Source: Cryobacterium cryoconiti
Lineage (GTDB): Bacteria; Actinomycetota; Actinomycetes; Actinomycetales; Microbacteriaceae
Length of the DNA stretch: 64,000 bases
Direction of reading: 5' to 3'
Assembly (NCBI RefSeq): GCF_004403065.1
Contig: NZ_SOHA01000014.1
Location: 1 to 64,000 of the forward strand
Shown piece by piece: positions 1-64,000 of this stretch (position 1 is the first letter of the stretch; every line of letters starts with the position of its first letter). Under the pieces are notes generated by a model. That model worked only from the letters and a program-made list of their open reading frames with translations, had not been told where the DNA came from and did not search any database. A program made the translations under genes and the position numbers.

Positions 1-1
1 C

Positions 2-1888
2 GCCGGCGCCGCCTGGGGCCAGCGCACCGGCGCCGAGCGCGCCGCCGTGCTGCACCGGGCCGGGCTCGCGCTCGCCGCGAACCGCGACCGTCTGATCGAG
101 GTGATGGCCGCCGAAACCGGCAAGACCATCGCCGAGGGTGACCCGGAGGTCAGCGAGGCGATCGACTTCGCCCACTACTACGCTGAACGCGCCCGCGACC
201 TGGACGCCGTGCAGGGCGCGATCTTCGTGCCCGCCAGGCTGACCGTGGTCACCCCGCCGTGGAACTTCCCGGTCGCCATCTCGGCCGGCGGCGTGCTCGC
301 CGCGCTCGCCGCCGGATCCGGCGTGATCGTCAAGCCCGCCAAGCTCGCCCAGCGCTCCGGCGCCGTCATGGTCGAGGCGCTCTGGGAGGCCGGCGTGCCA
401 CGCGACCTGCTGGTGCTGGTGGACCTCGCGGACCGCGAACTCGGCACCCGCCTGATCTCGCACCCGGCTGTCGACCGGGTCATCCTGACCGGGGCCTACG
501 AGACCGCGCAGCTGTTCCGCAGCTTCCGCGAAGACCTGCCCCTGCTGGCTGAGACGAGCGGCAAGAACGCCATCATCGTCACCCCCTCCGCCGACCTCGA
601 CCTCGCCGCCGCCGACGTCATCAAGAGCGCGTTCGGGCACGCCGGGCAGAAGTGCTCCGCCGCGAGCCTGGTCATCCTGGTCGGATCGGTCGCCCGGTCG
701 GAGCGTTTCCTGAGTCAGCTGACGGATGCCGCGACCTCCCTCCGCGTCGGACGGCCCGCCGACCCGGTCACCCAGATGGGTCCGCTGATCGAACCGGCCG
801 AGGGCAAACTGTTGCACGCCCTCACCACGCTCGGCGTCGGCGAGCGGTGGCTGGTCGAGCCCGAACAGCTCGATGAGTCCGGCGCCCTGTGGTCGCCGGG
901 CATCCGCACCGGGGTTCTGCCCGGCTCCTACTTCCACCTGACCGAGTTCTTCGGCCCGGTGCTCGGAGTGATGCACGCGCGCAACCTGGCCGAGGCCATC
1001 CGGTTCCAGAACGCGGTCGACTACGGCCTGACCTCGGGGCTGCACTCGCTCGACCCGGCGGAGCTGGCCGAGTGGCTGGAGACCATCGAGGCCGGCAACC
1101 TCTACGTGAACCGCGGCATCACGGGCGCGATCGTGCAGCGGCAGCCCTTCGGCGGCTGGAAGCGGTCGGCCGTGGGCCCGGGCACCAAAGCCGGCGGTCC
1201 GAACTACCTGTACGGGTTCGGCAGCTGGGTGAGCGATCCCGGCCGCAACAGCTCGACACTGCACCTTCGGGGTCTCGACCAGAGCGTCACCGACCTGATC
1301 GAAGCAGCCCAGACCGTGCTCGACTACGCCGACTTCGACGTGCTGCGCCGGTCGGCGCTCAGCGACGCGCTGGCCTGGCGCGACGAGTTCGGCGCCGTGA
1401 AGGACGCCTCGGACCTCGGGCTCGAACGCAACCTGTTCCGCTACCGCCCCCTGCCCGTCACCGTGCGCCTCTGCGAGGACGGCACGCTGTCCGACCTGCT
1501 GCGGGTGATCGCCGCGGCCACCGTGTCGACGGCGCGGTTCGAGGTGTCCAGCGCGATCCCGGTGCCGCCGATGGTGCGCAACGTACTCGCCGAGCGCGAG
1601 ATCACGGTCACGGTGGAGAACGACGCCGAATGGCTGGAGCGGGCGGCGGCCGGTGGCATCCGCACCAGTCGGGTGCGACTGATCGGCGGGGACCGTCTGC
1701 ACGGAGCCCAGGCGGCGGCGTCCAGCCTGGCCCGCGCCCTCGGCGGCAGCCCGGATGTGGCCGTCTACGCGCACCCCGTCACCCAGGCCGGCCGGGTCGA
1801 GCTGCTTCCGTTCCTGCGTGAGCAGGCGATCTCGATCACGGCGCACCGCTTCGGCAACCCGAGCACCCTCTCCGAGGGGATCATCTAG
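2..1888 (+). CDS. putA: PutA C-terminal part: L-glutamate gamma-semialdehyde dehydrogenase (5' end outside window)
   Basis: This enzyme oxidises glutamate-gamma-semialdehyde (P5C) to glutamate with NAD, the second step of proline catabolism. The reading frame is open from base 2, so the gene begins upstream; the GTG at 47 is internal. The aldehyde dehydrogenase signature is complete: the catalytic glutamate lies in LLAETSGKN (codon at 551) and the catalytic cysteine in GHAGQKCSAAS (codon at 653). The PFGGWKRS motif near 1147 is typical of the PutA dehydrogenase domain. About 200 residues follow the catalytic core, as in long actinobacterial PutA proteins. The proline dehydrogenase domain is presumably upstream, so a split gene with a separate prodh cannot be excluded. 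proC, the opposing biosynthetic step, lies at 54.3 kb in this window. Confidence 0.93.
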   Translation, partial: AGAAWGQRTGAERAAVLHRAGLALAANRDRLIEVMAAETGKTIAEGDPEVSEAIDFAHYYAERARDLDAVQGAIFVPARLTVVTPPWNFPVAISAGGVLAALAAGSGVIVKPAKLAQRSGAVMVEALWEAGVPRDLLVLVDLADRELGTRLISHPAVDRVILTGAYETAQLFRSFREDLPLLAETSGKNAIIVTPSADLDLAAADVIKSAFGHAGQKCSAASLVILVGSVARSERFLSQLTDAATSLRVGRPADPVTQMGPLIEPAEGKLLHALTTLGVGERWLVEPEQLDESGALWSPGIRTGVLPGSYFHLTEFFGPVLGVMHARNLAEAIRFQNAVDYGLTSGLHSLDPAELAEWLETIEAGNLYVNRGITGAIVQRQPFGGWKRSAVGPGTKAGGPNYLYGFGSWVSDPGRNSSTLHLRGLDQSVTDLIEAAQTVLDYADFDVLRRSALSDALAWRDEFGAVKDASDLGLERNLFRYRPLPVTVRLCEDGTLSDLLRVIAAATVSTARFEVSSAIPVPPMVRNVLAEREITVTVENDAEWLERAAAGGIRTSRVRLIGGDRLHGAQAAASSLARALGGSPDVAVYAHPVTQAGRVELLPFLREQAISITAHRFGNPSTLSEGII

Positions 1889-2074
1889 CGGCGATCATCC
1901 GCCCCGGGTCTCCGCCCGCACGGCGGCGGCGGCCCGGAAGGCTAAAATGAGTCCTTGGCGGTCGCAGTCTGCGGTCGGCCGTGCCCAGCAGGAGTACGGA
2001 CAACAGTCAGGCTTCAGGTGCAGGATGGCCGGGGCCGTGGTTGCCACTGCTGCAATTCGACAGGGGAACCACAG

Positions 2075-3097
2075 TTGGACGGTAACGCAACGACGACGCA
2101 CCGGAACGTCGTTCTGCTCTCGGTGGCGAGCGAGCTCGCCCCGCAGATCACCACGTCGGTGGACATCGACCGTCGCTTGCAACCGGCCCTGAAACGACTC
2201 AAACTGCCGAGCGGGCTGCTCCAGCGGGTGGCCGGCGTGCACGAGCGGCGCAACTGGGCTCCCGGCCAGGCCTTCGACGACGCGGCCGTCACGGCCGGCA
2301 AGCGCGCCCTGGCCGCGGCCGGCATCGAACCGGGCCAGGTCGGCCTGATGATCAACACCTCGGTGACCCGCAAGCATCTCGAACCCTCCGTCGCCGTGCG
2401 CATCCACCACGGTCTCGGACTGCCCTCCTCGGCCACGAACTTCGACATCGCGAACGCCTGCCTCGGCTTCGTCAACGGCATGACCCTGGCTGCCCAGCTG
2501 ATCGACTCCGGCCAAATCGACTACGCGGTGATCATCGACGGCGAAGACGCCGACGAGATCCAGACCAACACCATCGAACGGCTCGGCCGGCCGGACATCA
2601 GCCGCAAGGATTTCATGAGCGAGTTCGCGAGCCTGACGCTCGGCTCCGGGGCGGCCGCGGCCGTGCTCGGGCGGGCCGACCGGCATCCGGAGGGCCACCG
2701 CATCCTCGGCGGCGTCACCCGGGCCGCGACCCAGTTCAACGGACTCTGCGTCGGCAGCGTCGACGGCATGTTCACCGACGCGAAGGCACTGCTGAAGGGC
2801 GGCATGGAGCTCGTCGTCTCGGCCTGGACCGAGGCCAAGCGCGACTGGAACTGGTCGGGCATGGACCGCTACATCCTGCACCAGGTGTCTGATGTGCACA
2901 CCAACGCCATCGTGAAGGCGACCGGGCTGGACCGCAGCCGGGTGCCGCTCACCTACCCTTTGTTCGGCAATGTGGGTCCCGCGTCGATCCCGATCACCCT
3001 CGCCGGGGAAGCCGGCACCCTCAAGCGCGGCGACCGCGTGCTCCTGATGGGCGTCGGCAGCGGCCTCAACACGGCCATGATGGAACTCGCCTGGTGA
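2075..3097 (+). CDS. oleA: OleA, thiolase-superfamily acyl-CoA head-to-head condensing enzyme
   Basis: OleA joins two fatty acyl-CoAs in a non-decarboxylative Claisen condensation to a 2-alkyl-3-ketoacyl product, the first step of long-chain olefin synthesis. I chose the TTG at 2075 because AGGGGAA lies 8 bases before it and the resulting 340 residues match the family length; an upstream ATG at 1955 would add 40 unlikely residues. The catalytic triad is visible as Cys129 (FDIANACLGF), His269 (YILHQVSD) and Asn299 (FGNVGPASIP), with spacing close to characterised OleA. The resemblance to FabH is general, but the downstream OleB, OleC and OleD homologues decide the assignment. The stop overlaps the oleBC start (GTGA). 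A possible -10 (TAAAAT, 1943-1948) would give a leader of about 120 bases. Confidence 0.9.
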   Translation: MDGNATTTHRNVVLLSVASELAPQITTSVDIDRRLQPALKRLKLPSGLLQRVAGVHERRNWAPGQAFDDAAVTAGKRALAAAGIEPGQVGLMINTSVTRKHLEPSVAVRIHHGLGLPSSATNFDIANACLGFVNGMTLAAQLIDSGQIDYAVIIDGEDADEIQTNTIERLGRPDISRKDFMSEFASLTLGSGAAAAVLGRADRHPEGHRILGGVTRAATQFNGLCVGSVDGMFTDAKALLKGGMELVVSAWTEAKRDWNWSGMDRYILHQVSDVHTNAIVKATGLDRSRVPLTYPLFGNVGPASIPITLAGEAGTLKRGDRVLLMGVGSGLNTAMMELAW

Positions 3098-5967
3098 ACC
3101 TCGGCCCTGCCCCCGTGTCCTACCGCCTCCCGCGTGCCGCCGCGACGCCGGCGCCCGCGACCCTGCCGCCTGCCGGGCTGCCGGGGATGGACGCCGCGTT
3201 CTCCCGGCTGGTGCCGGTCGTGTCGGGGGCGTCCGGGCATCCGGTCACCCGCACCTGGCACCTGCTCGACAACGGCGACCGCCTCGCCGAACTGGGCGTC
3301 ACCCCCGTGGGCACGGTGCTCTGCGTGCACGGCAACCCGACCTGGTCCTACCTGTGGCGCGAGTTCGTGACGGCGGCGACGGATGCGGCCGCCAACGGCG
3401 GCGAGGCCTGGCGCGTGATCGCCGTCGACCAGCTCGAAATGGGCTATTCCGAACGATCGGGTGCCCGGCGCCCGCTTGCCATGCGCGTGCGGGACCTCGG
3501 TGAACTGACCGACACGCTGGGACTCTCCGGCCCGGTGGTCACCTTCGGGCACGACTGGGGCGGCTCGATCTCGCTCGGCTGGGCGCTCGACCACCCGGAA
3601 CTGCTCGCCGGGGTCATGCTGCTGAACACGGCCGTGCACCAGCCGGAGGACGCTCCCGTGCCGGCCCCGCTGCGGCTGGCCCTGCGGAGCAGCGTGCTCG
3701 GGCGTGGAACCGTGGCCACGCCGGCGTTCCTGGAGACGACGCTGGCGCTCGCGCACCCGCCGCTGCCGACCGCGGTCAAGCAGGCCTATCGCGCGCCGTA
3801 CCGCGGCGCGGCCCGGCGCGGCGGCATCGGCGCGTTCGTGGCGGACATCCCGGTGCCGGACGCACATGAGAGCGCGGCCGAACTGGCCCGGATCTCCGGC
3901 GGCATCCGTGACCTCGTCGTGCCGGCCCTGATGCTCTGGGGCCCCACCGATCCGATCTTCAGCGACCGCTACCTCGACGACCTTCTGGACCGGCTGCCGC
4001 ACGCCGACGTGCACCGCTTCGAGGGTGCCGGGCACCTCGTGATGGAGGACGTCGACTACGCCGCGGCCGCGCTCACCTGGCTCGGCGACCGTGGGCTGCC
4101 CGCAGACGCCTCCGCCGGTGGGGTTCCCGTTCCGGTCGAGAGTGCCCGTTCCGCCGGGCACTCTCGACCGGAACGGGCACACTCGGGCGCGCGGGGCGAG
4201 GGCGAGGGCGAGGGTGAGGGCGAGGGCGGCTGGGCGGCCGCCGGGCAGTATCCGCTCTGGCACTACCTCGACGAACTGCAGAACAGCGACGAGACCGCGC
4301 TGATCGACATGGCCCCGCCTGGTGGCGGCGCGCCCCGCGTCGTCAGCTGGCGGCTGCTCTCCCGGCGCGTGAGGCAGCTCGCCTGCGGCCTCGACCGCCT
4401 CGGTGTGCGCAAGGGCGACCGTGTCTCGCTGCTGATCCCGCCCGGAGCCGATTTGACCGCGGTGCTCTACGCCTGCGTGAGGATCGGCGCGATCGTGGTG
4501 GTGGCGGATGCCGGCCTCGGCCTGCGCGGGCTGACCCGCGCCGTGCGCGGCGCCCGCCCCGACCATGTGATCGGCGCCGCCCCCGGGCTGCTCGCCGCCC
4601 GGGCCCTCGACTGGCCCGGCCAGAAGATCTCCGTGGCGCGGTTTCCCCGCGCCGCGATGCGCGCCCTCGACATCTCCGCCACCCTCGCCGAGCTGATCGC
4701 GCTCGGCGTGGACGAGGAACTGCCGCCGCCGCCGGAACCCGGTGACACGGCCGCCGTGCTGTTCACGTCCGGCTCGACCGGTCCGGCCAAGGGCGTCGTC
4801 TACACGCACGGCCAGCTCGCCGCGGTCAGCCACGCGCTGTACGCGCAGTACGGCGTGGGCCGTGGCACCGGCCTGGTGGCCGGTTTCGCCCCGTTCGCCC
4901 TGCTCGGGCCGGCACTCGGCGCCCGTTCGGTGACCCCCGACATGGACGTGACGAAGCCGAAGACGCTGACCGCCGCATCCGTGGCCGCCGCGGTGGCCGC
5001 CATCGACGCGACCGTGGTGTTCCTGTCGCCCGCCGCGCTGGCGAACGTCGTCACCACCGCCGACAGCCTCACCGCCGCCGACCACGCCAGTCTTGCGGGC
5101 GTGGAGTGCTTCCTCTCGGCCGGCGCCCCGGTCTCCGAGCCACTGCTCGCCGCGGCGGCCCGGCTGATGCCGGCGGCCTCCGCACACACGCCCTACGGCA
5201 TGACCGAGGGGCTGCTGATGGCCGACATCACCCTCGACGGCATCCGCGAGGCGCTGGCCACGCGCCCACTGACTGACCCGACGTCGGCATTGTCGTCGGT
5301 TGGGTCGGCTGTCGCGTCGTCGACCCCGACGGATGTCCCGGCCGGCCCCGGCGGGGTCTGCGTCGGCCGCGCGACGGCGACCACGCGCATCCGCACGAGC
5401 GCCCTCGACGCCCGGGGCCGTGCCACCGGCGAACTGTCCGAGGTTGCCGGCGTCACCGGCGAGATCGTGGTCTCCGCGCCCCACGTCGAAGACCACTACG
5501 ACCGCCTGTGGCTGACCGACCGGGCCGCCCGCCGCGGCGCCGTGCCCGGCGAACGCTGGCACCGCACGGGCGACGTCGGACACCTCGACACGGCCGGACG
5601 ACTCTGGGTGGAGGGCCGCCTGCCGCACGTGATCACGACCGCGGCCGGCGTGCTCACCCCGGTCGGCCCCGAGCAGCGCGTCGAGTCCGTCGCCGCGGTG
5701 GCCCGGGCCGCCGTGGTCGGGATCGGCCCGGCCGGCACCCAGCAGGTGGTGGTCGTGGTCGAGACCGTCACGCCGGCCCGCCGGGTCGCGCTGGCCGACC
5801 CCGAGCTGGCCGCCGCCGTGCGCGCCGCCGCGGGTCTTCCGCTGGCCGCGGTTCTGGTCGTGCCGCACCTGCCCACGGACATCCGTCACAACTCGAAGAT
5901 CGACCGCACCCGGCTGGGCCGCTGGGCCGGCGGCATCCTCTCCGGTGCCCGGATGACTCGCCCGTGA
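3094..5967 (+). CDS. oleBC: OleBC fusion: beta-lactone decarboxylase plus beta-lactone synthetase
   Basis: This 957-residue protein fuses two steps of olefin synthesis. Residues 1 to about 335 are an alpha/beta-hydrolase of the haloalkane-dehalogenase type (OleB), with nucleophile Asp154 in FGHDWGGS and His314 in GAGHLVMED. Residues from about 385 are an AMP-binding enzyme (OleC) with the phosphate-binding loop TSGSTGPAKG starting at residue 558 and the TGD motif near residue 827. OleC closes the beta-hydroxy acid to a beta-lactone and OleB removes CO2 to give the cis-olefin. OleBC fusions are known from Actinobacteria. The linker (about 340-385) is odd: it contains an in-frame palindromic repeat (4126-4177) and five Gly-Glu repeats (4195-4224). 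GTGA overlaps link it to oleA and oleD. Confidence 0.92.
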   Translation: MNLGPAPVSYRLPRAAATPAPATLPPAGLPGMDAAFSRLVPVVSGASGHPVTRTWHLLDNGDRLAELGVTPVGTVLCVHGNPTWSYLWREFVTAATDAAANGGEAWRVIAVDQLEMGYSERSGARRPLAMRVRDLGELTDTLGLSGPVVTFGHDWGGSISLGWALDHPELLAGVMLLNTAVHQPEDAPVPAPLRLALRSSVLGRGTVATPAFLETTLALAHPPLPTAVKQAYRAPYRGAARRGGIGAFVADIPVPDAHESAAELARISGGIRDLVVPALMLWGPTDPIFSDRYLDDLLDRLPHADVHRFEGAGHLVMEDVDYAAAALTWLGDRGLPADASAGGVPVPVESARSAGHSRPERAHSGARGEGEGEGEGEGGWAAAGQYPLWHYLDELQNSDETALIDMAPPGGGAPRVVSWRLLSRRVRQLACGLDRLGVRKGDRVSLLIPPGADLTAVLYACVRIGAIVVVADAGLGLRGLTRAVRGARPDHVIGAAPGLLAARALDWPGQKISVARFPRAAMRALDISATLAELIALGVDEELPPPPEPGDTAAVLFTSGSTGPAKGVVYTHGQLAAVSHALYAQYGVGRGTGLVAGFAPFALLGPALGARSVTPDMDVTKPKTLTAASVAAAVAAIDATVVFLSPAALANVVTTADSLTAADHASLAGVECFLSAGAPVSEPLLAAAARLMPAASAHTPYGMTEGLLMADITLDGIREALATRPLTDPTSALSSVGSAVASSTPTDVPAGPGGVCVGRATATTRIRTSALDARGRATGELSEVAGVTGEIVVSAPHVEDHYDRLWLTDRAARRGAVPGERWHRTGDVGHLDTAGRLWVEGRLPHVITTAAGVLTPVGPEQRVESVAAVARAAVVGIGPAGTQQVVVVVETVTPARRVALADPELAAAVRAAAGLPLAAVLVVPHLPTDIRHNSKIDRTRLGRWAGGILSGARMTRP
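4126..4177. repeat. 52-bp palindromic repeat (copy A) inside the oleBC linker
   Basis: Two perfectly complementary 23-base arms (4126-4148 and 4155-4177, starting CCCGTTCCGGTCGAGAGTG) flank a 6-base loop (TTCCGC). The copy at 24819-24870 has an identical left arm, one difference in the right arm, the same loop size, and the same trailing CACACTCG. Here it is translated as about 17 residues between OleB and OleC. Confidence 0.9.
4195..4224 (+). repeat. Hexanucleotide repeat encoding (Gly-Glu)5 in the OleBC linker
   Basis: Five copies of GGCGAG (one GGTGAG) encode residues 368-377 as alternating Gly-Glu. It directly follows the palindrome and probably forms a flexible acidic hinge. Such short repeats can change length by slippage without breaking the frame. 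Confidence 0.85.
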
Positions 5968-6932
5968 GGGTGCTCGTCACCGGGGCCAGCGGCTTCCTCG
6001 GCCGGGCCGTCGCGGCCGAGATCGCGGCCGCCGGGCACGAGGTGCGCACGTTCCAGCGCCGCCCGTCGGGCGTGCCCGGCGTCACCGACCTGCTCGGCTC
6101 GGTCACCGTGCCGGCCGAGGCCCGGCTCGCCGTCGCCGGCATGGACGCGGTCGTGCACCTGGCCGCCAAGGTGTCCCTCGCGGGCAGTCCGGCCGATTTC
6201 GTCGCCGTGAACGTGGGCGGCACCCGCTCCCTGCTGGCCGAGGCCACGGATGCCGGAGCCTCCCGTTTCGTGTTCGTGTCCTCGCCCTCGGTGGCCCACG
6301 CCGGGGCATCCATTGTCGGCAGCGACGCCGACCCGGCCGACCCGGCCCGCGCTCGCGGGCCCTACGCCCGCACCAAGGCCGAGGCCGAACTGCTCGCTCT
6401 CGCCGCGGACTCGGCGCGCCTGCGCGTGGTCGCCGTGCGCCCGCACCTGGTCTGGGGCCCCGGCGACACCCAGCTCGTGGCCCGGATCGTGGAGCGCGCC
6501 CGCGCCGGGCGCCTGCCGCTGCTCGGTCACGGCGCCGCCCTGATCGACACCACCTACATCGACAACGCCGCCTCGGCGATCGCCGCCGCCCTCGAGCAGG
6601 CCGACGCCGTGCACGGCAACTCCTACGTGATCACGAACGGCGAGCCGCGGCCGGTCGCCGAGCTGCTCGCGGGGATGTGCCGGGCCGCGGGCGTGCCGGC
6701 TCCGGCCTGGCGGGTGCCGGCCGGCGTCGCCCGCGGTGCGGGGGCGCTGATCGAGGCGGCCTGGGCCGTCCGCCCGGGCGTCGACGAGCCGCCGATGACC
6801 CGGTTCCTGGCCGAGCAGCTCTCGACCGCGCACTGGTTCGACCAGCGCCGCACCCGGACCGAGCTCCGCTGGACCCCCGCGGTGAGCCTCGATGAGGGCT
6901 TCCGCCGCCTGGCCGCGTCGTACGACCGCTAG
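5964..6932 (+). CDS. oleD: OleD, NAD(P)H-dependent 2-alkyl-3-ketoacid reductase
   Basis: OleD reduces the OleA product to the 2-alkyl-3-hydroxy acid that OleC then lactonises. The GTG at 5964 overlaps the oleBC stop (GTGA), giving 322 residues; the open frame extends further upstream, but only this start places the Rossmann motif TGASGFLGRAV at the N-terminus. The extended-SDR catalytic tyrosine and lysine are Tyr134 and Lys138 in GPYARTKAE, and VFVSSPS supplies the conserved serine region. It is the last gene of the ole cluster and is followed by a hairpin at 6952-6983. Confidence 0.9.
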   Translation: MRVLVTGASGFLGRAVAAEIAAAGHEVRTFQRRPSGVPGVTDLLGSVTVPAEARLAVAGMDAVVHLAAKVSLAGSPADFVAVNVGGTRSLLAEATDAGASRFVFVSSPSVAHAGASIVGSDADPADPARARGPYARTKAEAELLALAADSARLRVVAVRPHLVWGPGDTQLVARIVERARAGRLPLLGHGAALIDTTYIDNAASAIAAALEQADAVHGNSYVITNGEPRPVAELLAGMCRAAGVPAPAWRVPAGVARGAGALIEAAWAVRPGVDEPPMTRFLAEQLSTAHWFDQRRTRTELRWTPAVSLDEGFRRLAASYDR

Positions 6933-6951
6933 CCGACTCTCGCCGTCTCTG

Positions 6952-6983
6952 CCGAGAATCGCCTTTCTGCGGGCGAGTCTCGG
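6952..6983. terminator. Imperfect hairpin between oleD and the convergent GntR gene
   Basis: CCGAGAATCGCC (6952-6963) pairs with GGCGAGTCTCGG (6972-6983) with one mismatch. The following GCAAACAGCGACTCTCG resembles the tail of the palindrome at 11816-11863 (ACAAACGGCGACGCTCG), so the two look related. No T-tract is present; a terminator role is inferred from position. Confidence 0.5.
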
Positions 6984-7018
6984 TGCAAACAGCGACTCTC
7001 GCCAGGGGGAACCGCTTC

Positions 7019-7381
7019 CTACGAACGGATGCCCAGGGCCGTCCGCACGATCACCAGCGCTTCATCCGTGGCCAGCCCGAGTGAGCGCACCCGCTCGGCG
7101 TAGGCGACCGCGGCCAGCTGCGCCTGCCGGTGTGTGGCGTCCCCGGTCGCGGCGATGAAGGAGCCGAGGCGTCCGCGGGTCTCGATCACCTCGTCCGTTT
7201 CCAGCTCCCGGTAGGCGCGCGCGACCGTGTTCGGCGCCAGGCCGAGGTCCTCGGCGAGCCGGCGCACGGTGGGCAGCTTGTCGCCCGGCGCCAGCGTGCC
7301 GGCGCGCACCCCCTCGATCACCTGCACCCGCAGTTGCTCGTAGGGCGGGGTGGGGGAGTGCTGGTCGATGACGAGTTGCAT
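7019..7381 (-). CDS. GntR-family (YtrA-type) transcriptional regulator
   Basis: A 120-residue protein with an N-terminal winged helix-turn-helix of the GntR type (YEQLRVQVIEGVRAG, then VRRLAEDLGLAPNTVARAYREL) and only a short helical C-terminal part, the form called YtrA. Such regulators usually control adjacent ABC transporter genes. I prefer the ATG at 7381, which has AAAGGA eight bases upstream; an ATG nine bases earlier (7390) has no room for a ribosome site. It is divergent from the FetB-like permease gene at 7508, which may be its target, although the intervening -10 fits a constitutive promoter. The ligand is unknown. Confidence 0.85.
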   Translation of the reverse strand: MQLVIDQHSPTPPYEQLRVQVIEGVRAGTLAPGDKLPTVRRLAEDLGLAPNTVARAYRELETDEVIETRGRLGSFIAATGDATHRQAQLAAVAYAERVRSLGLATDEALVIVRTALGIRS

Positions 7382-7495
7382 GCCGGACATCCTTTGTGTG
7401 CGTTACGTACCAAGCTAGCCGTGATTCACCCGCTCTCGCAGTCGGAAGGGCAGTGCCGAACAGCGGTGCGGGGCCGAACGGATGCGGCGGCTCGC

Positions 7496-7501
7496 TAGGC
7501 T
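7496..7501 (+). promoter_or_regulatory. -10 hexamer TAGGCT, six bases before GTG 7508
   Basis: The spacing to the start codon implies a leaderless transcript of the FetB-like gene. Confidence 0.5.
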
Positions 7502-7507
7502 CGATAC

Positions 7508-8281
7508 GTGACCTGGCTCCGCGACCTCCCTGCCCAGCTGGCCGGGCTGGCGCCGACCCTGCTGGGCGTCGTGCTGCTCATCGCGATCGTCACGCTGGTG
7601 TTGCGGACGTACCGGGTGCCGCATCCGTTCGCTCCGGCGCTCGCCGTGCTGCGCGGAGCCCTGCAGCTCGCCGCGATCAGCCTGATCCTCAGCGGCATCA
7701 TCTCCGACCCGTTCTGGGTCGGCGTGGGCCTCGTGGTCATGTTCACCGCGGCGGTCGGCACCGTCACCCGCCGGATCGGCGCTACCCGCCGCCACGCAGC
7801 CTGGGTGGCCGCCGCGATGGGACTCGGGGTCCTGGTCACCCTCCTCGTGGTCTTCGGCACCGGAGCGCTCGAGTTCACGCCGCGCTACGTGTTGTCGTTC
7901 GGCGGCATCATCATCGGCAACGCCATGTCGATCGCCACGCTCTCCGGCCGACGCTTCACCGAGGGCGTCACCGAGCACTGGGAGGAGGTCGAGGGCTGGC
8001 TGGCCCTCGGCGCCACCCCGCGCCAGGCCACCCGGGAGCTCGCCCGCCGAGCGGTGTACTTCGCCCTGATCCCCTCCACCGACCAGACGAAGACCACCGG
8101 GCTGGTCACGCTGCCGGGGGCCTTCGTGGGCGCCATCTTCGGCGGGGCGTCGCCGCTCGAGGCCGGCCGGTTCCAGATCGTGGTGCTGGCCGGCATCCTC
8201 TGCGCCGGATCGATCGCCGCGGTGACCCTGATCCATCTGCTCGCCCCGGTGACTCGTCGCCCGGTCCCTGTCCCCGGCTAG
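7508..8281 (+). CDS. FetB-like (UPF0014) ABC transporter permease
   Basis: A 257-residue membrane protein with about seven hydrophobic segments. The cytoplasmic loop GATPRQATRELARRAV and the segment TLPGAFVGAIFGGASPLEAGRF are the hallmarks of the FetB/YbbM permease family, which with an ATPase (FetA) exports iron in Escherichia coli. No ATPase gene lies nearby, so either it works with a partner encoded elsewhere or acts differently. GTG at 7508 follows a -10 hexamer by six bases, with no Shine-Dalgarno sequence. The neighbouring GntR gene runs the other way. The iron-export role is family knowledge; substrate here is unproven. Confidence 0.85.
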   Translation: MTWLRDLPAQLAGLAPTLLGVVLLIAIVTLVLRTYRVPHPFAPALAVLRGALQLAAISLILSGIISDPFWVGVGLVVMFTAAVGTVTRRIGATRRHAAWVAAAMGLGVLVTLLVVFGTGALEFTPRYVLSFGGIIIGNAMSIATLSGRRFTEGVTEHWEEVEGWLALGATPRQATRELARRAVYFALIPSTDQTKTTGLVTLPGAFVGAIFGGASPLEAGRFQIVVLAGILCAGSIAAVTLIHLLAPVTRRPVPVPG

Positions 8282-8325
8282 CGCCCCGTGCCCCGCGCTC
8301 GGCGGGTTTCGGCGGCCCAGTGCCG

Positions 8326-8820
8326 CTAGTGCAGCACCAGGAACTTCGCGAGGATCAGCACCGCGGCGAGCAGCACTGTTCCGCCCGCGACGACGAGGAG
8401 CGGCCAGCCACGGATGCCGCGGAGCCGCAACCCGCCGACCGCCACCAGAGCCAGCAGCACGGTGGCCGTGATCACGCCGATCAGTGTCGCGGTGCCGGTG
8501 TCGAAGCCGAGGGCCAGCAGGGCCAGCACGGTCAGCAGCGGCACGAACGCCGCGGAGATCATCGGGGCGCTGACGCGGAGGTGGTGGCGCACGTGCGTCC
8601 AGCCGACCTTCTCGTCGCCGATCGAGTAGGCGAAGACGTGGGTGGCGTAGTAAACGAGGTTGGTGATCATGACGACGAGGATGATGGTCCAGGCGGAGCT
8701 GTTCCCGAGCCCGATCAGGGTGCTCGCGGCCACCAGCAGGCCGTACGCGCCCGCGCTGATGCGCTCGGCGCCGGCTGCGCCGATCCTGCTCGGAACCTGA
8801 CTGCTTCTGCGGGAGACCAT
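8326..8820 (-). CDS. Four-helix integral membrane protein, unknown function
   Basis: A hydrophobic protein of 164 residues with four to five predicted membrane segments (around LLVAASTLIGL, TIILVVMITNLVYYATHVF, SAAFVPLLTVLALLALGF, and a C-terminal pair). Between segments two and three lies the polar stretch SIGDEKVGWTHVRHHLRV, rich in His and Arg. I do not recognise the family. ATG 8820 follows AACACT by six bases, matching the leaderless pattern of other genes here; the GTG at 8826 is an alternative. It is convergent with the FetB-like gene. Confidence 0.75.
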   Translation of the reverse strand: MVSRRSSQVPSRIGAAGAERISAGAYGLLVAASTLIGLGNSSAWTIILVVMITNLVYYATHVFAYSIGDEKVGWTHVRHHLRVSAPMISAAFVPLLTVLALLALGFDTGTATLIGVITATVLLALVAVGGLRLRGIRGWPLLVVAGGTVLLAAVLILAKFLVLH

Positions 8821-8878
8821 CCCCACAGTGTTGCGGAGGTCCGGGCCGAGCGAAAGGGCCGGGCTGAGCGGCCCGCGG

Positions 8879-9316
8879 TTACTCGGCCGTGCGGTGGATC
8901 AGCCGGGAGAGCACGATCGCGCTGCGGGTGTGGTCCACGTTGGGGGCCAGACGCACCTTCTCCAGCGCCGCCTCGAGGCCGGGGATGTCCCGCGCCCGGA
9001 TATGCACGATGGCGTCCGCACTGCCCGTGACCGTTCCGGCGTCCACGACCTCCGGCACCCCGGAGAGGATGCGGAGCAGTTCCTCCGGCGCCACGGTTCC
9101 GCGGCAGAAGAGTTCGACGTAGGCCTCGGTGCTCATTCCGTCGATGGCCGGGTCCACCTGGATGGTGAAACCACGGATGACGCGGTCCGCCACGAGCCGG
9201 TCCACGCGGCGTTTCACGGCGGACGCCGACAGCCCCACCACCGAGCCGATATCGCCGTAGCCCGCCCGGGCATTCTGGCGGAGCAGGTCGAGAATGCCAC
9301 GGTCGAGGTTGTCCAT
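8879..9316 (-). CDS. Lrp/AsnC-family transcriptional regulator
   Basis: A 145-residue protein with an N-terminal helix-turn-helix (ILDLLRQNARAGYGDIGSVVGLSASAVKRRVDRL) and a C-terminal RAM ligand-binding domain (residues about 65-140). Lrp/AsnC proteins sense amino acids. It is divergent from the ddaH-rocD operon across a 357-base gap, and actinobacterial regulators placed this way commonly control that operon, so arginine or ornithine is a reasonable ligand guess. TAGACT six bases before the ATG suggests a leaderless mRNA. Confidence 0.9.
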   Translation of the reverse strand: MDNLDRGILDLLRQNARAGYGDIGSVVGLSASAVKRRVDRLVADRVIRGFTIQVDPAIDGMSTEAYVELFCRGTVAPEELLRILSGVPEVVDAGTVTGSADAIVHIRARDIPGLEAALEKVRLAPNVDHTRSAIVLSRLIHRTAE

Positions 9317-9673
9317 GCCGAGAGTCTAAGGGGCGTCGTTGCGCTGATGCGCGTGTCGACGCAGAAAAACAGCGCCCGATAGCGCGAATCACTGGATAGC
9401 TGCGCGGTGGTCAGCCAGGGGCAGGCCGGCGCTGGGCATCCGTCACCGTCTCTCACGGCGGAAAACTGCGCGCACGGCCGAAATCGCGCATGTTTTCGGC
9501 GCAAATTAGCGTGCACCTCCGATTCATGCTGTGTGAAACTAAGAATGGCGTCTCTGTCGGAGCTGTTTTCCCGTCTGGCAGAGCTCTCGTGAGTGACCTG
9601 GTCCGCCATCCACCCCGCACGCCGAGCACGCCGGTCTCGCCCGACACGGGCGGCCGGCCGCCGAAGGAGTCCC
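9317..9673. other. Divergent intergenic region between the Lrp gene and ddaH
   Basis: No gene is supported here. The stretch 9470-9550 is locally less GC-rich and holds motifs such as GGCGCAAATTAGCG that could serve as Lrp-type sites, and TAAGAAT at about 9540 could be a -10 for ddaH. GAAGGAG at 9663-9669 is the ddaH ribosome site. Short ORFs across it lack coding character. Confidence 0.5.
9323..9328 (-). promoter_or_regulatory. -10 hexamer TAGACT of the Lrp-type gene
   Basis: It ends six bases before the ATG at 9316, implying a leaderless transcript. Confidence 0.55.
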
Positions 9674-10552
9674 ATGTCGACCAATCTCACCGCCCCCAAC
9701 CCGAATGAGCTCGTCTCGCCGGAACGGCCCGAGCGCACACCCGTCAAGCGCACCGTGCTGATGTGCAAGCCCGACTACTTCACCGTGGTGTACCGCATCA
9801 ACCCCTGGATGGACCCGGCCATCCCCACCGACACCGCACTCGCCGTCGCCCAGTGGCAGACCCTCCACGACACCTACGTCGGCCTCGGCTTCGACGTTCA
9901 CCTGATCGACCCGGTCGAGGGCCTGCCGGACATGGTCTACGCGGCCAACGGCGGCTTCGTGATCGACAACATCGCCTACGGCGCCGCCTTCACCTACGCC
10001 GAACGCCAGCCGGAAGGGCCGGCCTATATGGACTGGTTCGGCGCCCACGACTTCGACGTGCGCGTGCCCGTCGAGATCAACGAGGGCGAGGGCGACTTCC
10101 TGCTCGTCGGCGATGTGATCCTCGCGGGCACCGGGTTCCGTAGCGCCTCGCACAGTCACGAAGAGGTGGCGGCGATCTACGGTCGCACGGTGATCACGCT
10201 CAACCTGATCAACCCGAGCTTCTACCACCTCGACACGGCCATCGCCGTGCTCGACGGTTCGCCCGACACCGGCAACGGCGAGATCGCCTACCTGCCGAGC
10301 GCGTTCGACGAGCCCAGCCTGGCCATCCTGCGGGAGCGCTTCCCGGATGCCATCATCGTCACCGAGGAGGACGCGGCCATCCTCGGCCTCAACTCCTACT
10401 CCGACGGTTTCAACGTGGTCATCGCCGCGCGGGCCAAGGACTTCGAGCGCCAGCTGCGCTCACGCGGCTTCAACCCGATCGGGGTCGACCTGTCCGAGCT
10501 GCTGCTCGGTGGAGGAGGAGTGAAATGCTGCACGCTGGAGCTGCGCCGATGA
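9674..10552 (+). CDS. ddaH: Dimethylargininase/arginine-dihydrolase-like amidinohydrolase
   Basis: A 292-residue member of the guanidino-group-modifying superfamily. The catalytic cysteine is in the C-terminal GGGVKCCTLEL and the catalytic histidine in NPSFYHLDTAI; the substrate-side motifs INPWMDP and EGEGDF are present. Dimethylargininases release dimethylamine and citrulline from methylated arginine. The next gene, overlapping by four bases (ATGA), is ornithine aminotransferase, which uses ornithine rather than citrulline, so this enzyme may instead take arginine to ornithine (inference). ATG 9674 has GAAGGAG at 9663. The divergent Lrp gene is the probable regulator. Confidence 0.88.
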   Translation: MSTNLTAPNPNELVSPERPERTPVKRTVLMCKPDYFTVVYRINPWMDPAIPTDTALAVAQWQTLHDTYVGLGFDVHLIDPVEGLPDMVYAANGGFVIDNIAYGAAFTYAERQPEGPAYMDWFGAHDFDVRVPVEINEGEGDFLLVGDVILAGTGFRSASHSHEEVAAIYGRTVITLNLINPSFYHLDTAIAVLDGSPDTGNGEIAYLPSAFDEPSLAILRERFPDAIIVTEEDAAILGLNSYSDGFNVVIAARAKDFERQLRSRGFNPIGVDLSELLLGGGGVKCCTLELRR

Positions 10553-11796
10553 CCGACCAGACGACGACGCCGAGTGCGACGACGCTCGGCCAGGCCGGGT
10601 ACATCGCACTGGAAGACGAGCACGCCGCCCACAACTACCATCCGCTGCCTGTGGTCGTCGCGTCCGGCGACGGCGCCTGGGTGACGGATGTCGACGGCCG
10701 CCGCTACCTGGACTGCCTGGCCGCGTACTCCGCGGTCAACTTCGGGCACTCGAATCCGCTCCTGCTGGACGCCGCCCGCGAGCAGCTGGGCCGCATCACG
10801 CTCACCAGCCGTGCGTTCCACAACGACCAGCTCGGCCCGTTCGTGACCGCGCTCGCCGAGCTCGCCGGCAAGGACATGGTCCTGCCGATGAACACGGGCG
10901 CCGAGGCGGTCGAGTCCGGCATCAAGGTGGCCCGCGCCTGGGGCTATCGGGTCAAGGGCGTCGCCGCGGGGATGGCCAACATCATCGTGGCCGGGGAGAA
11001 CTTCCACGGCCGCACCACCACGATCATCAGTTTCTCCGACGACGAGTCGGCCCGGAAGGACTTCGGTCCGTTCACCCCGGGGTTCCGCACGGTTCCCTAT
11101 GGGGACGCAGCGGCCCTCGAGGCGGCGATCGACGAGAACACGGTGGCCGTGCTGCTCGAGCCGATCCAGGGCGAGGCCGGCATCGTCGTGCCGCCGGCGG
11201 ACTACCTGCCGGCCGTGCGCGAGATCACGACCCGGCACAATGTGCTCTTCATCGCCGACGAGATCCAGTCCGGCCTCGGCCGAACGGGGGCGACCTTCGC
11301 CTGCGACCTGGTGGGCGTCGTTCCCGACCTCTACCTGCTCGGCAAGGCTCTCGGCGGCGGCATCGTGCCGGTCTCCGCGGTCGTGGGCAACCGGGACGTG
11401 CTGGGTGTGCTCCGCCCGGGGGAGCACGGCTCGACCTTCGGCGGCAACCCGCTGGCGGCGGCCGTCGGCCTCGCCGTGGTGAAGCTGCTGGCCACCGGCG
11501 AGCAGCAGGAGCGCGCGCGCGTGCTCGGCGCCCGCCTGCACGACGGGCTGACCGGGTTGATCGGCCGGGGTGTTCTGGCCGTGCGCGGCGCCGGTCTGTG
11601 GGCCGGCATCGACATCGACCCGAAGCTGGCCTCCGGCCGGGCGGTCTGCGAGGCTCTCCTGGTGCGCGGCGTGCTCGCGAAGGACACCCACGGGTCCACC
11701 GTCCGCCTGGCTCCGCCGATCGTGGTCTCCGAGGCCGACCTGGACTGGGCGGTGGAGCAGCTCGCTGCCGTGCTCGCGGAGCTCGCCGCGGCGTAG
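10549..11796 (+). CDS. rocD: Ornithine aminotransferase (class III PLP enzyme)
   Basis: RocD transfers the delta-amino group of ornithine to 2-oxoglutarate, giving glutamate-semialdehyde/P5C. About 415 residues, normal for the family. The PLP-binding lysine is in LLGKALGGG, preceded by the cofactor aspartate in FIADEIQSGLGRTG; NTGAEAVE and EPIQGEAG are further class III motifs. ATG 10549 overlaps the ddaH stop. An in-frame ATG at 10525 has a strong GGAGGAGGAG upstream and is a real alternative, but that purine run encodes the conserved GGGG of DdaH. A strong palindrome (11816-11863) ends the operon. The P5C formed feeds PutA at the window start. Confidence 0.94.
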   Translation: MTDQTTTPSATTLGQAGYIALEDEHAAHNYHPLPVVVASGDGAWVTDVDGRRYLDCLAAYSAVNFGHSNPLLLDAAREQLGRITLTSRAFHNDQLGPFVTALAELAGKDMVLPMNTGAEAVESGIKVARAWGYRVKGVAAGMANIIVAGENFHGRTTTIISFSDDESARKDFGPFTPGFRTVPYGDAAALEAAIDENTVAVLLEPIQGEAGIVVPPADYLPAVREITTRHNVLFIADEIQSGLGRTGATFACDLVGVVPDLYLLGKALGGGIVPVSAVVGNRDVLGVLRPGEHGSTFGGNPLAAAVGLAVVKLLATGEQQERARVLGARLHDGLTGLIGRGVLAVRGAGLWAGIDIDPKLASGRAVCEALLVRGVLAKDTHGSTVRLAPPIVVSEADLDWAVEQLAAVLAELAAA

Positions 11797-11815
11797 CCGC
11801 GCCGCCCAGACGTCC

Positions 11816-11863
11816 CGTTTGTGCCGAGTTGACCCGCTAGAACGGGTCAGCTCGGCACAAACG
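11816..11863. terminator. Long palindrome between convergent rocD and lldD
   Basis: Arms of 21 bases (11816-11836 and 11843-11863; CGTTTGTGCCGAG... ) pair with a single G-T wobble around a 6-base loop (CTAGAA). Its position between convergent genes suggests a bidirectional terminator, but there is no T-tract. Architecture and the GCGACGCTCG tail link it to the other palindromes of this window. Confidence 0.75.
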
Positions 11864-11886
11864 GCGACGCTCGGCCGGTCAGGCCG

Positions 11887-13146
11887 CTACACGCTGACGG
11901 ATGCCGCCACGGGCTGCGAGATGCGGCCGAGGCGTGCGAGCTGCGTGACGTGCCCGGGCTCGAGCTCCTCGAGGCTCGTCACACCGAGCAGCCGCATCGT
12001 GCGGGACACCTGCTCGGAGAGGATCTGGACGGCCCGGTCGACGCCGGCCTCGCCGCCGGCCATCAAGCCGTAGAGGTAGGCGCGGCCGATCAGGGTGAAG
12101 CGGGCGCCGAGGGCGACGGATGCGACGATGTCGGCACCGCTCATGATGCCCGTGTCCAGGTGCACCTCGTATTCGCTGCCCACCTCGCGCACGACCTGCG
12201 GCAGCAGGTGGAACGGGATCGGGGCGCGGTCCAGCTGTCGACCGCCGTGGTTGGAGAGGATGATGCCGTCCACGCCGAGGTCGGCGAGCGTCTGCGCATC
12301 CGCCAGGCTCTGCACGCCCTTGACGACGATCTTGCCGGGCCACTGAGCTTTGATCCAGGCCAGGTCCTCGAACGTGACGGTGGGGTCGAACATGGTGTCG
12401 ATCAGGTCGGCGACCGTGCCGCTCGAGCGGTCGAGGCTGGCGAAGGCGAGCGGCTCGGTGGTGAGGAAGTTGATCCACCACTCCGGCCGCGGCAGCGCGT
12501 TGATGACCGTTCCGATGGTCAGGGCCGGCGGGATCGAGAAACCGTTGCGCCTGTCGCGCAGGCGCGCACCGGCGACCGGCACGTCCACGGTCACCAGCAG
12601 GGTGTCGTAGCCGGCTTTCGCGGCCCGGTCGACCAGCGCCATCGACCGGTCGCGGTCCTTCCACATGTACAGCTGGAACCAGTTGCGCCCGTGCGGGTTC
12701 GCGGCCTTGACGTCCTCGATCGACGTGGTGCCCATGGTCGACAAGGAGAAGGGGATACCGGCCCGGGCGGCCACGTGGGCGCCCGCGATCTCGCCCTCGG
12801 TCTGCATCATCCGGGTGAAGCCGGTCGGGGCGATGCCGAAGGGCTGCGCCACGGGGGCTCCGAGCACGTCCCAGCCGGTCGAGACGGTCGACACGTCCCG
12901 CAGGATCGACGGGTTGAACTCGATGTCCTCGAAGGCCTGGCGGGCGCGGCCCAGCGAGAGCTCGGCTTCGGCGGCACCGTCGGTGTAGTCGAACGCGGCC
13001 TTGGGGGTGCGCTTCTTGGCGATGTCCCGCAGGTCGTAGATCGTGTGCGCGCTCTCGAGGCGGCGCTTCTTCGCATTCAACTCGGGGGTCTTGAACCGCA
13101 TCAGCGGGGCGAGGTCTGCGATCTTCGGGATGCGGCGTTGAACCAT
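11887..13146 (-). CDS. lldD: FMN-dependent L-lactate dehydrogenase (quinone)
   Basis: A 419-residue alpha-hydroxy-acid oxidase family protein oxidising L-lactate to pyruvate at the membrane with electrons to quinone. Visible family motifs: [10 protein letters not shown] at the FMN-proximal N-terminus, [37 protein letters not shown] and the catalytic base His in [10 protein letters not shown]; the final FMN phosphate motif is [10 protein letters not shown] with [14 protein letters not shown]. The family also includes mycofactocin- and glycolate-linked oxidases, but the adjacent FadR-type GntR gene and its TGGTCTGACCA operator fit lactate use. It lies 18 bases downstream of that regulator on the same strand. 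Confidence 0.88.
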
Positions 13147-13164
13147 TGGGATGTGTCCGTTCTT

Positions 13165-13953
13165 CTATCGGGCCACCGGATACCCGGAGGCATCCGCGGT
13201 GCGGGCGGGACGGTGGTGGGCCTGGTGGGTTTCGGCGTAGTAGCCGGCGATGTGGTCGTGCACGAGGCTCCGAGCCGCCGGAGCGTCGCCGGCCTCGATC
13301 GCGGCGACGATCGCGCGGTGTTCGGCCCGGAGCCGGGTCGAGGTGTCGGCCCAGGAGGCGAGGCTCGTCGCACCGGCCCGGGCGTAGCCCTCGATGGCGC
13401 TGCGGAGCCCGGCCATCGTGGCGGTGACAACCTGGTTGCCGGAGGCCTCCGCCAGGGCCAGGTGGAATTCGGCGTCGAGGGCCAGGAACTCCGCCTCGGT
13501 GAGCGCGGGCGAGTCCATCGCGCCCAGCAGCTGTACCGGTGCCCGGAGATTCGGTCGCAGCGACGCGCTGGCCACCATGGTCGAGTCGGCCCGAGCGGAT
13601 GCCTCGGCCAGCTCGGTCACGACCGACGCCTCGAGCACGAGCCGGGTCTTGACCACGTCAGCGACGGGGAACCCGCGAGCCGCCACCTGCAGGCGCATCA
13701 GCGCCGACATGCCGCCGCCGGGCAGGGCCACGATGATCGCGCCCGCGCCGGGTCCCGACCCGGCGGAGGTACGCAGCAGCCCGAGCACCTCGAGCACCCG
13801 GATGGCCTCTCGCACGCTGGAGCGTCCGACGCCCAGCTCCACGGCGAGGGCCCGTTCGGGCGGGAGGCGGTCGCCGGGCCGGAGTCGACCGCTGAGCAGG
13901 TCCAGCTCGATGCTCTGCAGCACGGTTTCCCAGGCGCGGGGCGGAGCGCTCAC
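13165..13953 (-). CDS. FadR-type GntR regulator, probably LldR-like
   Basis: A 262-residue regulator: winged helix-turn-helix (RLPPERALAVELGVGRSSVREAIR, about residues 25-65) and an all-helical FCD ligand domain with metal-ligand histidines (EFHLALAEASGN, EHRAIVAAIEAGD, HDHIAGYYAE). I place the start at GTG 13953, which has GAGGAGG just upstream; the open frame runs on to 14004 but would remove that site. It precedes lldD on the same strand, so autoregulation together with lldD by lactate is likely. A perfect 17-bp palindrome of FadR-type half-sites lies at 13990-14006. Confidence 0.88.
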   Translation of the reverse strand: MSAPPRAWETVLQSIELDLLSGRLRPGDRLPPERALAVELGVGRSSVREAIRVLEVLGLLRTSAGSGPGAGAIIVALPGGGMSALMRLQVAARGFPVADVVKTRLVLEASVVTELAEASARADSTMVASASLRPNLRAPVQLLGAMDSPALTEAEFLALDAEFHLALAEASGNQVVTATMAGLRSAIEGYARAGATSLASWADTSTRLRAEHRAIVAAIEAGDAPAARSLVHDHIAGYYAETHQAHHRPARTADASGYPVAR

Positions 13954-13989
13954 GGTTCCTCCTCGACATTGGGGGGGCGGTGTGGTGGG

Positions 13990-14006
13990 ATGTGGTCTGA
14001 CCACAT
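13990..14006. promoter_or_regulatory. Perfect GntR (FadR-subfamily) operator
   Basis: ATGTGGTCTGACCACAT is a perfect dyad with the TGGTNNNACCA core recognised by FadR/PdhR/LldR-type regulators. It lies 37 bases upstream of the GTG of the GntR gene, within its promoter region, and about 90 bases from the divergent hydrolase gene. Confidence 0.8.
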
Positions 14007-14051
14007 GCTAGCGGTGTCGGCGCCTCGCCGGGGATAAAGTTGTGATTCAGC

Positions 14052-14093
14052 CTGAGAGGCCACCCCTGAGAGGCCACCCCTGAGAGGCCACCC
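14052..14093 (+). repeat. Three perfect 14-bp tandem copies carrying Shine-Dalgarno motifs
   Basis: CTGAGAGGCCACCC is repeated three times without mismatch (14052-14065, 14066-14079, 14080-14093) and ends exactly at the ATG of the dienelactone hydrolase gene. Each copy contains GAGAGG; only the last is correctly spaced (seven bases) from the start codon. Confidence 0.95.
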
Positions 14094-14843
14094 ATGACCG
14101 GCAGCACCGCTCCGCACCTGATCGACCTGCTCCTGCCGCCTGCGCCGGGCGGCAGCGCCGGGCTCAGGGCGGTACTGGGCCGGCCGGCCGGTCCCGGTCC
14201 CTGGCCGGCCGTCGTGCTGGTGCACGAGGCCTTCGGCCTGAACGATGTGATGCGGCGCCAGGTCGAACGGATGGCCGCAGCCGGCTACCTCGCTTTGATG
14301 CCCGACCTCTTCACCGAGGGCGGGGCGCGAAAGTGCCTGATGCAGACTTTTCGCGAGCTCCAGACCGGCGCGGGCCGGGCCTTCACCGACATCGAGTCCG
14401 CCCGGCAATTCCTGATCAACCGGGACGACTGCACCGGCGCTGCCGGGGTGCTCGGGTTCTGCATGGGTGGGGGGTTCGCCCTGGTCGCCGCCACGCGTGG
14501 GTTCGACGCGGCATCCGTCAATTACGGCCGGCTGCCGAAACAGCTCGACGACGCGCTCACCGGAGCGTGCCCGATCGTGGCCAGCTTCGGCGCCACCGAC
14601 AAGTCCCTCCGGGGCGCCGCCGCCACGCTCGAGGCGTCGGCGACCCGGCTGGGCATCCCGCACGACGTCGTGGAGTACCCCGGTGCCGGGCACGCCTTCC
14701 TCAACGATGCCGAAAGCGGCCCGGTGGCCCTGCGATTCCTGCTCAAGCGCGTTCTGGGGGCCGGGCCTGATCCCGTCGCCGCGGCCGACGCCTGGCGGCG
14801 GATCGAGGCCTTCTTCGGCGAGCACCTGACGCCCGGGCGCTAG
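14094..14843 (+). CDS. Dienelactone hydrolase family protein
   Basis: A 249-residue alpha/beta-hydrolase with the dienelactone hydrolase triad: nucleophile Cys in GVLGFCMGGGFAL, Asp in ASFGATDKSL and His in YPGAGHAFLND. The conserved glutamate in VLVHEAFGLN, which activates the cysteine in that family, is also present. It hydrolyses a lactone or ester; the physiological substrate is not evident, since no aromatic degradation genes are nearby. Divergent from the GntR/lldD unit. The start is fixed by the tandem ribosome-site repeats directly upstream. Confidence 0.88.
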   Translation: MTGSTAPHLIDLLLPPAPGGSAGLRAVLGRPAGPGPWPAVVLVHEAFGLNDVMRRQVERMAAAGYLALMPDLFTEGGARKCLMQTFRELQTGAGRAFTDIESARQFLINRDDCTGAAGVLGFCMGGGFALVAATRGFDAASVNYGRLPKQLDDALTGACPIVASFGATDKSLRGAAATLEASATRLGIPHDVVEYPGAGHAFLNDAESGPVALRFLLKRVLGAGPDPVAAADAWRRIEAFFGEHLTPGR

Positions 14844-14861
14844 CTCTCGAGCGTCAGGTGC
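14822..14861. terminator. Hairpin at the 3' end of the dienelactone hydrolase gene
   Basis: GCACCTGACGC (14822-14832) pairs perfectly with GCGTCAGGTGC (14851-14861). The left arm is still coding. It lies between convergent genes and may terminate both. Confidence 0.55.
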
Positions 14862-14871
14862 GCCCGGCGGG

Positions 14872-15267
14872 TCAGACGAAGAGCAGCACGATGCCGAGCA
14901 CGCCGGATGCGGCGCCGATGCCGAGCAGGATCAGCCCGGTCACGCGCAGGGCCCGGCCCTCCGCCTCGGGGGTGTGGGTGCGGCACCGCGAGGGGGTGCG
15001 AAGGTTGAACCAGACCAGCACGTCCTCTCCCGGAGCGAGCCGGTGTGTCTCGTGGGTGGTGGCAGGGCATTCGTGCACGTCGCCGTCACGGTCGAACCAA
15101 CGGATGACCGTACCCGCCGGCGAGGAGGCGATGACGCCGTCCGTCAGCATCCAGCGGCCCTTCACGCCGCGCACGACCAGGCCGGCTGCGAAGAGGACTC
15201 CGCCGACGACGAGTCCGACCAGGGTCAGGACCTCGCTGAGGAGGGAGACTAGCGATAGAGCGTCCAT
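14872..15267 (-). CDS. Small membrane protein with DUF3592-like extracytoplasmic domain
   Basis: A 131-residue protein with hydrophobic segments near each end (LVSLLSEVLTLVGLVVGG and LILLGIGAASGVLGIVLLFV) and a central domain about 70 residues long (VIASSPAGTVIRWFDRDGDVHECP... APGEDVLVWFNLRTPSRC) that resembles DUF3592 proteins. Function unknown. ATG 15267 has GGAGAAAGG upstream with suitable spacing; the frame is open further upstream but without coding signal. Confidence 0.8.
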   Translation of the reverse strand: MDALSLVSLLSEVLTLVGLVVGGVLFAAGLVVRGVKGRWMLTDGVIASSPAGTVIRWFDRDGDVHECPATTHETHRLAPGEDVLVWFNLRTPSRCRTHTPEAEGRALRVTGLILLGIGAASGVLGIVLLFV

Positions 15268-15372
15268 GCCGGCCCTTTCTCCAGAGGTTCTAACGGTACC
15301 GGGCAAATCGTACCGTGCGCCGCAGCCCGGTGCCGCAGCGGCGCCGATGCCCCCGATTCTGGGGGCACGCGG

Positions 15373-15378
15373 TAAGGT
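15373..15378 (+). promoter_or_regulatory. -10 hexamer TAAGGT, six bases before ATG 15385
   Basis: Same geometry as other leaderless genes in the window; there is no Shine-Dalgarno motif before the ATG. Confidence 0.4.
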
Positions 15379-15384
15379 CAAGCA

Positions 15385-16851
15385 ATGTCCTCGGTTGTTG
15401 AACAAGCCCCTCCACGTGACGACCGAAGCTTCCTCGGCCAGCCCCGTTCCCTCGCCAATGTCTTCGGCGTCGAGATGTGGGAGCGTTTCTCCTTCTACGG
15501 GATGCAGGGCATCCTGCTGCTGTATTTGTACTATTCCGCGGCCGACGGCGGCCTCGGCATGCCGCAGGCCACCGCGGCCGGCATCGTGGGGGCGTACGGC
15601 GGCGGTGTCTACCTGTCGACCATCCTGGGTGCCTGGATCGCCGACCGTCTGCTGGGTTCGGAGCGGGTGCTGTTCTACAGCGCCATCGTGATTGCCGTGG
15701 GGCACGTGGCGCTGGCGGTGCTGCCGGGCGCCGCCGGGGTGGCGACCGGGCTCATCCTGATCGCCCTCGGCAGCGGAGGGCTCAAGGCCAACGCGACCAG
15801 CGTCGTCGGGGCGCTCTACGCCAAGGACGACCCGCGGCTCGACGCGGGGTTCTCCCTCTTCTATCTCGGGATCAACCTGGGCGCGTTCTTCGGACCGGTC
15901 CTGACCGGGCTGCTGCAGACCACTCTCGGCTTCCACTACGGCTTCGGCCTCGCGGCCGTGGGCATGGCGATCGGCCTGGTGCAGTATTCCTTCGGGCGCA
16001 AACGGCTGCCGGCGATCGTGCACGAGGTGCCGAACCCGCTGCCGGCCTCCCGCTACGCCGCGTACCTCTGGGCCCTGATCGCGGCCATCGGCCTGATCGT
16101 GGTGCTGGTGCTGCTGGGCGTGATCACGGCATCCGGTCTGGTCACGATCGTGATCACGCTGACCCTGGTTGCCACGGTCTCCTACTTCGTGGTGATCCTG
16201 CGCAACCGTCAGATCACTGCCATCGAACGCAAGCGCGTCTACGCGTTCATGCCGCTGTTCGTGGCCAGCGCCGCGTTCTGGTCACTCTCCCAGCAGCAGT
16301 TCACGGTGGTCACCATCTACGCCGATGAGCGCCTCAACCGGGACGTGTTCGGGTGGGAGCTGCCCGTGTCGTGGGTGCAGTCGTTCAACCCGGTCTTCAT
16401 CATCCTGCTCTCCGGCGCCTTCGCGGCGCTCTGGACCCGCTGGGGTTCCCGCCAGCCGTCGACCCCGGTCAAGTTCGCCGCGGGCACCGCTCTGATGGGC
16501 GCCGCCTTCCTCCTGTTCCTTCCGTTCGTCGACGGCGGTGCGAACTCGACTCCGCTGGTCGCCATGGTCGTGATCCTCTTCGTGCTCACGGTGGCGGAGT
16601 TGATGATCGGGCCGGTCGGCCTGGCCGTCACCACGCGGCTCGCGCCCGAGCCGTTCAAGACCCAGATGGTCGCGCTGTTCTTCCTGTCGATCGCCCTGGG
16701 CAGCGCGATGTCCGGTTGGCTCGCCGAGTGGTACACCACGGTGCCCGAGACGGTCTACTTCAGCGTGATCGGCGGGGTCGCCATCGTGCTCGGACTGCTG
16801 CTCGCACTGATCGCCCGCCCGATCCTGCGGCTGATGAACGGCGTGCGCTGA
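15385..16851 (+). CDS. POT/PTR2-family proton-coupled oligopeptide transporter
   Basis: A 488-residue MFS protein of the peptide transporter family, importing di- and tripeptides with protons. The N-terminal signature EMWERFSFYGMQGILLLYLYY and the ExxERFxYYG-type motif are clear, as are GGGVYLSTILGAWIADRLLG in the first loop and the later FYLGINLGAFFGPVLTG signature. About 14 hydrophobic segments. Single gene with its own -10 hexamer. Its last codons and stop have been triplicated (16840-16881). Confidence 0.93.
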   Translation: MSSVVEQAPPRDDRSFLGQPRSLANVFGVEMWERFSFYGMQGILLLYLYYSAADGGLGMPQATAAGIVGAYGGGVYLSTILGAWIADRLLGSERVLFYSAIVIAVGHVALAVLPGAAGVATGLILIALGSGGLKANATSVVGALYAKDDPRLDAGFSLFYLGINLGAFFGPVLTGLLQTTLGFHYGFGLAAVGMAIGLVQYSFGRKRLPAIVHEVPNPLPASRYAAYLWALIAAIGLIVVLVLLGVITASGLVTIVITLTLVATVSYFVVILRNRQITAIERKRVYAFMPLFVASAAFWSLSQQQFTVVTIYADERLNRDVFGWELPVSWVQSFNPVFIILLSGAFAALWTRWGSRQPSTPVKFAAGTALMGAAFLLFLPFVDGGANSTPLVAMVVILFVLTVAELMIGPVGLAVTTRLAPEPFKTQMVALFFLSIALGSAMSGWLAEWYTTVPETVYFSVIGGVAIVLGLLLALIARPILRLMNGVR

Positions 16852-16881
16852 CCGGCGTGCGCTAACCGGCGTGCGCTAACC
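16840..16881 (+). repeat. 14-bp unit repeated three times across the transporter stop codon
   Basis: GGCGTGCGCTGACC (16840-16853, containing the TGA stop) is followed by two copies of GGCGTGCGCTAACC (16854-16867, 16868-16881), each bringing an in-frame-like TAA. A fourth partial GGC follows. Confidence 0.92.
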
Positions 16882-16951
16882 GGCATCCGCCGGCCCGACG
16901 GCTGTGACCCGGCGCTCTGGCGACCTGCGTCGCCATGGTTCCCATGGCGCT

Positions 16952-16986
16952 GGTCGAGCCTGTCGAGACCCGAGCCTGTCGAGACC
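16952..16986. repeat. Two copies of the GTCGAGCCTGTCGAGAC dispersed repeat
   Basis: GGTCGAGCCTGTCGAGACC (16952-16970) and a second shortened copy (16971-16986) lie between convergent genes. The same unit forms arrays at 29251-29388 and 37067-37204. Confidence 0.85.
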
Positions 16987-17003
16987 AAGGCCCAGACGCA
17001 CCC

Positions 17004-18521
17004 CTACTCGTCATCCCTGCTCACGTTCGTTCGTTCGACGGAGTCCGTCATCCGGGTGCGGGACTTCGTCACGGCCCGCCACTTGCGTGCCCCGGTCTCG
17101 AGCCAGGGTGGTGCCATGATCTGCACGGCGCCGCGCACCATCCGGATGGCCCAGCCGGAGGCGGCGAGGTAGCGGTGGTGGAACCAGCAGAGGCAGACGC
17201 CGTTGTCGGTGTGGGTTTCCCCGCCTTCGGAATGCGGGATGACGTGGTGGATCTCGGTCATTCCGGCGGGGATTTTGCACCAGGGGATGATGCAGGTGCC
17301 GTCGCGGAGTTGGATCGCGCGTCTCTGCGCGGGCGTGAAGCAGCGCTCGGGGGAACCGAGCTTGATGATGCGGCCCTCGTCGTTGATCACGACCTTCTGC
17401 TGTCCGCCGGTGCTGATCAGATCCTTGACGGCGGTGATCGGGATCGGGGAATCGACGCCGTCGATCCAGCCGACGCCGCGGCCCTGGCCGAAGTCCGCGT
17501 TGAGGTCCTGTTCCCGCACGCTGACCAGCACCGTGGCGGGGGCGCCGCCGATGGTCGGTGCCTCGCCGGCGCGGGCGGCGACGTCGACGATCACGGCGAA
17601 CACGTCGTGCCGCCGCTGGTCGGGCGTGCGATCGTCCCGTTCGAGCAGCGCCTGCTCCCGCGCCTGCTCCGGTGTGAGCCCCTCCCGGTTTGTGTCGGCG
17701 TCTTCCTCGGCGTGGAAGGCGACCGGCGCACTCTTCGGCGACAGATACGCGTCGAACAGGCGGCGCAGCTTGCCCGCGATCTCGGGCATCAACGACCCCG
17801 ACACCGGCACCACGCCGTCGCGTTCCCGGCCGAGCCGGAACGACCGCGCCACCGCGGCGTGGTCGTCGGGCCGCGACCCGTCGGGCGCGAGCACGGCCTT
17901 CCAGACGGAGCCCTGCAACCGGACCTCATCCGCCGGCGCGGGCACCGGGGTCTGCGCACTCGTGCCCGTCGCCGTCGCCACCAGCTCGCTCTCCGCGGCC
18001 TGCACCGAGTCCAGGTCGGTGCACCGCAGCGTGGGCGTCAACGCGGTCAGGATGGCGTCGGCCGTGTCGACGCCGATCGCGCCGGTGGCCAGAGCGATCG
18101 AGGTCGCCGGAAAGGTGGGCGGCAGCGGTTCGCCGCTCAGGGAGCGGCCGGTGCGGAGCTGCTTGCCCAGCCGCATCCGTCGCCCGGCGGTCGGGCCCGA
18201 CACCAGGGTGAGCCGCTCGAGGAGTTCCCCGGCGGTGCGGCAGCCCTTCCTCGCGGAGAGCTGCCCGGTGCCGAGTTCGGGCCGGGACCGGTCGGCGACC
18301 TCCCCGGCCGCGGCTACCCGGAGGGCGTCGACACGGCGGCCGAGCCCCTCGAGCGCCGTGGTCACCTGCAGCAGCCCGTCGTCGTCGAGGCCGCGCACGC
18401 TCGAACACCCGAGCGTCTCACCGAGTTCACCCGCGAGAGCCTGCAGCTCGGCCACCACGCGCGCCGCCGCGAACGGGCCGGGTGCGGCATCCGCTGCGGG
18501 GTGTTCCACGAGGGTGGTCAT
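17004..18521 (-). CDS. DUF222 / 13E12-type protein with C-terminal HNH endonuclease domain
   Basis: A 505-residue protein. The first ~380 residues are the actinobacterial DUF222 (13E12 repeat) domain of unknown role (ALEGLGRRVDALRVAAAGEVADRS, TSIALATGAIGVDTADAI). The C-terminus is an HNH nuclease: CIIPWCKIPAGMTEIHHVIPHSEGG, then TDNGVCLCWFHHRYL, with the zinc cysteines and catalytic histidines intact. Such genes are multicopy in many actinobacterial genomes and behave like a mobile family, but no inverted repeats or target duplication are visible here. ATG 18521 follows TAAACT by seven bases in an AT-rich promoter. Function unproven. Confidence 0.88.
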   Translation of the reverse strand: MTTLVEHPAADAAPGPFAAARVVAELQALAGELGETLGCSSVRGLDDDGLLQVTTALEGLGRRVDALRVAAAGEVADRSRPELGTGQLSARKGCRTAGELLERLTLVSGPTAGRRMRLGKQLRTGRSLSGEPLPPTFPATSIALATGAIGVDTADAILTALTPTLRCTDLDSVQAAESELVATATGTSAQTPVPAPADEVRLQGSVWKAVLAPDGSRPDDHAAVARSFRLGRERDGVVPVSGSLMPEIAGKLRRLFDAYLSPKSAPVAFHAEEDADTNREGLTPEQAREQALLERDDRTPDQRRHDVFAVIVDVAARAGEAPTIGGAPATVLVSVREQDLNADFGQGRGVGWIDGVDSPIPITAVKDLISTGGQQKVVINDEGRIIKLGSPERCFTPAQRRAIQLRDGTCIIPWCKIPAGMTEIHHVIPHSEGGETHTDNGVCLCWFHHRYLAASGWAIRMVRGAVQIMAPPWLETGARKWRAVTKSRTRMTDSVERTNVSRDDE

Positions 18522-18528
18522 GAACAAG

Positions 18529-18534
18529 AGTTTA
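18529..18534 (-). promoter_or_regulatory. -10 hexamer TAAACT of the HNH gene
   Basis: Seven bases before ATG 18521, in a conspicuously AT-rich stretch (about 18520-18600). Confidence 0.5.
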
Positions 18535-18662
18535 CCTCAAGTAGAACAAAAGCACTATATTCGTTCCCATGACAATAAGCTAAAATCGAACTTGATTACG
18601 AAGTGTCGATCGCGCCGTCAGACCCCAACACCGTCGTCTCGCCGAGCCGGGCGATTCGAGCG

Positions 18663-19976
18663 CTAGCGTGTCGCCGTGGCCTCGACGATGGCGATCTCGC
18701 GGGTCGCCGTCTCGGCATCGCGGCCGTCGCCGTCGTGGTGCACGCGGATCCGGGGGGACACGCCCCGGCGGATCCGCACCCGCAGGCTGCGGTAGCGCAC
18801 CATCCAGAACAGCACGGCGGCAGCCGCGAGGAGGCCGGAGAGCGCGGCGACACCGAGCGCCCAGCGCGGGCCGAATTGGTCGGCCACCCAGCCGACCAGC
18901 GGTGCCCCGAGCGGAGTTCCGCCGGCGAAGATTGCCATGTACAGCGCCATCACCCTGCCGCGCATGGCCGGCCGCGTCGTGGTTTGCACGTACGCGTTCG
19001 CAGTCGTCATCAGGGTCAGCGAGGACAGGCCGACGAGGGCCAGGGAGATCGCGAACGTCACGTAGTTGGGCATCACAGCGGCCAGGGCGCAGGAGAGTCC
19101 GAACACGAACGAACCGGCCACCACGAGTCGGAGCCGAGGCCGGCTGCGCCGGGCGCTGAGCAGGGCTCCCGCCACCGAGCCGATCGCCATGATCGAGCTG
19201 AGCAGGCCGAACTCGCTGGCACCCATTCCGAACTCGACGGTCGCCATCGTGGCCGTGAAAATGGCGAAGTTGAACCCGAAGGTGCCCACCAGGAAAACCG
19301 TGATCAGCACGACGACGATGTCGGGTCGATGTGACACATAGCGGAAACCGGCCATCAGCTGACCGCGCTCGCGGGGTGCCCGCGGCTGCCGGCGCAGTTG
19401 CTCGGTTCGCAGCAGTGTCATCGCGAAGACCGTCGCGGCGAAGGTCACGGCGTTGATCATGAACACCCAGCCGGCACCCACGGCCACCGTCAACAGGCCG
19501 GCGGCGGCCGGGCCGAAGAGCCGGGCGCCGTTGAACGAGGCGGAGTTGAGGGCCACCGCGTTCGACAGGTTGTCGTCGGAGACCAGCTCCGACACGAAGG
19601 TCTGCCGGGCCGGGGCGTCGATGGCCGCTACGATGCCGAGTCCGAGGGCGAAGAGGTAGACGTGCCACAGCTCGACGACGCCGGTGACCGTGATCACGCC
19701 CAGGCCGAGCGCCAGCAGTCCCATCAGGCTCTGCGTCAGGATGAGCAGCCGGCGTCGGTTGAACCGGTCGGCGATCAGGCCCGACCACGGCATCAGCACG
19801 AGCTGCGGCCCGAACTGCAGGGCCATCACGATACCCACTGCCGTGGCGTTGTAGTCGGTCAGCTCGGTCAGGACGATCCAGTCCTGGGCGGTGCGCTGCA
19901 TCCAGGTTCCGATGTTCGACACCAGGGCGCCCGCGAACCAGATTCGGTAGTTCGGGACGCTCAGGGAGCGAAACAT
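18663..19976 (-). CDS. MFS exporter (EntS/TetV-like)
   Basis: A 437-residue MFS transporter of the MFS_3 type. It starts FRSLSVPNYRIWFAGALVSNIGTWMQRTAQDW, typical of drug- or siderophore-exporters of this group, and has about 12 hydrophobic segments with the DRFNRRRLL loop motif. The ATG at 19976 lies five bases after the stop of the MarR-type gene, so the two form an operon and the MarR protein likely controls export of a toxic compound (inference). The soluble C-terminal tail is rich in Asp, His and Arg. Substrate unknown. Confidence 0.9.
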   Translation of the reverse strand: MFRSLSVPNYRIWFAGALVSNIGTWMQRTAQDWIVLTELTDYNATAVGIVMALQFGPQLVLMPWSGLIADRFNRRRLLILTQSLMGLLALGLGVITVTGVVELWHVYLFALGLGIVAAIDAPARQTFVSELVSDDNLSNAVALNSASFNGARLFGPAAAGLLTVAVGAGWVFMINAVTFAATVFAMTLLRTEQLRRQPRAPRERGQLMAGFRYVSHRPDIVVVLITVFLVGTFGFNFAIFTATMATVEFGMGASEFGLLSSIMAIGSVAGALLSARRSRPRLRLVVAGSFVFGLSCALAAVMPNYVTFAISLALVGLSSLTLMTTANAYVQTTTRPAMRGRVMALYMAIFAGGTPLGAPLVGWVADQFGPRWALGVAALSGLLAAAAVLFWMVRYRSLRVRIRRGVSPRIRVHHDGDGRDAETATREIAIVEATATR

Positions 19977-19981
19977 GGTAT

Positions 19982-20458
19982 TCAACTGTTGGCGAGCTCC
20001 TTCATGATGTCGACGGCTTCGGTGAGCACCCGGCGCTGATCGGAACTCAGTTTCACGATGCGCTGGGCGAGCCACGCATCCCGGCGCTTGCGGGTCTCCC
20101 GCATCAGGCTGCGCCCCCGTTCGGTCACCGTGAGTACCACTTTGCGGCCGTCGTCGGCCGAGCCGGCCCGGTCGACGAGGCCGGCCTCGACCAGCGCGTT
20201 GACCGTGCGATTCATCGAAGGCGGTGTGACCCGCTCGTGCTCGCTGAGCTCGCGGAGGGTGAAAGGGCCCTGGAAGAAGATGGTGCCGAGCGCCGAGAAC
20301 TGGCTGCTGCTCAACTCGTTGTCGGCCTTCTCCTGGCGCAGCCGCCGGGCCAGGCGGCCGTTGGCCAGCCGGAAATCGTGGCTCAACTCGGCAACCGTCG
20401 CGCGCCGGCCGCCTGCGGGGGCAACAGCTGACGTGAGAGCTGACGGTGAAGATTCCAT
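19982..20458 (-). CDS. MarR-family transcriptional regulator
   Basis: A 158-residue winged-helix repressor: LSSSQFSALGTIFFQGPFTLRELSEHERVTPPSMNRTVNALVEAGLV is the DNA-binding region and ADDGRKVVLTVTERGRSLM the wing. First gene of an operon with the MFS exporter five bases downstream. A perfect dyad ACTTAGCCTTGCTAAGT sits in its promoter and is the probable autoregulatory site. The ligand is unknown. Confidence 0.92.
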   Translation of the reverse strand: MESSPSALTSAVAPAGGRRATVAELSHDFRLANGRLARRLRQEKADNELSSSQFSALGTIFFQGPFTLRELSEHERVTPPSMNRTVNALVEAGLVDRAGSADDGRKVVLTVTERGRSLMRETRKRRDAWLAQRIVKLSSDQRRVLTEAVDIMKELANS

Positions 20459-20475
20459 GGGTACACACCCTAACC

Positions 20476-20492
20476 ACTTAGCCTTGCTAAGT
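20476..20492. promoter_or_regulatory. Probable MarR operator
   Basis: ACTTAGC and GCTAAGT are perfectly complementary around CTT. The site lies 18 bases upstream of the MarR ATG, in the shared region with the divergent hydrolase gene. Confidence 0.7.
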
Positions 20493-20565
20493 ATTCCCTG
20501 TTCGCAGCCTAGTTCAGGTTGGCGGCAAAGCCCTGTAACCAGCAGACGAGCGGGGCGAGTGCTGT

Positions 20566-20571
20566 CAGACT
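20566..20571 (+). promoter_or_regulatory. -10-like hexamer CAGACT before GTG 20578
   Basis: Six bases separate it from the start codon; first base deviates from TANNNT. Confidence 0.35.
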
Positions 20572-20577
20572 GGCCCC

Positions 20578-21429
20578 GTGCCTACCTACACGGATGACTT
20601 CGGCGTCTCGATCACGTATTTCACCTGGGCCGTCGATCGCCCTCGGGCCATCGTCCAGATCGCCCACGGGGTCGGTGAGCATGCGCAGCGCTACGCGGAG
20701 CTCGCCGAGCGCCTGAACACGGCGGGCTACACCGTCTATGCCGACGATCATCGGGGCCACGGCCACACCGGGGTGCACCAGTACGGTGGCGACCTCACCT
20801 GCCTCGGCCGCCTCGGCCCCGGCGGCCTGCGCGCGGCCGTGGCCGGAGTGCACCAGCTGAGCGGGATCATCCGTGCCGCCCACCCCGACCTGCCGCTCGT
20901 GCTGCTCGGCCACAGCTGGGGGTCGTTCATGGTGCAGATGATCGTGAACGCGCACGCCGCCGACTACGACGCGGTCGTGCTCAGCGGCACGGCCTACCGG
21001 ATGCCCGGCTACCTGGACAGCGGCGACCTGAACCGCCGGCACAAGCACCTGGGCGACACCGGGGTGGAGTGGCTCAGCCGCGACCCCGCGGTGGCCCGCG
21101 CGTTCATCGCCGACCCGCTCACGACCACGACTCCGCTGGCGAAGCTGTTCGGCTTGCGCGAGGCGGCGCGCCTCTTCGGCCGGCCGAGTCGCGGTCTGCC
21201 GCCGGACCTGCCGCTGCTGATCCTGGCCGGCGGCGACGACATCGTGGGCGGGGAGCGCAGCATTCTCAAGCTGGTCCGGGCCTATTCCGGGCGGTCGGGG
21301 CTGCGCGACATCCGTGTCATCGTCTACCCGGGGGCTCGGCACGAGGTGTTCAACGAGACGAACCGCGACGACGTCTTCGACGACCTGATCGGGTGGCTGG
21401 GCAAGCGCTGGGCCGTGCCCGCCGATTAG
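20578..21429 (+). CDS. Monoacylglycerol-lipase-like alpha/beta hydrolase
   Basis: A 283-residue serine hydrolase of the lysophospholipase/monoacylglycerol lipase group: oxyanion motif AHGVGEHAQRY, nucleophile Ser in LLGHSWGSFM, Asp in AGGDDIVGG, His in YPGARHEVFNE. The DDHRGHGHT strand is characteristic. GTG 20578 has no clear Shine-Dalgarno site. It reads toward lplA, whose ATG follows the stop after nine bases. Physiological substrate unproven. Confidence 0.88.
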   Translation: MPTYTDDFGVSITYFTWAVDRPRAIVQIAHGVGEHAQRYAELAERLNTAGYTVYADDHRGHGHTGVHQYGGDLTCLGRLGPGGLRAAVAGVHQLSGIIRAAHPDLPLVLLGHSWGSFMVQMIVNAHAADYDAVVLSGTAYRMPGYLDSGDLNRRHKHLGDTGVEWLSRDPAVARAFIADPLTTTTPLAKLFGLREAARLFGRPSRGLPPDLPLLILAGGDDIVGGERSILKLVRAYSGRSGLRDIRVIVYPGARHEVFNETNRDDVFDDLIGWLGKRWAVPAD

Positions 21430-21432
21430 GCT
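21427..21432 (+). promoter_or_regulatory. -10-like hexamer TAGGCT before lplA
   Basis: Six bases before ATG 21439; it overlaps the TAG stop of the preceding gene, so chance is possible. Confidence 0.35.
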
Positions 21433-21438
21433 GGCGTC

Positions 21439-22488
21439 ATGCACGGTGAATATAAGGTTCCAGGCGGCAAGCTCGTCGTCGTCGATCTCGACGTCGTCGA
21501 CAACACGATCGTCGACTTCCGGCTGGCCGGTGATTTCTTCCTCGAGCCCGACAGTGCGCTCGGTGACATCAACGCGGCCGTGAACGGCCTGCCCGCCGAC
21601 AGCGACGCTGTGAGCATCGCCGCCGCTGTGCGCGCCGCGCTGCCGGCGCAGGCCACGCTGCTCGGCTTCTCGCCCGAGTCGGTGGCGGTGGCGATCCGCC
21701 GTTCGCTCGCCCAGGCCAGTGGCTGGCGAGACTACGAGTGGCAGCTGATCCACACCAAGGCGGTCGCCCCCGTCATGCAGATGGCGCTCGACGAGGTGCT
21801 CGCGATCGAGGTCGGCGAGGGGCGCCGCAGCCCCACCCTCCGGATCTGGGAATGGACGGAGCCGGCCGTGGTGATCGGCAGCTTCCAGTCCCTCAAGAAC
21901 GAGGTCGACGCGGTGCAGGCCGCCCGGCACGGCTTCACCGTCGTGCGCCGGATCAGCGGCGGCGGGGCCATGTTCATGGAAGCAGGGTCGGTCATCACCT
22001 ATTCCATCTACGCGCCGACCGACCTCGTGCAGGGCATGACGTTCGCCGACTCCTACGCCTTCCTCGACGAATGGGTGCTCACGGCCCTCAAGTCCCTCGG
22101 CATCGACGCCTACTACCAGCCGCTGAACGACATCACGAGCCCCAAGGGCAAGATCGGCGGGGCCGCCCAGAAGCGGCTCGGCAGCGGCGCCGTGCTGCAC
22201 CACGTCACCATGAGCTACGACATGGACGGCGACAAGATGGTGCAGGTGCTCCGCATCGGCCGCGAGAAGCTCAGCGACAAGGGCATCACGAGCGCCGCGA
22301 AGCGGGTCGACCCGTTGCGCAGCCAGACGGGCCTCAGTCGAGACGCGATCATCGACCGCATGAAGACCACCTTCACCGGGCTGTACGGCGCGGTTGCGGG
22401 CGAGATCACCGAAGCGGAATACGCCCGGGCGGCCGAGCTGGTCGAGACCAAGTTCGGCACGGATGAGTGGATCGGCCGCGTTCCGTAG
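21439..22488 (+). CDS. lplA: Lipoate-protein ligase A with N-terminal accessory domain
   Basis: LplA activates lipoate with ATP and attaches it to lysines of 2-oxoacid dehydrogenase and glycine cleavage proteins. The catalytic BPL/LplA domain begins around residue 100 (RDYEWQLIHTK) and contains IGSFQSLKNEVD, the RRISGGGAMF lipoyl-AMP motif and GKIGGAAQKRL. The first ~95 residues (GEYKVPGGKLVVVDLDV... DFFLEPDSALGDIN) look like the accessory domain that in E. coli LplA is C-terminal. That inverted domain order occurs in some actinobacteria and archaea-like enzymes. 349 residues in all. Confidence 0.88.
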   Translation: MHGEYKVPGGKLVVVDLDVVDNTIVDFRLAGDFFLEPDSALGDINAAVNGLPADSDAVSIAAAVRAALPAQATLLGFSPESVAVAIRRSLAQASGWRDYEWQLIHTKAVAPVMQMALDEVLAIEVGEGRRSPTLRIWEWTEPAVVIGSFQSLKNEVDAVQAARHGFTVVRRISGGGAMFMEAGSVITYSIYAPTDLVQGMTFADSYAFLDEWVLTALKSLGIDAYYQPLNDITSPKGKIGGAAQKRLGSGAVLHHVTMSYDMDGDKMVQVLRIGREKLSDKGITSAAKRVDPLRSQTGLSRDAIIDRMKTTFTGLYGAVAGEITEAEYARAAELVETKFGTDEWIGRVP

Positions 22489-22496
22489 GCCGAGGG

Positions 22497-22853
22497 TTAC
22501 TGTCCGCGCGTGAGCAGGTCCTGGTACTCGGTGTGCAGGTCGATCCAGCGCACGACGTAGGGGCACACCGGCACGACGGTGAGTGTGGTCTGAGTGCGTA
22601 CGTCGTCGAGCGCCTGCTCGACCAGAATGCTCGCCAGGCCCTCGCCCCGGTGCGTGGGGTCCACCTCGACGTGGGTGAACACAACCTCCTCGCCGGCGAT
22701 CTCATAATCGGCCAATCCCACGGTGGCTCCCGCGATCTCCAGCGTGTAGCGGGAGAGGGCCGGCTCGTGGCGGAACTCGACCGTGGTCGAGGCCGTCGCT
22801 GAGTCCGTGCTGGAGTTCGTCGTGGTTTCCGGGGCTGCTGCGTCTGTTGTCAT
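22497..22853 (-). CDS. GNAT-like N-acetyltransferase of the YidJ/GtsN type
   Basis: A 118-residue protein. After a Thr/Ser/Ala-rich N-terminal 25 residues, it has the short Acetyltransf_CG domain: RYTLEIAGATVGLADYEIAGEEVVFTHVEVDPTHRGEGLASILVEQALDD, with the acetyl-CoA loop around HRGEGLAS, and VVPVCPYVVRWIDLHTEY near the end. Targets of this family are unknown. ATG 22853 is preceded by TACGCT at six bases, supporting this start. Convergent with lplA and divergent from the methyltransferase gene. Confidence 0.87.
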   Translation of the reverse strand: MTTDAAAPETTTNSSTDSATASTTVEFRHEPALSRYTLEIAGATVGLADYEIAGEEVVFTHVEVDPTHRGEGLASILVEQALDDVRTQTTLTVVPVCPYVVRWIDLHTEYQDLLTRGQ

Positions 22854-22859
22854 CCCTTC

Positions 22860-22865
22860 AGCGTA
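22860..22865 (-). promoter_or_regulatory. -10 hexamer TACGCT of the acetyltransferase gene
   Basis: It ends six bases before ATG 22853. Confidence 0.45.
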
Positions 22866-22875
22866 GGGTGCCTGA

Positions 22876-22881
22876 CACAAT
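22876..22881 (+). promoter_or_regulatory. -10-like CACAAT of the methyltransferase gene
   Basis: Six bases before ATG 22888, but GAGGGA in the gap could instead act as a ribosome site. Confidence 0.35.
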
Positions 22882-22887
22882 GAGGGA

Positions 22888-23871
22888 ATGCCAACCGCGT
22901 GGTCTCCCTCCTCTTCCAGCCGTGTCGTCCACGCGAACAACCTCGAGGTGCTGCCGCACCTGCCCGATGCGGCCTTCACGCTCATCTACCTGGACCCGCC
23001 GTTCAACACGGGACGCAAACAGAACCGGCAGACCACAACGTCGGTCCGGGCGCCCGCCCAGGCGGCATCCGCTGCCCTCGGCGCGAAAGCGGCGGGCACC
23101 ATCACGGGATTCAAGGGACAGCGCTACGAGCGCATCAAGGGTGACCTGCTTGGCTACGACGACCAGTTCGAGGACTACTGGGCCTTCCTCGAGCCGCGCC
23201 TGATCGAGGCCTGGCGCCTGCTCGCCGACGACGGCACGCTGTACCTGCACCTCGACTACCGCGAGGCGCACTACGCCAAGGTCCTGCTCGACGCGCTCTT
23301 CGGCCGGGACTGTTTCCTGAACGAGCTGATCTGGGCCTACGACTACGGTGCGAAGTCGAAGAACCGCTGGCCGACCAAGCACGACACGATCCTGGTCTAC
23401 GTGAAGAACCCGGCCCGGTACTATTTCGACTCGACCACGGTCGACCGTGAGCCCTATATGGCGCCCGGGCTGGTCACCCCGGAGAAGGTCGCGAAGGGCA
23501 AGCTGCCAACGGATGTCTGGTGGCACACGATCGTGTCGCCGACCGGCAAGGAGAAGACCGGGTATCCCACCCAGAAGCCCGTCGGCATCCTGCGCCGCAT
23601 GATCCAGGCGTCCAGCCGCGAGGGGGACTGGGTACTCGACTTCTTCGCCGGCAGCGGCACGACCGGCGCCGTCGCCGCCGCCCTCGGCCGCCGGTTCGTT
23701 CTGGTGGACCAGAACCCGGAATCGATCGCGGTCATGCGGGCGCGCTTCGCGCTGCTGCCCGACGTCGAGTTCCTGGCCGGCGGCGATGCCCTGCCTGGAG
23801 CAGTGAACCCCGCCCAGCCGCCGCTGCTCGATTTCGCCCCGGACGAAGCCGAGACAAGACTGGGAGCATGA
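22888..23871 (+). CDS. Beta-class site-specific DNA methyltransferase (amino-MTase)
   Basis: A 327-residue DNA methyltransferase. Motif IV comes first (LIYLDPPFNTG, about residue 32) and the SAM-binding motif I last (VLDFFAGSGTTGAV, about residue 248), the beta-class order. DPPF favours adenine-N6 over cytosine-N4 (family knowledge). No restriction endonuclease gene is adjacent, so it looks like an orphan methyltransferase. The internal stretch of about 50 residues rich in Ala (VRAPAQAASAALGAKAAG) may be a variable insert. Its stop overlaps the next start (ATGA). Target sequence cannot be read from the gene. Confidence 0.9.
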   Translation: MPTAWSPSSSSRVVHANNLEVLPHLPDAAFTLIYLDPPFNTGRKQNRQTTTSVRAPAQAASAALGAKAAGTITGFKGQRYERIKGDLLGYDDQFEDYWAFLEPRLIEAWRLLADDGTLYLHLDYREAHYAKVLLDALFGRDCFLNELIWAYDYGAKSKNRWPTKHDTILVYVKNPARYYFDSTTVDREPYMAPGLVTPEKVAKGKLPTDVWWHTIVSPTGKEKTGYPTQKPVGILRRMIQASSREGDWVLDFFAGSGTTGAVAAALGRRFVLVDQNPESIAVMRARFALLPDVEFLAGGDALPGAVNPAQPPLLDFAPDEAETRLGA

Positions 23872-24794
23872 GACTCCGCATTTTCACCGAACCGCAGCAG
23901 GGTGCTTCGTACGATGACATCCTCGCCGTGGCCCAGGCCACGGAGACGCTCGGCTTCGACGCGTTCTTCCGCTCCGACCACTACCTCGCCATGGGCGACA
24001 CTGCCCCCGGCCTGCCCGGGCCGACGGATGCCTGGACCACCCTGGCCGGCCTCGCCCGGGAGACCCGGCGCATCCGCCTGGGCACCCTGGTCTCGTCGGT
24101 GACCTACCGGCCGCCGGGGATTCTCGCGATCCAGGTCGCGCAGGTCGACCAGATGTCGGGCGGGCGGGTCGAGCTCGGGCTCGGCACCGGCTGGTTCGAG
24201 CAGGAACACCTGGCCTACGGCATCCCATTCCCGGCCAAGCGGTTCGGCATGCTCGAGGAGCAGCTGGAGATCGTGACCGGCCTCTGGGATACCCCGGTCG
24301 GCGACCGCTACAGCTTCACCGGCGAGCATTACACCCTCGTCGACTCACCTGCCCTGCCCAAGCCCGTGCAGGCCCGCATCCCGGTGATCGTGGGCGGCGG
24401 CGGCGCCAAACGCACCCCGGCCATGGCGGCCCGCTTCGCCACCGAGTTCAACCTGCCCTTCCCCGACTTCACGGATGTCCCGGCCAAGTTCGCTGGCGTG
24501 CGCGCGGCCTGCGAGGCCATCGGCCGCGATCCCCGTGAGCTCGTCTATTCGGCCGCCCTGATCGCCGTCGCGGGTGCGGACGAGGCCGATTTCGCCCGCC
24601 GGGCCGCGGCCGTGGGCCGGGAGCCCGCCGAGCTGCGGGCGCACGGCGTGGCCGGCACCGCATCCGAGGTCGTGGACCGCCTCGGCGCGCTCTCGGATGA
24701 CGGGGTTGAGTGCGTCTACCTGCAGATCATGGACCTGTCCGACCTCGACCACCTGGACTTCATCGCCCGCGAGGTCATGCCCCAGCTCGCCTGA
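23868..24794 (+). CDS. LLM-class F420-dependent oxidoreductase
   Basis: A 308-residue luciferase-like TIM-barrel protein: MRLRIFTEPQQGASYDDI, GFDAFFRSDHYLA, IRLGTLVSSVTYRPP, the non-prolyl-cis region, GRVELGLGTGWFEQEH and PVIVGGGGAKRTPAMAARFA all fit the actinobacterial F420-type LLM family. Substrate unknown; such enzymes reduce or oxidise diverse small molecules. ATG 23868 overlaps the stop of the methyltransferase gene by four bases, so the two are co-translated, an unusual pairing. A strong palindrome follows its stop. Confidence 0.9.
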   Translation: MRLRIFTEPQQGASYDDILAVAQATETLGFDAFFRSDHYLAMGDTAPGLPGPTDAWTTLAGLARETRRIRLGTLVSSVTYRPPGILAIQVAQVDQMSGGRVELGLGTGWFEQEHLAYGIPFPAKRFGMLEEQLEIVTGLWDTPVGDRYSFTGEHYTLVDSPALPKPVQARIPVIVGGGGAKRTPAMAARFATEFNLPFPDFTDVPAKFAGVRAACEAIGRDPRELVYSAALIAVAGADEADFARRAAAVGREPAELRAHGVAGTASEVVDRLGALSDDGVECVYLQIMDLSDLDHLDFIAREVMPQLA

Positions 24795-24818
24795 TCGCCC
24801 TCTCGCTCCCGCACAGTG

Positions 24819-24870
24819 CCCGTTCCGGTCGAGAGTGCCCGCTGCGCCGGTCACTCTCGACCGGAACGGG
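24819..24870. terminator. 52-bp palindromic repeat (copy B) between convergent genes
   Basis: Left arm 24819-24841 and right arm 24848-24870 pair with one mismatch around a 6-base loop (CTGCGC); the outer GTG/CAC extend it to 24816-24873. It nearly matches the copy inside oleBC (4126-4177), including the trailing CACACTCG. Here it can act as a bidirectional terminator. Confidence 0.85.
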
Positions 24871-24886
24871 CACACTCGCGATGAAG

Positions 24887-25915
24887 TTACGCGGACTCCC
24901 GCAGCACCAGGCGGGTGGGCATCAGGGTCTGGTGCGGCATCTTCTCGTCGCCGGAGAGCCGGCGCAGCAGGATGTCCGCCATCGCGTAGCCCATCTCCTC
25001 GGAGGGCTGGCTGACAGTGGTCAACGGCACCAGGCCGCTCGTCGCGGCCGGGCTGTCATCGAATCCGACGATGGCCACGTCCCCGGGCACCGAGCGGCCG
25101 AACTCGCGCAGCACGTCCACCGCACCGGTGGCCATCAGGTCGCTGGCCACGAAGAGGCCGTCGATGTCGGGGCAGCGCTCCAGCAGCCGGCGGGTGGCCG
25201 CCGCGCCGCCCGAGGCCGTGAAGTCGCCGGGCTCGACGGCATCCGTGGGCATCCCGGCTCGCTCGAGCGTGCGCTCGAAACCGATGAGCCGGTCGATGCC
25301 GGCGGGCATGTCGACCGCTCCGGCGATCGACCCGACGCGGCGCCGCCCGATGTCGATCAGGCGCTGGGTGCCCGTCTCGGCACCGGACGCATTGTCGACG
25401 TCGACGAAGTAGGCGTTCGGGTTGTCCGCGTTCGCCGGCCGGCCGCCGAAGACCACGGGCATGGTTTTCTCCAGTTCGGCGACGAAGTCGTCCCCGGTGT
25501 GGTGCGAGATGATGAGTGCGCCGTCGACGTTGCCCGAGCGCAGGTAGCGCATGGTCTTGTGCCGCGGGTCGCTCGAGGCGACGAGCAGGTTGAGCGTGTA
25601 GTCGCTCTGGTCGAGGCGGCGGGTGATGCCCTGCACGACCGCGGCGAAGTAGGGGTCACCGAAGAACCGGGTCATGTCCTCGGGCACGACCAGGGCCACG
25701 GCCTCGGTCTGCCGGCTCGCGAGCGAGCGGGCCGCCCGGTTCGGGACATAGTTGAGCTGGTTGATGGCATCCGTCACCGAGGCGACGATCTCGGGGCTGA
25801 CCTTCGGCGACCCGTTCACGACCCGGCTCACGGTGGCACGGGAAACCCCGGCCACCTCGGCCACCATCTCCAGGGTGGGCTGCGACGGACGGGCCTGGCG
25901 CACACTGGTAATCAT
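24887..25915 (-). CDS. LacI-family repressor of the beta-glucan oligosaccharide locus
   Basis: A 342-residue LacI-type regulator: helix-turn-helix TLEMVAEVAGVSRATVSRVVNGSPKVSPEI at residues about 15-45, hinge around NYVPNRAARSLASRQT, then a periplasmic-binding-like sugar domain. It lies directly downstream of the GH1 gene and facing the same way, separated by about 40 bases but with its own -10 (TAGACT six bases before ATG). The three TGAGAGCGCTCTCA-type sites at 30.8 and 34.5 kb resemble CebR operators, so it probably represses transport and hydrolysis genes until a beta-gluco-oligosaccharide binds (inference). Confidence 0.9.
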   Translation of the reverse strand: MITSVRQARPSQPTLEMVAEVAGVSRATVSRVVNGSPKVSPEIVASVTDAINQLNYVPNRAARSLASRQTEAVALVVPEDMTRFFGDPYFAAVVQGITRRLDQSDYTLNLLVASSDPRHKTMRYLRSGNVDGALIISHHTGDDFVAELEKTMPVVFGGRPANADNPNAYFVDVDNASGAETGTQRLIDIGRRRVGSIAGAVDMPAGIDRLIGFERTLERAGMPTDAVEPGDFTASGGAAATRRLLERCPDIDGLFVASDLMATGAVDVLREFGRSVPGDVAIVGFDDSPAATSGLVPLTTVSQPSEEMGYAMADILLRRLSGDEKMPHQTLMPTRLVLRESA

Positions 25916-25921
25916 GGCGTC

Positions 25922-25927
25922 AGTCTA
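25922..25927 (-). promoter_or_regulatory. -10 hexamer TAGACT of the LacI-type gene
   Basis: Six bases before ATG 25915; gives the regulator a promoter separate from the GH1 operon. Confidence 0.55.
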
Positions 25928-25955
25928 ATTCGCCGGTGACCATTGCAATTCCGGA

Positions 25956-27413
25956 TCAGGACAGGGCGCGGTTGCGGATGATGTCGGCGTAAGCCCTCCC
26001 ACTGTCCTTGACGGTGCGCTCCTGGGTGGCGTAGTCGACCCGTACGATTCCGAAGCGCTTGTCGTAGCCCCAGGCCCACTCGTAGTTGTCCATCAGTGAC
26101 CAGTAGAAGTAGCCCCGGACCTCGACGCCCTCATCGATGGCGTCGAGCACGGCGCCGAGGTGGTCGGTCAGGAACTCGGTGCGCCGGGCATCCGGTACGC
26201 TGCCGTCCGCCGCGACGACGTCGTCGAAGGCCGCGCCGTTCTCGGTGACGTAGAGGCTGGTGCCGGCCGGTGCTGCGTACTCGGTGTTCACGCGAACGAG
26301 CAGTTCGCGCAGGCCGTCCGGCTGCACCTCCCACTCCATGGCGGTCAGCGGCAGCCCCTGCGGGTGGGTGAAGACACCGTCGGCGGCGGGGAACGCCGAC
26401 CGGGTGGGACGGCTGGTCGGAGCCTGGGCGAGCAACGGATGTTCGGCCGGGCGATCGCTGACCAGCTCGCCGTGGTAGTAGTTCACGCCCAGGGTGTCGA
26501 TCGGCTGGCTGATCTGGGCCAGGTCGCCGTCCTGGATGAAGTCGGTCAGTCCGAATTCGGCGACGTCCTCCAGGAGGTCCTCGGGGTAGGCGCCGCGGAA
26601 GATCGGGTCGAGGAAGACTCGGTTGAACTGTCCGTCGATCCGTCGGGCGGCGTCCACATCGCCGGCGCGGGCCGGATCGACCGGCTTGGCGACGGTGAGG
26701 TTCAGCGTGATGCCGAGCTCGAGCTTCGGATCGCGGTCGCGGAGGGCCTCGATGGTGAGTCCGTGGCCCAGCAGGAGGTGGTGCGCCGCGGCGAGGCCGT
26801 CGCGGGGGCTCTGCCGGCCCGGGGCGTGCACGCCGCCGGTGTAGCTGAGGAAAGAGGAGCACCACGGCTCGTTGAGGGTGGTCCACACGTCGACACGGTC
26901 GCCGAGGGCGTCGTGCACGTTGAGGGCGTAGTCCCGGAACAGGGAAGCAGTGTCGCGGTTGACCCAGCCACCCTTCTCCTCGAGGGCTTGCGGCAGATCC
27001 CAGTGGTAGAGGGTCAGCCACGGCTTGATGCCGGCGCCGAGCAGCTCGTCGACCAAGCGGGAGTAGAAGTCGATCCCCTTCGGGTTGACCGGGCCGCCGT
27101 CGGGCTGCACGCGCGACCAGGAGGTGGAGAAGCGGTAGGTCTGCAGGCCCAGATCCTTCATCATCGCGACGTCGTCCTGGTAACGGTGGTAGTGGTCGCA
27201 GGCGACGTCCCCGTTGTCGGCGCCGAGGACGGCGCCGGGGACGCGGCTGAACGCGTCCCAGATGGAATCCGTGCGCCCGTCCTCGTGGGCGGCACCCTCG
27301 ATCTGATAGGCGGCCGTTGCCGCTCCGAACAGGAATGCGGGAGGGAAGGAGCGAGCGTCTGTGGTCATATCCATATTCTGGTTCACGGTGGAAGGGTTCA
27401 GTACCGCGGTCAT
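25956..27413 (-). CDS. GH1 family beta-glucosidase
   Basis: A 485-residue cytoplasmic GH1 enzyme (no signal peptide) that releases glucose from imported beta-gluco-oligosaccharides. FPPAFLFGAATAAYQIEGA is the N-terminal signature; the acid/base glutamate is Glu182 in WTTLNEPW and the nucleophile is in LYVTENGAAFDD near residue 390. The ATG at 27413 overlaps the stop of the upstream permease (ATGA). An internal MDM start near residue 14 is possible because the first residues are not conserved. Last gene of the binding protein-permease-permease-GH1 operon. Confidence 0.93.
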   Translation of the reverse strand: MTAVLNPSTVNQNMDMTTDARSFPPAFLFGAATAAYQIEGAAHEDGRTDSIWDAFSRVPGAVLGADNGDVACDHYHRYQDDVAMMKDLGLQTYRFSTSWSRVQPDGGPVNPKGIDFYSRLVDELLGAGIKPWLTLYHWDLPQALEEKGGWVNRDTASLFRDYALNVHDALGDRVDVWTTLNEPWCSSFLSYTGGVHAPGRQSPRDGLAAAHHLLLGHGLTIEALRDRDPKLELGITLNLTVAKPVDPARAGDVDAARRIDGQFNRVFLDPIFRGAYPEDLLEDVAEFGLTDFIQDGDLAQISQPIDTLGVNYYHGELVSDRPAEHPLLAQAPTSRPTRSAFPAADGVFTHPQGLPLTAMEWEVQPDGLRELLVRVNTEYAAPAGTSLYVTENGAAFDDVVAADGSVPDARRTEFLTDHLGAVLDAIDEGVEVRGYFYWSLMDNYEWAWGYDKRFGIVRVDYATQERTVKDSGRAYADIIRNRALS

Positions 27414-28252
27414 CCCTTGACCGCGCCCTGCATGATGCCGGCGACCAGCTGCTTGCCCAGGAAGATGAAGACCAGGATCAGCGGGATGATCGACAGGACG
27501 ACGCCGGCGAGCACGAGGGAGTAGTCGACGTAGAACGCGGCCTGCAGCTGCTGCAATGCCACGGGGAGGGTGGGGTTGCCCGGCCCGAGCACGATGAACG
27601 GCCAGAAGAAGTTCGTCCAGGTGCCGATGAAGGTGAAGAGGGCCAGCATGGCTGCGGCCGGGCGCGCGGCGGGGAGGCCGATGTGCCAGAAGCTGCGGAT
27701 CATCGACGCGCCGTCCATGCGCACGGCCTCGATCAGCTCGTCCGGCAGTGCGTCACGCAGGTACTGGGTCATCCAGAACACGCCGAACGCGGTGACCATG
27801 GCGGGTGCGATGACGGCCCAGAGGCTGCCGGTCCAGCCGAGCCGGGACATGACGATGAACAGCGGCACGATGCCGAGCTGGGTTGGTACGGCCATGGTCG
27901 CGATCACGAAGATCAACAGGCCTTCACGGCCACGGAACTTCAGCTTGGCGAAGGCGTAGCCGGCCAGGGTCGAGAACATCACCACGCTCAGCGACACGAC
28001 CGTCGACACGATGATGCTGTTGCCCAGGGCCGTCCAGAACGGGATGCTGTCGATGACGGTCAGGGCGTTGGCGATGAAGTTCCCGCCCGGAATCCACATC
28101 ATTCCGTTCTGGTTCAGCGCGGAGGCATCCTGGCTGCCGATCAGGAACGACCACCAGATGGGGAAGGCCGAGCCGAGGAGAACGGCGATGAGGATGCCGT
28201 AGACCCAGAGGGAGGGACGGCGGTCGTGGCCGCCGATGATGGTCTTGCTCAT
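27410..28252 (-). CDS. CUT1 sugar ABC transporter permease (MalG type)
   Basis: A 280-residue inner-membrane permease with about six hydrophobic segments and the EAA loop DALPDELIEAVRMDGASMIRSFWHIGLPAARPA, which docks the ATPase. ATG 28252 overlaps the stop of the MalF-type gene (ATGA) and the start of the GH1 gene overlaps its own stop, so the three are tightly coupled. The frame is open further upstream but that part is only a shadow of the preceding gene. With its partner it imports the oligosaccharide; no ATPase gene is present, so a shared MsiK-type ATPase is inferred. Confidence 0.92.
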   Translation of the reverse strand: MSKTIIGGHDRRPSLWVYGILIAVLLGSAFPIWWSFLIGSQDASALNQNGMMWIPGGNFIANALTVIDSIPFWTALGNSIIVSTVVSLSVVMFSTLAGYAFAKLKFRGREGLLIFVIATMAVPTQLGIVPLFIVMSRLGWTGSLWAVIAPAMVTAFGVFWMTQYLRDALPDELIEAVRMDGASMIRSFWHIGLPAARPAAAMLALFTFIGTWTNFFWPFIVLGPGNPTLPVALQQLQAAFYVDYSLVLAGVVLSIIPLILVFIFLGKQLVAGIMQGAVKG

Positions 28253-29238
28253 TTCATGCCTTTCGGGCGGACGCGCAGCTTGCGGTCGGCGGTGCCCGCG
28301 ATGCGGCGGGTGATGAGGAAGTTGATCACCGCGATGAGGATGATGATCAGGAAGAGCAGCCAGGCCACGGCGGACGCCCGGCCGAAGTTGCGCTGGTTCC
28401 AGCCGAGTTCGTAGATGTAAAGGGTGAGTGTCTGCCATTGGCGACTGGCCCCGCCCTGGCCGACGTTGTCGAACATGCGCGCCTCGTCGAAGATCTGCAG
28501 ACCGCCGATCGTCGAGGTCAGGATGACGAAGATGATGATCGGGCGCAGCAGTGGCAGGGTGATCGACCGGAAGGTGCGCCAGCGGTTGGCGCCGTCGATG
28601 ATGGCGGCCTCGTAGTAGTCCCGCGGGACGGCCTGCATGGCGGCCAGGAAGATGAGGGCGTTGTAGCCCGTCCAGCGGAAGTTCACCATCGTGGCGATGG
28701 CGATATGGCTGGGGATCACGTCGACGTGCCAGCGGATCGGCTCGAGCCCGAGGCTCATGATGCCGCTGTTGATGAGCCCGTACTTGTCACCGAAGAGGTC
28801 GTTGAAGATCAGTGCGACCGCGACCGGGGCCACGACATAGGGCAGGAGTACGCCCATACGCCAGAAGGTCTTGCCGCGCAGGTTGAAGTCGAGCACGGCG
28901 GCGATGCCGAGCGCGATCAGTACCTGGGGAATGCTCGAGAGCAGGAAGATGCTGAAGGTGTTGCGGAGGGAGTTCCAGAAGTACCCCTGGGTCAGCACCG
29001 TGACGAAGTTCTCCAGACCGACGAAGTCGCCCTGGCCGCCGATGAGGTTCCAGTCGTGCACCGACACCCAGGCCGTGTACAGCAGGGGGAAGAGGCCCAT
29101 GACTCCGAAGACGAGGAAGAAGGGAGAGATGTACAGGTAGGGCGAGAAGCGCACATCCCAGCGGCTCAGCTTGTGGCTGAGGGCGATGCGGCGGATGCTG
29201 CGGGCATTCACCTCGGCGGCGGCGGCGGCGGTGGTCAT
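28249..29238 (-). CDS. CUT1 sugar ABC transporter permease (MalF type)
   Basis: A 329-residue permease with six to seven hydrophobic segments starting YLYISPFFLVFGVMGLFPLLYTAWVSVHDW and the EAA loop VPRDYYEAAIIDGANRWRTFRSITLPLLRP. The ATG at 29238 has AAGGA six bases upstream. Between it and the binding-protein gene lies a 238-base gap with a six-copy minisatellite and a strong hairpin, which may lower permease expression relative to the binding protein. Confidence 0.92.
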   Translation of the reverse strand: MTTAAAAAEVNARSIRRIALSHKLSRWDVRFSPYLYISPFFLVFGVMGLFPLLYTAWVSVHDWNLIGGQGDFVGLENFVTVLTQGYFWNSLRNTFSIFLLSSIPQVLIALGIAAVLDFNLRGKTFWRMGVLLPYVVAPVAVALIFNDLFGDKYGLINSGIMSLGLEPIRWHVDVIPSHIAIATMVNFRWTGYNALIFLAAMQAVPRDYYEAAIIDGANRWRTFRSITLPLLRPIIIFVILTSTIGGLQIFDEARMFDNVGQGGASRQWQTLTLYIYELGWNQRNFGRASAVAWLLFLIIILIAVINFLITRRIAGTADRKLRVRPKGMK

Positions 29239-29250
29239 GAACAGTCCTTC

Positions 29251-29388
29251 GGTGGTTGAGCGTGTCGAAACCCGGTGGTCGAGCCTGTCGAGACCCGGTG
29301 GTCGAGCGTGTCGAGACCCGGTGGTCGAGCCTGTCGAGACCCGGTGGTCGAGCCTGTCGAGACCCGGTGGTCGAGCGTGTCGAAACCA
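29251..29388 (-). repeat. Six tandem 23-bp units inside the ABC transporter operon
   Basis: The unit begins GGTGGTCGAGCCTGTCGAG (plus strand). Boundaries are 29251, 29274, 29297, 29320, 29343 and 29366; copies differ only at GAGCCTG/GAGCGTG and a few G/A positions. There are no spacers. It is the array form of the repeat also seen at 16952 and 37067. Confidence 0.93.
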
Positions 29389-29424
29389 GGGCGGTCGAGC
29401 CGGGAGAGCCGGCCGGGACCGGGG

Positions 29425-29460
29425 GCCGGGCCTGACGAGAGGTGTCTCGACAGGCCCGGC
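29425..29460 (-). terminator. Intra-operon hairpin just after the binding-protein gene
   Basis: GCCGGGCCTG (29425-29434) pairs with CAGGCCCGGC (29451-29460), and CGAGA/TCTCG extend the stem around a GGTG loop with one A-A mismatch. It lies 16 bases past the binding-protein stop. Such stem-loops often protect binding-protein mRNA and attenuate the permease genes. Confidence 0.7.
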
Positions 29461-29476
29461 CGGCGGGTGGTGCTGG

Positions 29477-30754
29477 TTAGCCGAGCGACTCGACGTCGGT
29501 GACCCACTGAGCCCAGGACTCGTCGGGCGTCATGGAGCCATCCTCGACCCGGGTGAGAGCCTGCTGCATGGCGTCGTTGATGGCGAAGTAGAACTCGCCC
29601 TTGAACGGCGTCACGTCGACGGCCGCGGCGCGGTTGGCGAGGATCTCACCGGTCGGCGCGTTGTTGAAGAACTCGTTCGTGGCGCTGAGCAGTTCGTCGC
29701 TCGCGAGAGCGTCGACCTGGCTCGGGAAGGTGCCCTTGGATTCGAACGCCTTGAGCTGCTGCTCGGGGGCGGTCAGCCAGGCTGCGAGCTTCTGCGCTTC
29801 GACCTGGTTCTTGGACTGCTCGGGAACGGTCAGGTACGAACCGCCCCAGTTGCCGCCGCCGCCGGGGAAGGTGTCGGCGATGTCCCAGCCGGTGACGCCT
29901 TCAGCGTTTCCGGAGATCACGCCGAGCATCCAGCCGGGGCAGAGCATGGTGGCGAAGCCGTCGTTCTGGAAGCTGGCGGTCCAGTCGTCGCTCCACTGTC
30001 CGAGGTGGGCGGAGAGGGTGGTGCTGGCCCCGAGCACGCTCGTGTAGGCCTCCTTCACCTCCGGGTTCTCGGTGGCGATGATGGTGCCGTCTTCTTCTTC
30101 GTAGGCGTTGGGCATCTGGTTGACGACACCCTGCCAGGTGGCTCCGGCCGAGTCGAACCACGGCACGTTCGTGCCGGCGGCAGCGAACTTCTCGCCGGCT
30201 GCGTAGTAGCTTTCCCAGCTGGTGCCGAGGAGCGCGGCGACTTCAGCGCGGTCGGTCGGCAGGCCTGCGGCGGCGAACAGGTCGGAGCGGTAGCAGACGC
30301 CCTGCGGGCCGATGTCGGTGCCGTAGGCGATGAGGCGGCCGTCGGCATCCGTTGCGGCCTCGGTCTTCCAATCCAGCCAGCGGTCCTTGACGTCATCGGA
30401 GGTGAGGTCGACGAACTGGTCGGAGTACTGGAGCAGTTCCGGCAGCCAGTCCACTTCGATGGCCTCGACGTCGCTCAGGCCGCTGCCTGCGGCGAGACGG
30501 GTCGTGAGGTTGTCGCGGGCCTCGTTCGAGGTGGCGGCCTTCTTGTGCGTGATAGTGACGTTCGGGTTGGCCTTCTCGTACTCGGCGAAGAGGTCCTCGT
30601 AGCCGAATTCGTTGAAGGTGGCGACGGTCAGTTTGACGTTCTTGTCCGTCGACTGCCCGGTGTCGGCGCCGGCTGAACAGCCGGACATGAGCAATGCGAA
30701 TGATGCCGCTCCGGCGACGGTTACTGCAAGTGTGCTGCGTGGGAAACGCTTCAC
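29477..30754 (-). CDS. Oligosaccharide-binding lipoprotein of an ABC importer
   Basis: A 425-residue family-1 extracellular solute-binding protein. The signal peptide ends in the lipobox LLMSGCSAG (Cys near residue 25), so it is anchored to the outer face of the membrane. The SBP fold signature VKLTVATFNEFGYEDLFAEYEKANPNV follows. I use the GTG at 30754, five bases after AAGGGAG; the GTG two codons upstream (30760) would overlap that site. First gene of the operon, with two LacI-type operators 60-130 bases upstream. The ligand is inferred from the GH1 and phosphorylase neighbours to be a beta-gluco-oligosaccharide. Confidence 0.92.
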   Translation of the reverse strand: MKRFPRSTLAVTVAGAASFALLMSGCSAGADTGQSTDKNVKLTVATFNEFGYEDLFAEYEKANPNVTITHKKAATSNEARDNLTTRLAAGSGLSDVEAIEVDWLPELLQYSDQFVDLTSDDVKDRWLDWKTEAATDADGRLIAYGTDIGPQGVCYRSDLFAAAGLPTDRAEVAALLGTSWESYYAAGEKFAAAGTNVPWFDSAGATWQGVVNQMPNAYEEEDGTIIATENPEVKEAYTSVLGASTTLSAHLGQWSDDWTASFQNDGFATMLCPGWMLGVISGNAEGVTGWDIADTFPGGGGNWGGSYLTVPEQSKNQVEAQKLAAWLTAPEQQLKAFESKGTFPSQVDALASDELLSATNEFFNNAPTGEILANRAAAVDVTPFKGEFYFAINDAMQQALTRVEDGSMTPDESWAQWVTDVESLG

Positions 30755-30812
30755 GGTCACTCCCTTGTGTGCGTGCTGATGGGTGGATGCGAGTCCGCTC
30801 TCATCAGTGCTG

Positions 30813-30826
30813 TGAGAGCGCTCTCA
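30813..30826. promoter_or_regulatory. LacI/CebR-type operator 1
   Basis: TGAGAGCGCTCTCA is a perfect 14-bp palindrome 59 bases upstream of the binding-protein GTG; it resembles the CebR box (TGGGAGCGCTCCCA). Confidence 0.8.
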
Positions 30827-30868
30827 CGTGTTGATGATCACGCTAGTGTGCGGATCGGTCGTTTGTCA

Positions 30869-30882
30869 AGAGAGCGCTCTCA
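30869..30882. promoter_or_regulatory. LacI/CebR-type operator 2
   Basis: AGAGAGCGCTCTCA, one mismatch from operator 1 and centred 56 bases from it. It lies between the binding-protein gene and the 3' end of the phosphorylase gene. Confidence 0.75.
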
Positions 30883-30941
30883 TTTGGTGCGCGTGAGGAG
30901 TCGCAGCCGGGGGCGGCGGGTCGGCCGCCGCCCCGTTCGGG

Positions 30942-33900
30942 TCAGATTCCGGCGTGCTCCGGCACGGTCACCACGAGGGAGAGCACCCGGCCGTCGCGGC
31001 GGAAGATGCTCGCGCTCAGGTCGGCGTCGAGTGTGCCACCCTGCCCGGGCACGTGGGTGCCGTCGGACAGGTGCGCGACCACGTCGAGCGGACCCCCGCG
31101 GTGGAATACGACGGGGACCTGGCAGAACGTGAAGGCCAGCGCTCCGGCGGGCAGATCGATGCTCTGCTGCTCACCGGTGACGTCCGAATAGGTGAACGTG
31201 CCGGGCGTCGTGGTCCACTCGCCGGCCCGGAGCAGAGTGGGCCGCAACCGGATGCGACCGTCCTCGACCCGCAGGCCGAGCTCGCCCATCCGGGTGAGCA
31301 CCTCCTCCTTGACCTGCCCGGTCATTCCCGGTTGCCGTGCGCCGTGGCCGGCCGGGGTGTGCGAGTAGGGATCGGTGGGGAACGCACCGTAGGTCAGCGG
31401 ATCCTTGCGGTAGCCGATGCCGGCCCGCACGTCCTCGTATGCCGCCTTCAGCCCCGAGATCGCCGCCTCGTCCGCCTGCTCGGCGACGGCACGTTCCAGT
31501 GTCTCCTGCACCGCGAGCAGCAGCTTCGACACCATGTGCCAGTAGATGCTGCCGAGGCCCTCGTAGGCGAAGAACGACCCGGAGCGCCCGGTGAACTCCG
31601 CATGCCGGAAGACCTCCTCGAAGATGCCCAGGAGCTCGGCCCGGTCCTGTTCCACGGCGTCATGCAGGGCCGGGTCGGTGCTCAGCGCGTCCAGCGCCTC
31701 CGAAACGCCCCTGGCATTCCGGATGTGGGCGGCGAAGTGCAGGTCTCCCTGGACATCCCGCACGACGACGCTGCGGTCGCCTGCCGCGGCAAGGCGCAGG
31801 GCGAGGGGGCAGTCGTCGGCCCGGGCGGCGCTGAAGGTGTTGCGGGCGAGGAAGGACGGAAGGTCCTTGTCGGGATAGAGGATGTAGCTGTGCTGGTCGG
31901 CGCGGTACAGCCGGCTTGCGCGCAGGGCGCGAAGCAGGTCCAGAGACTCGTCCGGGCCGAGCAGGCCGGAGGAGAGGATGGCGACCTGGCCCTCGAGCAT
32001 CTCCGCCAGCCGCCGCACGTCGGCGCGATCGGCTCCGAGGTCCAGAATGTTGTAGGAGTGCACGAGTCCGTCGCCCCGCCGGTTGGCGCGCAGGCCGGAC
32101 TCCACGAAGCGTCGGGCCAGATCGAGCAGCTCGGCGACGTCTCCCGCGGCGACCGTCGACCGGTCCCCGCCGAAACCGGCGTAGACCTGCTTGCGATAGG
32201 CGGTCCCGGCCTCGCCCAGATCGTCCATGACGGTCTTGCGGCGAGTGGAATCGAATCCGTCGGCCAGGGCGTCCGAATGCTCGAAGAGCACGTCGCGCAC
32301 CGCGGTGAGCAGTCCGGAGAGTTCGCTCGAGAGCTCGACGTCGACCGTCAGCAGGTCCTGCGCGAAGACGAGGTAGCGGCGCAGGTAGGCGAGGGTGACC
32401 ACCGACAGGCCGCGGCCGACGAGCGCGTTGTTGGCGTCGTTCCACTCCGGGCGCTGGGTCGTCATCCAGATGCCGCCGTCGGGCACCAGGTTGACGAGCT
32501 TGGCCAGCAGGAGCAGCAGCACCTTCTCCGCCAGCGTCACCCGCACCAGGTCGCCGTCGGCGCCGTGCACGAGCCGTCCGTCCGACCCCTCCGCCGCAAC
32601 CCGGCGGTCGATGGTGTGCTGCCGCTCGTCGTCGAACGTGATGGTGTTGTACGGGTCGGTGAGGATGTCCCGGTACGAGGCGATCCGATACGGCACGTCG
32701 GCGTGGGTGAAGGCCGCCCGGTTGACGAGCGCGTCGAGGCGCCCCGGGTGGAAGCGGTGCGAGGTTTCGAGCAGCTTGAGCAGGTAGACGATCTGGTGGT
32801 CGCTCCAGTAGCCGATGTTGGCCCACGGGTCCTCGGGCTCGGGGACCTCCCAGTCGATGCCGTCGCGGGAGATCCGGTACGGGTTGTAGCCGTCGGCGGT
32901 GGTGGCGTCGAGGAAGATCGTGATCATCGACTCGACGTATTCGGGGAACGACCAGGCCAGCGCCTCCCAGTTCTGGAAGATGTCCCGCCAATTGCCCTGG
33001 TATTCCAGGCGACGGATGCCGCTCTCGTCTTTCAGCACGATCCGGAACTGGTTCCACGGCCGGCTCGGGTCGCCGTGCCGGCGGCTGAACGTGAGCGGCA
33101 GGTACTCCGTGGCGAGGCGCCACAGGTCCACGTCGCCGTGCTCCTGAACGATGGCGATGAGCTCGTCGGCCCGCAGCCGCTCGGGCAGGGCCTCCAGCAC
33201 CGCGGCGCAGCGCCGGGCCGTCGCCTGGCTCCGCTGGGTGATGAACGCCCGCACGTCGCGGGACTCCACCGTGTAACCCTCGGCGGGGACGCCGCCGCGC
33301 ATGGTGTTGAAGAGCACATTGGCGGTGTGGTGGATGGTCGCCAGCTCGTCACCGGTGTGCTGGGCGGCGTCGGTGGCCCCGAGGATCGTCTCCAGATCGG
33401 ACCGGGTGCCGGAGATGTCGGCCGCCAGCTCCTCGGCGAGGGCGAGCGGGTCGCGAAGCTTCTCCCGCAGGCCCACGACATCCGCCGCATCCTGGTTCAC
33501 GTCGGCGACGATCTGCCAGCGCAGTGTGCTGCCGGGGGCCAGTGTGGTCCGCGCGTGCACGAGGTAGGCGCCGCGCTGGCCGCGGACATCCGTCTCGGCG
33601 GTGATGCCCCGGCCGCGGGCGAAGGCGGCCACCTGGCTGGTCGAGAGCAGGTGCTCGGCGTTGCTCAGCCCGACCTGCCAGGCCACGTTGGCCTGCAGCG
33701 ACTCGCTGGGCTCGGCCAGGTCGGAGAGCGTCGCGCTCAGCGTCAGCAGCCCGAGGCCCGTCGCCGGGTCGAGCTCGGCGCGCTTATAGGCGTCGAGCAG
33801 CACGCTCAACTCGTTCTGCGTCTTCTTGCCGGCCCCGGCAGGGAGGATGTTCACCAGGCCGTCGAGGAGGTCGACGTCGAGAGTGTCGCCGGCGAGAGAA

Positions 33901-34412
33901 GTGAGAGCGCAGCTGCGCACGACGCCGAAACGGGCGCTGGTCTGCCACGTCACGCGCAGGCGCAGGCCGAGATCCGGGCGGGTCTCCTCGAAGACCAGGG
34001 TCGTGCCGAGGGCGTCCTTGTAGAGCGTGCGCTGCACGTGCTGATCGCCGGGGCGCAGCTCCGCGAACGGCTGCCAGTGGGTGCTGGTCCCGTCGGGCCG
34101 TCGGACGAGCAGCACGCTCAGCCCGCCGGTCCGGCCGGCGCTCTCGGTGACCTTGTCGTCGGTGTAGTACGGGAAGAGGGCCCGGTCGGCGTCAACCCGG
34201 CCGGCGGTCAGGCCGCCGGTGCTCGAGATGAAGAGCCACACGTCGCTCGCGCCGACGAGCGTCATGAAGAACGGCGGCATCTGGTCGTAGGCCTCGATCC
34301 GGTAGAACCGGCGTCCGTCCAGATCCACCGGTCCACCCCGGACGGTGCCCTCTGCGGGGTCGACCGGGATCTCGCCTCGGTCGGTGTGCTGAATGATGGG
34401 CTCGAGGGACAT
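30942..34412 (-). CDS. Large inverting beta-gluco-oligosaccharide phosphorylase (GH94/GH149/GH161 type)
   Basis: A 1156-residue cytoplasmic enzyme of the glycoside phosphorylase clan. Motifs such as EYQGNWRDIFQNWEALAWSFPEY and DGYNPYRISRDGIDWEVPEP (about residue 515), IGYWSDHQIVYLLKLLE and IWMTTQRPEWNDANNALVG define the catalytic helical barrel; the N-terminal third is the beta-sandwich. Cellobiose phosphorylases are about 800 residues, so length points to the longer beta-1,3- or beta-1,2-oligoglucan phosphorylases. It would convert oligosaccharide plus phosphate to glucose 1-phosphate, which Pgm (37.2 kb) could use. ATG 34412 has GGAGG five bases upstream. Its own LacI-type operator lies at 34476. 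Exact linkage is unproven. Confidence 0.85.
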   Translation of the reverse strand: MSLEPIIQHTDRGEIPVDPAEGTVRGGPVDLDGRRFYRIEAYDQMPPFFMTLVGASDVWLFISSTGGLTAGRVDADRALFPYYTDDKVTESAGRTGGLSVLLVRRPDGTSTHWQPFAELRPGDQHVQRTLYKDALGTTLVFEETRPDLGLRLRVTWQTSARFGVVRSCALTSLAGDTLDVDLLDGLVNILPAGAGKKTQNELSVLLDAYKRAELDPATGLGLLTLSATLSDLAEPSESLQANVAWQVGLSNAEHLLSTSQVAAFARGRGITAETDVRGQRGAYLVHARTTLAPGSTLRWQIVADVNQDAADVVGLREKLRDPLALAEELAADISGTRSDLETILGATDAAQHTGDELATIHHTANVLFNTMRGGVPAEGYTVESRDVRAFITQRSQATARRCAAVLEALPERLRADELIAIVQEHGDVDLWRLATEYLPLTFSRRHGDPSRPWNQFRIVLKDESGIRRLEYQGNWRDIFQNWEALAWSFPEYVESMITIFLDATTADGYNPYRISRDGIDWEVPEPEDPWANIGYWSDHQIVYLLKLLETSHRFHPGRLDALVNRAAFTHADVPYRIASYRDILTDPYNTITFDDERQHTIDRRVAAEGSDGRLVHGADGDLVRVTLAEKVLLLLLAKLVNLVPDGGIWMTTQRPEWNDANNALVGRGLSVVTLAYLRRYLVFAQDLLTVDVELSSELSGLLTAVRDVLFEHSDALADGFDSTRRKTVMDDLGEAGTAYRKQVYAGFGGDRSTVAAGDVAELLDLARRFVESGLRANRRGDGLVHSYNILDLGADRADVRRLAEMLEGQVAILSSGLLGPDESLDLLRALRASRLYRADQHSYILYPDKDLPSFLARNTFSAARADDCPLALRLAAAGDRSVVVRDVQGDLHFAAHIRNARGVSEALDALSTDPALHDAVEQDRAELLGIFEEVFRHAEFTGRSGSFFAYEGLGSIYWHMVSKLLLAVQETLERAVAEQADEAAISGLKAAYEDVRAGIGYRKDPLTYGAFPTDPYSHTPAGHGARQPGMTGQVKEEVLTRMGELGLRVEDGRIRLRPTLLRAGEWTTTPGTFTYSDVTGEQQSIDLPAGALAFTFCQVPVVFHRGGPLDVVAHLSDGTHVPGQGGTLDADLSASIFRRDGRVLSLVVTVPEHAGI

Positions 34413-34475
34413 GGGATCCTCCATTGGATTCACCCCGACGGATGTTCCGGCGGGACCGGGCTCACCGGGTCACCG

Positions 34476-34489
34476 AGAGAGCGCTCTCA
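34476..34489. promoter_or_regulatory. LacI/CebR-type operator 3
   Basis: AGAGAGCGCTCTCA, identical to operator 2, lies 64 bases upstream of the phosphorylase ATG. Confidence 0.8.
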
Positions 34490-34573
34490 CACAGCATTTC
34501 AGACATCCGTCGCGCATTCAAGCTGCTTCTTCCCGGGCGGTCGGCGTCGAGCTCGGCGTGAAGCCGACCCGGC

Positions 34574-35254
34574 CTACGCGAACGCGGCCACGGCGGTGGT
34601 GACGGGCGTCTCACCGGACACCAGGTGCAGCACCCGGCGGGTCGCGGCGCCACTCGTGATCAACTCGGCCAGCACGGCGGCGACGTCGGCGCGGGGAACG
34701 CTGGCGCTGTCCTCCGGCAGGCCGGGGCCGGCGGGGGTCAGTCGCACCTGACCGGTGCCGGCGTCATCGAGCAGGCCGCCCGGACGGACGATCGTCCAGT
34801 CCAGAGGGCGGGTGACGAGGTCGTCTTCGGCCGCCAGCTTGGCCTGAAGGTAGCCGAGGAAGTCCGCCGGGACATCCTCGGGGGTCTGGCCGTTCCGCAC
34901 CTTCTCGGTGCCGGTCGAGGAGATCTGGATGAAACGGGGCACGCCCGCGGCCTCGGCGGCGTCGGCCAGCAGCACCGAGCCGCCGAAGTCGACGGCCTGC
35001 CGGCGCTCCTCGCTGCCGCCCGCTCCGGCTCCTGCGGCGAACACCGCCACGTCGGCGCCGGCCAGAAGATGCGCGACGTCGGCGGCCGAGGACGCCTCGA
35101 GGCTGATCACCACCGGCACCGCCCCGTCGGCAATCAGGTCCGCCCGCTGCTCATCCGTTCGAATCAGCCCGACGACCTCGTGGCCGTCCTTCGCCAGCTC
35201 CCGGGTCAGCTGACGAGCGATTTTTCCATGTCCACCTGCAATAACAATACGCAT
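34574..35254 (-). CDS. NAD(P)-binding atypical SDR protein
   Basis: A 226-residue Rossmann protein of the atypical SDR5 group (YwnB/HSCARG-like): MRIVIAGGHGKIARQLTRELAKDGHEV gives the nucleotide-binding loop, followed by DVAVFAAGAG, FIQISSTG and DWTIVRPGGLLDDAGTG. The catalytic YxxxK is replaced by YLQAKLAAEDDL, so YxxxK spacing is retained. Likely a redox-sensing or quinone-related NAD(P) protein; function is unproven. ATG 35254 has no Shine-Dalgarno site, and the purine-rich AGGAGG nearby lies on the opposite strand. Confidence 0.85.
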   Translation of the reverse strand: MRIVIAGGHGKIARQLTRELAKDGHEVVGLIRTDEQRADLIADGAVPVVISLEASSAADVAHLLAGADVAVFAAGAGAGGSEERRQAVDFGGSVLLADAAEAAGVPRFIQISSTGTEKVRNGQTPEDVPADFLGYLQAKLAAEDDLVTRPLDWTIVRPGGLLDDAGTGQVRLTPAGPGLPEDSASVPRADVAAVLAELITSGAATRRVLHLVSGETPVTTAVAAFA

Positions 35255-35354
35255 AGGAGGTCCAACGCCTCGCCGGCCCGCACAATTCCCCACCCCGGCG
35301 ATCGAGTTCGACGGGACCCCAGCAAGTCGGTCGCCCGAACGGCCCCGACCGGTC

Positions 35355-35360
35355 TAGGCT
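35355..35360 (+). promoter_or_regulatory. -10 hexamer TAGGCT of the VanY-type gene
   Basis: Seven bases before GTG 35368. Confidence 0.45.
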
Positions 35361-35367
35361 CGCCACC

Positions 35368-36225
35368 GTGGGGGGACTACAGGCACCAGGGCCGGCGCAT
35401 CCGTTTCGGCGGAGGCGCATCATTGCGCTGTCAATCGTCATCGCCGTGCTCGCTTCCGGTGCGGTCCTGGCCGGAGCCCTGACGGGGGCACCTCCGCCGC
35501 TCGCCGCCAGCCCTGTCGTGGATCCGGTGCCCACCCCCCGCCAGGAGCCGACCGCCACGCCCACCCCGACCAGAGCTGCCCCGACCGGATCCCCGGAGCC
35601 TGCCGTGGTGCCCACCTTCAACCGGTCGGCGCGCTCTCTCGACGACCCGGCCAGCATCTGGGTGGTCGTCGACAAGACCCGGCCGCTGAATCCCGCCGAC
35701 TACTCACCCAGCGACCTCGTCGAGGTGCCGGTGGCCCACGTCTGGACGCCGCTGCTGCGCCGGGAGGCTGCCGACGCCGTCGTCGCCCTGTTCGCAGCCT
35801 TCGAGGCCGAGACGGGGTTGCAGTTCCAGTCGCAGAGCGCTTACCGCAGCTACGCCACCCAGGTCGACCTCTATGCCGGCGACGTCGCCGCCAACGGTCA
35901 GGCGGTCGCCGACACGAGCACGGCACGACCGGGAACGAGCGAGCATCAGACCGGGCTGGCCATCGACATCAGCGCGCTGCCCGGGAACTGCTCCCTGGCT
36001 GCCTGTTTCGGCGACACCGTGCAGGGGCAGTGGCTCGCGCAGAACGCGTGGCGATTCGGATTCCTGTTGCGGTACCCCGCCGACAAGGTGGAGATCACCG
36101 GTTACGCCTATGAGCCCTGGCATTTCCGCTTCATCGGCACTGAGCTCGCAGCCGAAATGCACAGCGTTGGAGTGACAACGCTCGAGGAGTTCTTCGGGTT
36201 GCCGGCCGCTCCCGGCTACAACTGA
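35368..36225 (+). CDS. VanY-family D-Ala-D-Ala carboxypeptidase
   Basis: A 285-residue membrane-anchored peptidase. A basic N-terminus and one hydrophobic segment (IIALSIVIAVLASGAVLAGAL) are followed by a Pro/Thr-rich spacer and the M15B domain. The zinc ligands and catalytic residues are visible: SEHQTGLAIDIS gives His and Asp, and the C-terminal EPWHFRFIG gives the catalytic Glu and last His. YRSYATQVDLY is also conserved. It trims the terminal D-Ala of muropeptides outside the cell. GTG 35368 follows TAGGCT by seven bases. Confidence 0.92.
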   Translation: MGGLQAPGPAHPFRRRRIIALSIVIAVLASGAVLAGALTGAPPPLAASPVVDPVPTPRQEPTATPTPTRAAPTGSPEPAVVPTFNRSARSLDDPASIWVVVDKTRPLNPADYSPSDLVEVPVAHVWTPLLRREAADAVVALFAAFEAETGLQFQSQSAYRSYATQVDLYAGDVAANGQAVADTSTARPGTSEHQTGLAIDISALPGNCSLAACFGDTVQGQWLAQNAWRFGFLLRYPADKVEITGYAYEPWHFRFIGTELAAEMHSVGVTTLEEFFGLPAAPGYN

Positions 36226-36277
36226 GTCCACGCCTCACTGGAACACTCTGACATTTCACGGATAAGTGTGATTATCT

Positions 36278-36326
36278 GGGGTGTCCCCCAACCGGGGTAT
36301 TTCGTCGCCCGAACGGGTGACACCCC
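36278..36326 (+). promoter_or_regulatory. Structured region upstream of the amidase-domain gene
   Basis: GGGGTGTC (36278-36285) pairs perfectly with GACACCCC (36319-36326), and weaker CCGGGG and CCCGAACGGG elements lie between. The outer TTATCT/AGATA may extend the stem. It ends 18 bases before the start codon and could be an RNA leader or a protein-binding dyad. I could not match it to a known riboswitch. Confidence 0.4.
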
Positions 36327-36344
36327 GATCGAATAGAGATATCT

Positions 36345-37064
36345 GTGGTTTTGACTCGACGCTTCCGTATCGGCGTTGTCGTACTTGTCCTCGGCGGCCT
36401 GGTCGCCGGAACGGCCGCGGTGGCCTCGATGGGCGCGGACGAGCCCACGGCCTCGGCCACCCCGACGCCGGATCCCACGGAGGCCGCCTCGACGAATACC
36501 GCGTCCGGAACCGGCGCGACGGAGGCTGACGCAACGGAGCCGGAGCGGGCCGAGCCTGCCGACGCCGGAGAGCCCGTTGCCGTCGACGCCCAGGCGCAGG
36601 CCCAGGTGGACTACATGCTCGCCTACTGGACCGACTACAACACCGACGCCTACGGCGTGATCACCGACAACGACTGCGTCAACTTCACCAGCCAGTCCCT
36701 GATCGAGCGGGGCTGGACCATGGACGACCAGTGGTGGTCCGAGGGAACCGGCTCCGACTTCGACACGTCCTCGCCCTGGATCAGTTCCACCGCGTTCCGG
36801 GATTACGTCGCGCAGTCCGGCCGGGCCACGGCTCTGACGGATGACCAGCGCGACCAGGTCAAGATCGGTGACGTTGCCCAGTTCGACTGGGACAATTCGG
36901 GCGACCGCGACCACACCGGGGTGGTCACCCGGATCGAGGGTTCCGGAGACGACATCCAGATCTACTACGCCGGACACACCGACGACACCGACTACCGGTC
37001 GGTGGACTACGCGATCACCGAGAAGCACCCGGGCGCCACGGCGTACTACTGGAGCATTCCCTAG
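36345..37064 (+). CDS. Secreted amidase-domain (Amidase_6) protein
   Basis: A 239-residue exported protein: TM/signal segment FRIGVVVLVLGGLVAGTAAVA, a Thr/Glu/Asp-rich spacer to about residue 75, then the Amidase_6 domain with Cys in NDCVNFTSQSLIERGW, DVAQFDWDN and His in RDHTGVVTRIEG, the cysteine-peptidase-like pair. Family members are thought to act on peptidoglycan or peptides. It follows the VanY-type gene on the same strand, suggesting a cell-wall context. GTG 36345 is chosen because it starts just before the basic signal region. The proposed structured leader is immediately upstream. Confidence 0.82.
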   Translation: MVLTRRFRIGVVVLVLGGLVAGTAAVASMGADEPTASATPTPDPTEAASTNTASGTGATEADATEPERAEPADAGEPVAVDAQAQAQVDYMLAYWTDYNTDAYGVITDNDCVNFTSQSLIERGWTMDDQWWSEGTGSDFDTSSPWISSTAFRDYVAQSGRATALTDDQRDQVKIGDVAQFDWDNSGDRDHTGVVTRIEGSGDDIQIYYAGHTDDTDYRSVDYAITEKHPGATAYYWSIP

Positions 37065-37066
37065 CG

Positions 37067-37204
37067 GGTCTCGACAGGCTCGACCGCCGACAGGCTCGAC
37101 CGCCGACGCGGGTCTCGACAGGCTCGACCGCCGACAGGCTCGACCCCCGACAGGCTCGACCACCGACAGGCTCGACCACCGCGGTGATCGAGCCTGTCGA
37201 GATC
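37067..37204. repeat. Array of GACAGGCTCGAC repeats ending in an inverted copy
   Basis: Seven forward copies of CGACAGGCTCGACC-type units, some with the full GGTCTCGACAGGCTCGACC, are followed by one reversed copy (GATCGAGCCTGTCGAGATC, 37186-37204). The last copy can pair with any forward copy. It fills the gap between convergent genes and may terminate both. Confidence 0.88.
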
Positions 37205-37211
37205 CGGCGCG

Positions 37212-38828
<1,617 letters not shown>

Positions 38829-38851
38829 GGTTCCCAGTCTTGCACTGCAAC

Positions 38852-38857
38852 TAGGCT
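38852..38857 (+). promoter_or_regulatory. -10 hexamer TAGGCT of pheA
   Basis: Seven bases before ATG 38865. Confidence 0.45.
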
Positions 38858-38864
38858 GATCTCC

Positions 38865-39794
38865 ATGTCCGAGACCCGCAATGTCAGCTACAGCTTCCTC
38901 GGACCCACGGGCACGTTCACGGAGGCCGCCCTCGCCCAGGTCGTCGAAGCCCACGGCAAGCCGTGGCGGGCCGTGAACAATGTGGGCGAAGCGTTCGATG
39001 ACGTCGTGTCCGGCCGCAGCGTGGCCGCGATGATCGCGATCGAGAATTCCGTCGACGGCGGCGTGTCCGCCACGCAGGATGCCCTCGCCAGCGTCCCCGG
39101 GCTCCGCATCATCGGTGAGTATCTGGTGCCGGTGAACTTCGTCCTGGTGGCTCGCCCGGGAACCGTGCTGGCCGATGTGAAGACCGTCAACGCGCATCCG
39201 GTCGCCTACGCCCAGTGCCGCCGCTGGCTGGAGTCGAACCTGCCCCGCCACGGCCACGTCCCCGCGTCGAGCAACGTGGCCGCCGCCGCAGCGCTGTCCG
39301 AATCCGCGCTGGCGGATGCCGCCATCGCCCCGCCCGGGATCGAGAAGCACCACGATGTGGTCGTGCTCGCCCGCAGTATCGGCGACAACCCCAATGCGGT
39401 CACCCGCTTCGTTCTCGTCAGTCGCACGACCGCCCTGCCGCCGCGCACGGGCGCGGACAAGACCAGCCTGATCGTGGAGCTGCCCGAGGACCGTTCCGGC
39501 GCGCTGCTCGAAATGCTCGAACAGTTCGCCACTCGCGGGGTGAACCTGAGCCTGATCCAGTCGCGCCCGATCGGCGACGCGATGGGACGCTACCGCTTCG
39601 TGATCGACGCCGACGGTCACATCCATGACGAGCGGGTGGCCGACGCGCTGCTCGGCCTGCGCCGGTTCAGTCCGCAGGTGATGTTCCTCGGTTCCTACCC
39701 GCGGGCCGACAAGCAGCCCATCGAGTTCACGTCCCGTTACGATGACGAGGTCTTCAGCGGAGCGCGGGCCTGGCTGAGCGGCCTGCTCGGCTGA
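38865..39794 (+). CDS. pheA: Prephenate dehydratase
   Basis: PheA converts prephenate to phenylpyruvate in phenylalanine synthesis. Of its 309 residues the first ~190 are the dehydratase domain ([31 protein letters not shown], and the catalytic TRF in [10 protein letters not shown]) and the rest an ACT domain ([42 protein letters not shown]) that binds phenylalanine for feedback inhibition. No chorismate mutase domain. ATG 38865 is internal to a longer open frame; the start fits homologues and the -10. The stop region is triplicated (39781-39825). Confidence 0.95.
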
Positions 39795-39825
39795 GGCCTG
39801 CCCGGCTGAGGCCTGCCCGGTTGAG
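39781..39825 (+). repeat. 15-bp unit repeated three times across the pheA stop
   Basis: GCCTGCTCGGCTGAG (39781-39795, holding the TGA), GCCTGCCCGGCTGAG (39796-39810) and GCCTGCCCGGTTGAG (39811-39825) differ by one base each. The last ends a few bases before the stop of the convergent kinase gene. Confidence 0.92.
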
Positions 39826-39829
39826 GCGC

Positions 39830-40825
39830 TCAGACGCCGGCCGGTACCCGCATCACGAGTGAGACCGGATCGGTGCGCATCGAGACCGAGCGCACGGGAC
39901 CGAGCGCGTCGCCGTCGATCTCGAAATCGTGGGCTTCGGCCAGCACGATGCGCACGTCGGCGGCCTGCAGCGTCGTCATCACCCGGGCCGTGGTCGATTC
40001 GGTGCGCTCGAGGATGCGCCGCCCCACGGCCGACCGCCGCAGCACGCCGTTCTCCCACGTCACCCGGCGCCAGATCGTCAGCCAGCCGAGGAATCCCTTG
40101 GGCTGCAGCATCGCGATATCGAGGATGCCGTCGTCGATCCGGGCATCCGGCAGGATCTGGATATTACCCGGCAGCTGGCCGCAGTTGCCGATCAGGATAG
40201 TGCTGACGTGCGCCGGGCGGTGTGGGCGGCCGTTCAGGCTGTACCGGATCGGGAACGGCTTGACCCGGGGAAGCACGCGCGCCACGGCGTCGACGTAGGC
40301 CAGCCAGCCCACCTTCTTCTTCAGATCGGGGCGGGTGCTGGCGATCATCTGGGCGTCGATGCCGATGCCCGCCATCACCAGGAAGACATGGTCGGATGTG
40401 GTCCCGTCCTCGCTGCGAACGGATGCGACCCCGACGTCGATCGGCTTGTCCAGGCCCGTGAACGCGATCGTGGTGGCCTCGTCCAGGCTCGACAGCGGCA
40501 GGCGCAGGTTGCGGGCCAGCAGGTTGCCGGTGCCCAGCGGAACGACGGCCAGAGGCACGCCGGAACCCCGCAGCACCTGGGCGACGGCGCGCACAGTGCC
40601 GTCTCCGCCCGCCGCGAGCACCAGGTTCGCGCCCTGCGCGAGGGCCAGCCGTGCGGCGGCCTGTCCGGCGTCATCCGCGCTGGTGGAGAACCACAGGGAC
40701 TCCGCCCAGCCGGCCGCGCCCTCGGCCCGGGACACGCTGGCCCGCAGGCGCTCCGGGTCGACCTTGAGCCGGTTGTAGACAACCGCGGCTCGCCGAACAA
40801 CGGGAGGCTGATCGGGAGTATCCAC
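39830..40825 (-). CDS. Diacylglycerol/lipid kinase family protein
   Basis: A 331-residue member of the DAGK/sphingosine kinase family. The ATP/substrate motif is [16 protein letters not shown] with [12 protein letters not shown] (the GDG and GTxNxxA signatures), and the C-terminal beta-sandwich contains DGILDIAML and FEIDGDALG. It phosphorylates a lipid such as diacylglycerol for phospholipid recycling; the precise lipid is not determined. GTG 40825 is six bases from TAGCCT. Divergent from serS. Confidence 0.92.
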
Positions 40826-40831
40826 CCGGCA

Positions 40832-40837
40832 AGGCTA
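40832..40837 (-). promoter_or_regulatory. -10 hexamer TAGCCT of the lipid kinase gene
   Basis: Six bases before GTG 40825. Confidence 0.5.
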
Positions 40838-40861
40838 GCAAGCTGCCGGGGCAGGCGCTTG

Positions 40862-40867
40862 TAGACT
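40862..40867 (+). promoter_or_regulatory. serS: -10 hexamer TAGACT of serS
   Basis: Six bases before GTG 40874; no Shine-Dalgarno sequence. Confidence 0.6.
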
Positions 40868-40873
40868 GGTTCA

Positions 40874-42142
40874 GTGATTGATCCTGTGCTGCTGCGAGAG
40901 AATCCCGACCTCATCAAGCGTTCGCAGAAAGCGCGCGGTGCGTCGGTCGAGGCGGTCGACGACGCGCTCGCCGCCGACACGGAGCGTCGCGCCACCATCC
41001 AGGCGTTCGAGGCGCTGCGCGCGTCCCAGAACCAGTTCGGCAAACAGGTGGCTGCCGCGCCCCCCGCGGAGAAGAAGGCCCTCGTCGCCCAGGCGCAGAG
41101 CCTCGCCGCCGAGGTCAAAACCGCTGCGGCGGCCTCCGCCGAGGCCGAGGCGCGGTTCACCGCCGTCGTGCGCACCCTGGCGAACCCCATCATCGACGGC
41201 GTCCCGGCCGGCGGCGAGGAGAACTTCGTCACCCTCCGCACCCATGGCTCCGTGCCCACCTTCGACTTCGAGCCGCGCGACCACCTCGAACTGGGTGAAC
41301 TGCTCGGCGCCATCGACATGGCCCGCGGGGCCAAGGTGTCCGGCGCCCGGTTCTACTTCCTGCGCGGCATCGGCGCCCGCCTCGAGATCGCGCTGATGAA
41401 CATGGCGCTCGACCGTGCGCTCACGGCCGGCTTCATCCCGCTGATCACCCCGACCCTGGTGCGGCCGGAGATCATGGACGGCACCGGGTTCCTCGGCGAG
41501 CACGCCGACGAGATCTACTATCTGCCTGCCGACGACCTCTACCTCACCGGTACGAGCGAGGTCGCGCTCGCCGGGTACCACTCGGACGAGATCCTCGACC
41601 TGACCGACGGCCCGCTCCGCTACGCGGGCTGGTCCACCTGCTATCGCCGCGAGGCCGGTTCGGGCGGCAAAGACACCCGCGGCATCATCCGGGTGCACCA
41701 GTTCAACAAGCTGGAGATGTTCACCTACGTGCTGCCGGAGAACGCGGAGGCCGAGCACGACCGCCTCGTGGCCCTGCAGGAAGACATGCTCCAGGCTCTC
41801 GGCCTGAGCTACCGCGTCATCGACGTGGCCGCCGGCGACCTCGGTTCCAGTGCAGCGCGTAAGTTCGACATCGAGGCCTGGGTGCCCACCCAGAACGCCT
41901 ACCGTGAGCTGACCAGCACCAGCAACTGCACCACGTATCAGGCGCGCCGGCTGGACATCCGTTACCGCACCGAGTCGGGCAAGACCGCGCCGGTCGGCAC
42001 TCTCAACGGCACCCTCGCGACCACGCGCTGGATCGTGGCCCTGCTCGAAACGCACCAGCAGGCGGACGGCTCGGTGCTGATCCCCGAGGCGCTGCGGCCC
42101 TGGCTGGGCGGCCTCGAGGTCATCCGCCCGGTGGGCGCATGA
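40874..42142 (+). CDS. serS: Seryl-tRNA synthetase
   Basis: A 422-residue class II synthetase charging serine tRNAs. An N-terminal coiled-coil arm (residues about 25-105) precedes the catalytic core with motif 2 [26 protein letters not shown] and motif 3 [36 protein letters not shown] is also diagnostic. Two serine tRNA genes lie 0.9 and 2.4 kb downstream. The stop overlaps the next ATG (ATGA), coupling it to the HAD phosphatase. Confidence 0.97.
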
Positions 42143-42951
42143 CGACGCTGACGGATGCGCCCTGGCTGGTCGCCCTCGACATCGACGGCACCACCATGCA
42201 CGAGGACGGCACGATCAGCCCCGGCGTGCTCGAACAGATCCAGCGCCTCACCGCGGCCGGCCACGAGGTCATGCTCGCCACCGGGCGCTCGACGGCCACC
42301 ACGCTGCCGGTGCTGGATCGTCTCGACATCCGGCCGCGCTTCGTGGTCTGCTCGAACGGTGCGATCACCCTGCACCGCGATCCGGATGCGCCCACGGGCT
42401 ACCGGCGCGAATGGGTCGAGACCTTCGACCCGACGGATGTGCTCCTGCAGATCCGCTCGCACCTCGTCGGCGCCCGGTATGCGGTCGAGGATGAACACGG
42501 TTTCTACCGCTACACCGAGCCCTTCCCGGATGCCACGATCGGGCTGGACAGCGAGCACGTCGATTTCGACGACCTCCTCAGCCAGGACGCCACCCGGGTC
42601 GTCGTGATCTCACCCGACCACGACATGGAGGACTTCCTCCAGGTCGTGGACCGGATGGGGCTGAACCGGGTGAGCTATGCGATCGGCTGGACCGCATGGC
42701 TGGACATCGCCCCGGACGGCGTGAACAAGGCCACGGCGATGGAGCGCGTGCGGGCCGAGTTCGGAATTCCGCGCAGCCGCGTCATGGCCGTCGGTGACGG
42801 GCGCAACGACATCGAGATGCTCGAGTGGGCGGGAATCCAGGGCCGGGGAGTGGCCATGGGCCAGGCTCCGCAGGAAGTCCTGTCCGTGGCCAGCGAGATC
42901 ACCGGAGCCGTGCACGACGACGGGTTGGCCGTCGTTCTGGGCAGCCTGTAG
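42139..42951 (+). CDS. Cof-type HAD-superfamily phosphatase
   Basis: A 270-residue HAD hydrolase with a C2B cap. Motif I is [15 protein letters not shown], motif [13 protein letters not shown], motif III the lysine in [17 protein letters not shown] and motif [20 protein letters not shown]. Substrates are usually sugar phosphates or flavin phosphates; not predictable here. Coupled to serS by a four-base overlap. Confidence 0.92.
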
Positions 42952-43007
42952 CCGGTGCCCAGCCCGCTGCCAGCATCCTCTGGCACAGTGGGTAGTCCGC
43001 GAGCGGT

Positions 43008-43013
43008 TAGAAT
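43008..43013 (+). promoter_or_regulatory. Probable -10 (TAGAAT) of tRNA-Ser(UGA)
   Basis: Lies 59 bases before the mature tRNA; a moderate match with no clear -35. Confidence 0.35.
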
Positions 43014-43072
43014 CGGTCGGTATTCGCATGTCCGCGTCGCGTGTTCGATCAGCGCAGCCGGGTAGTGAAACG

Positions 43073-43157
43073 GGAGGGCTGTCCGAGCGGCCGATGGAGC
43101 CAGTCTTGAAAACTGGTGGGCAGAGATGTCTCGTGGGTTCGAATCCCACGCCCTCCG
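43073..43157 (+). tRNA. tRNA-Ser (anticodon UGA)
   Basis: Acceptor stem GGAGGGC pairs with GCCCTCC; the anticodon loop is CTTGAAA (anticodon TGA at 43107-43109) on a CCAGT/ACTGG stem; a long variable arm and GTGGGTTCGAATCCCAC T-arm identify a class II serine tRNA of 85 bases. Confidence 0.96.
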
Positions 43158-43197
43158 CATCTTTATCTGCACGGCCTGCATCAACGAAGGGACCTCA

Positions 43198-44484
43198 GTG
43201 AGCGACCAATTGCGCCCCCGCTCGTCACGATCGAGGAAGCTCGCCACCATCGCCCGCCACGGTCGTCTCCGCCGTTCCAACCCGTTCATCGCTCTGGCCA
43301 AGGTTCTCGCCGCGTCGCTGGCCGTCGTGCTCGTGAGCGGCGTCTCCGTTGCCGCGATCGCAACCTACGACGTCGCCGCGAGCGTGCAACCGGACGTGAA
43401 GCTCGCCAACGAGACCGCGGGCCCGGCGACCAGCATCGATGCGATCGAGGGTGGGGTGAATCTGCTCATCGTCGGCAGTGACAGCCGCAAGGGCCAGGGC
43501 GAAGCGTTCGGCCCGGAAGACTCCACCGGCGACCTCAATGACGTGACCATGCTGCTGCACATCTCCGAGGACCACAGCAACGCCTCCGTGATCAGCTTTC
43601 CCCGGGACCTGTATGTGCCTATTCCCGAGTGCCCTGACCCGGAGGGTGGCACCTTCGATTCGATGAGCAGCCAGAAGATCAACACCACGCTCACCTACGG
43701 CGGTTTGGCCTGCACGGTTCTCACCGTGGAGAAACTGACCGGCCTGAGCATTCCCTACGCGGCGGAGGTGCAGTTCAACGGTGTCATCGCCATGTCCACG
43801 GCCGTCGGAGGCGTTCCGGTCTGTGTCGCCGAAGACATTGAAGACGAGTACACGAACACCTATCTGGAAGCCGGCATGCACACGCTGGAGGGAACGGCCG
43901 CGTTGCAATTCCTGCGCACCCGCCACGGCGTCGGCGACGGCAGTGACCTGACCCGGATCAGCAACCAGCAGGTATTCCTGTCCTCGCTCATGCGCACGGT
44001 CAAGAGCGCCGACACCCTCACCGACCCGCTCAAGGTCTACTCCCTGGCTAAGGCCGTGACGGCCAACATGAGCCTCTCCACCAGCTTGAACGACGTCTCC
44101 ACCCTCGCCTCGATCGCGGTGGCGCTGAAGGACATCGACCTCAGCAAGGTCGTCTTCATCCAGGTGCCGACCGGAACGGTCGACGGCGGGGTGGAGGCGG
44201 TCGAACCCGACTTCGGCGACCTCTTCGCGGCGGTCGCCGCCGACGCCTCGCTCCAGCTGGGCGGCACCACCGGGGGAGGCGCCACCGTCGACCCGAACGC
44301 TCCGGTGGTCGCCGAACCAGACCCGGCAGCCACCGTTGACCCGGCGACCGGTGAGGTCGCGGATCCCGCTGTCCCTGATCCGGCCGTCACGGATCCGTCG
44401 ACAACCGTGCTCTCCGACTCCGTGACCGGCCAGACCGCCGGCGAACTCACCTGTTCGGTCGGGCGCACGCTCGACGACCAGTAG
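43198..44484 (+). CDS. LytR-CpsA-Psr (LCP) family cell-wall glycopolymer transferase
   Basis: A 428-residue membrane-anchored enzyme attaching glycopolymers to peptidoglycan. A basic cytoplasmic tail, one membrane helix (ALAKVLAASLAVVLVSGVSVAAIATY) and the LCP domain follow: NLLIVGSDSRKGQGE, DVTMLLHISED, VISFPRDLYVPIP, and LEGTAALQFLRTRHG with the conserved arginines. A low-complexity Pro/Asp/Val tail ends the protein. GTG 43198 has GAAGGGA upstream; the longer open frame would start inside the tRNA gene. It lies between two serine tRNA genes. Confidence 0.94.
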   Translation: MSDQLRPRSSRSRKLATIARHGRLRRSNPFIALAKVLAASLAVVLVSGVSVAAIATYDVAASVQPDVKLANETAGPATSIDAIEGGVNLLIVGSDSRKGQGEAFGPEDSTGDLNDVTMLLHISEDHSNASVISFPRDLYVPIPECPDPEGGTFDSMSSQKINTTLTYGGLACTVLTVEKLTGLSIPYAAEVQFNGVIAMSTAVGGVPVCVAEDIEDEYTNTYLEAGMHTLEGTAALQFLRTRHGVGDGSDLTRISNQQVFLSSLMRTVKSADTLTDPLKVYSLAKAVTANMSLSTSLNDVSTLASIAVALKDIDLSKVVFIQVPTGTVDGGVEAVEPDFGDLFAAVAADASLQLGGTTGGGATVDPNAPVVAEPDPAATVDPATGEVADPAVPDPAVTDPSTTVLSDSVTGQTAGELTCSVGRTLDDQ

Positions 44485-44571
44485 CGCCCGCCGGCATCCG
44501 TCGGCCCGGTTCGTGCGGATGCCGTCAGTACGGTTATGATTGCAATCGTGTGTTTGCATTGCAGGCACCAA

Positions 44572-44662
44572 GGAGACGTCGCATAGTACGGCTTAGTGCA
44601 CCACCCTGCTAAGGTGGAGTACCCTTCACGGGGTACCGTGGGTTCAAATCCCACCGTCTCCG
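44572..44662 (+). tRNA. tRNA-Ser (anticodon GCU)
   Basis: GGAGACG pairs with CGTCTCC; the loop CTGCTAA carries anticodon GCT (44608-44610) on a CCACC/GGTGG stem. Long variable arm and GTGGGTTCAAATCCCAC T-arm; 91 bases. Confidence 0.96.
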
Positions 44663-44966
44663 CACTGAGATCCTTCGCACAGAAGGTCGTTCGCACGAAC
44701 AGCATCCGCCCCTCCATGCCGGTTCCCCGGGATGTGGGGGTTTTGTCTTTCCCCCTTGTGCTCTCCCCCTTTTCCTTTTTCCCGCGCCGCACATATCCGC
44801 TGCACGTTACTGCGGAGATTTTCGCGACACACCGGGTCTCCGGGCGGGGCGAATGGCGTGTCGCGAAAAACTCCTCTCTTGCCGCGGTGACGGATGACGC
44901 GGACCGGGCGCGAAGGCCGGCCGTGCTCTGCCGGCAACCTGCGCCAGACCCAACCGCCGCAGCGCA
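44663..44966. other. Intergenic region after tRNA-Ser(GCU)
   Basis: No gene is supported. Pyrimidine-rich tracts at 44735-44785 (CCCCCTTGTG..., CCCCCTTTTCCTTTTT) probably contain the tRNA terminator, and a strong palindrome lies at 44819-44869. Confidence 0.5.
44819..44869. terminator. Palindrome TTTTCGCGACAC / GTGTCGCGAAAA
   Basis: Perfect 12-base arms at 44819-44830 and 44858-44869; GGAGA and CTCC extend them with a bulge. The right arm ends in an A-run, so the hairpin reads as a classical terminator on the minus strand (for the esterase gene), with a T-run. Confidence 0.65.
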
Positions 44967-46529
44967 CTAGAAGCCCGGCAGGAACTCCTGCCACACCGCC
45001 CGTCGTTCTCCGCGCGGATCCGACTCGATGCGATCGACCGCGTCGATGATCAGGGTCAGCCGGTCCGACTCCGTGTAGGTCGGCCAGGTGTCGTCGGGGC
45101 GCCCGGTGCAGGCGAAGCGCAGCCAGTGCAGGCGCATCCGTTCGCCCGCGTTGATGAAGAGTTCCCGCCCGCCCAGCAGGCTCATCGCCCGGGCCACGGG
45201 ACCGTCGACGTGGTCGAACAGGGCGAACAGCTCGATGCCGTGGGTGGCGCCCATGCCCAGCAGGTGCATGAGTCGGGGGGCCAGGTCGAACCGGTAGGCG
45301 TAGACCGCCGCGAACCGCGAGTGGAAATCGCCGATCTGCAGGCTCGGAAACCAGAACACGAAATCCCCACCGAAGTCGGCCGATGACCTCTTCGCCGGAA
45401 GGCTGGCATAGACGGTCCGCATCGCGTCGTGCGAATTCACCGGGGCGTGGTCGAAAATGGCCGCGATGCGCTTGGGCGATTGCGGCAGGATGTCCACCCG
45501 TCCCCGGAACAGGGAGCCCTCCCGCTCGTTCGTGCCGATGATCAGCGGCACTCGGTGCGCGGTCCCGTCCCGGAAGGCGTCGAGGGTGCGCTCGGGCAGG
45601 AAGTCCCCGTCGATCACCGGGATCAGGCAGAAGGTACCCGGGTTCGCATCGGGGGTTCGCGACTGCAGTTCCACCGCGGCCCGGGTCAGGTCGGTCACGG
45701 CCGCGCCGGTCAGCAGCTCGTTCGGGGAGAGGGCGTCCGCGTCCGGTTCGAGCGATCGCAGTTCCGCCACGAACTCTGCCGCCCAACCCTCCGTCAGCGC
45801 ATGCGAGAACGACGCGCTGGTGGGTGGGCTCTGCGCGATCGCACGGGCGAACAGGCCCTTCGCCGCGGGCGTCACCATCAGGTGCAGCACGGCATTGGCG
45901 CCGGCCGACTCCCCGAACACGGTCACATTGTGCGGGTCGCCGCCGAAGGCACGGATGTTGTCGCGCACCCACTCCAGCGCGGCCACCTGGTCGCGCAGGC
46001 CCAGGTTGCTCTCGAGGGGCCGTTCCGGGGTGGAATACCGGGAGAAGTCGAGGTAACCGAGAGCCCCCAGGCGGTAGTTGAAACTGACGTAGACGACCCG
46101 GCCGGTGCGCACGAAGCTCTCGCCCCGGCCGGTGAAGTCCTGTGAGGAGCCCACGCTGTAACCCCCGCCGTGGATGAAGACCATCACCGGGCGGCCCAGG
46201 CGTTTGCGGGACGACGACGCCGGCCGCAGCACGTTGACGGTCAGGCAGTCCTCCCCGGCCGGTACGCGCGGCCGGGTGCCCTTGAACTGGCTCTTGTAGG
46301 GCTGCGGCGCGACCCGGCCGAACGTGGAGGCGTCCCGCACGCCCTGCCAGGGAGCGACGGGCTGCGGGGCCCGGAACCGCAGTTCCCCCACGGGCGGTGC
46401 GGCGTAGGGGATCCCGCGCCAGGCCAGGATGCCGTCGTCGGCCACGCCGCGCACGACCCCTCCCGTTACCCGCACGTCCAGCCGGCTCCGGGGAGAAGTC
46501 GGCGCCACGGGGGTCAGGGTCACGGTCAT
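44967..46529 (-). CDS. Type-B carboxylesterase (para-nitrobenzyl esterase family)
   Basis: A 520-residue esterase without a signal peptide. Type-B signatures: AWRGIPYAAPPVGELRFRAP near the N-terminus, EDCLTVNVLRP, oxyanion HGGGYSVGSS, and nucleophile Ser in VTVFGESAGANAVL; the catalytic Glu/His region is toward ATHGIELFALFDHVD. Hydrolyses carboxylic esters; substrate unknown. The preceding gene on the same strand is a flavodoxin-like reductase 30 bases upstream, so the two may be cotranscribed. Confidence 0.92.
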   Translation of the reverse strand: MTVTLTPVAPTSPRSRLDVRVTGGVVRGVADDGILAWRGIPYAAPPVGELRFRAPQPVAPWQGVRDASTFGRVAPQPYKSQFKGTRPRVPAGEDCLTVNVLRPASSSRKRLGRPVMVFIHGGGYSVGSSQDFTGRGESFVRTGRVVYVSFNYRLGALGYLDFSRYSTPERPLESNLGLRDQVAALEWVRDNIRAFGGDPHNVTVFGESAGANAVLHLMVTPAAKGLFARAIAQSPPTSASFSHALTEGWAAEFVAELRSLEPDADALSPNELLTGAAVTDLTRAAVELQSRTPDANPGTFCLIPVIDGDFLPERTLDAFRDGTAHRVPLIIGTNEREGSLFRGRVDILPQSPKRIAAIFDHAPVNSHDAMRTVYASLPAKRSSADFGGDFVFWFPSLQIGDFHSRFAAVYAYRFDLAPRLMHLLGMGATHGIELFALFDHVDGPVARAMSLLGGRELFINAGERMRLHWLRFACTGRPDDTWPTYTESDRLTLIIDAVDRIESDPRGERRAVWQEFLPGF

Positions 46530-46559
46530 GGTGGGCTCACTTCTGGCGCAACGGCGCCG

Positions 46560-47294
46560 CTATCGGTACTCCGGGTTCGGCTGGAATCCGAATCGCTCGC
46601 CCTGGTCCCACTCGGCGCGGAGGTTGCCGTAAGCGGGGATGCCGCCGTTGGCCTTCAGAATCGCGGCCAGGTGCATCAGGTTCCAGGTCATGAACGTGGT
46701 GTTGCGGTTCGTGAAGTCGTTGTCCGGGCCGCCGGAGCCCGGGTCCAGGTAGCTCGGTCCCGGCCCGATCGCGCCGAGCCAGCCGGAGTCCGCCGCCGGG
46801 GGGATCGTGAACCCGATGTGCGCCAGGCTATAGAGCACGTTCGACGCGCAGTGCTTCACGCCGTCCTCGTTGCCGGTGATGACTGCTCCGCCCACCTTGC
46901 CGTAGTAGACGTACTGGCCCTTGTCGTTCATTTCGCCCGACATGGCGTACAGCCGTTCGATCACGCGCTTGGTGACCGACCCGTTGTCGCCGAGCCAGAC
47001 CGGCCCGCCGATCACGACGATGTCGGAGGTGCGCACCTTGTCGAACAGGGCCGGCCAGGCATCCGTCGCCCACCCCCGTTCGGTCATATCGGGGTAGACG
47101 CCGGTGGCGATGTCGTGGTCGACGGCCCGGATTGTTTCGACGTAGACGCCCTGCTCGTGCATCAGGTTGATGCTGAGGTTCATCAGGCCCTGCGTGTGGC
47201 TGATTTCCGGGCTTCGTTTGAGGGTGCAGTTGATGAACAGGGCGCGCAGGCCCGCATATTCGAAGGATGCCTGGGTGTTGCGGGTCGGGGTCAT
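46560..47294 (-). CDS. Flavodoxin-fold NAD(P)H-dependent oxidoreductase
   Basis: A 244-residue protein of the NADPH-dependent FMN reductase/flavodoxin-like group: LRALFINCTLKRSPEISHTQGL gives the FMN phosphate loop and IVVIGGPVWLGDNGSVTKRVIERL the flavin-binding segment; GGAVITGNEDGVKHCASNVLYSLAHIGFTIPP is also typical. It may reduce quinones or flavin. ATG 47294 is preceded by AAAACT six bases upstream, compatible with a leaderless start. Confidence 0.88.
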   Translation of the reverse strand: MTPTRNTQASFEYAGLRALFINCTLKRSPEISHTQGLMNLSINLMHEQGVYVETIRAVDHDIATGVYPDMTERGWATDAWPALFDKVRTSDIVVIGGPVWLGDNGSVTKRVIERLYAMSGEMNDKGQYVYYGKVGGAVITGNEDGVKHCASNVLYSLAHIGFTIPPAADSGWLGAIGPGPSYLDPGSGGPDNDFTNRNTTFMTWNLMHLAAILKANGGIPAYGNLRAEWDQGERFGFQPNPEYR

Positions 47295-47387
47295 GGCGCC
47301 AGTTTTGCACCGGCCCCAGACCTCGGCTAGGGCGGTGCGCGGCGCTCCGGGGTGCGCCCGCAGGCCCCGAGGAGGTTAGATGAGAGG

Positions 47388-48758
47388 ATGATAGCCAGAG
47401 ACCGCCGGGTACTGATCGTGGCCATTCTGGCGTCGTTCGTCGCCTTCCTGGACGGGTCCATCGTCACGGTCGCGTTGCCGGCGATTTCGGCGGAGCTCGG
47501 CGGCGGGCTGGCGTTGCAGCAGTGGGTGGTCGACGGCTATCTGCTCTCCCTGGGCGCCCTGATCCTCGTGGCCGGGTCGCTCTCCGACACGTTCGGCCGG
47601 GTGCGGGTGCTCCGGATCGGCCTCGTCTGGTTCGGAATCACCTCGCTCGCGTGCGCGGTGGCACCCTGGGGGAGCGCGCTCGTGCTCGCCCGGTTGCTGC
47701 AGGGCATGGCGGCCGCCCTGCTCGTGCCGAGCTCCCTGGCTCTGATCACGTCCACCTTCTCCGGAGCGGCACAGGCTCGCATGATCGGCGCCTGGACCGG
47801 TTGGACCGGGATCGCGGGCATCATGGGCCCGGTGCTCGGCGGCATCCTGGTCGACACGCTGAACTGGCGCCTCGTCTTCGGGCTGAACGTGATCCCCATC
47901 GCGGTCACGCTGTACCTGCTGGCAGGACTGCACGAGCCGGGGCGCACCCGGCCGGCCGCGCCGCTCGACGGGTGGGGTGCCGGTCTGGCCGCGCTCGGCC
48001 TGGGCGGTGCCGTCTTCGCCCTGATCGAGCAGGGCCGGCTCGGCTGGTCCAGCCCGATCGTGTTCGTCCCGTTCATCGTCGGGGTGCTCGCCTTCTCCGC
48101 CTTCCTCTGGTGGGAGGCGCGCGCGCCGCATCCCATGATGCCTCTGGACCTGTTCCGGATCCGTAATTTCGGGGTGGGCAACCTCGCCACGGTCGGTGTC
48201 TACGCGGCCCTCAGCCTCGGCTTCTTCGTCGTCACGGTCTATCTGCAGCAGGTCGGCGGCTTCTCCGCCACGGCGGCCGGCTTCGCGGGCATCCCGGCAA
48301 CCGTCATGCTGCTGCTCCTCGCGACCCTGTTCGGCACGCTCGCCGGCCGCTACGGCCCACGGATGTTCATGGCCGTCGGTCCGGTCGTCGCGGGTCTCGG
48401 TTTCCTGCTGCTGCGTGGGGCGGTGCCGCCCATCGACCTCTGGGTGGACGTTGTACCGGCCATCGTGGTGGTCGGCCTCGGACTGGCCATCACCGTGGCG
48501 CCTCTGACCTCCGCGGTGCTGGGATCGATCCCCGCTGAGCAGGCCGGGATCGGGTCGGCCGTCAACAATGCCGTGGCCCGGGTGGCCGGGCTGATCGCGG
48601 TGGCTCTGGCCGGAACCATCATCGGGGCGGCGCTCGACGTGGCCGGCTTCCAGCGTGTGATGGTGGTCGTGGCGGGCCTGATGATCGCCGGGGGGATCGT
48701 TTCCTGGCTCGGAATTCGCACCCCCGCAGCGCTTGCGGCACCAGAGCGCCCCGAATAG
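47388..48758 (+). CDS. DHA2-family MFS drug exporter
   Basis: A 456-residue transporter with about 14 hydrophobic segments. RRVLIVAILASFVAFLDGSIVTVALPAI is the DHA2 motif D1, GSLSDTFGRVRVLRIG motif A, and GIAGIMGPVLGGILVD motif C of proton antiporters. Probably exports a toxic compound. I chose ATG 47388; the frame opens at 47352 but only the shorter start follows the GAGGAGG/AGAGG region. No adjacent regulator on this side; the MarR gene at 49.5 kb is a possible but unsupported link. Confidence 0.9.
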   Translation: MIARDRRVLIVAILASFVAFLDGSIVTVALPAISAELGGGLALQQWVVDGYLLSLGALILVAGSLSDTFGRVRVLRIGLVWFGITSLACAVAPWGSALVLARLLQGMAAALLVPSSLALITSTFSGAAQARMIGAWTGWTGIAGIMGPVLGGILVDTLNWRLVFGLNVIPIAVTLYLLAGLHEPGRTRPAAPLDGWGAGLAALGLGGAVFALIEQGRLGWSSPIVFVPFIVGVLAFSAFLWWEARAPHPMMPLDLFRIRNFGVGNLATVGVYAALSLGFFVVTVYLQQVGGFSATAAGFAGIPATVMLLLLATLFGTLAGRYGPRMFMAVGPVVAGLGFLLLRGAVPPIDLWVDVVPAIVVVGLGLAITVAPLTSAVLGSIPAEQAGIGSAVNNAVARVAGLIAVALAGTIIGAALDVAGFQRVMVVVAGLMIAGGIVSWLGIRTPAALAAPERPE

Positions 48759-48807
48759 CTGTTATAGTTTTCAAGTTGTCATAGAGCGCTTAGCTGAATG
48801 ACAGCCT

Positions 48808-48880
48808 GCGCTCGTAGCTCAACGGATAGAGCATCTGACTACGGATCAGAAGGTTGGGGGTTCGAATCCCTTCGGGCGCA
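48808..48880 (+). tRNA. tRNA-Arg (anticodon ACG)
   Basis: GCGCTCG pairs with CGGGCGC (one T-G); anticodon loop CTACGGA holds ACG (48841-48843) on TCTGA/TCAGA. The A34 is the substrate of TadA, whose gene is at 52.1 kb. 73 bases; no CCA encoded. Confidence 0.96.
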
Positions 48881-48886
48881 CAACAT

Positions 48887-48924
48887 AAAACCCCCGCAAT
48901 CGTCCAGATTGCGGGGGTTTTTTC
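48887..48924 (+). terminator. Intrinsic terminator of tRNA-Arg(ACG)
   Basis: AACCCCCGCAATC pairs perfectly with GATTGCGGGGGTT around GTCCA and is followed by a T-run (TTTTTTC). Confidence 0.95.
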
Positions 48925-48952
48925 GTACCCGGGGCGCGGCCCGTCGGGCAGG

Positions 48953-49123
48953 TCAGCGCGCGGCCACCAGGGTCCGGGGCTGGTGGGCCGACTCGCGGCG
49001 CACATTCGTGCGGTCGCATCCGGTGCAGCTCAGAACGTAGACCGGGAGGGCGTGGTGCTCGGCGTGCGCCGGGTTCGGCGTCAGGCGAGCGGCCGAGTGA
49101 CAAAAGGGACACGTGATTCTCAT
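48953..49123 (-). CDS. Small double-CxxC zinc-ribbon protein
   Basis: A 56-residue protein with CPFCHSAARL near the start and VLSCTGCDRTNV in the middle: two CxxC knuckles 30 residues apart, as in a zinc ribbon. The C-terminus is basic. AGGAG lies nine bases before ATG 49123. No function can be assigned. Confidence 0.7.
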   Translation of the reverse strand: MRITCPFCHSAARLTPNPAHAEHHALPVYVLSCTGCDRTNVRRESAHQPRTLVAAR

Positions 49124-49252
49124 GGCTGAGGCTCCTGTTCTTGTACCCGCCACGATCTGCAACGCGTAATCCGAAGTTAACTCAGGTCGGCTCGGCGCAG
49201 TACCCCCTTGACCCGGCCGGATGCCTGTGCTCGGCCGTCTCGGGACGCGGCT

Positions 49253-49444
49253 CTACGAGTGGTCGATGTGCTCGATCATGAAGTCCGTGCCGGGGTAGAC
49301 GATGCTCTCGTGCGCTTCACTGAACCGCACGAGGTAGGGCGGTTCGCCGTCCGGTCCGCGAACCTCCAGAATCACGCCATGCCGGTCCGAAGCCTCCACC
49401 GTCTTGCCTCGAATGACGATCCGGTCTCCCTGCGCTGCGTGCAT
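49253..49444 (-). CDS. DUF1918-domain small protein
   Basis: A 63-residue protein matching the actinobacterial DUF1918 family: MHAAQGDRIVIRGKTVEASDRHGVILEVRG, then PPYLVRFSEAHESIVYPGTDFMIEH. It folds as a small SH3-like barrel in homologues; role unknown. GAGGAGG is eight bases before ATG 49444, so the upstream GTG at 49453 is rejected. Confidence 0.9.
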   Translation of the reverse strand: MHAAQGDRIVIRGKTVEASDRHGVILEVRGPDGEPPYLVRFSEAHESIVYPGTDFMIEHIDHS

Positions 49445-49535
49445 GGGAACCACCTCCTCGCCGGTTACCGTACGCCCGCCCGTGGTGTCTGCACAGGGGG
49501 CGCGGGGGCGGTGCGCCGGCGAAGGGGCGGCAGGG

Positions 49536-49970
49536 TCAGTCGCTGCCGCGGAGGCGGTCGCAGAGAGCGGTCAGCTGTGTGAGTTCGTCGGCGCTCAGGG
49601 TGTCGCCGATGCGCTCGGTGATGGTGTCCATGTGTTGCAGCGCGACCCGGCGGAAGAGCTCGAAGCCGGCATCCGTCAATTCGATCAGCGCGCCGCGGCC
49701 GTCGGTCGGGTCGGTGTGCTTCTGCACGAAACCGCGCAAAGCCAGCCGGTCGACCAGACGGCTCACGCTGGGCTGGGTGAGTAGCACGTGCCGGTTCAGA
49801 TCGCGGAGCCGCAACTGCCGTCCGGGTGCCCGGGACAGGTTGAACATGACGTCGTACTCGTTGAAGGAAATCTCCCGGGACGGGAAGTCGGCGGCGATAC
49901 TGCGCATGATGGCGACCTGGGCGCGGAACAGGGACTCCCAGGCGGCTACAGCCACGGCTCGATCGGTCAC
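49536..49970 (-). CDS. MarR-family transcriptional regulator
   Basis: A 144-residue winged-helix regulator: EISFNEYDVMFNLSRAPGRQLRLRDLNRHVLLTQPSVSRLVDRLALRGFV and the wing TDPTDGRGALIELTDAGFEL. GTG 49970 has GGAGG upstream; 25 further N-terminal residues in the open frame are unlikely. A possible operator, CTTGAACTCCAAG, lies just upstream (near 49985). Target genes unknown. Confidence 0.9.
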   Translation of the reverse strand: MTDRAVAVAAWESLFRAQVAIMRSIAADFPSREISFNEYDVMFNLSRAPGRQLRLRDLNRHVLLTQPSVSRLVDRLALRGFVQKHTDPTDGRGALIELTDAGFELFRRVALQHMDTITERIGDTLSADELTQLTALCDRLRGSD

Positions 49971-50051
49971 GCTGCCTCCACATCCTTGAACTCCAAGAAT
50001 AGAGACTCCGTACGAAGCCGCCTCATCCACTCGTGGCGAATTCAAAGAAAA

Positions 50052-50092
50052 ATAACGAACGGATAACTAGCTTCTCGTTACGCGTTCGTTAT
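50052..50092. promoter_or_regulatory. AT-rich inverted repeat ATAACGAAC / GTTCGTTAT
   Basis: Perfect nine-base arms at 50052-50060 and 50084-50092 with a 23-base spacer, inside the most AT-rich stretch of the window (about 50030-50115). It may be an operator or promoter island; no gene lies between 49971 and 50219. Confidence 0.5.
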
Positions 50093-50168
50093 ATATTCGG
50101 AGTGCGTCAACCGTTTGCTGTGGCGGAAGACGCGAAATGTGATTGCAGGACACTCTTGGTGCAAGGGA

Positions 50169-50203
50169 AGAGGGCCGGTCGTAGCTACTACGACCGGCCC
50201 TCT
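50169..50203. terminator. Terminator hairpin after the winged-helix regulator gene
   Basis: AGAGGGCCGGTCGTAG (50169-50184) pairs perfectly with CTACGACCGGCCCTCT (50188-50203). It lies 16 bases past the stop of the minus-strand gene; the T-tract is weak. Confidence 0.8.
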
Positions 50204-50219
50204 GTCATGCAGGCACCAC

Positions 50220-50915
50220 TCAGAAGACGTCGGGGCTGGGCGTGCTGGACTGGCGGATCGACACGTCGGCGTGCCGGTCGAAGCGGTAGCCGACGCCGCG
50301 CACGGTGCGCACGATGTCCTCGTAGCGGCCGAGCTTGGCCCGCAACCGGCGCACGTGCACGTCGATCGTGCGCTCGTTCGGGGCGTCCTCGTCGTCCGCG
50401 GCGTTCCAGAGCTTGGAAATCAGCTCGGCACGTTCGATGGTGCGGCCTTCGCGCAGCACGAGGTACTGCAGCAGTTCGAATTCCTTGTAGGTGAGCGCCG
50501 CGGTCTCGCTGTCGAGGATGACGCGCTTGCGGGAGATGTCCACCACGACGCCGCCGGGCGCGCGGTCGGGGTCTTCGGCGACGTTGCGGTGCTTGGCCAG
50601 GGCGGTGGGGTCCTGCAGCGCGAGGCGTACGACGTCCACGTCGCGGCCGCCGGCGCCGGCCGGTGCCAGTGCGACGGCGGCATGGGTCTCCGCGGCCGGG
50701 GCGATCGTACTGGTCAGCGCCTTCAGGGCCTCGACGATGCGGCTGAGGCTGGTTCCGGCCGCTGCCGCGGTGTCCTCGTCGATGCCGACGTACAGAACGA
50801 AGCCGCGGGCCTGCGTGCCGTCGGGCACGGCCCGGATGCGCGGCGCGGCCGGGGTGGGAGCGGTCTGAAGTTCGAGGCGGGCTGAGCGAGCGGTGTCAAT
50901 GTGAGCAAGCGACAT
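50220..50915 (-). CDS. OmpR-type winged-helix regulator lacking a receiver domain
   Basis: A 231-residue protein. Residues about 125-220 are a clear OmpR/PhoB DNA-binding domain (VDISRKRVILDSETAALTYKEFELLQYLVLREG, ERTIDVHVRRLRAKLG, RTVRGVGYRFD). The N-terminal ~110 residues are not a receiver: no acidic pocket, phospho-Asp or Lys is visible, although GFVLYVGIDEDTAAAAGTSLSRIVEALKAL may be a short alpha/beta ligand or dimerisation unit. It therefore cannot be a standard response regulator. No kinase gene is adjacent. A sigma70-like promoter about 280 bases upstream implies a long leader. Confidence 0.85.
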   Translation of the reverse strand: MSLAHIDTARSARLELQTAPTPAAPRIRAVPDGTQARGFVLYVGIDEDTAAAAGTSLSRIVEALKALTSTIAPAAETHAAVALAPAGAGGRDVDVVRLALQDPTALAKHRNVAEDPDRAPGGVVVDISRKRVILDSETAALTYKEFELLQYLVLREGRTIERAELISKLWNAADDEDAPNERTIDVHVRRLRAKLGRYEDIVRTVRGVGYRFDRHADVSIRQSSTPSPDVF

Positions 50916-51433
50916 GGCGGTGATCCTTGGCTGGGATGCTGCAGGGGAACCCGACGCACGAAGCGGTTGCGGGTTCGAAAAAGTTCGGCCGGTGAATGGC
51001 CTGGAGGCAGTCGAAGAGACTCGGAGTTCAACCGGCCGGCCGCGATACGTCAGCGGGGCGGGAACGGGGCGATGGTTCGCTGGTTAGCGGGACATTCGGC
51101 AACACGCGGAGCAGCTGCCGGGCATCAGCATCATGCCGGCAGTCCCGGGGGCCTCGACGGAGGTCTGGGGGCGTGCGCTCGTTGTCATAGTTGCGAGTAA
51201 AGCCCACTGTTACGGCGTGTGTCAATTCTGTGACCGAGGATGACGCTGTGCGACGCGCATCACGTTCGGTGACTCTGCGACGGATCGGAGGATCCGCCGC
51301 AGAGAGGGAAACTGTGAAAGCATCCGTGATGAAAAGATACTTCATCAAAGATTCGTGAATATGTCGGGGTTGCATGCCATGTGGGTCGCAGGACCTGCAT
51401 GGCCGGTACCCGGCACCGGATCAGTCGGTTCTG
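50916..51433. other. Long non-coding gap between the winged-helix regulator and upp
   Basis: No gene is supported. On the minus strand TTGACA (51220-51225), 18 bases and TTTACT (51196-51201) form a good promoter for the regulator, leaving a leader of about 280 bases with GGCCGG-rich complementary stretches around 50985-51045. The stretch 51310-51365 is AT-richer. A 115-codon ORF (51028-51375, minus) looks like chance. Confidence 0.5.
51196..51225 (-). promoter_or_regulatory. Sigma70-type promoter of the receiver-less regulator
   Basis: TTGACA and TTTACT separated by 18 bases, the clearest -35/-10 pair in the window. Confidence 0.6.
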
Positions 51434-52066
51434 CTACACCAGACCGTAGAGGCGGTCGCCGGCGTCGCCGAGCCCGGGCACGATGTAGCCGTGTTCGTCG
51501 AGACGGTCGTCGACGGCGCCGAGCACAATGGTCACTTCACGGCCCTCGAGGGCCTTTTCCACCGCGGCGAGGCCTTCCGGGGCGGCCAGGATGCAGATGG
51601 CCGTGACGTCGACGGCGCCACGGTCGAAGAGGAACTGGATGGCCGCGATCAGCGAACCGCCCGTGGCCAGCATCGGGTCGAGAACGAAGCACTGGCGGTC
51701 GGACAAGTCGTCGGGCAGACGCTCCGCGTAGGTGGTCGGCTCGAGGGTTTCCTCGTTGCGGGCCATTCCGAGGAAACCGACCTCGGCGGTCGGCAGGAGT
51801 TTGACCATGCCCTCGAGCATGCCGAGCCCGGCGCGGAGAATCGGCACGACGAGCGGCTTGGGGTTGCTGATCTGCACGCCGCGGGCCACGGCGACCGGGG
51901 TCTGCACGGTCACTTCCTCGACCCGCACACCGCGGGTCCCCTCATAGGCGAGGAGAGTCATCAGCTCTTCGACAAGTGATCGGAATATCGGCGACGGGGT
52001 GTTCTTGTCCCGGAGAACCGTGAGTTTGTGGGTGATCAGGGGGTGGTCGGCTACGTGGACTCGCAT
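51434..52066 (-). CDS. upp: Uracil phosphoribosyltransferase
   Basis: A 210-residue enzyme making UMP from uracil and PRPP (pyrimidine salvage). The PRPP loop is [31 protein letters not shown] and the uracil-binding GDAGDRLYG near the C-terminus are typical. Complete. Divergent from tadA with 34 bases between starts; TAGATT six bases before ATG implies a leaderless mRNA. Confidence 0.97.
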
Positions 52067-52072
52067 AGGCTC

Positions 52073-52078
52073 AATCTA
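52073..52078 (-). promoter_or_regulatory. upp: -10 hexamer TAGATT of upp
   Basis: Six bases before ATG 52066. Confidence 0.55.
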
Positions 52079-52100
52079 CTAGTCGGGGAGAGGAACGTGG

Positions 52101-52580
52101 ATGGGCGAGGTCGATCGCCGGCACAGTGAATGGATGCGGCTGGCCCTGCACGAGGCCCGGGCGGCACTCGAAACGGGCGACGTTCCCGTGGGCGCGGTGG
52201 TGCTGGACGCTGCCGGCACGGTCATCGGGCGTGGGCGAAACGAGCGCGAAGCGCTGCAGGATCCGACCGGCCACGCGGAGATCGTCGCCATCCGACAGGC
52301 TGCCCAGGCTCTGGGGGACTGGCACCTGACCGGTTGCACCCTCGTGGTCACGTTGGAGCCCTGCGTGATGTGTGCCGGGGCGATCCTGGCGGCGCGCGTG
52401 CCCGTGGTGGTGTTCGGCGCGTGGGACGAGAAGGCCGGGGCCGCCGGTTCGGTGTACGACGTGTTGCGGGACCGCCGGCTCAATCACCGGGCTGAGGTCT
52501 ACGCCGAGGTCGACGCGGAGGAGTGCGGGGAGCTACTCAGGGCGTTCTTTCTGGATCCAGCCCGTCGAGCCATTCGCTGA
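52101..52580 (+). CDS. tadA: tRNA-specific adenosine deaminase
   Basis: TadA deaminates A34 of tRNA-Arg(ACG) to inosine. A 159-residue zinc deaminase: the zinc ligands and catalytic Glu are in TGHAEIVAIRQAA and EPCVMCAGAILAAR, and the substrate-side GAWDEKAGAAGSVYDVL is present. ATG 52101 has GGGGAGAGGA upstream. Its last 44 bases overlap the 3' end of the convergent amidotransferase gene. Its tRNA substrate gene is at 48.8 kb. Confidence 0.95.
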   Translation: MGEVDRRHSEWMRLALHEARAALETGDVPVGAVVLDAAGTVIGRGRNEREALQDPTGHAEIVAIRQAAQALGDWHLTGCTLVVTLEPCVMCAGAILAARVPVVVFGAWDEKAGAAGSVYDVLRDRRLNHRAEVYAEVDAEECGELLRAFFLDPARRAIR

Positions 52581-53250
52581 ACATGGCCCTGGACGCGCTC
52601 TGCATGCCCCTGGAGTAGCGTTCCCGGTCACGGCGCAGCTCGCCCGGGTCGAAGCCTTCCGCGGCCACCTCGGCCTCGGAGGCGGCCAGCCAGACCTCGT
52701 GCATCTCGGCGGTGACCTCCGGGTGGAACTGCACGGCCAGCGCCCATTTGCCGATGGAGAAGGCCTCATTGCCGTATTGGGGTGAACCGGCCAGTCGCGT
52801 CACCCCGTCGGGCAGGTCGAAGGTGTCGCTGTGCCACTGGAAGACGGGGACGCCGCTGATATGGCGCACCGGGGACGCCGCGCCGGCCTCCGTGGGCACC
52901 ACGGACCGGTAGCCGATCTCGTTCGTCGGCCCGCGGTAGACCCGGGAACCGAGGGCTGTGGCCATGAGCTGGGCGCCGAGGCACACGCCGAAGACGGGCA
53001 GGCCCGCGCCGAGCCGGTGCTCGAGCAGCGCGATCTCGTCGTGCAGTGCCGGGAACGCGTCGGCCTCGTAGACCCCCATCTCGCCGCCGAGCACGACCAG
53101 CAGATCGCCGTCGGTCGGGTCGAGGGAGCGCACGTCCTCCCGCAGCGTGTCGACGTAACGGACGACGTAGCCGTGCTCCACCAGGACGGGCTCGAGATTG
53201 CCGAGGTGGATGGTGTCATCGTGTCGCAGAACGACCGCGGTGCGGCTCAC
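52537..53250 (-). CDS. Class I glutamine amidotransferase-like protein
   Basis: A 237-residue stand-alone GATase1 domain: nucleophile Cys in VFGVCLGAQLMATAL, and His-Glu in ALAVQFHPEVTAEM. Similar to GMP synthase-like amidotransferases encoded alone, which may be gamma-glutamyl hydrolases. LVVLGGEMGVYEAD supplies the oxyanion strand. It starts at 53250, overlapping the stop of the CDF gene by four bases, so the two are coupled. Substrate unknown. Confidence 0.9.
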   Translation of the reverse strand: MSRTAVVLRHDDTIHLGNLEPVLVEHGYVVRYVDTLREDVRSLDPTDGDLLVVLGGEMGVYEADAFPALHDEIALLEHRLGAGLPVFGVCLGAQLMATALGSRVYRGPTNEIGYRSVVPTEAGAASPVRHISGVPVFQWHSDTFDLPDGVTRLAGSPQYGNEAFSIGKWALAVQFHPEVTAEMHEVWLAASEAEVAAEGFDPGELRRDRERYSRGMQSASRAMFSEWLDGLDPERTP

Positions 53251-54209
53251 TCACTGCCCTTGATGACGATGGCGTCGGTGGGAGGCTGGCGTCGGTTGGG
53301 GTCGACGTACAGGTCCGGTTCGAGGTAGATCACCCGGGCGGCCGGCACGGCCTCACGGATGCGGGCTTCGACCGAATCGATGCCCGCGGCCACGTCGGCG
53401 AAGCGGTTGTCGGCGTCGAAGGCGATCTTGGCCGCGACGAGGAGTTCGTCCGGACCGAGGTACAGCGTCTTGAGGTGGATGATCTTCTGCGTCTCCGGGC
53501 CGGAGAGGATGGCGCGCTGGATGGATACGGCATCCGCGGTGTCGGCACCCTCACCGACCAGCAGGCTCTTCGTCTCGATGCCGAGCACGACAGCGACGAG
53601 CACGAGCAGCACTCCGATGAACAGGGTGCCGATGGCGTCCCAGATCGGGTCGCCGGTGATGATGGTCAGGCCGACGCCGAGGAACGCGAAGACCAGACCT
53701 GTGAGCGCGGCGACGTCTTCGAGCAGCACCACGGGCAGCTCGGGCGCCTTGGAGTGCCGCACGAACTGCACCCAGCCCTGCGTGCCGCGCACGAGGTTCG
53801 ATTCCCGGATCGCGGTGCGCAGCGAGAAGGACTCGAGGCCCATGGCGACCAGCAGCACCAGGATGGGCAGCCACGGAACGTCGAGCGGGTGCGGATTCTG
53901 CAGCTTGCTCACGCCCTCGTAGAGGGAGAAAACGCCGCCGACCGAGAACAAAATGATCGACACGACAAAGGCGTAGACGAAGCGTTCCCGGCCATAGCCG
54001 AACGGATGCTCCGTGTCCGCTTTCTGCCGCGACTTACGACCGCCCACCAGCAGCAGCACCTGGTTGCCCGAGTCGGCGAGGGAGTGCACGCCCTCGGCGA
54101 GCATCGAGGAGGAGCCGGAGAATCCCCAGGCCACGAACTTCGTGATCGCGATGCCCAGATTGGCACCGAGTGCCGCCACGATTGCCTTGTTCCCGCCCAA
54201 TGTGCTCAT
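53247..54209 (-). CDS. Cation diffusion facilitator family transporter
   Basis: A 320-residue metal efflux protein with about six membrane helices; the zinc-site residues are in SMLAEGVHSLADSGNQVLLLVGG (HxxxD) and a partner pair in the fifth helix (GDPIWDAIGTLFIGVL). TEHPFGYGRERF is a diagnostic loop. The C-terminal cytoplasmic domain (about residues 215-305) resembles the regulatory ferredoxin-like domain. Exports Zn, Fe or Mn by proton exchange; metal not determined. TAGGAT six bases before ATG. Confidence 0.93.
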   Translation of the reverse strand: MSTLGGNKAIVAALGANLGIAITKFVAWGFSGSSSMLAEGVHSLADSGNQVLLLVGGRKSRQKADTEHPFGYGRERFVYAFVVSIILFSVGGVFSLYEGVSKLQNPHPLDVPWLPILVLLVAMGLESFSLRTAIRESNLVRGTQGWVQFVRHSKAPELPVVLLEDVAALTGLVFAFLGVGLTIITGDPIWDAIGTLFIGVLLVLVAVVLGIETKSLLVGEGADTADAVSIQRAILSGPETQKIIHLKTLYLGPDELLVAAKIAFDADNRFADVAAGIDSVEARIREAVPAARVIYLEPDLYVDPNRRQPPTDAIVIKGSE

Positions 54210-54215
54210 TGGGCA

Positions 54216-54221
54216 ATCCTA
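54216..54221 (-). promoter_or_regulatory. -10 hexamer TAGGAT of the CDF gene
   Basis: Six bases before ATG 54209. Confidence 0.55.
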
Positions 54222-54264
54222 GAACGATCGAAAAGGCGCCCGGCTCCGGCCCCTGCCTCGAAAG

Positions 54265-54270
54265 TAGACT
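54265..54270 (+). promoter_or_regulatory. proC: -10 hexamer TAGACT of proC
   Basis: Six bases before ATG 54277; no Shine-Dalgarno sequence. Confidence 0.6.
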
Positions 54271-54276
54271 CGTCGG

Positions 54277-55125
54277 ATGACTTCGACTGCATCGACCACC
54301 CTGCCCACGATCGCATTCCTCGGCGCCGGCTCTATGGCGAGGGCCGTACTCACCGGGCTGCTGCAGCCGGGCGTGACCGTGCAGGGTGGTATTCGTGCCA
54401 CCAATCGCACCGCCGCCAAGGCCGCCGAACTCCGCGCGACCGAGGGCGTGACCGCCTACGCCACCGCGGAGGACCCGGAGGCCAACCGCACGGCCGTGGC
54501 CGGTGCGCGCATCGTGATCGTGGCCGTGAAGCCCGCGATGGTCCCGGACCTCCTGCGAGAGATCGCCGACAGCCTGGAGCCCGGAACGCTGGTCGTCAGC
54601 GTCGCCGCCGGCGTCACCATCGCGACGTTCGAAGCCCTGCTGCCCGACTCCGTCTCCGTCATCCGCTCGATGCCCAACACTCCGGCCGTCGTCGGCAAGG
54701 CGGTCACGGGGCTGAGCGCGGGGTCCCGGTCCAGCGCCACCGATCTCGAGCTCGCCACGGCCCTCTTCGGCACCGTCGGCGACGTGCTGGTCGTGCCCGA
54801 GGAGAAGCTCGACGCCCTCAGTACGATCTCCGGGTCCGGTCCGGCTTACGTCTTCTACCTGATCGAGCAGCTCACGGCCACGGCCCTCGACAAGGGCTTC
54901 ACCCCGGAGGAGGCCGCGGTCATGGTGAACGGCACCTTCCTCGGTGCGACCACCCTGCTTGCCGCATCCGACCTGTCGCCGACCGAGCTGCGCCGCCAGG
55001 TGACGAGCCCGAGCGGCACCACCGAGCGGGCCGTCTGGGAACTCGAGAAGGGTGGCCTCAAGGAGCTGTTCGACCGGGCGACGGATGCCGCGCTCGCCCG
55101 GGCCCGCGAACTCGCCGGCCACTGA
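54277..55125 (+). CDS. proC: Pyrroline-5-carboxylate reductase
   Basis: ProC reduces P5C to proline with NADPH. A 282-residue protein: Rossmann motif TIAFLGAGSMARAVLTGL, VIVAVKPAMV, SVAAGVTIATFEALLP, VIRSMPNTPAVVGKAVTGL and the C-terminal signature LSTISGSGPAYVFYLIEQL, then PEEAAVMVNGTFLGATTLL and SPSGTTERAVWELEKGGLKELF. Complete. Transcribed alone, divergent from the CDF gene. Confidence 0.97.
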   Translation: MTSTASTTLPTIAFLGAGSMARAVLTGLLQPGVTVQGGIRATNRTAAKAAELRATEGVTAYATAEDPEANRTAVAGARIVIVAVKPAMVPDLLREIADSLEPGTLVVSVAAGVTIATFEALLPDSVSVIRSMPNTPAVVGKAVTGLSAGSRSSATDLELATALFGTVGDVLVVPEEKLDALSTISGSGPAYVFYLIEQLTATALDKGFTPEEAAVMVNGTFLGATTLLAASDLSPTELRRQVTSPSGTTERAVWELEKGGLKELFDRATDAALARARELAGH

Positions 55126-55173
55126 CCCGCGAGTGCCCGGCCAGGCCGGGGTTCCCGGCCGCGAACTCCCGGC

Positions 55174-55845
55174 CTAGAACTCCAGCGCCGCGAACCGCTC
55201 GATGTCGGATTTGGTGCCGGAGACGATGATCAGGTCCTGGTCGGTGACCACGGTCTTCTCGGTGGCGTAGGTGAAGGGTCTGCCGGGGCTCTTCACGCCG
55301 ACGACGGTGACGTTGTATTTGCGGCGCAGCCCGGATTCGGTCAGGTTCAGGCCCCGGATGGGCTTCGGTGGGATCATCTTGACCAGCGCGAAGTCGTCGT
55401 CGAACTCGATGAAGTCGAGCAGACGCCCCGAGACCAGATGGGCCAGTCGTTCGCCTGCCTGCGCCTCCGGAAAAACGACATGGTTGACGCCGATGCGCTC
55501 GAGGATCGTGCCGTGGGACTTGGAGATCGCCTTCGCCCAGATCTGGGGGATCCCCAGGTCGACGAGGTTCGCCGCGATGAGCACGCTGGCCTCGACGGAC
55601 GAGCCGACCGCGCAGACGGCGATCGAGAATTCCTGGGCGCCGATCTGGCGGAGCGCCTCCATGGAGGTCGCGTCGGCCTGCACCGCGTGGGTGACCCGCT
55701 CGGACCACTTCTGCACGAGGGTCGCGCTGTCGTCGACGGCGAGCACCTCGCGGCCGAGCCGGTCGAGTTGCCCGGCGGTGGCTGCGCCGAACCGGCCGAG
55801 GCCGATCACCAGCACGGGTGCGTCGTGTTTGAAGCGGTCAGCCAA
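55174..55845 (-). CDS. ktrA: TrkA/KtrA-type potassium channel regulatory protein
   Basis: A 223-residue RCK protein: TrkA_N Rossmann domain (VLVIGLGRFGAATAGQLDRLGREVLAVDD) and C-terminal TrkA_C domain (VVGVKSPGRPFTYATEKTVVTDQDLIIVSGTKSDIERF). It gates the KtrB-type channel by binding nucleotides. Its start overlaps the 3' end of the ktrB-type gene by eight bases, forming an operon. Confidence 0.93.
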   Translation of the reverse strand: MADRFKHDAPVLVIGLGRFGAATAGQLDRLGREVLAVDDSATLVQKWSERVTHAVQADATSMEALRQIGAQEFSIAVCAVGSSVEASVLIAANLVDLGIPQIWAKAISKSHGTILERIGVNHVVFPEAQAGERLAHLVSGRLLDFIEFDDDFALVKMIPPKPIRGLNLTESGLRRKYNVTVVGVKSPGRPFTYATEKTVVTDQDLIIVSGTKSDIERFAALEF

Positions 55846-57280
55846 CGATGGGTCTCTCTTCCGGACGGGAGAACAGCTGCCTGCTCTGGCTCGCGGCGAG
55901 GGCAGCCGCGAGTGTCACTGTACCAATCCTGCCAAGGAACATCGTTGCCGCCAGCACGTACACCCCGGCGGGAGACAGTTCTGCGGTCAGTCCGGTCGAC
56001 AGGCCGCAGGTGGCGAACGCGGAGATCACATCGAAGAGCACGAGATCCAACGGCGCCTGGGAGATCTGCAGGATCAGGATGGTGGACACGGCCACGGTCG
56101 TGGCGCCCCACAGCACCACGCTGACCGCGAGCCGCAGGATGTCGCCGGGGATGCGGCGGCCGAACGCCTCCATCTGGGTTCGTCCGCTGGCCTCGGCGAA
56201 GGCCGCCAGAAAGAGGATGGCCAGGGTTGTCACCTTGATGCCGCCCGCGGTGGACGCGGAGCCGCCGCCGATGAACATGAGCATGTCGGTGGCGAGCAGG
56301 CTCGCACCGTTCAGGTCGCTGATGTCGAAGGTCGCGAAGCCGCCGGAACGGGTCATCACCGACAGAAAGAGCGACTGGAAAATCGCGTCTCCCGCGCTCA
56401 GGGAGCCGAATGTCTTCGGGTTGTCGAACTCGAGTAGGAGGTACGTGGCGATGCCCGCCACGAGCAGCGCAACCGTCGTGAAAAGGGTCAGCTTCACGTG
56501 CAGGGACCAGCGCCGGGGGCTGCGCCAGCCTCGGGCGAGGGTGTAGATCACCGGGAATCCCAGACTGCCGAGGAAGGCCCCGAGCATGAGGGCGCTGAGG
56601 AACCAGTAATCGCCGGCGAACGGGGTGAGACCCCCGACGTTGGGGGAGAAGCCGCTGTTCGTGAAGGCCATGGCCGCGTAGTAGACGCTCTGCCAGAGCG
56701 CTTCGCCGGCAGGTGTCCCGACCGCCAGAATCCGCGGAAAGAGCAGGGCCGCCACGACCAGCTCGATCACGAAGGCGCTGATCGCGACCGTCACCAGCAG
56801 GTTGCCGACCTCGCCCAGGCGGATGGCCTGGCCTTCGTTGACCGGCCCGGCGTGGATGCGGGACGGGTTCGTGTCGCTGGCCGCCATCAGCCGGGCGCGC
56901 AGCCCCAGGCGCCGGGAGATGACCATGCCCATCAGGGAGGCGAGGGTCAGAACGCCGACGCCGCCGATGTTGACTCCGACCACCACCAGCACGTTGCCGA
57001 ATGCGGACCAGTGCGTCGCCATGTCCACTGTGGCGAGGCCGGTGACGCAGATCACCGAGACCGCGGTGAAAAGGGCGTCGTGCAGCGGAGTGATCGAACG
57101 GTCCACGGTGGCGATCGGCAGCGAGAAGAGCAGGGTGAAGACGAGCACCAGCGCCGTGAACACGAGGATGGCGAAGCGGGACGGTGAGCGGCGGACCAGG
57201 CCGTCGACGGAGTCCCGAAGCCAGGCGTACCAGCTGGTGGGACGCGGCGCGAAAGCGGAACCCGCCATCCGTGTCTGCAC
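55838..57280 (-). CDS. ktrB: TrkH/KtrB-type potassium channel subunit
   Basis: A 480-residue membrane protein with the four M1-P-M2 repeats of Trk/Ktr transporters; selectivity-filter-like loops include VICVTGLATVD, AFTNSGFS, SVMTRSGGFATFDISDL and FATCGLSTGLT. Imports potassium together with the RCK protein. GTG 57280 has GGAGG five bases upstream. Divergent from the ArsR-type gene. Confidence 0.94.
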   Translation of the reverse strand: MQTRMAGSAFAPRPTSWYAWLRDSVDGLVRRSPSRFAILVFTALVLVFTLLFSLPIATVDRSITPLHDALFTAVSVICVTGLATVDMATHWSAFGNVLVVVGVNIGGVGVLTLASLMGMVISRRLGLRARLMAASDTNPSRIHAGPVNEGQAIRLGEVGNLLVTVAISAFVIELVVAALLFPRILAVGTPAGEALWQSVYYAAMAFTNSGFSPNVGGLTPFAGDYWFLSALMLGAFLGSLGFPVIYTLARGWRSPRRWSLHVKLTLFTTVALLVAGIATYLLLEFDNPKTFGSLSAGDAIFQSLFLSVMTRSGGFATFDISDLNGASLLATDMLMFIGGGSASTAGGIKVTTLAILFLAAFAEASGRTQMEAFGRRIPGDILRLAVSVVLWGATTVAVSTILILQISQAPLDLVLFDVISAFATCGLSTGLTAELSPAGVYVLAATMFLGRIGTVTLAAALAASQSRQLFSRPEERPIVG

Positions 57281-57342
57281 TGAAACCTCCGACTTGCCCG
57301 CGACGAACGGCTGTCGCCATGGTATCCCCCACCGGGAATGAC

Positions 57343-57348
57343 TAGCCT
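57343..57348 (+). promoter_or_regulatory. -10 hexamer TAGCCT of the ArsR-type gene
   Basis: Six bases before ATG 57355. Confidence 0.5.
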
Positions 57349-57354
57349 TGGGGC

Positions 57355-57801
57355 ATGGCAGACATATTCGGCGTGGTGGCGGATTCGACCCGACGCGAAA
57401 TTCTACGCATTCTCCTCGAGCGATACAACCAGTCGAGCACGGCCGGGGGCGAACTCAGCGTGTCTGACATCGTCGACAAGCTCGGGCTGAGCCAGCCGAC
57501 CATCTCGAAGCACCTCAAGGTGCTGCGGGAAGCGGGTCTGGTGGGAGTGAGGGAAGCCGGTCAGCACCGGTATTACCACCTGGATTACGCGCCGCTCGAG
57601 GAGATCGAGGACTGGCTGATCCCGTTCCTGAGCGTCGACTTCGACGCCACCGTCGGGGAGATCGCCGAGGAGGCCGAAGGCCTGAAGGACGAACAGCGGG
57701 CATTCGCTGCGGCCATCGGGAAGGCCTTCGCCGACACGTCATTCCAAATGGCGCATGCGGTCAAAGACGCCAAGCCCCGAAAATGGCGCAAAAACGACTG
57801 A
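57355..57801 (+). CDS. ArsR-type helix-turn-helix regulator
   Basis: A 148-residue winged-helix protein: MADIFGVVADSTRREILRILLERY, LSVSDIVDKLGLSQPTISKHLKVLREAGLVGVREAGQHRYYHLDY. No metal-binding cysteines are visible, so it is probably not a metal sensor. The C-terminal 65 residues are helical, acidic then basic. Similar proteins sit next to ktr and bS22 genes in related actinobacteria (recollection, not verified). Target unknown. Confidence 0.9.
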   Translation: MADIFGVVADSTRREILRILLERYNQSSTAGGELSVSDIVDKLGLSQPTISKHLKVLREAGLVGVREAGQHRYYHLDYAPLEEIEDWLIPFLSVDFDATVGEIAEEAEGLKDEQRAFAAAIGKAFADTSFQMAHAVKDAKPRKWRKND

Positions 57802-57928
57802 GCCGACCCGCCCCCCGGCGTTCGAATGTGCAGGGCCGCGTAGGAGAGCGTTCTTTTTCCGGTAGACTGCCATTTACCGTGTCTGTCGCGAATCCCGCGG
57901 CGAAACCAATTTCTTTTGTGAGGTCCGT

Positions 57929-58027
57929 GTGGGTTCTGTAATCAAGAAGCGACGCAAGCGTATGGCGAAGAAGAAGCACCGCAAGCTGCTTCGCAAGACT
58001 CGTCACCAGCGTCGTAACAAGAAGTAG
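57929..58027 (+). CDS. Mini ribosomal protein bS22 (AURKAIP1/COX24 domain)
   Basis: A 32-codon gene: GTG 57929 to TAG 58025. The product starts MGSVIKKRRKRMAKKKHRKL and has 18 Lys or Arg among 32 residues, matching the actinobacterial small-subunit protein bS22 found near the decoding centre. GTGAGG lies a few bases upstream. A -10-like TAGACT (57863-57868) is the likely promoter. It is followed by a perfect terminator at 58061. Too short for most ORF thresholds. Confidence 0.92.
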   Translation: MGSVIKKRRKRMAKKKHRKLLRKTRHQRRNKK

Positions 58028-58060
58028 ACGGTTCAACCGTTCGTAAGATGTACCGGCGTG

Positions 58061-58091
58061 AGCGCTAGGCCCCTGGGCCTAGCGCTTTTTG
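58061..58091 (+). terminator. Intrinsic terminator after bS22
   Basis: AGCGCTAGGCCC pairs perfectly with GGGCCTAGCGCT around CT and is followed by TTTTTG. Its right arm contains the stop codon of the convergent HAD gene. Confidence 0.93.
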
Positions 58092-58801
58092 CTTGCCCGG
58101 GTGGCGGCCGTGATACTGCGGCGCTTGAGAATCATGACCGGCCAGTGGCGCGCCGCCGCGTAACGGCGCAGCGTCGCATCGGGGTTCACGACGACCGGGT
58201 TGCCCACCAGGTCCAGCAACGGAATGTCGTTGTGCGAATCGGAGTAGGCCCAGCAGCCGGCCAGGTCGGCCCCGCTGATGGCGGCCTGAATGGTGGCCGC
58301 ACGTGCCTTCTGGGCGCCGTGGCACACCCCGTCCATCAGGCGGCCCGTGAACACGCCGTCAACGGCTTCGAGCCGGGTACCCAATGCTCCCGTGAGACCG
58401 AGCCGCTCGGCGATGACGTCAGCCACCTCCTGTGCCGTCGCGGAGACGAGCCAGACCTCACGTCCGGCCTTCAAGTGGGCGCGGGCAACGGCGACCGTCT
58501 CCGGCCAGAGCCGCTGCAGGAGGCGGGCGTCGACGATTTCCGTGCTCAGCGCGACGAGGTCGGCGCGGGTGTAGCCCACGACCACTTCCAGCGCACGCTC
58601 GCGGATGCTGGCGAGGTGCACCCCGTTCTCGCCGACCATGAGGAACCGCGCCTGCTTCCACGCGAACGATGCCACGTCCCGGCCGGTGATCAGCCGCCGC
58701 CGCCAGGCGCCGACGCTGAGGTGGTACAGGCTCGCGCCGCGCAGCAGAGTGTTGTCCACGTCGAAGAACGCGATGGCTGGGGCGGCAGTGGCTTCGGACA
58801 T
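58079..58801 (-). CDS. HAD-IB family phosphatase (SerB-like)
   Basis: A 240-residue HAD hydrolase: motif I AIAFFDVDNTLLRGASLY, motif II VWLVSATAQEVADVIAERLG, motif III lysine in GAQKARAATIQAA and motif IV CWAYSDSHNDIPLLDLVG. This subgroup (HAD-SF-IB) includes phosphoserine phosphatase-like and lipid phosphatases; substrate uncertain. I prefer ATG 58801, which has TAGACT ten bases upstream; an upstream ATG at 58846 overlaps the promoter of the divergent gene. Confidence 0.88.
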   Translation of the reverse strand: MSEATAAPAIAFFDVDNTLLRGASLYHLSVGAWRRRLITGRDVASFAWKQARFLMVGENGVHLASIRERALEVVVGYTRADLVALSTEIVDARLLQRLWPETVAVARAHLKAGREVWLVSATAQEVADVIAERLGLTGALGTRLEAVDGVFTGRLMDGVCHGAQKARAATIQAAISGADLAGCWAYSDSHNDIPLLDLVGNPVVVNPDATLRRYAAARHWPVMILKRRSITAATRASKKR

Positions 58802-58845
58802 GTGAGCAGCAAGTCTAGTTGCCTGAGTCGTTCCCGGAGCCAGCA

Positions 58846-58851
58846 TAGGCT
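58846..58851 (+). promoter_or_regulatory. -10 hexamer TAGGCT of the glutaredoxin-like gene
   Basis: Six bases before ATG 58858. Confidence 0.5.
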
Positions 58852-58857
58852 GGTGCC

Positions 58858-59127
58858 ATGGCTACCGCACTCCTCACCCTGATCGGCAAGCCCGGCTGTC
58901 ACCTCTGCGACGACGCGAGAGACCTGATCGGCAGTGTCGTGACCAAGCTGGCCGACGACCCGTCGGCCCCGGAGATCGTGATCGAGGAACGATCCATCCT
59001 TGATGACGCCGAACTGCACGCCCTCTACGTCGAAGACATCCCGGTGCTTCTGCTCAACGGCAAGGTGCACAATTACTGGCGCATCGACCCGTTGCGGCTG
59101 CGCAGCGCGATTCTGGCCGTGCGATGA
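58858..59127 (+). CDS. Glutaredoxin-like (DUF836) thiol protein
   Basis: An 89-residue thioredoxin-fold protein with redox motif CHLC (LIGKPGCHLCDDARDLI) and the cis-proline region VEDIPVLLLNGKVHNYWRID. Likely a small disulfide oxidoreductase of the cytosol. Its stop overlaps the next ATG (ATGA). Confidence 0.92.
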   Translation: MATALLTLIGKPGCHLCDDARDLIGSVVTKLADDPSAPEIVIEERSILDDAELHALYVEDIPVLLLNGKVHNYWRIDPLRLRSAILAVR

Positions 59128-59420
59128 TCCGGCACATCGTCTCCTGGCAGCTGTCCGAGGCCGACCCGGCCCGGAAGGCCGCCCATGCGGCTGAGATCGC
59201 GGCCCGCCTCGAAGCGCTCGTGGGCGTCGTCGACGAGATCCGAGCCCTGCGGGTGGGTGCAGATGTGGCCGGCGGCGCCAACTGGGACGTGGTTCTGGTG
59301 GCCGACTTCGACGACCTGGACGCGGTCGGTCGCTATCAGGTGCACCCCGCGCATCAGGCGGCGGGAGCGTTCATCCGTTCCGTCGTCTCGGACCGGATGG
59401 CCGTCGATATCATCGTCTGA
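59124..59420 (+). CDS. Dabb (stress-responsive alpha/beta barrel) domain protein
   Basis: A 98-residue single-domain protein: MIRHIVSWQLSEADPARKAAHAAEIAARLEALVGVVDEI, and WDVVLVADFDDLDAVGRYQVHPAHQAA, the classical Dabb pattern with histidines. Members form dimeric ferredoxin-like barrels; some are enzymes of polyketide chemistry, most are unknown. Coupled to the glutaredoxin-like gene. Confidence 0.9.
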   Translation: MIRHIVSWQLSEADPARKAAHAAEIAARLEALVGVVDEIRALRVGADVAGGANWDVVLVADFDDLDAVGRYQVHPAHQAAGAFIRSVVSDRMAVDIIV

Positions 59421-59474
59421 CCGGCTCGGGCGGGCACGGCGGCTGCCCCACCGTGGCAGGGCAGCCCTCGCCGG

Positions 59475-60803
59475 TTACGGCTCGAGACGCGTCGGGCCGC
59501 GGAACAGGTAGGTGACCTCGCGGATGCTGGCCTGGTGCAGCATCAGCATCAGCACCCGGGCGAGGCCCATGCCGAACCCGCCGTGCGACGGCACGCCGTA
59601 GCGGAAGAAGTCGAGGTAGCCCTCGATCTCCTCGGGGTCGACGCCCTTCTCCTTGGCCTGCTCGACCAGGATGTCGATGCGGTGCTCGCGCTGTGCCCCG
59701 GTCGAGATCTCGGTGCCGTTGAAGATCAGGTCGTAGCTCTTGGTGATGCTCGCATCATTCTCGTGGCGCATGTGGTAAAACGGCCGGATGCTCGAGGCGT
59801 AGTCGGTGAGGAAGACGAACTCGTGGCCGAAGGTCTCGAGCACGTAGGCGGCGATCTGACGTTCGCCCTCGGGGTCCATGTCGTCGTCGTCGCGCGGGAC
59901 CTCGTAGCCGCGGGACTTCACGATCTCCTTGGCCTCGGCCAGCGGGATGCGCGGGAACGGCGTGCTGGGCACGGTGACCTCGACGCCGAAGAGGGCCAGA
60001 ACCTCCTCGCCGTGCTTCTCCTTGACGGCGGTGAATCCGGCGACCAGCAGCTCTTCGTGCAGCTGCATGACGTCTTCGTGGCTGTCGATCCAGCTGATCT
60101 CGGAGTCGACGCTGGTGAACTCGGTGGAGTGGCGACTGGTGAACGACGGGTCGGCGCGGAACGCCGGGCCGACCTCGAAGATCTTGCCGAAGCCGGCGGC
60201 CTGGGCCATCTGCTTGAAGAACTGGGGGCTCTGCGCGAGGTAGGCCTTGGTGTCGAAGTACTCCACCTCGAACAGCTCGGCGCGGGACTCGCTCGCGCTG
60301 GCCATCAGCTTCGGGGTGTGCAGCTCGATGAAGTCGTTGTCGATCCAGTAGGTGCGCATCGCATGCTCGAACGTGGTCTGCAGGCGGAAGATCAGGTTCG
60401 CCTTAGGCTGGCGGAGGTCGAGGAAGCGCCAGTCGAGGCGCTTGTCGAGGCTGGAGTCGGCGGCGATGGGGGTCTCGGGGATCGCGACCGTGACGACCTC
60501 GAGGGTCGCGAGCTTGATCTCGATTCCGCCGAGCTTGACGCGCTCGTCGTGCTTGAGCTCACCGGTGACGGTGACGAAACTGCCCTGCGACAGGGTGGAG
60601 ATGGTGCTGGCCGGTTCGTCGGCGACGACCACGCCCTCGGCATCCGTGGTGCGCGGGTTCACGAGTTGAACCGCGCCGGATTCGTCGCGGAGCACGACGA
60701 ACTGCACCTTCTTCTGGTCTCTGACGGTGTCGACCCATCCGGACACCGTTACGGGGCCGTTGTCGAGGGCGGCCAGGTTCTTGATCACTATGCGCTGAGT
60801 CAC
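59475..60803 (-). CDS. aspS: Archaeal-type aspartyl-tRNA synthetase (Asp or Asp/Asn)
   Basis: A 442-residue class IIb synthetase. An N-terminal OB-fold anticodon domain (VTVSGWVDTVRDQKKVQFVVLRD) precedes the core: RLDWRFLDLRQP, SPQFFKQMAQAAGFGKIFEVGPAFRAD (motif 2 region), and GGFGMGLARVLMLML (motif 3). Bacterial AspRS is about 590 residues with a GAD insert; that insert is missing, so this is the archaeal/eukaryotic form. Such enzymes may also charge tRNA-Asn, which then needs GatCAB. The discriminating residue Trp26 of Thermococcus aligns with an Asp here (my alignment). GTG 60803 follows TAAACT by six bases. Confidence 0.92.
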   Translation of the reverse strand: MTQRIVIKNLAALDNGPVTVSGWVDTVRDQKKVQFVVLRDESGAVQLVNPRTTDAEGVVVADEPASTISTLSQGSFVTVTGELKHDERVKLGGIEIKLATLEVVTVAIPETPIAADSSLDKRLDWRFLDLRQPKANLIFRLQTTFEHAMRTYWIDNDFIELHTPKLMASASESRAELFEVEYFDTKAYLAQSPQFFKQMAQAAGFGKIFEVGPAFRADPSFTSRHSTEFTSVDSEISWIDSHEDVMQLHEELLVAGFTAVKEKHGEEVLALFGVEVTVPSTPFPRIPLAEAKEIVKSRGYEVPRDDDDMDPEGERQIAAYVLETFGHEFVFLTDYASSIRPFYHMRHENDASITKSYDLIFNGTEISTGAQREHRIDILVEQAKEKGVDPEEIEGYLDFFRYGVPSHGGFGMGLARVLMLMLHQASIREVTYLFRGPTRLEP

Positions 60804-60809
60804 CGGTCA

Positions 60810-60815
60810 AGTTTA
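60810..60815 (-). promoter_or_regulatory. aspS: -10 hexamer TAAACT of aspS
   Basis: Six bases before GTG 60803. Confidence 0.6.
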
Positions 60816-60854
60816 GCCGCACGGCTCTCGGCGTATTCGCGGGTATCTCCTCCG

Positions 60855-60860
60855 TACACT
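60855..60860 (+). promoter_or_regulatory. -10 hexamer TACACT of the cytochrome-biogenesis operon
   Basis: Six bases before GTG 60867, the first gene of the phosphatase-tlpA-ccdA-resB operon. Confidence 0.5.
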
Positions 60861-60866
60861 GGAAGA

Positions 60867-61511
60867 GTGGCAGCCAATCAGGTACATCTCGTGCGGCACG
60901 GTGAGGTTTTCAACCCCGAACGCGTGCTGTATGGACGCCTGCCCGAATTCCGGCTCTCCGATCTGGGGGTGCAGATGGCCGAGGCCGCGGCCGCCGATCT
61001 GGTGCAACGCGCCCGTCCCGTCATTCGGGTCATCTCCTCACCCCTGCAACGGGCCCGCGAATCGGCCGCGCCGATCGCCGCGGCGTTCGGTCTCCCCATC
61101 GACATCGACGACCGCATCATCGAACCGGCCAACGTCTTCGAGGGAAAGCGGATGCGCGGGGCCGACGGTGCACTGCGCGACCCGCGCAACTGGCCGGCCC
61201 TGGCCAACCCGCTGCGCCCCAGCTGGGGCGAGCCGTTCGAATCGATCGCGCAGCGCATGCTCGCCGCCATCGAGGATGCCCGCCGCTCCGTCGACGGGGG
61301 CGACGTCGTGCTCGTCAGCCACCAGCTGCCGATCTGGATGGTGCATCGCGCCCTGGCCGGCCAACGCCTCGCCCATGACCCGCGCAAACGCCGCTGCGAC
61401 CTGTCGAGCATCACGACGATCTCCTTCCCGAGCGACCGGCCGGCCGAGTCCGGCTACACCAACCCGGCCCTTGTCCTGCAAGCCGGCGCCACGGATGTGG
61501 GCGCCGTATGA
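60867..61511 (+). CDS. Histidine phosphatase (phosphoglycerate mutase-like) family protein
   Basis: A 214-residue phosphohistidine enzyme: VHLVRHGEVFNPERVLYGRLPEF carries the RHG catalytic histidine; SSPLQRARESAAPIA and DVVLVSHQLPIWMV supply the second His and arginines. Genes of this type regularly open actinobacterial cytochrome c biogenesis operons. The exact substrate is unknown. Its stop overlaps the next ATG (ATGA). Confidence 0.92.
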   Translation: MAANQVHLVRHGEVFNPERVLYGRLPEFRLSDLGVQMAEAAAADLVQRARPVIRVISSPLQRARESAAPIAAAFGLPIDIDDRIIEPANVFEGKRMRGADGALRDPRNWPALANPLRPSWGEPFESIAQRMLAAIEDARRSVDGGDVVLVSHQLPIWMVHRALAGQRLAHDPRKRRCDLSSITTISFPSDRPAESGYTNPALVLQAGATDVGAV

Positions 61512-62104
61512 GCCACCGTCCGCGTAACGCCCTGGTCGGTCTCGTCGCCGCAGCGCTGCTGCTGACCGGCTGCTCCACCGACCCCCTGGCCGAACAGTAC
61601 CGTGAGGGCAGCAGCAAGGGTTTCATCGCCGGCGACGGCAGCTGGACCGAGATCCCGGTCGCCGAGCGCGGCGATCCCGTGACCTGGGGCGGCGCCGACG
61701 AGAACGGCACCCCGCTCTCCAGCGATGACTTCGCCGGCAAGGTTGTTGTGGTCAACTTCTGGTACGCCAGCTGCGCGCCCTGCCGGGCGGAAGCCCCGGC
61801 CCTGCAGGAGCTCAACAAGGAATTCTCCGGCACGGACGCCCACTGGGTCGGCGTCAACGTGCGGGACCAGGCCGCGAATGCGACGGCGTTCAACGAGAGC
61901 TTCGGCATCACCTATCCGTCGGTGATGGACGTCGACACCGGGAGCATGCAGCTCGCGTTCAGCGGCAGCATCCCGCCCAACGCCGTTCCCACCACCCTGG
62001 TTCTGGACCGATCCGGCCGGGTCGCGGCCCGCATCCTCGGTGCGGTGTCGGAGCCATCGATCCTCGAGACCCTCGTGCGCGACACGATCGCCGAGGAACC
62101 GTAG
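61508..62104 (+). CDS. TlpA/ResA-like thiol-disulfide lipoprotein
   Basis: A 198-residue exported thioredoxin-fold protein: signal peptide with lipobox LLLTGCSTD, then FAGKVVVVNFWYASCAPCRAEAPAL with redox motif CAPC, and the cis-proline in AVPTTLVLDRSG. ResA-like proteins reduce apocytochrome c cysteines before haem attachment. It follows the phosphatase gene by overlap and precedes ccdA. Confidence 0.93.
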   Translation: MSHRPRNALVGLVAAALLLTGCSTDPLAEQYREGSSKGFIAGDGSWTEIPVAERGDPVTWGGADENGTPLSSDDFAGKVVVVNFWYASCAPCRAEAPALQELNKEFSGTDAHWVGVNVRDQAANATAFNESFGITYPSVMDVDTGSMQLAFSGSIPPNAVPTTLVLDRSGRVAARILGAVSEPSILETLVRDTIAEEP

Positions 62105-62106
62105 GC

Positions 62107-62868
62107 GTGGACAACCCGTTCGGCGAGATCGTCTTCAGCGGCCAGCTCTTTCTGGCCATTCCCATCGCCGTGCTGGCCGGTCTGGTCTCGTTCGCCTCGC
62201 CCTGCATCCTGCCGCTCGTGCCGGGCTATCTGGCCTATATCGGCGGCTTCACCGACGGCAGTTCGACCGCCGCCCGCGGTGACCGCCGGGGCCGTAACCG
62301 CCTGCTGCTCGGGGTCGCACTGTTCATCCTCGGCTTCACCCTCGTCTTCGTGCTCACCGGTGTGATCTTCGGGGTGGCCGGGTTCTGGCTGAACCAGTAC
62401 CGCGACGCGATCACCCGCATTGCCGGCATCCTGGTGATCCTGCTCGGCCTGGTCTTCGTCGGCCAGTTCGGGTTCGCGCAGCGCACGGTCAAAACAGGCT
62501 GGAAACCGAGGATGGGACTGGCCGGCGCCCCCGTGCTCGGCGCCGTCTTCGCGGTCGGCTGGACGCCGTGCACCGGCCCGACGCTCACCGCCATCAACTC
62601 GCTCAGCCTGACCACGGGTTCGCCCTGGCAGGGCGGACTCCTGGCGCTGTTCTACGCGCTCGGGCTCGGCATCCCGTTCCTTCTGATCGCGCTCGGCCTA
62701 AGCTGGGCGACCGGTGCCGTTTCCTTCCTGAAACGGCATGTCCGGGCCATCAACCTGTTCGGCGGCCTCCTTCTCGTGCTCATCGGCGTGCTCATGGTGA
62801 GCGGCGTGTGGAATACCTGGCTCCTCGACCTGCAAGGAACGATCGGAAGTTATGTCCCGGCCATCTGA
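62107..62868 (+). CDS. ccdA: CcdA-type thiol-reducing membrane protein
   Basis: A 253-residue protein with six hydrophobic helices. Conserved Cys-Pro pairs in the first and fourth helices (SFASPCILPLVPGYLAYIGG and VGWTPCTGPTLTAI) transfer reducing equivalents from cytosolic thioredoxin to the TlpA-like protein. GTG 62107 is two bases after the previous stop. The next start lies inside its 3' end. Confidence 0.95.
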   Translation: MDNPFGEIVFSGQLFLAIPIAVLAGLVSFASPCILPLVPGYLAYIGGFTDGSSTAARGDRRGRNRLLLGVALFILGFTLVFVLTGVIFGVAGFWLNQYRDAITRIAGILVILLGLVFVGQFGFAQRTVKTGWKPRMGLAGAPVLGAVFAVGWTPCTGPTLTAINSLSLTTGSPWQGGLLALFYALGLGIPFLLIALGLSWATGAVSFLKRHVRAINLFGGLLLVLIGVLMVSGVWNTWLLDLQGTIGSYVPAI

Positions 62869-64000
62869 CCACTACGACGCTCCTGCCTCCGCGGGGATCG
62901 TCCAGCCCCGCCTCGGCCTCGTCGGCTGGCTGCGGTGGTTCTGGCGCCAGCTGACGAATATGCGCACGGCGCTGTTCCTGCTGCTGCTGCTCGCGATCGC
63001 CGCCGTGCCGGGTTCCCTGGTGCCCCAGCGCAGCTCCGACCCGAACGGGGTCACCCAGTACTTCGCGGACAACCCCGACCTGGCCCCCATTCTCGACCAG
63101 ATCCAGGCCTTCGACGTCTACTCCTCGGCGTGGTTCTCGGCCATCTACCTGCTGCTGTTCATCTCGCTGATCGGCTGCGTCATCCCGCGCACCAAACACC
63201 ACTACCTGGCGCTACGGGCCCAGCCGCCGCGAACGCCCGCACGGCTGTCGCGCCTGGCCGGCTTCACGACGCGCACGGCTCCGTCCGGCACGGATGCCCA
63301 GGCAGCCGTCGAGTCCGCCCGCCGGCTTCTGAAGACCAGCGGCTACCGCGCGGCGGTCTTCGAGAATCGCGGGGAGATCTCGGTCTCGGCCGAACGCGGG
63401 TACCTGCGTGAAACCGGAAACCTGGTCTTCCACTTCGCCCTGGTCGGAATCCTGATCACGGTCGGGTTCGGCGGCGGGTTCGGTTTCAGCGGGCAACGCG
63501 TTCTCGTTGAGGGTCAGACGTTCGTGAACACCCTGCTGGCCTACGACTCGTTCAACCCGGGCCGGTTCTTCAATGACACAAGCCTGAAGCCGTACACCCT
63601 CACCCTCGACGACTTCGACGTCACCTACGAGGAGAAGAACCTCAAGGCCTACGGCCAGCCGATCGACTTCACCGCGGACGTGACCATCACCCCGCGGGGT
63701 GAGGCCGCAGAGGCCAGCCAGGTGAAGGTGAACGGACCGGCCCGCACCAGCGGCACCGACGTCTACCTGCTCGGCAACGGCTACGCCCCGACCATCACCG
63801 TGAAGGATCCGAACGGGGTGGTCGTCTTCACCGACTCCATTCCGTTCCTGCCCCAGGACGCCAACCTCACCTCCCTGGGGGTGGTCAAGGTTCCCGACGG
63901 ACTGGCCGAGCAGCTCGGCATGATCGGCTTCTTCTACCCGACGCAGGCCACCATGGAGTCGGGGGCGTACTCCTCCTCGTACCCTGACCTGGAATACCCG
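62852..64000 (+). CDS. resB: ResB/CcsB-family cytochrome c maturation protein (3' end outside window)
   Basis: A protein of at least 383 residues, cut by the window end. MRTALFLLLLLAIAAVPGSLVPQR is the first membrane helix and the ResB signature; YSSAWFSAIYLLLFISLIGCVIPR is the second, and LVFHFALVGILITVGFGGGFGFSG the third, followed by a large exported domain (VEGQTFVNTLLAYDSFNP, GVVKVPDGLAEQLGMIGFFYPT). With a ResC/CcsA partner, probably the next gene, it forms system II haem lyase. ATG 62852 overlaps ccdA by 17 bases. Confidence 0.94.
   Translation, partial: MSRPSDHYDAPASAGIVQPRLGLVGWLRWFWRQLTNMRTALFLLLLLAIAAVPGSLVPQRSSDPNGVTQYFADNPDLAPILDQIQAFDVYSSAWFSAIYLLLFISLIGCVIPRTKHHYLALRAQPPRTPARLSRLAGFTTRTAPSGTDAQAAVESARRLLKTSGYRAAVFENRGEISVSAERGYLRETGNLVFHFALVGILITVGFGGGFGFSGQRVLVEGQTFVNTLLAYDSFNPGRFFNDTSLKPYTLTLDDFDVTYEEKNLKAYGQPIDFTADVTITPRGEAAEASQVKVNGPARTSGTDVYLLGNGYAPTITVKDPNGVVVFTDSIPFLPQDANLTSLGVVKVPDGLAEQLGMIGFFYPTQATMESGAYSSSYPDLEYP

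Follow-up and report, generated by a model that had tools for sequence, protein, structure and literature searches.

A dispersed palindromic repeat in frame at the OleB–OleC joint of Cryobacterium cryoconiti

How did a long, perfect palindrome come to be translated in the middle of a fused enzyme? In the 64,000-nt stretch of Cryobacterium cryoconiti DNA analyzed here (the window), a perfect 23/6/23 palindrome at positions 4126–4177 lies wholly within the oleBC reading frame (Table 1). The initial annotation had read it as translated sequence within the OleBC linker, which is exact to the base. Assuming independent bases at the GC content of the window, only about 1.5 × 10−7 perfect 23-bp stems with loops of 3–10 nt are expected by chance per 64 kb. 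We think that the palindrome is probably a nonautonomous REPIN- or MITE-like dispersed repeat, usually intergenic, that was captured in frame at a place where additional residues do no harm and that is turned over by in-frame gain and loss. This reading is supported directly by the many copies of the element, their fixed architecture, the in-frame placement, presence and absence among close relatives, and other repeats in the same linker elsewhere. The linker itself is predicted to be disordered.

Table 1. Features of the window discussed in the text
Feature	Positions	Strand	Remarks
oleA-like thiolase-fold gene, upstream of oleBC	2075–3097	+	
oleBC, OleB (alpha/beta-hydrolase, PF00561) fused to OleC (AMP-binding enzyme, PF00501)	3094–5967	+	957 aa
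OleB–OleC linker, residues 338–383, predicted disordered	4105–4242	+	pLDDT <50, ordered domains either side
Family-A element in oleBC, translated as VPVPVESARSAGHSRPERAHS	4123–4185	+	63 bp
Palindrome left arm	4126–4148	+	23 nt
Palindrome loop	4149–4154	+	6 nt
Palindrome right arm	4155–4177	+	23 nt
oleD-like NAD-dependent reductase gene, downstream of oleBC	5970–6932	+	
Family-B copy GGTCGAGCCTGTCGAGACC, intergenic	16952–16970	+	family common in relatives' OleBC linkers
Second family-A copy of the window, intergenic	24816–24878	+	between convergent genes
Family-B tandem array of GGTCGAGCCTGTCGAGACC, intergenic	29277–29387 (noted over 29227–29410)	+	23-bp period
Family-B copies, intergenic	37067–37204	.	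both orientations

The oleBC palindrome and its family

Pfam places the alpha/beta hydrolase of OleBC at residues 74–318 and the AMP-binding domain at 397–741. In an AlphaFold2 model built with 32 sequences, pLDDT is below 50 at residues 338–383 (the part that includes the translated element) and also at 1–8 and 728–749. OleBC as one gene is described for Gram-positive bacteria in parts of PMC7158056, and the words "linker" and "Cryobacterium" are absent from the main text of that paper. Directly upstream of oleA lies an aldehyde dehydrogenase gene (PF00171) at 2–1888.

A near-identical copy of the palindrome is found at 24819–24870, between genes that converge on it and end at 24794 (+) and 24887 (−). 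Its left arm is identical to that in oleBC, its right arm differs at one position, and the CACACTCG tail is common to both, all as first annotated. The two sites could have been the only ones, alike by chance. They are not, as the window's own genome (G000 in our set of 57 genus genomes, itself included) holds at least 40 copies: a DNA query gave 80 strand-wise matches, and 40 of 65 first-look candidates were scored. An Rfam search with the hairpin matched only microRNA models, all below the curated cut-offs, which we take as chance. An origin from a phage or plasmid was rejected for want of a match in phage or plasmid collections.

We call the repeat family A. It is built of a pair of 18-nt arms, inverted copies of CGAGAGTGCCCGTTCCGGTCGAGAGTG, that flank a 14-nt centre, and nearly all copies have this fixed architecture. 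The whole element is about 63–68 bp long, with terminal inverted repeats; outside the copies, palindromic similarity fades outward. Allowing up to two mismatches, the 18-nt arm pattern matches 79 times in G000 (a reversed control, 0 times), and these matches resolve into 37 pairs (74 arms, 32 bp from start to start) and five single arms. Across many genomes, an ungapped 50-mer fits 139 of 141 copies with at least 26 of 36 arm positions matching. Where arm positions are altered (212 in all), 29 are altered on both sides to another Watson–Crick pair. The element was matched in 27 of the 57 genomes.

The copies lie mostly between genes, as judged with a home-made codon-usage gene caller. Among 40 copies in G000, 36 are intergenic (15 between convergent, 16 between tandem and five between divergent genes), two are at contig edges and two are intragenic. 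A set of 141 copies, made up of loci taken by similarity rank and leaving out OleBC and the methyltransferase locus for most genomes besides G000, comprises 52 convergent, 66 tandem, 13 divergent and five edge copies, four inside genes and one partly inside. The coding share of the window is about 89%, yet only these four copies and the partial one are intragenic. Of the four, two are in OleBC (G000 and G051), one is in a fused methyltransferase gene of G000, and one lies close to the C-terminal end of a gene in G039. Both mid-gene loci of G000 are in-frame linkers of fused two-enzyme proteins, one joining OleB to OleC and the other a methyltransferase to an FAD monooxygenase.

Intergenic copies also differ between relatives. 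The region of the 24816 copy was matched in 52 of 57 genomes, and both flanks were found in 26 of the 30 loci inspected. At this site a family-A arm is present in G000, G030, G029 and G039 (with a 604-nt gap), and absent in G007, G009, G027 and the remainder.

Repeats in OleBC linkers across the genus

An OleBC match was found in 55 of the 57 genomes, and 54 linkers were extracted (that of G039 was left out because its contig ends there). Between tblastn anchors, all 54 have lengths that are multiples of three, ranging from 48 to 384 nt. Six contain family A, 22 contain a second family (B), one contains B together with a third (C), one (G025) C alone, and 24 none of the families A to D; reversed-pattern controls gave 0. 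Family B is hence in the linkers of 23 genomes. With family A in only six of 54 linkers (G000, G030, G029, G002, G015 and G051), the palindrome is not a conserved coding feature of OleBC genes in the genus.

Close relatives lack the element: G007, G009 and G027, whose proteins are about 90% or more identical, have no family A in the linker. The linker DNA of the nearest sister, G007, cannot be aligned across the gap, and the relatives compared yielded no clean empty site. G008 has no hairpin, but the bases beside the site match those at the outer edge of the element in G002. Codon shuffling points to possible scars in G027 (0.005, uncorrected for 54 tests), G009 (0.055) and G008 (0.065), the latter two not significant singly.

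The other families are also dispersed repeats, with all controls at 0. Family B is matched in 52 of 57 genomes, with as many as 482 matches in one; family C has 65 and 97 in its two carriers, and family D, in three Agreia genomes, has between 90 and 413. Genomes whose linkers carry B have more B matches than the others (median 62 versus 7, n = 23 and 31, Mann–Whitney p = 1.3 × 10−4, uncorrected for relatedness). There are exceptions: G000 has 236 B matches at up to one mismatch and a linker without B, and the B-scored linkers of G019, G026, G034, G036 and G050 come from genomes with one to five matches. Family D is found in two Agreia OleBC linkers (L176 and L209), and L168 has a similar peptide. 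The L176 and L209 linkers are built from the repeat CCCTGAGCCTGTCGAAGGG, which has 413 and 218 matches in their own genomes. In the window, the B cluster at 37064–37206 lies between convergent genes and also contains 16-bp sub-repeats.

These observations can be put together as follows. Family-A copies would land in or near genes, and selection would remove nearly all intragenic landings. Landings in the OleB–OleC linker would survive if the frame stays open, because added residues are presumably tolerated there, and later in-frame slippage or deletion may remove them again. Such in-frame turnover would leave the linker holding a repeat that is abundant in its genome. In OleBC, the element is most likely dispensable. 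The initial annotation had proposed that a non-coding, REP-like element jumped or was recruited into the fused gene without breaking its frame. The element is indeed dispersed, mainly intergenic and in frame; the jump, presumably by transposition, we infer, no mobilizing enzyme having been identified.

One could also argue for a single, ancient in-frame insertion in the ancestor of a clade of 16 genomes, followed by several losses, with gene conversion involving intergenic copies keeping the survivors alike. We regard this as a real possibility without favoring it. All six OleBC copies have the same frame and the same orientation, and the possible scars in G027, G009 and G008 would fit past losses. 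On a tree built from OleBC, the methyltransferase and the monooxygenase, the carriers do not form a clade, yet they all fall within the supported clade of 16 rows; a topology test does not firmly reject a single clade of carriers and sisters (11 rows; p-AU 0.08). Against an ancient insertion stand the losses it needs, in the clade's five B-carrying genomes as well as in G007, G009, G027 and G008, and the minimum of five changes between presence and absence of family A on the tree. The copies are also too alike. The arms of G000 and G029 are identical at 35 of 36 positions, compared with 389 of 585 four-fold sites (66%; binomial p = 8 × 10−6), and those of G000 and G030 at 35 of 36, compared with 518 of 656 (p = 0.002), both tests taking sites as independent. 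Hence, neutral vertical descent alone is insufficient, and conversion or selection has to be added to an ancient insertion; recent insertion would fit as well.

It is improbable that the element is a bidirectional transcription terminator copied by chance into a gene. Its convergent and tandem placement, often near gene ends, would suit a terminator, and divergent gaps are under-used (13 of 131 copies versus 14 of 34 window gaps of at least 50 bp, p = 6.5 × 10−5). However, convergent gaps are not significantly over-used (52 of 131 versus 9 of 34, p = 0.17), and the oleBC copy has to be transcribed through, as the OleC half is downstream. The copy at 24819, which had been thought to look like a terminator, has no T-run, and a terminator scan was empty there and around 4126. 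The initial annotation had also suggested that the hairpin may cause pausing between the two domains. That selection keeps it because it slows transcription or translation there is likewise improbable: it is very stable and sits exactly between the domains (sense RNA fold −60.2 kcal/mol versus −33.0 ± 3.4 for 200 shuffles, z = −7.9), and the G000 and G029 arms are alike despite their diverged four-fold sites, but the sister G007 lacks it, as do 48 of the 54 linkers of the genus, and 25 of the 54 have neither A nor B.

Recruitment of the repeats in a fixed frame was also considered and rejected. All 90 of 90 occurrences of the motif GGTCGAG in linkers are translated as Val-Glu, but the same holds for 48 of 49 occurrences elsewhere in OleBC and for 21 of 21 in window genes. 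Ordinary codon usage therefore explains it.

A second fused gene

Capture of the repeat in frame, the reading we prefer for oleBC, has a counterpart at the second mid-gene locus of G000. There, a single ORF of 674 aa encodes a methyltransferase (PF08241) and an FAD monooxygenase (PF01494), with the copy at their junction. The pair is fused in 10 of the 57 genomes and scored as separate in 47, including the doubtful G008, whose methyltransferase match is split into two parts that lie in different frames. Many of the unfused pairs overlap slightly, with the downstream start just ahead of the upstream stop. With G008 left out, the tree requires at least two changes in fusion state.

By pattern, a family-A arm is at the joint in five of the 10 fused genes (G000, G027, G029, G039 and G051) and in one of the 47 unfused pairs (the doubtful G008). 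Including decayed copies judged by eye, the counts become six of 10 and at least five of 47. The sixth fused case is G007 (33 of 36 arm matches), and the unfused tails judged to have an A-like stretch, the four for which arm matches were counted, are those of G012, G023, G040 and G052 (25–31 of 36). Another dispersed palindrome is at the fused joint in G002 and G015, and nothing was recognized in G009 and G030.

One could speculate that dispersed palindromes have made fusion proteins in this genus. Where one gene overlaps the next, family A would land in the C-terminal tail of the first, its length would shift the frame into the downstream gene, and the pair would become one protein with the element as a disordered interdomain linker. 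We consider this rather unlikely. The unfused pairs that bear the element count against insertion alone being sufficient for fusion.

Two further observations concern this locus. A further dispersed palindrome family, beginning TGCGCCGCTGCGCGGGTGG, is found in the fused linkers of L244 (2194–2277) and L249 (2146–2229), with similar pieces in up to 15 loci. The fusion locus L010 (1–2741) adjoins a chalcone/stilbene-synthase-like gene (PF02797), which suggests a type III polyketide cluster.

Comparison with known repeats

The 54 orthologous linkers are a natural series of dispersed repeats entering, decaying in and leaving one protein joint. They let the tolerance of linkers to mobile DNA, and a possible part of such DNA in gene fusion, be measured. 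In a partial literature search we found nothing relevant on REPs or palindromes in Cryobacterium or Microbacteriaceae, and no earlier mention of the family-A element or of OleBC linkers that contain repeats.

Family A resembles MITEs in being short, nonautonomous, bounded by inverted repeats and present in many copies. It differs in that G000 yielded no parent transposon sharing its ends; there, the arm pattern recovers only the tight pairs and the single arms.

REPINs are paired REPs that are moved by a RAYT. Family A is like them in having two inverted arms at fixed spacing and many, mostly intergenic, copies. It differs in two respects. First, a search for Y1_Tnp (RAYT, PF01797) gave no match in any of the 57 genomes, G000 included, with a positive control that matched in five of 14 named genomes; this argues against mobilization by a RAYT and marks a Cryobacterium palindrome family without an identified mover. 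Second, the GTAG or CGTC end tag, part of the definition of REPs given in sections of PMC3733652, is absent from the family-A consensus and the inspected copies. The same sections describe REPs as short multicopy palindromes, mostly between convergent or same-direction genes and sometimes in ORFs, and report that recB genes of Xanthomonas carry different REPs at nearly the same position.

The enterobacterial RU/ERIC repeats are, according to parts of PMC2759123, small mobile repeats that can be fused in frame within ORFs, in one case apparently removing the normal stop codon. These fusions are described there as lying at protein ends, with no repeats within conserved domains, whereas family A sits at the joint between two domains.

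By description, family A can also be likened to the Rickettsia palindromic elements. Portions of PMC10969869 and PMC3733652 present these as palindromic repeats found in frame in unrelated protein genes and tolerated by the protein, and family A is likewise in frame in two unrelated genes. It is shorter than the length of about 150 bp given in PMC10969869, its host is a GC-rich actinobacterium, and both mid-gene loci in G000 are interdomain linkers of fused enzymes. That palindromes can be carried in frame within genes is thus already established from the Rickettsia elements, REPs and ERIC. What is new here is the actinobacterial host, the finding that a single interdomain linker can harbor several families of repeats, and another fused gene with such elements at its joint.
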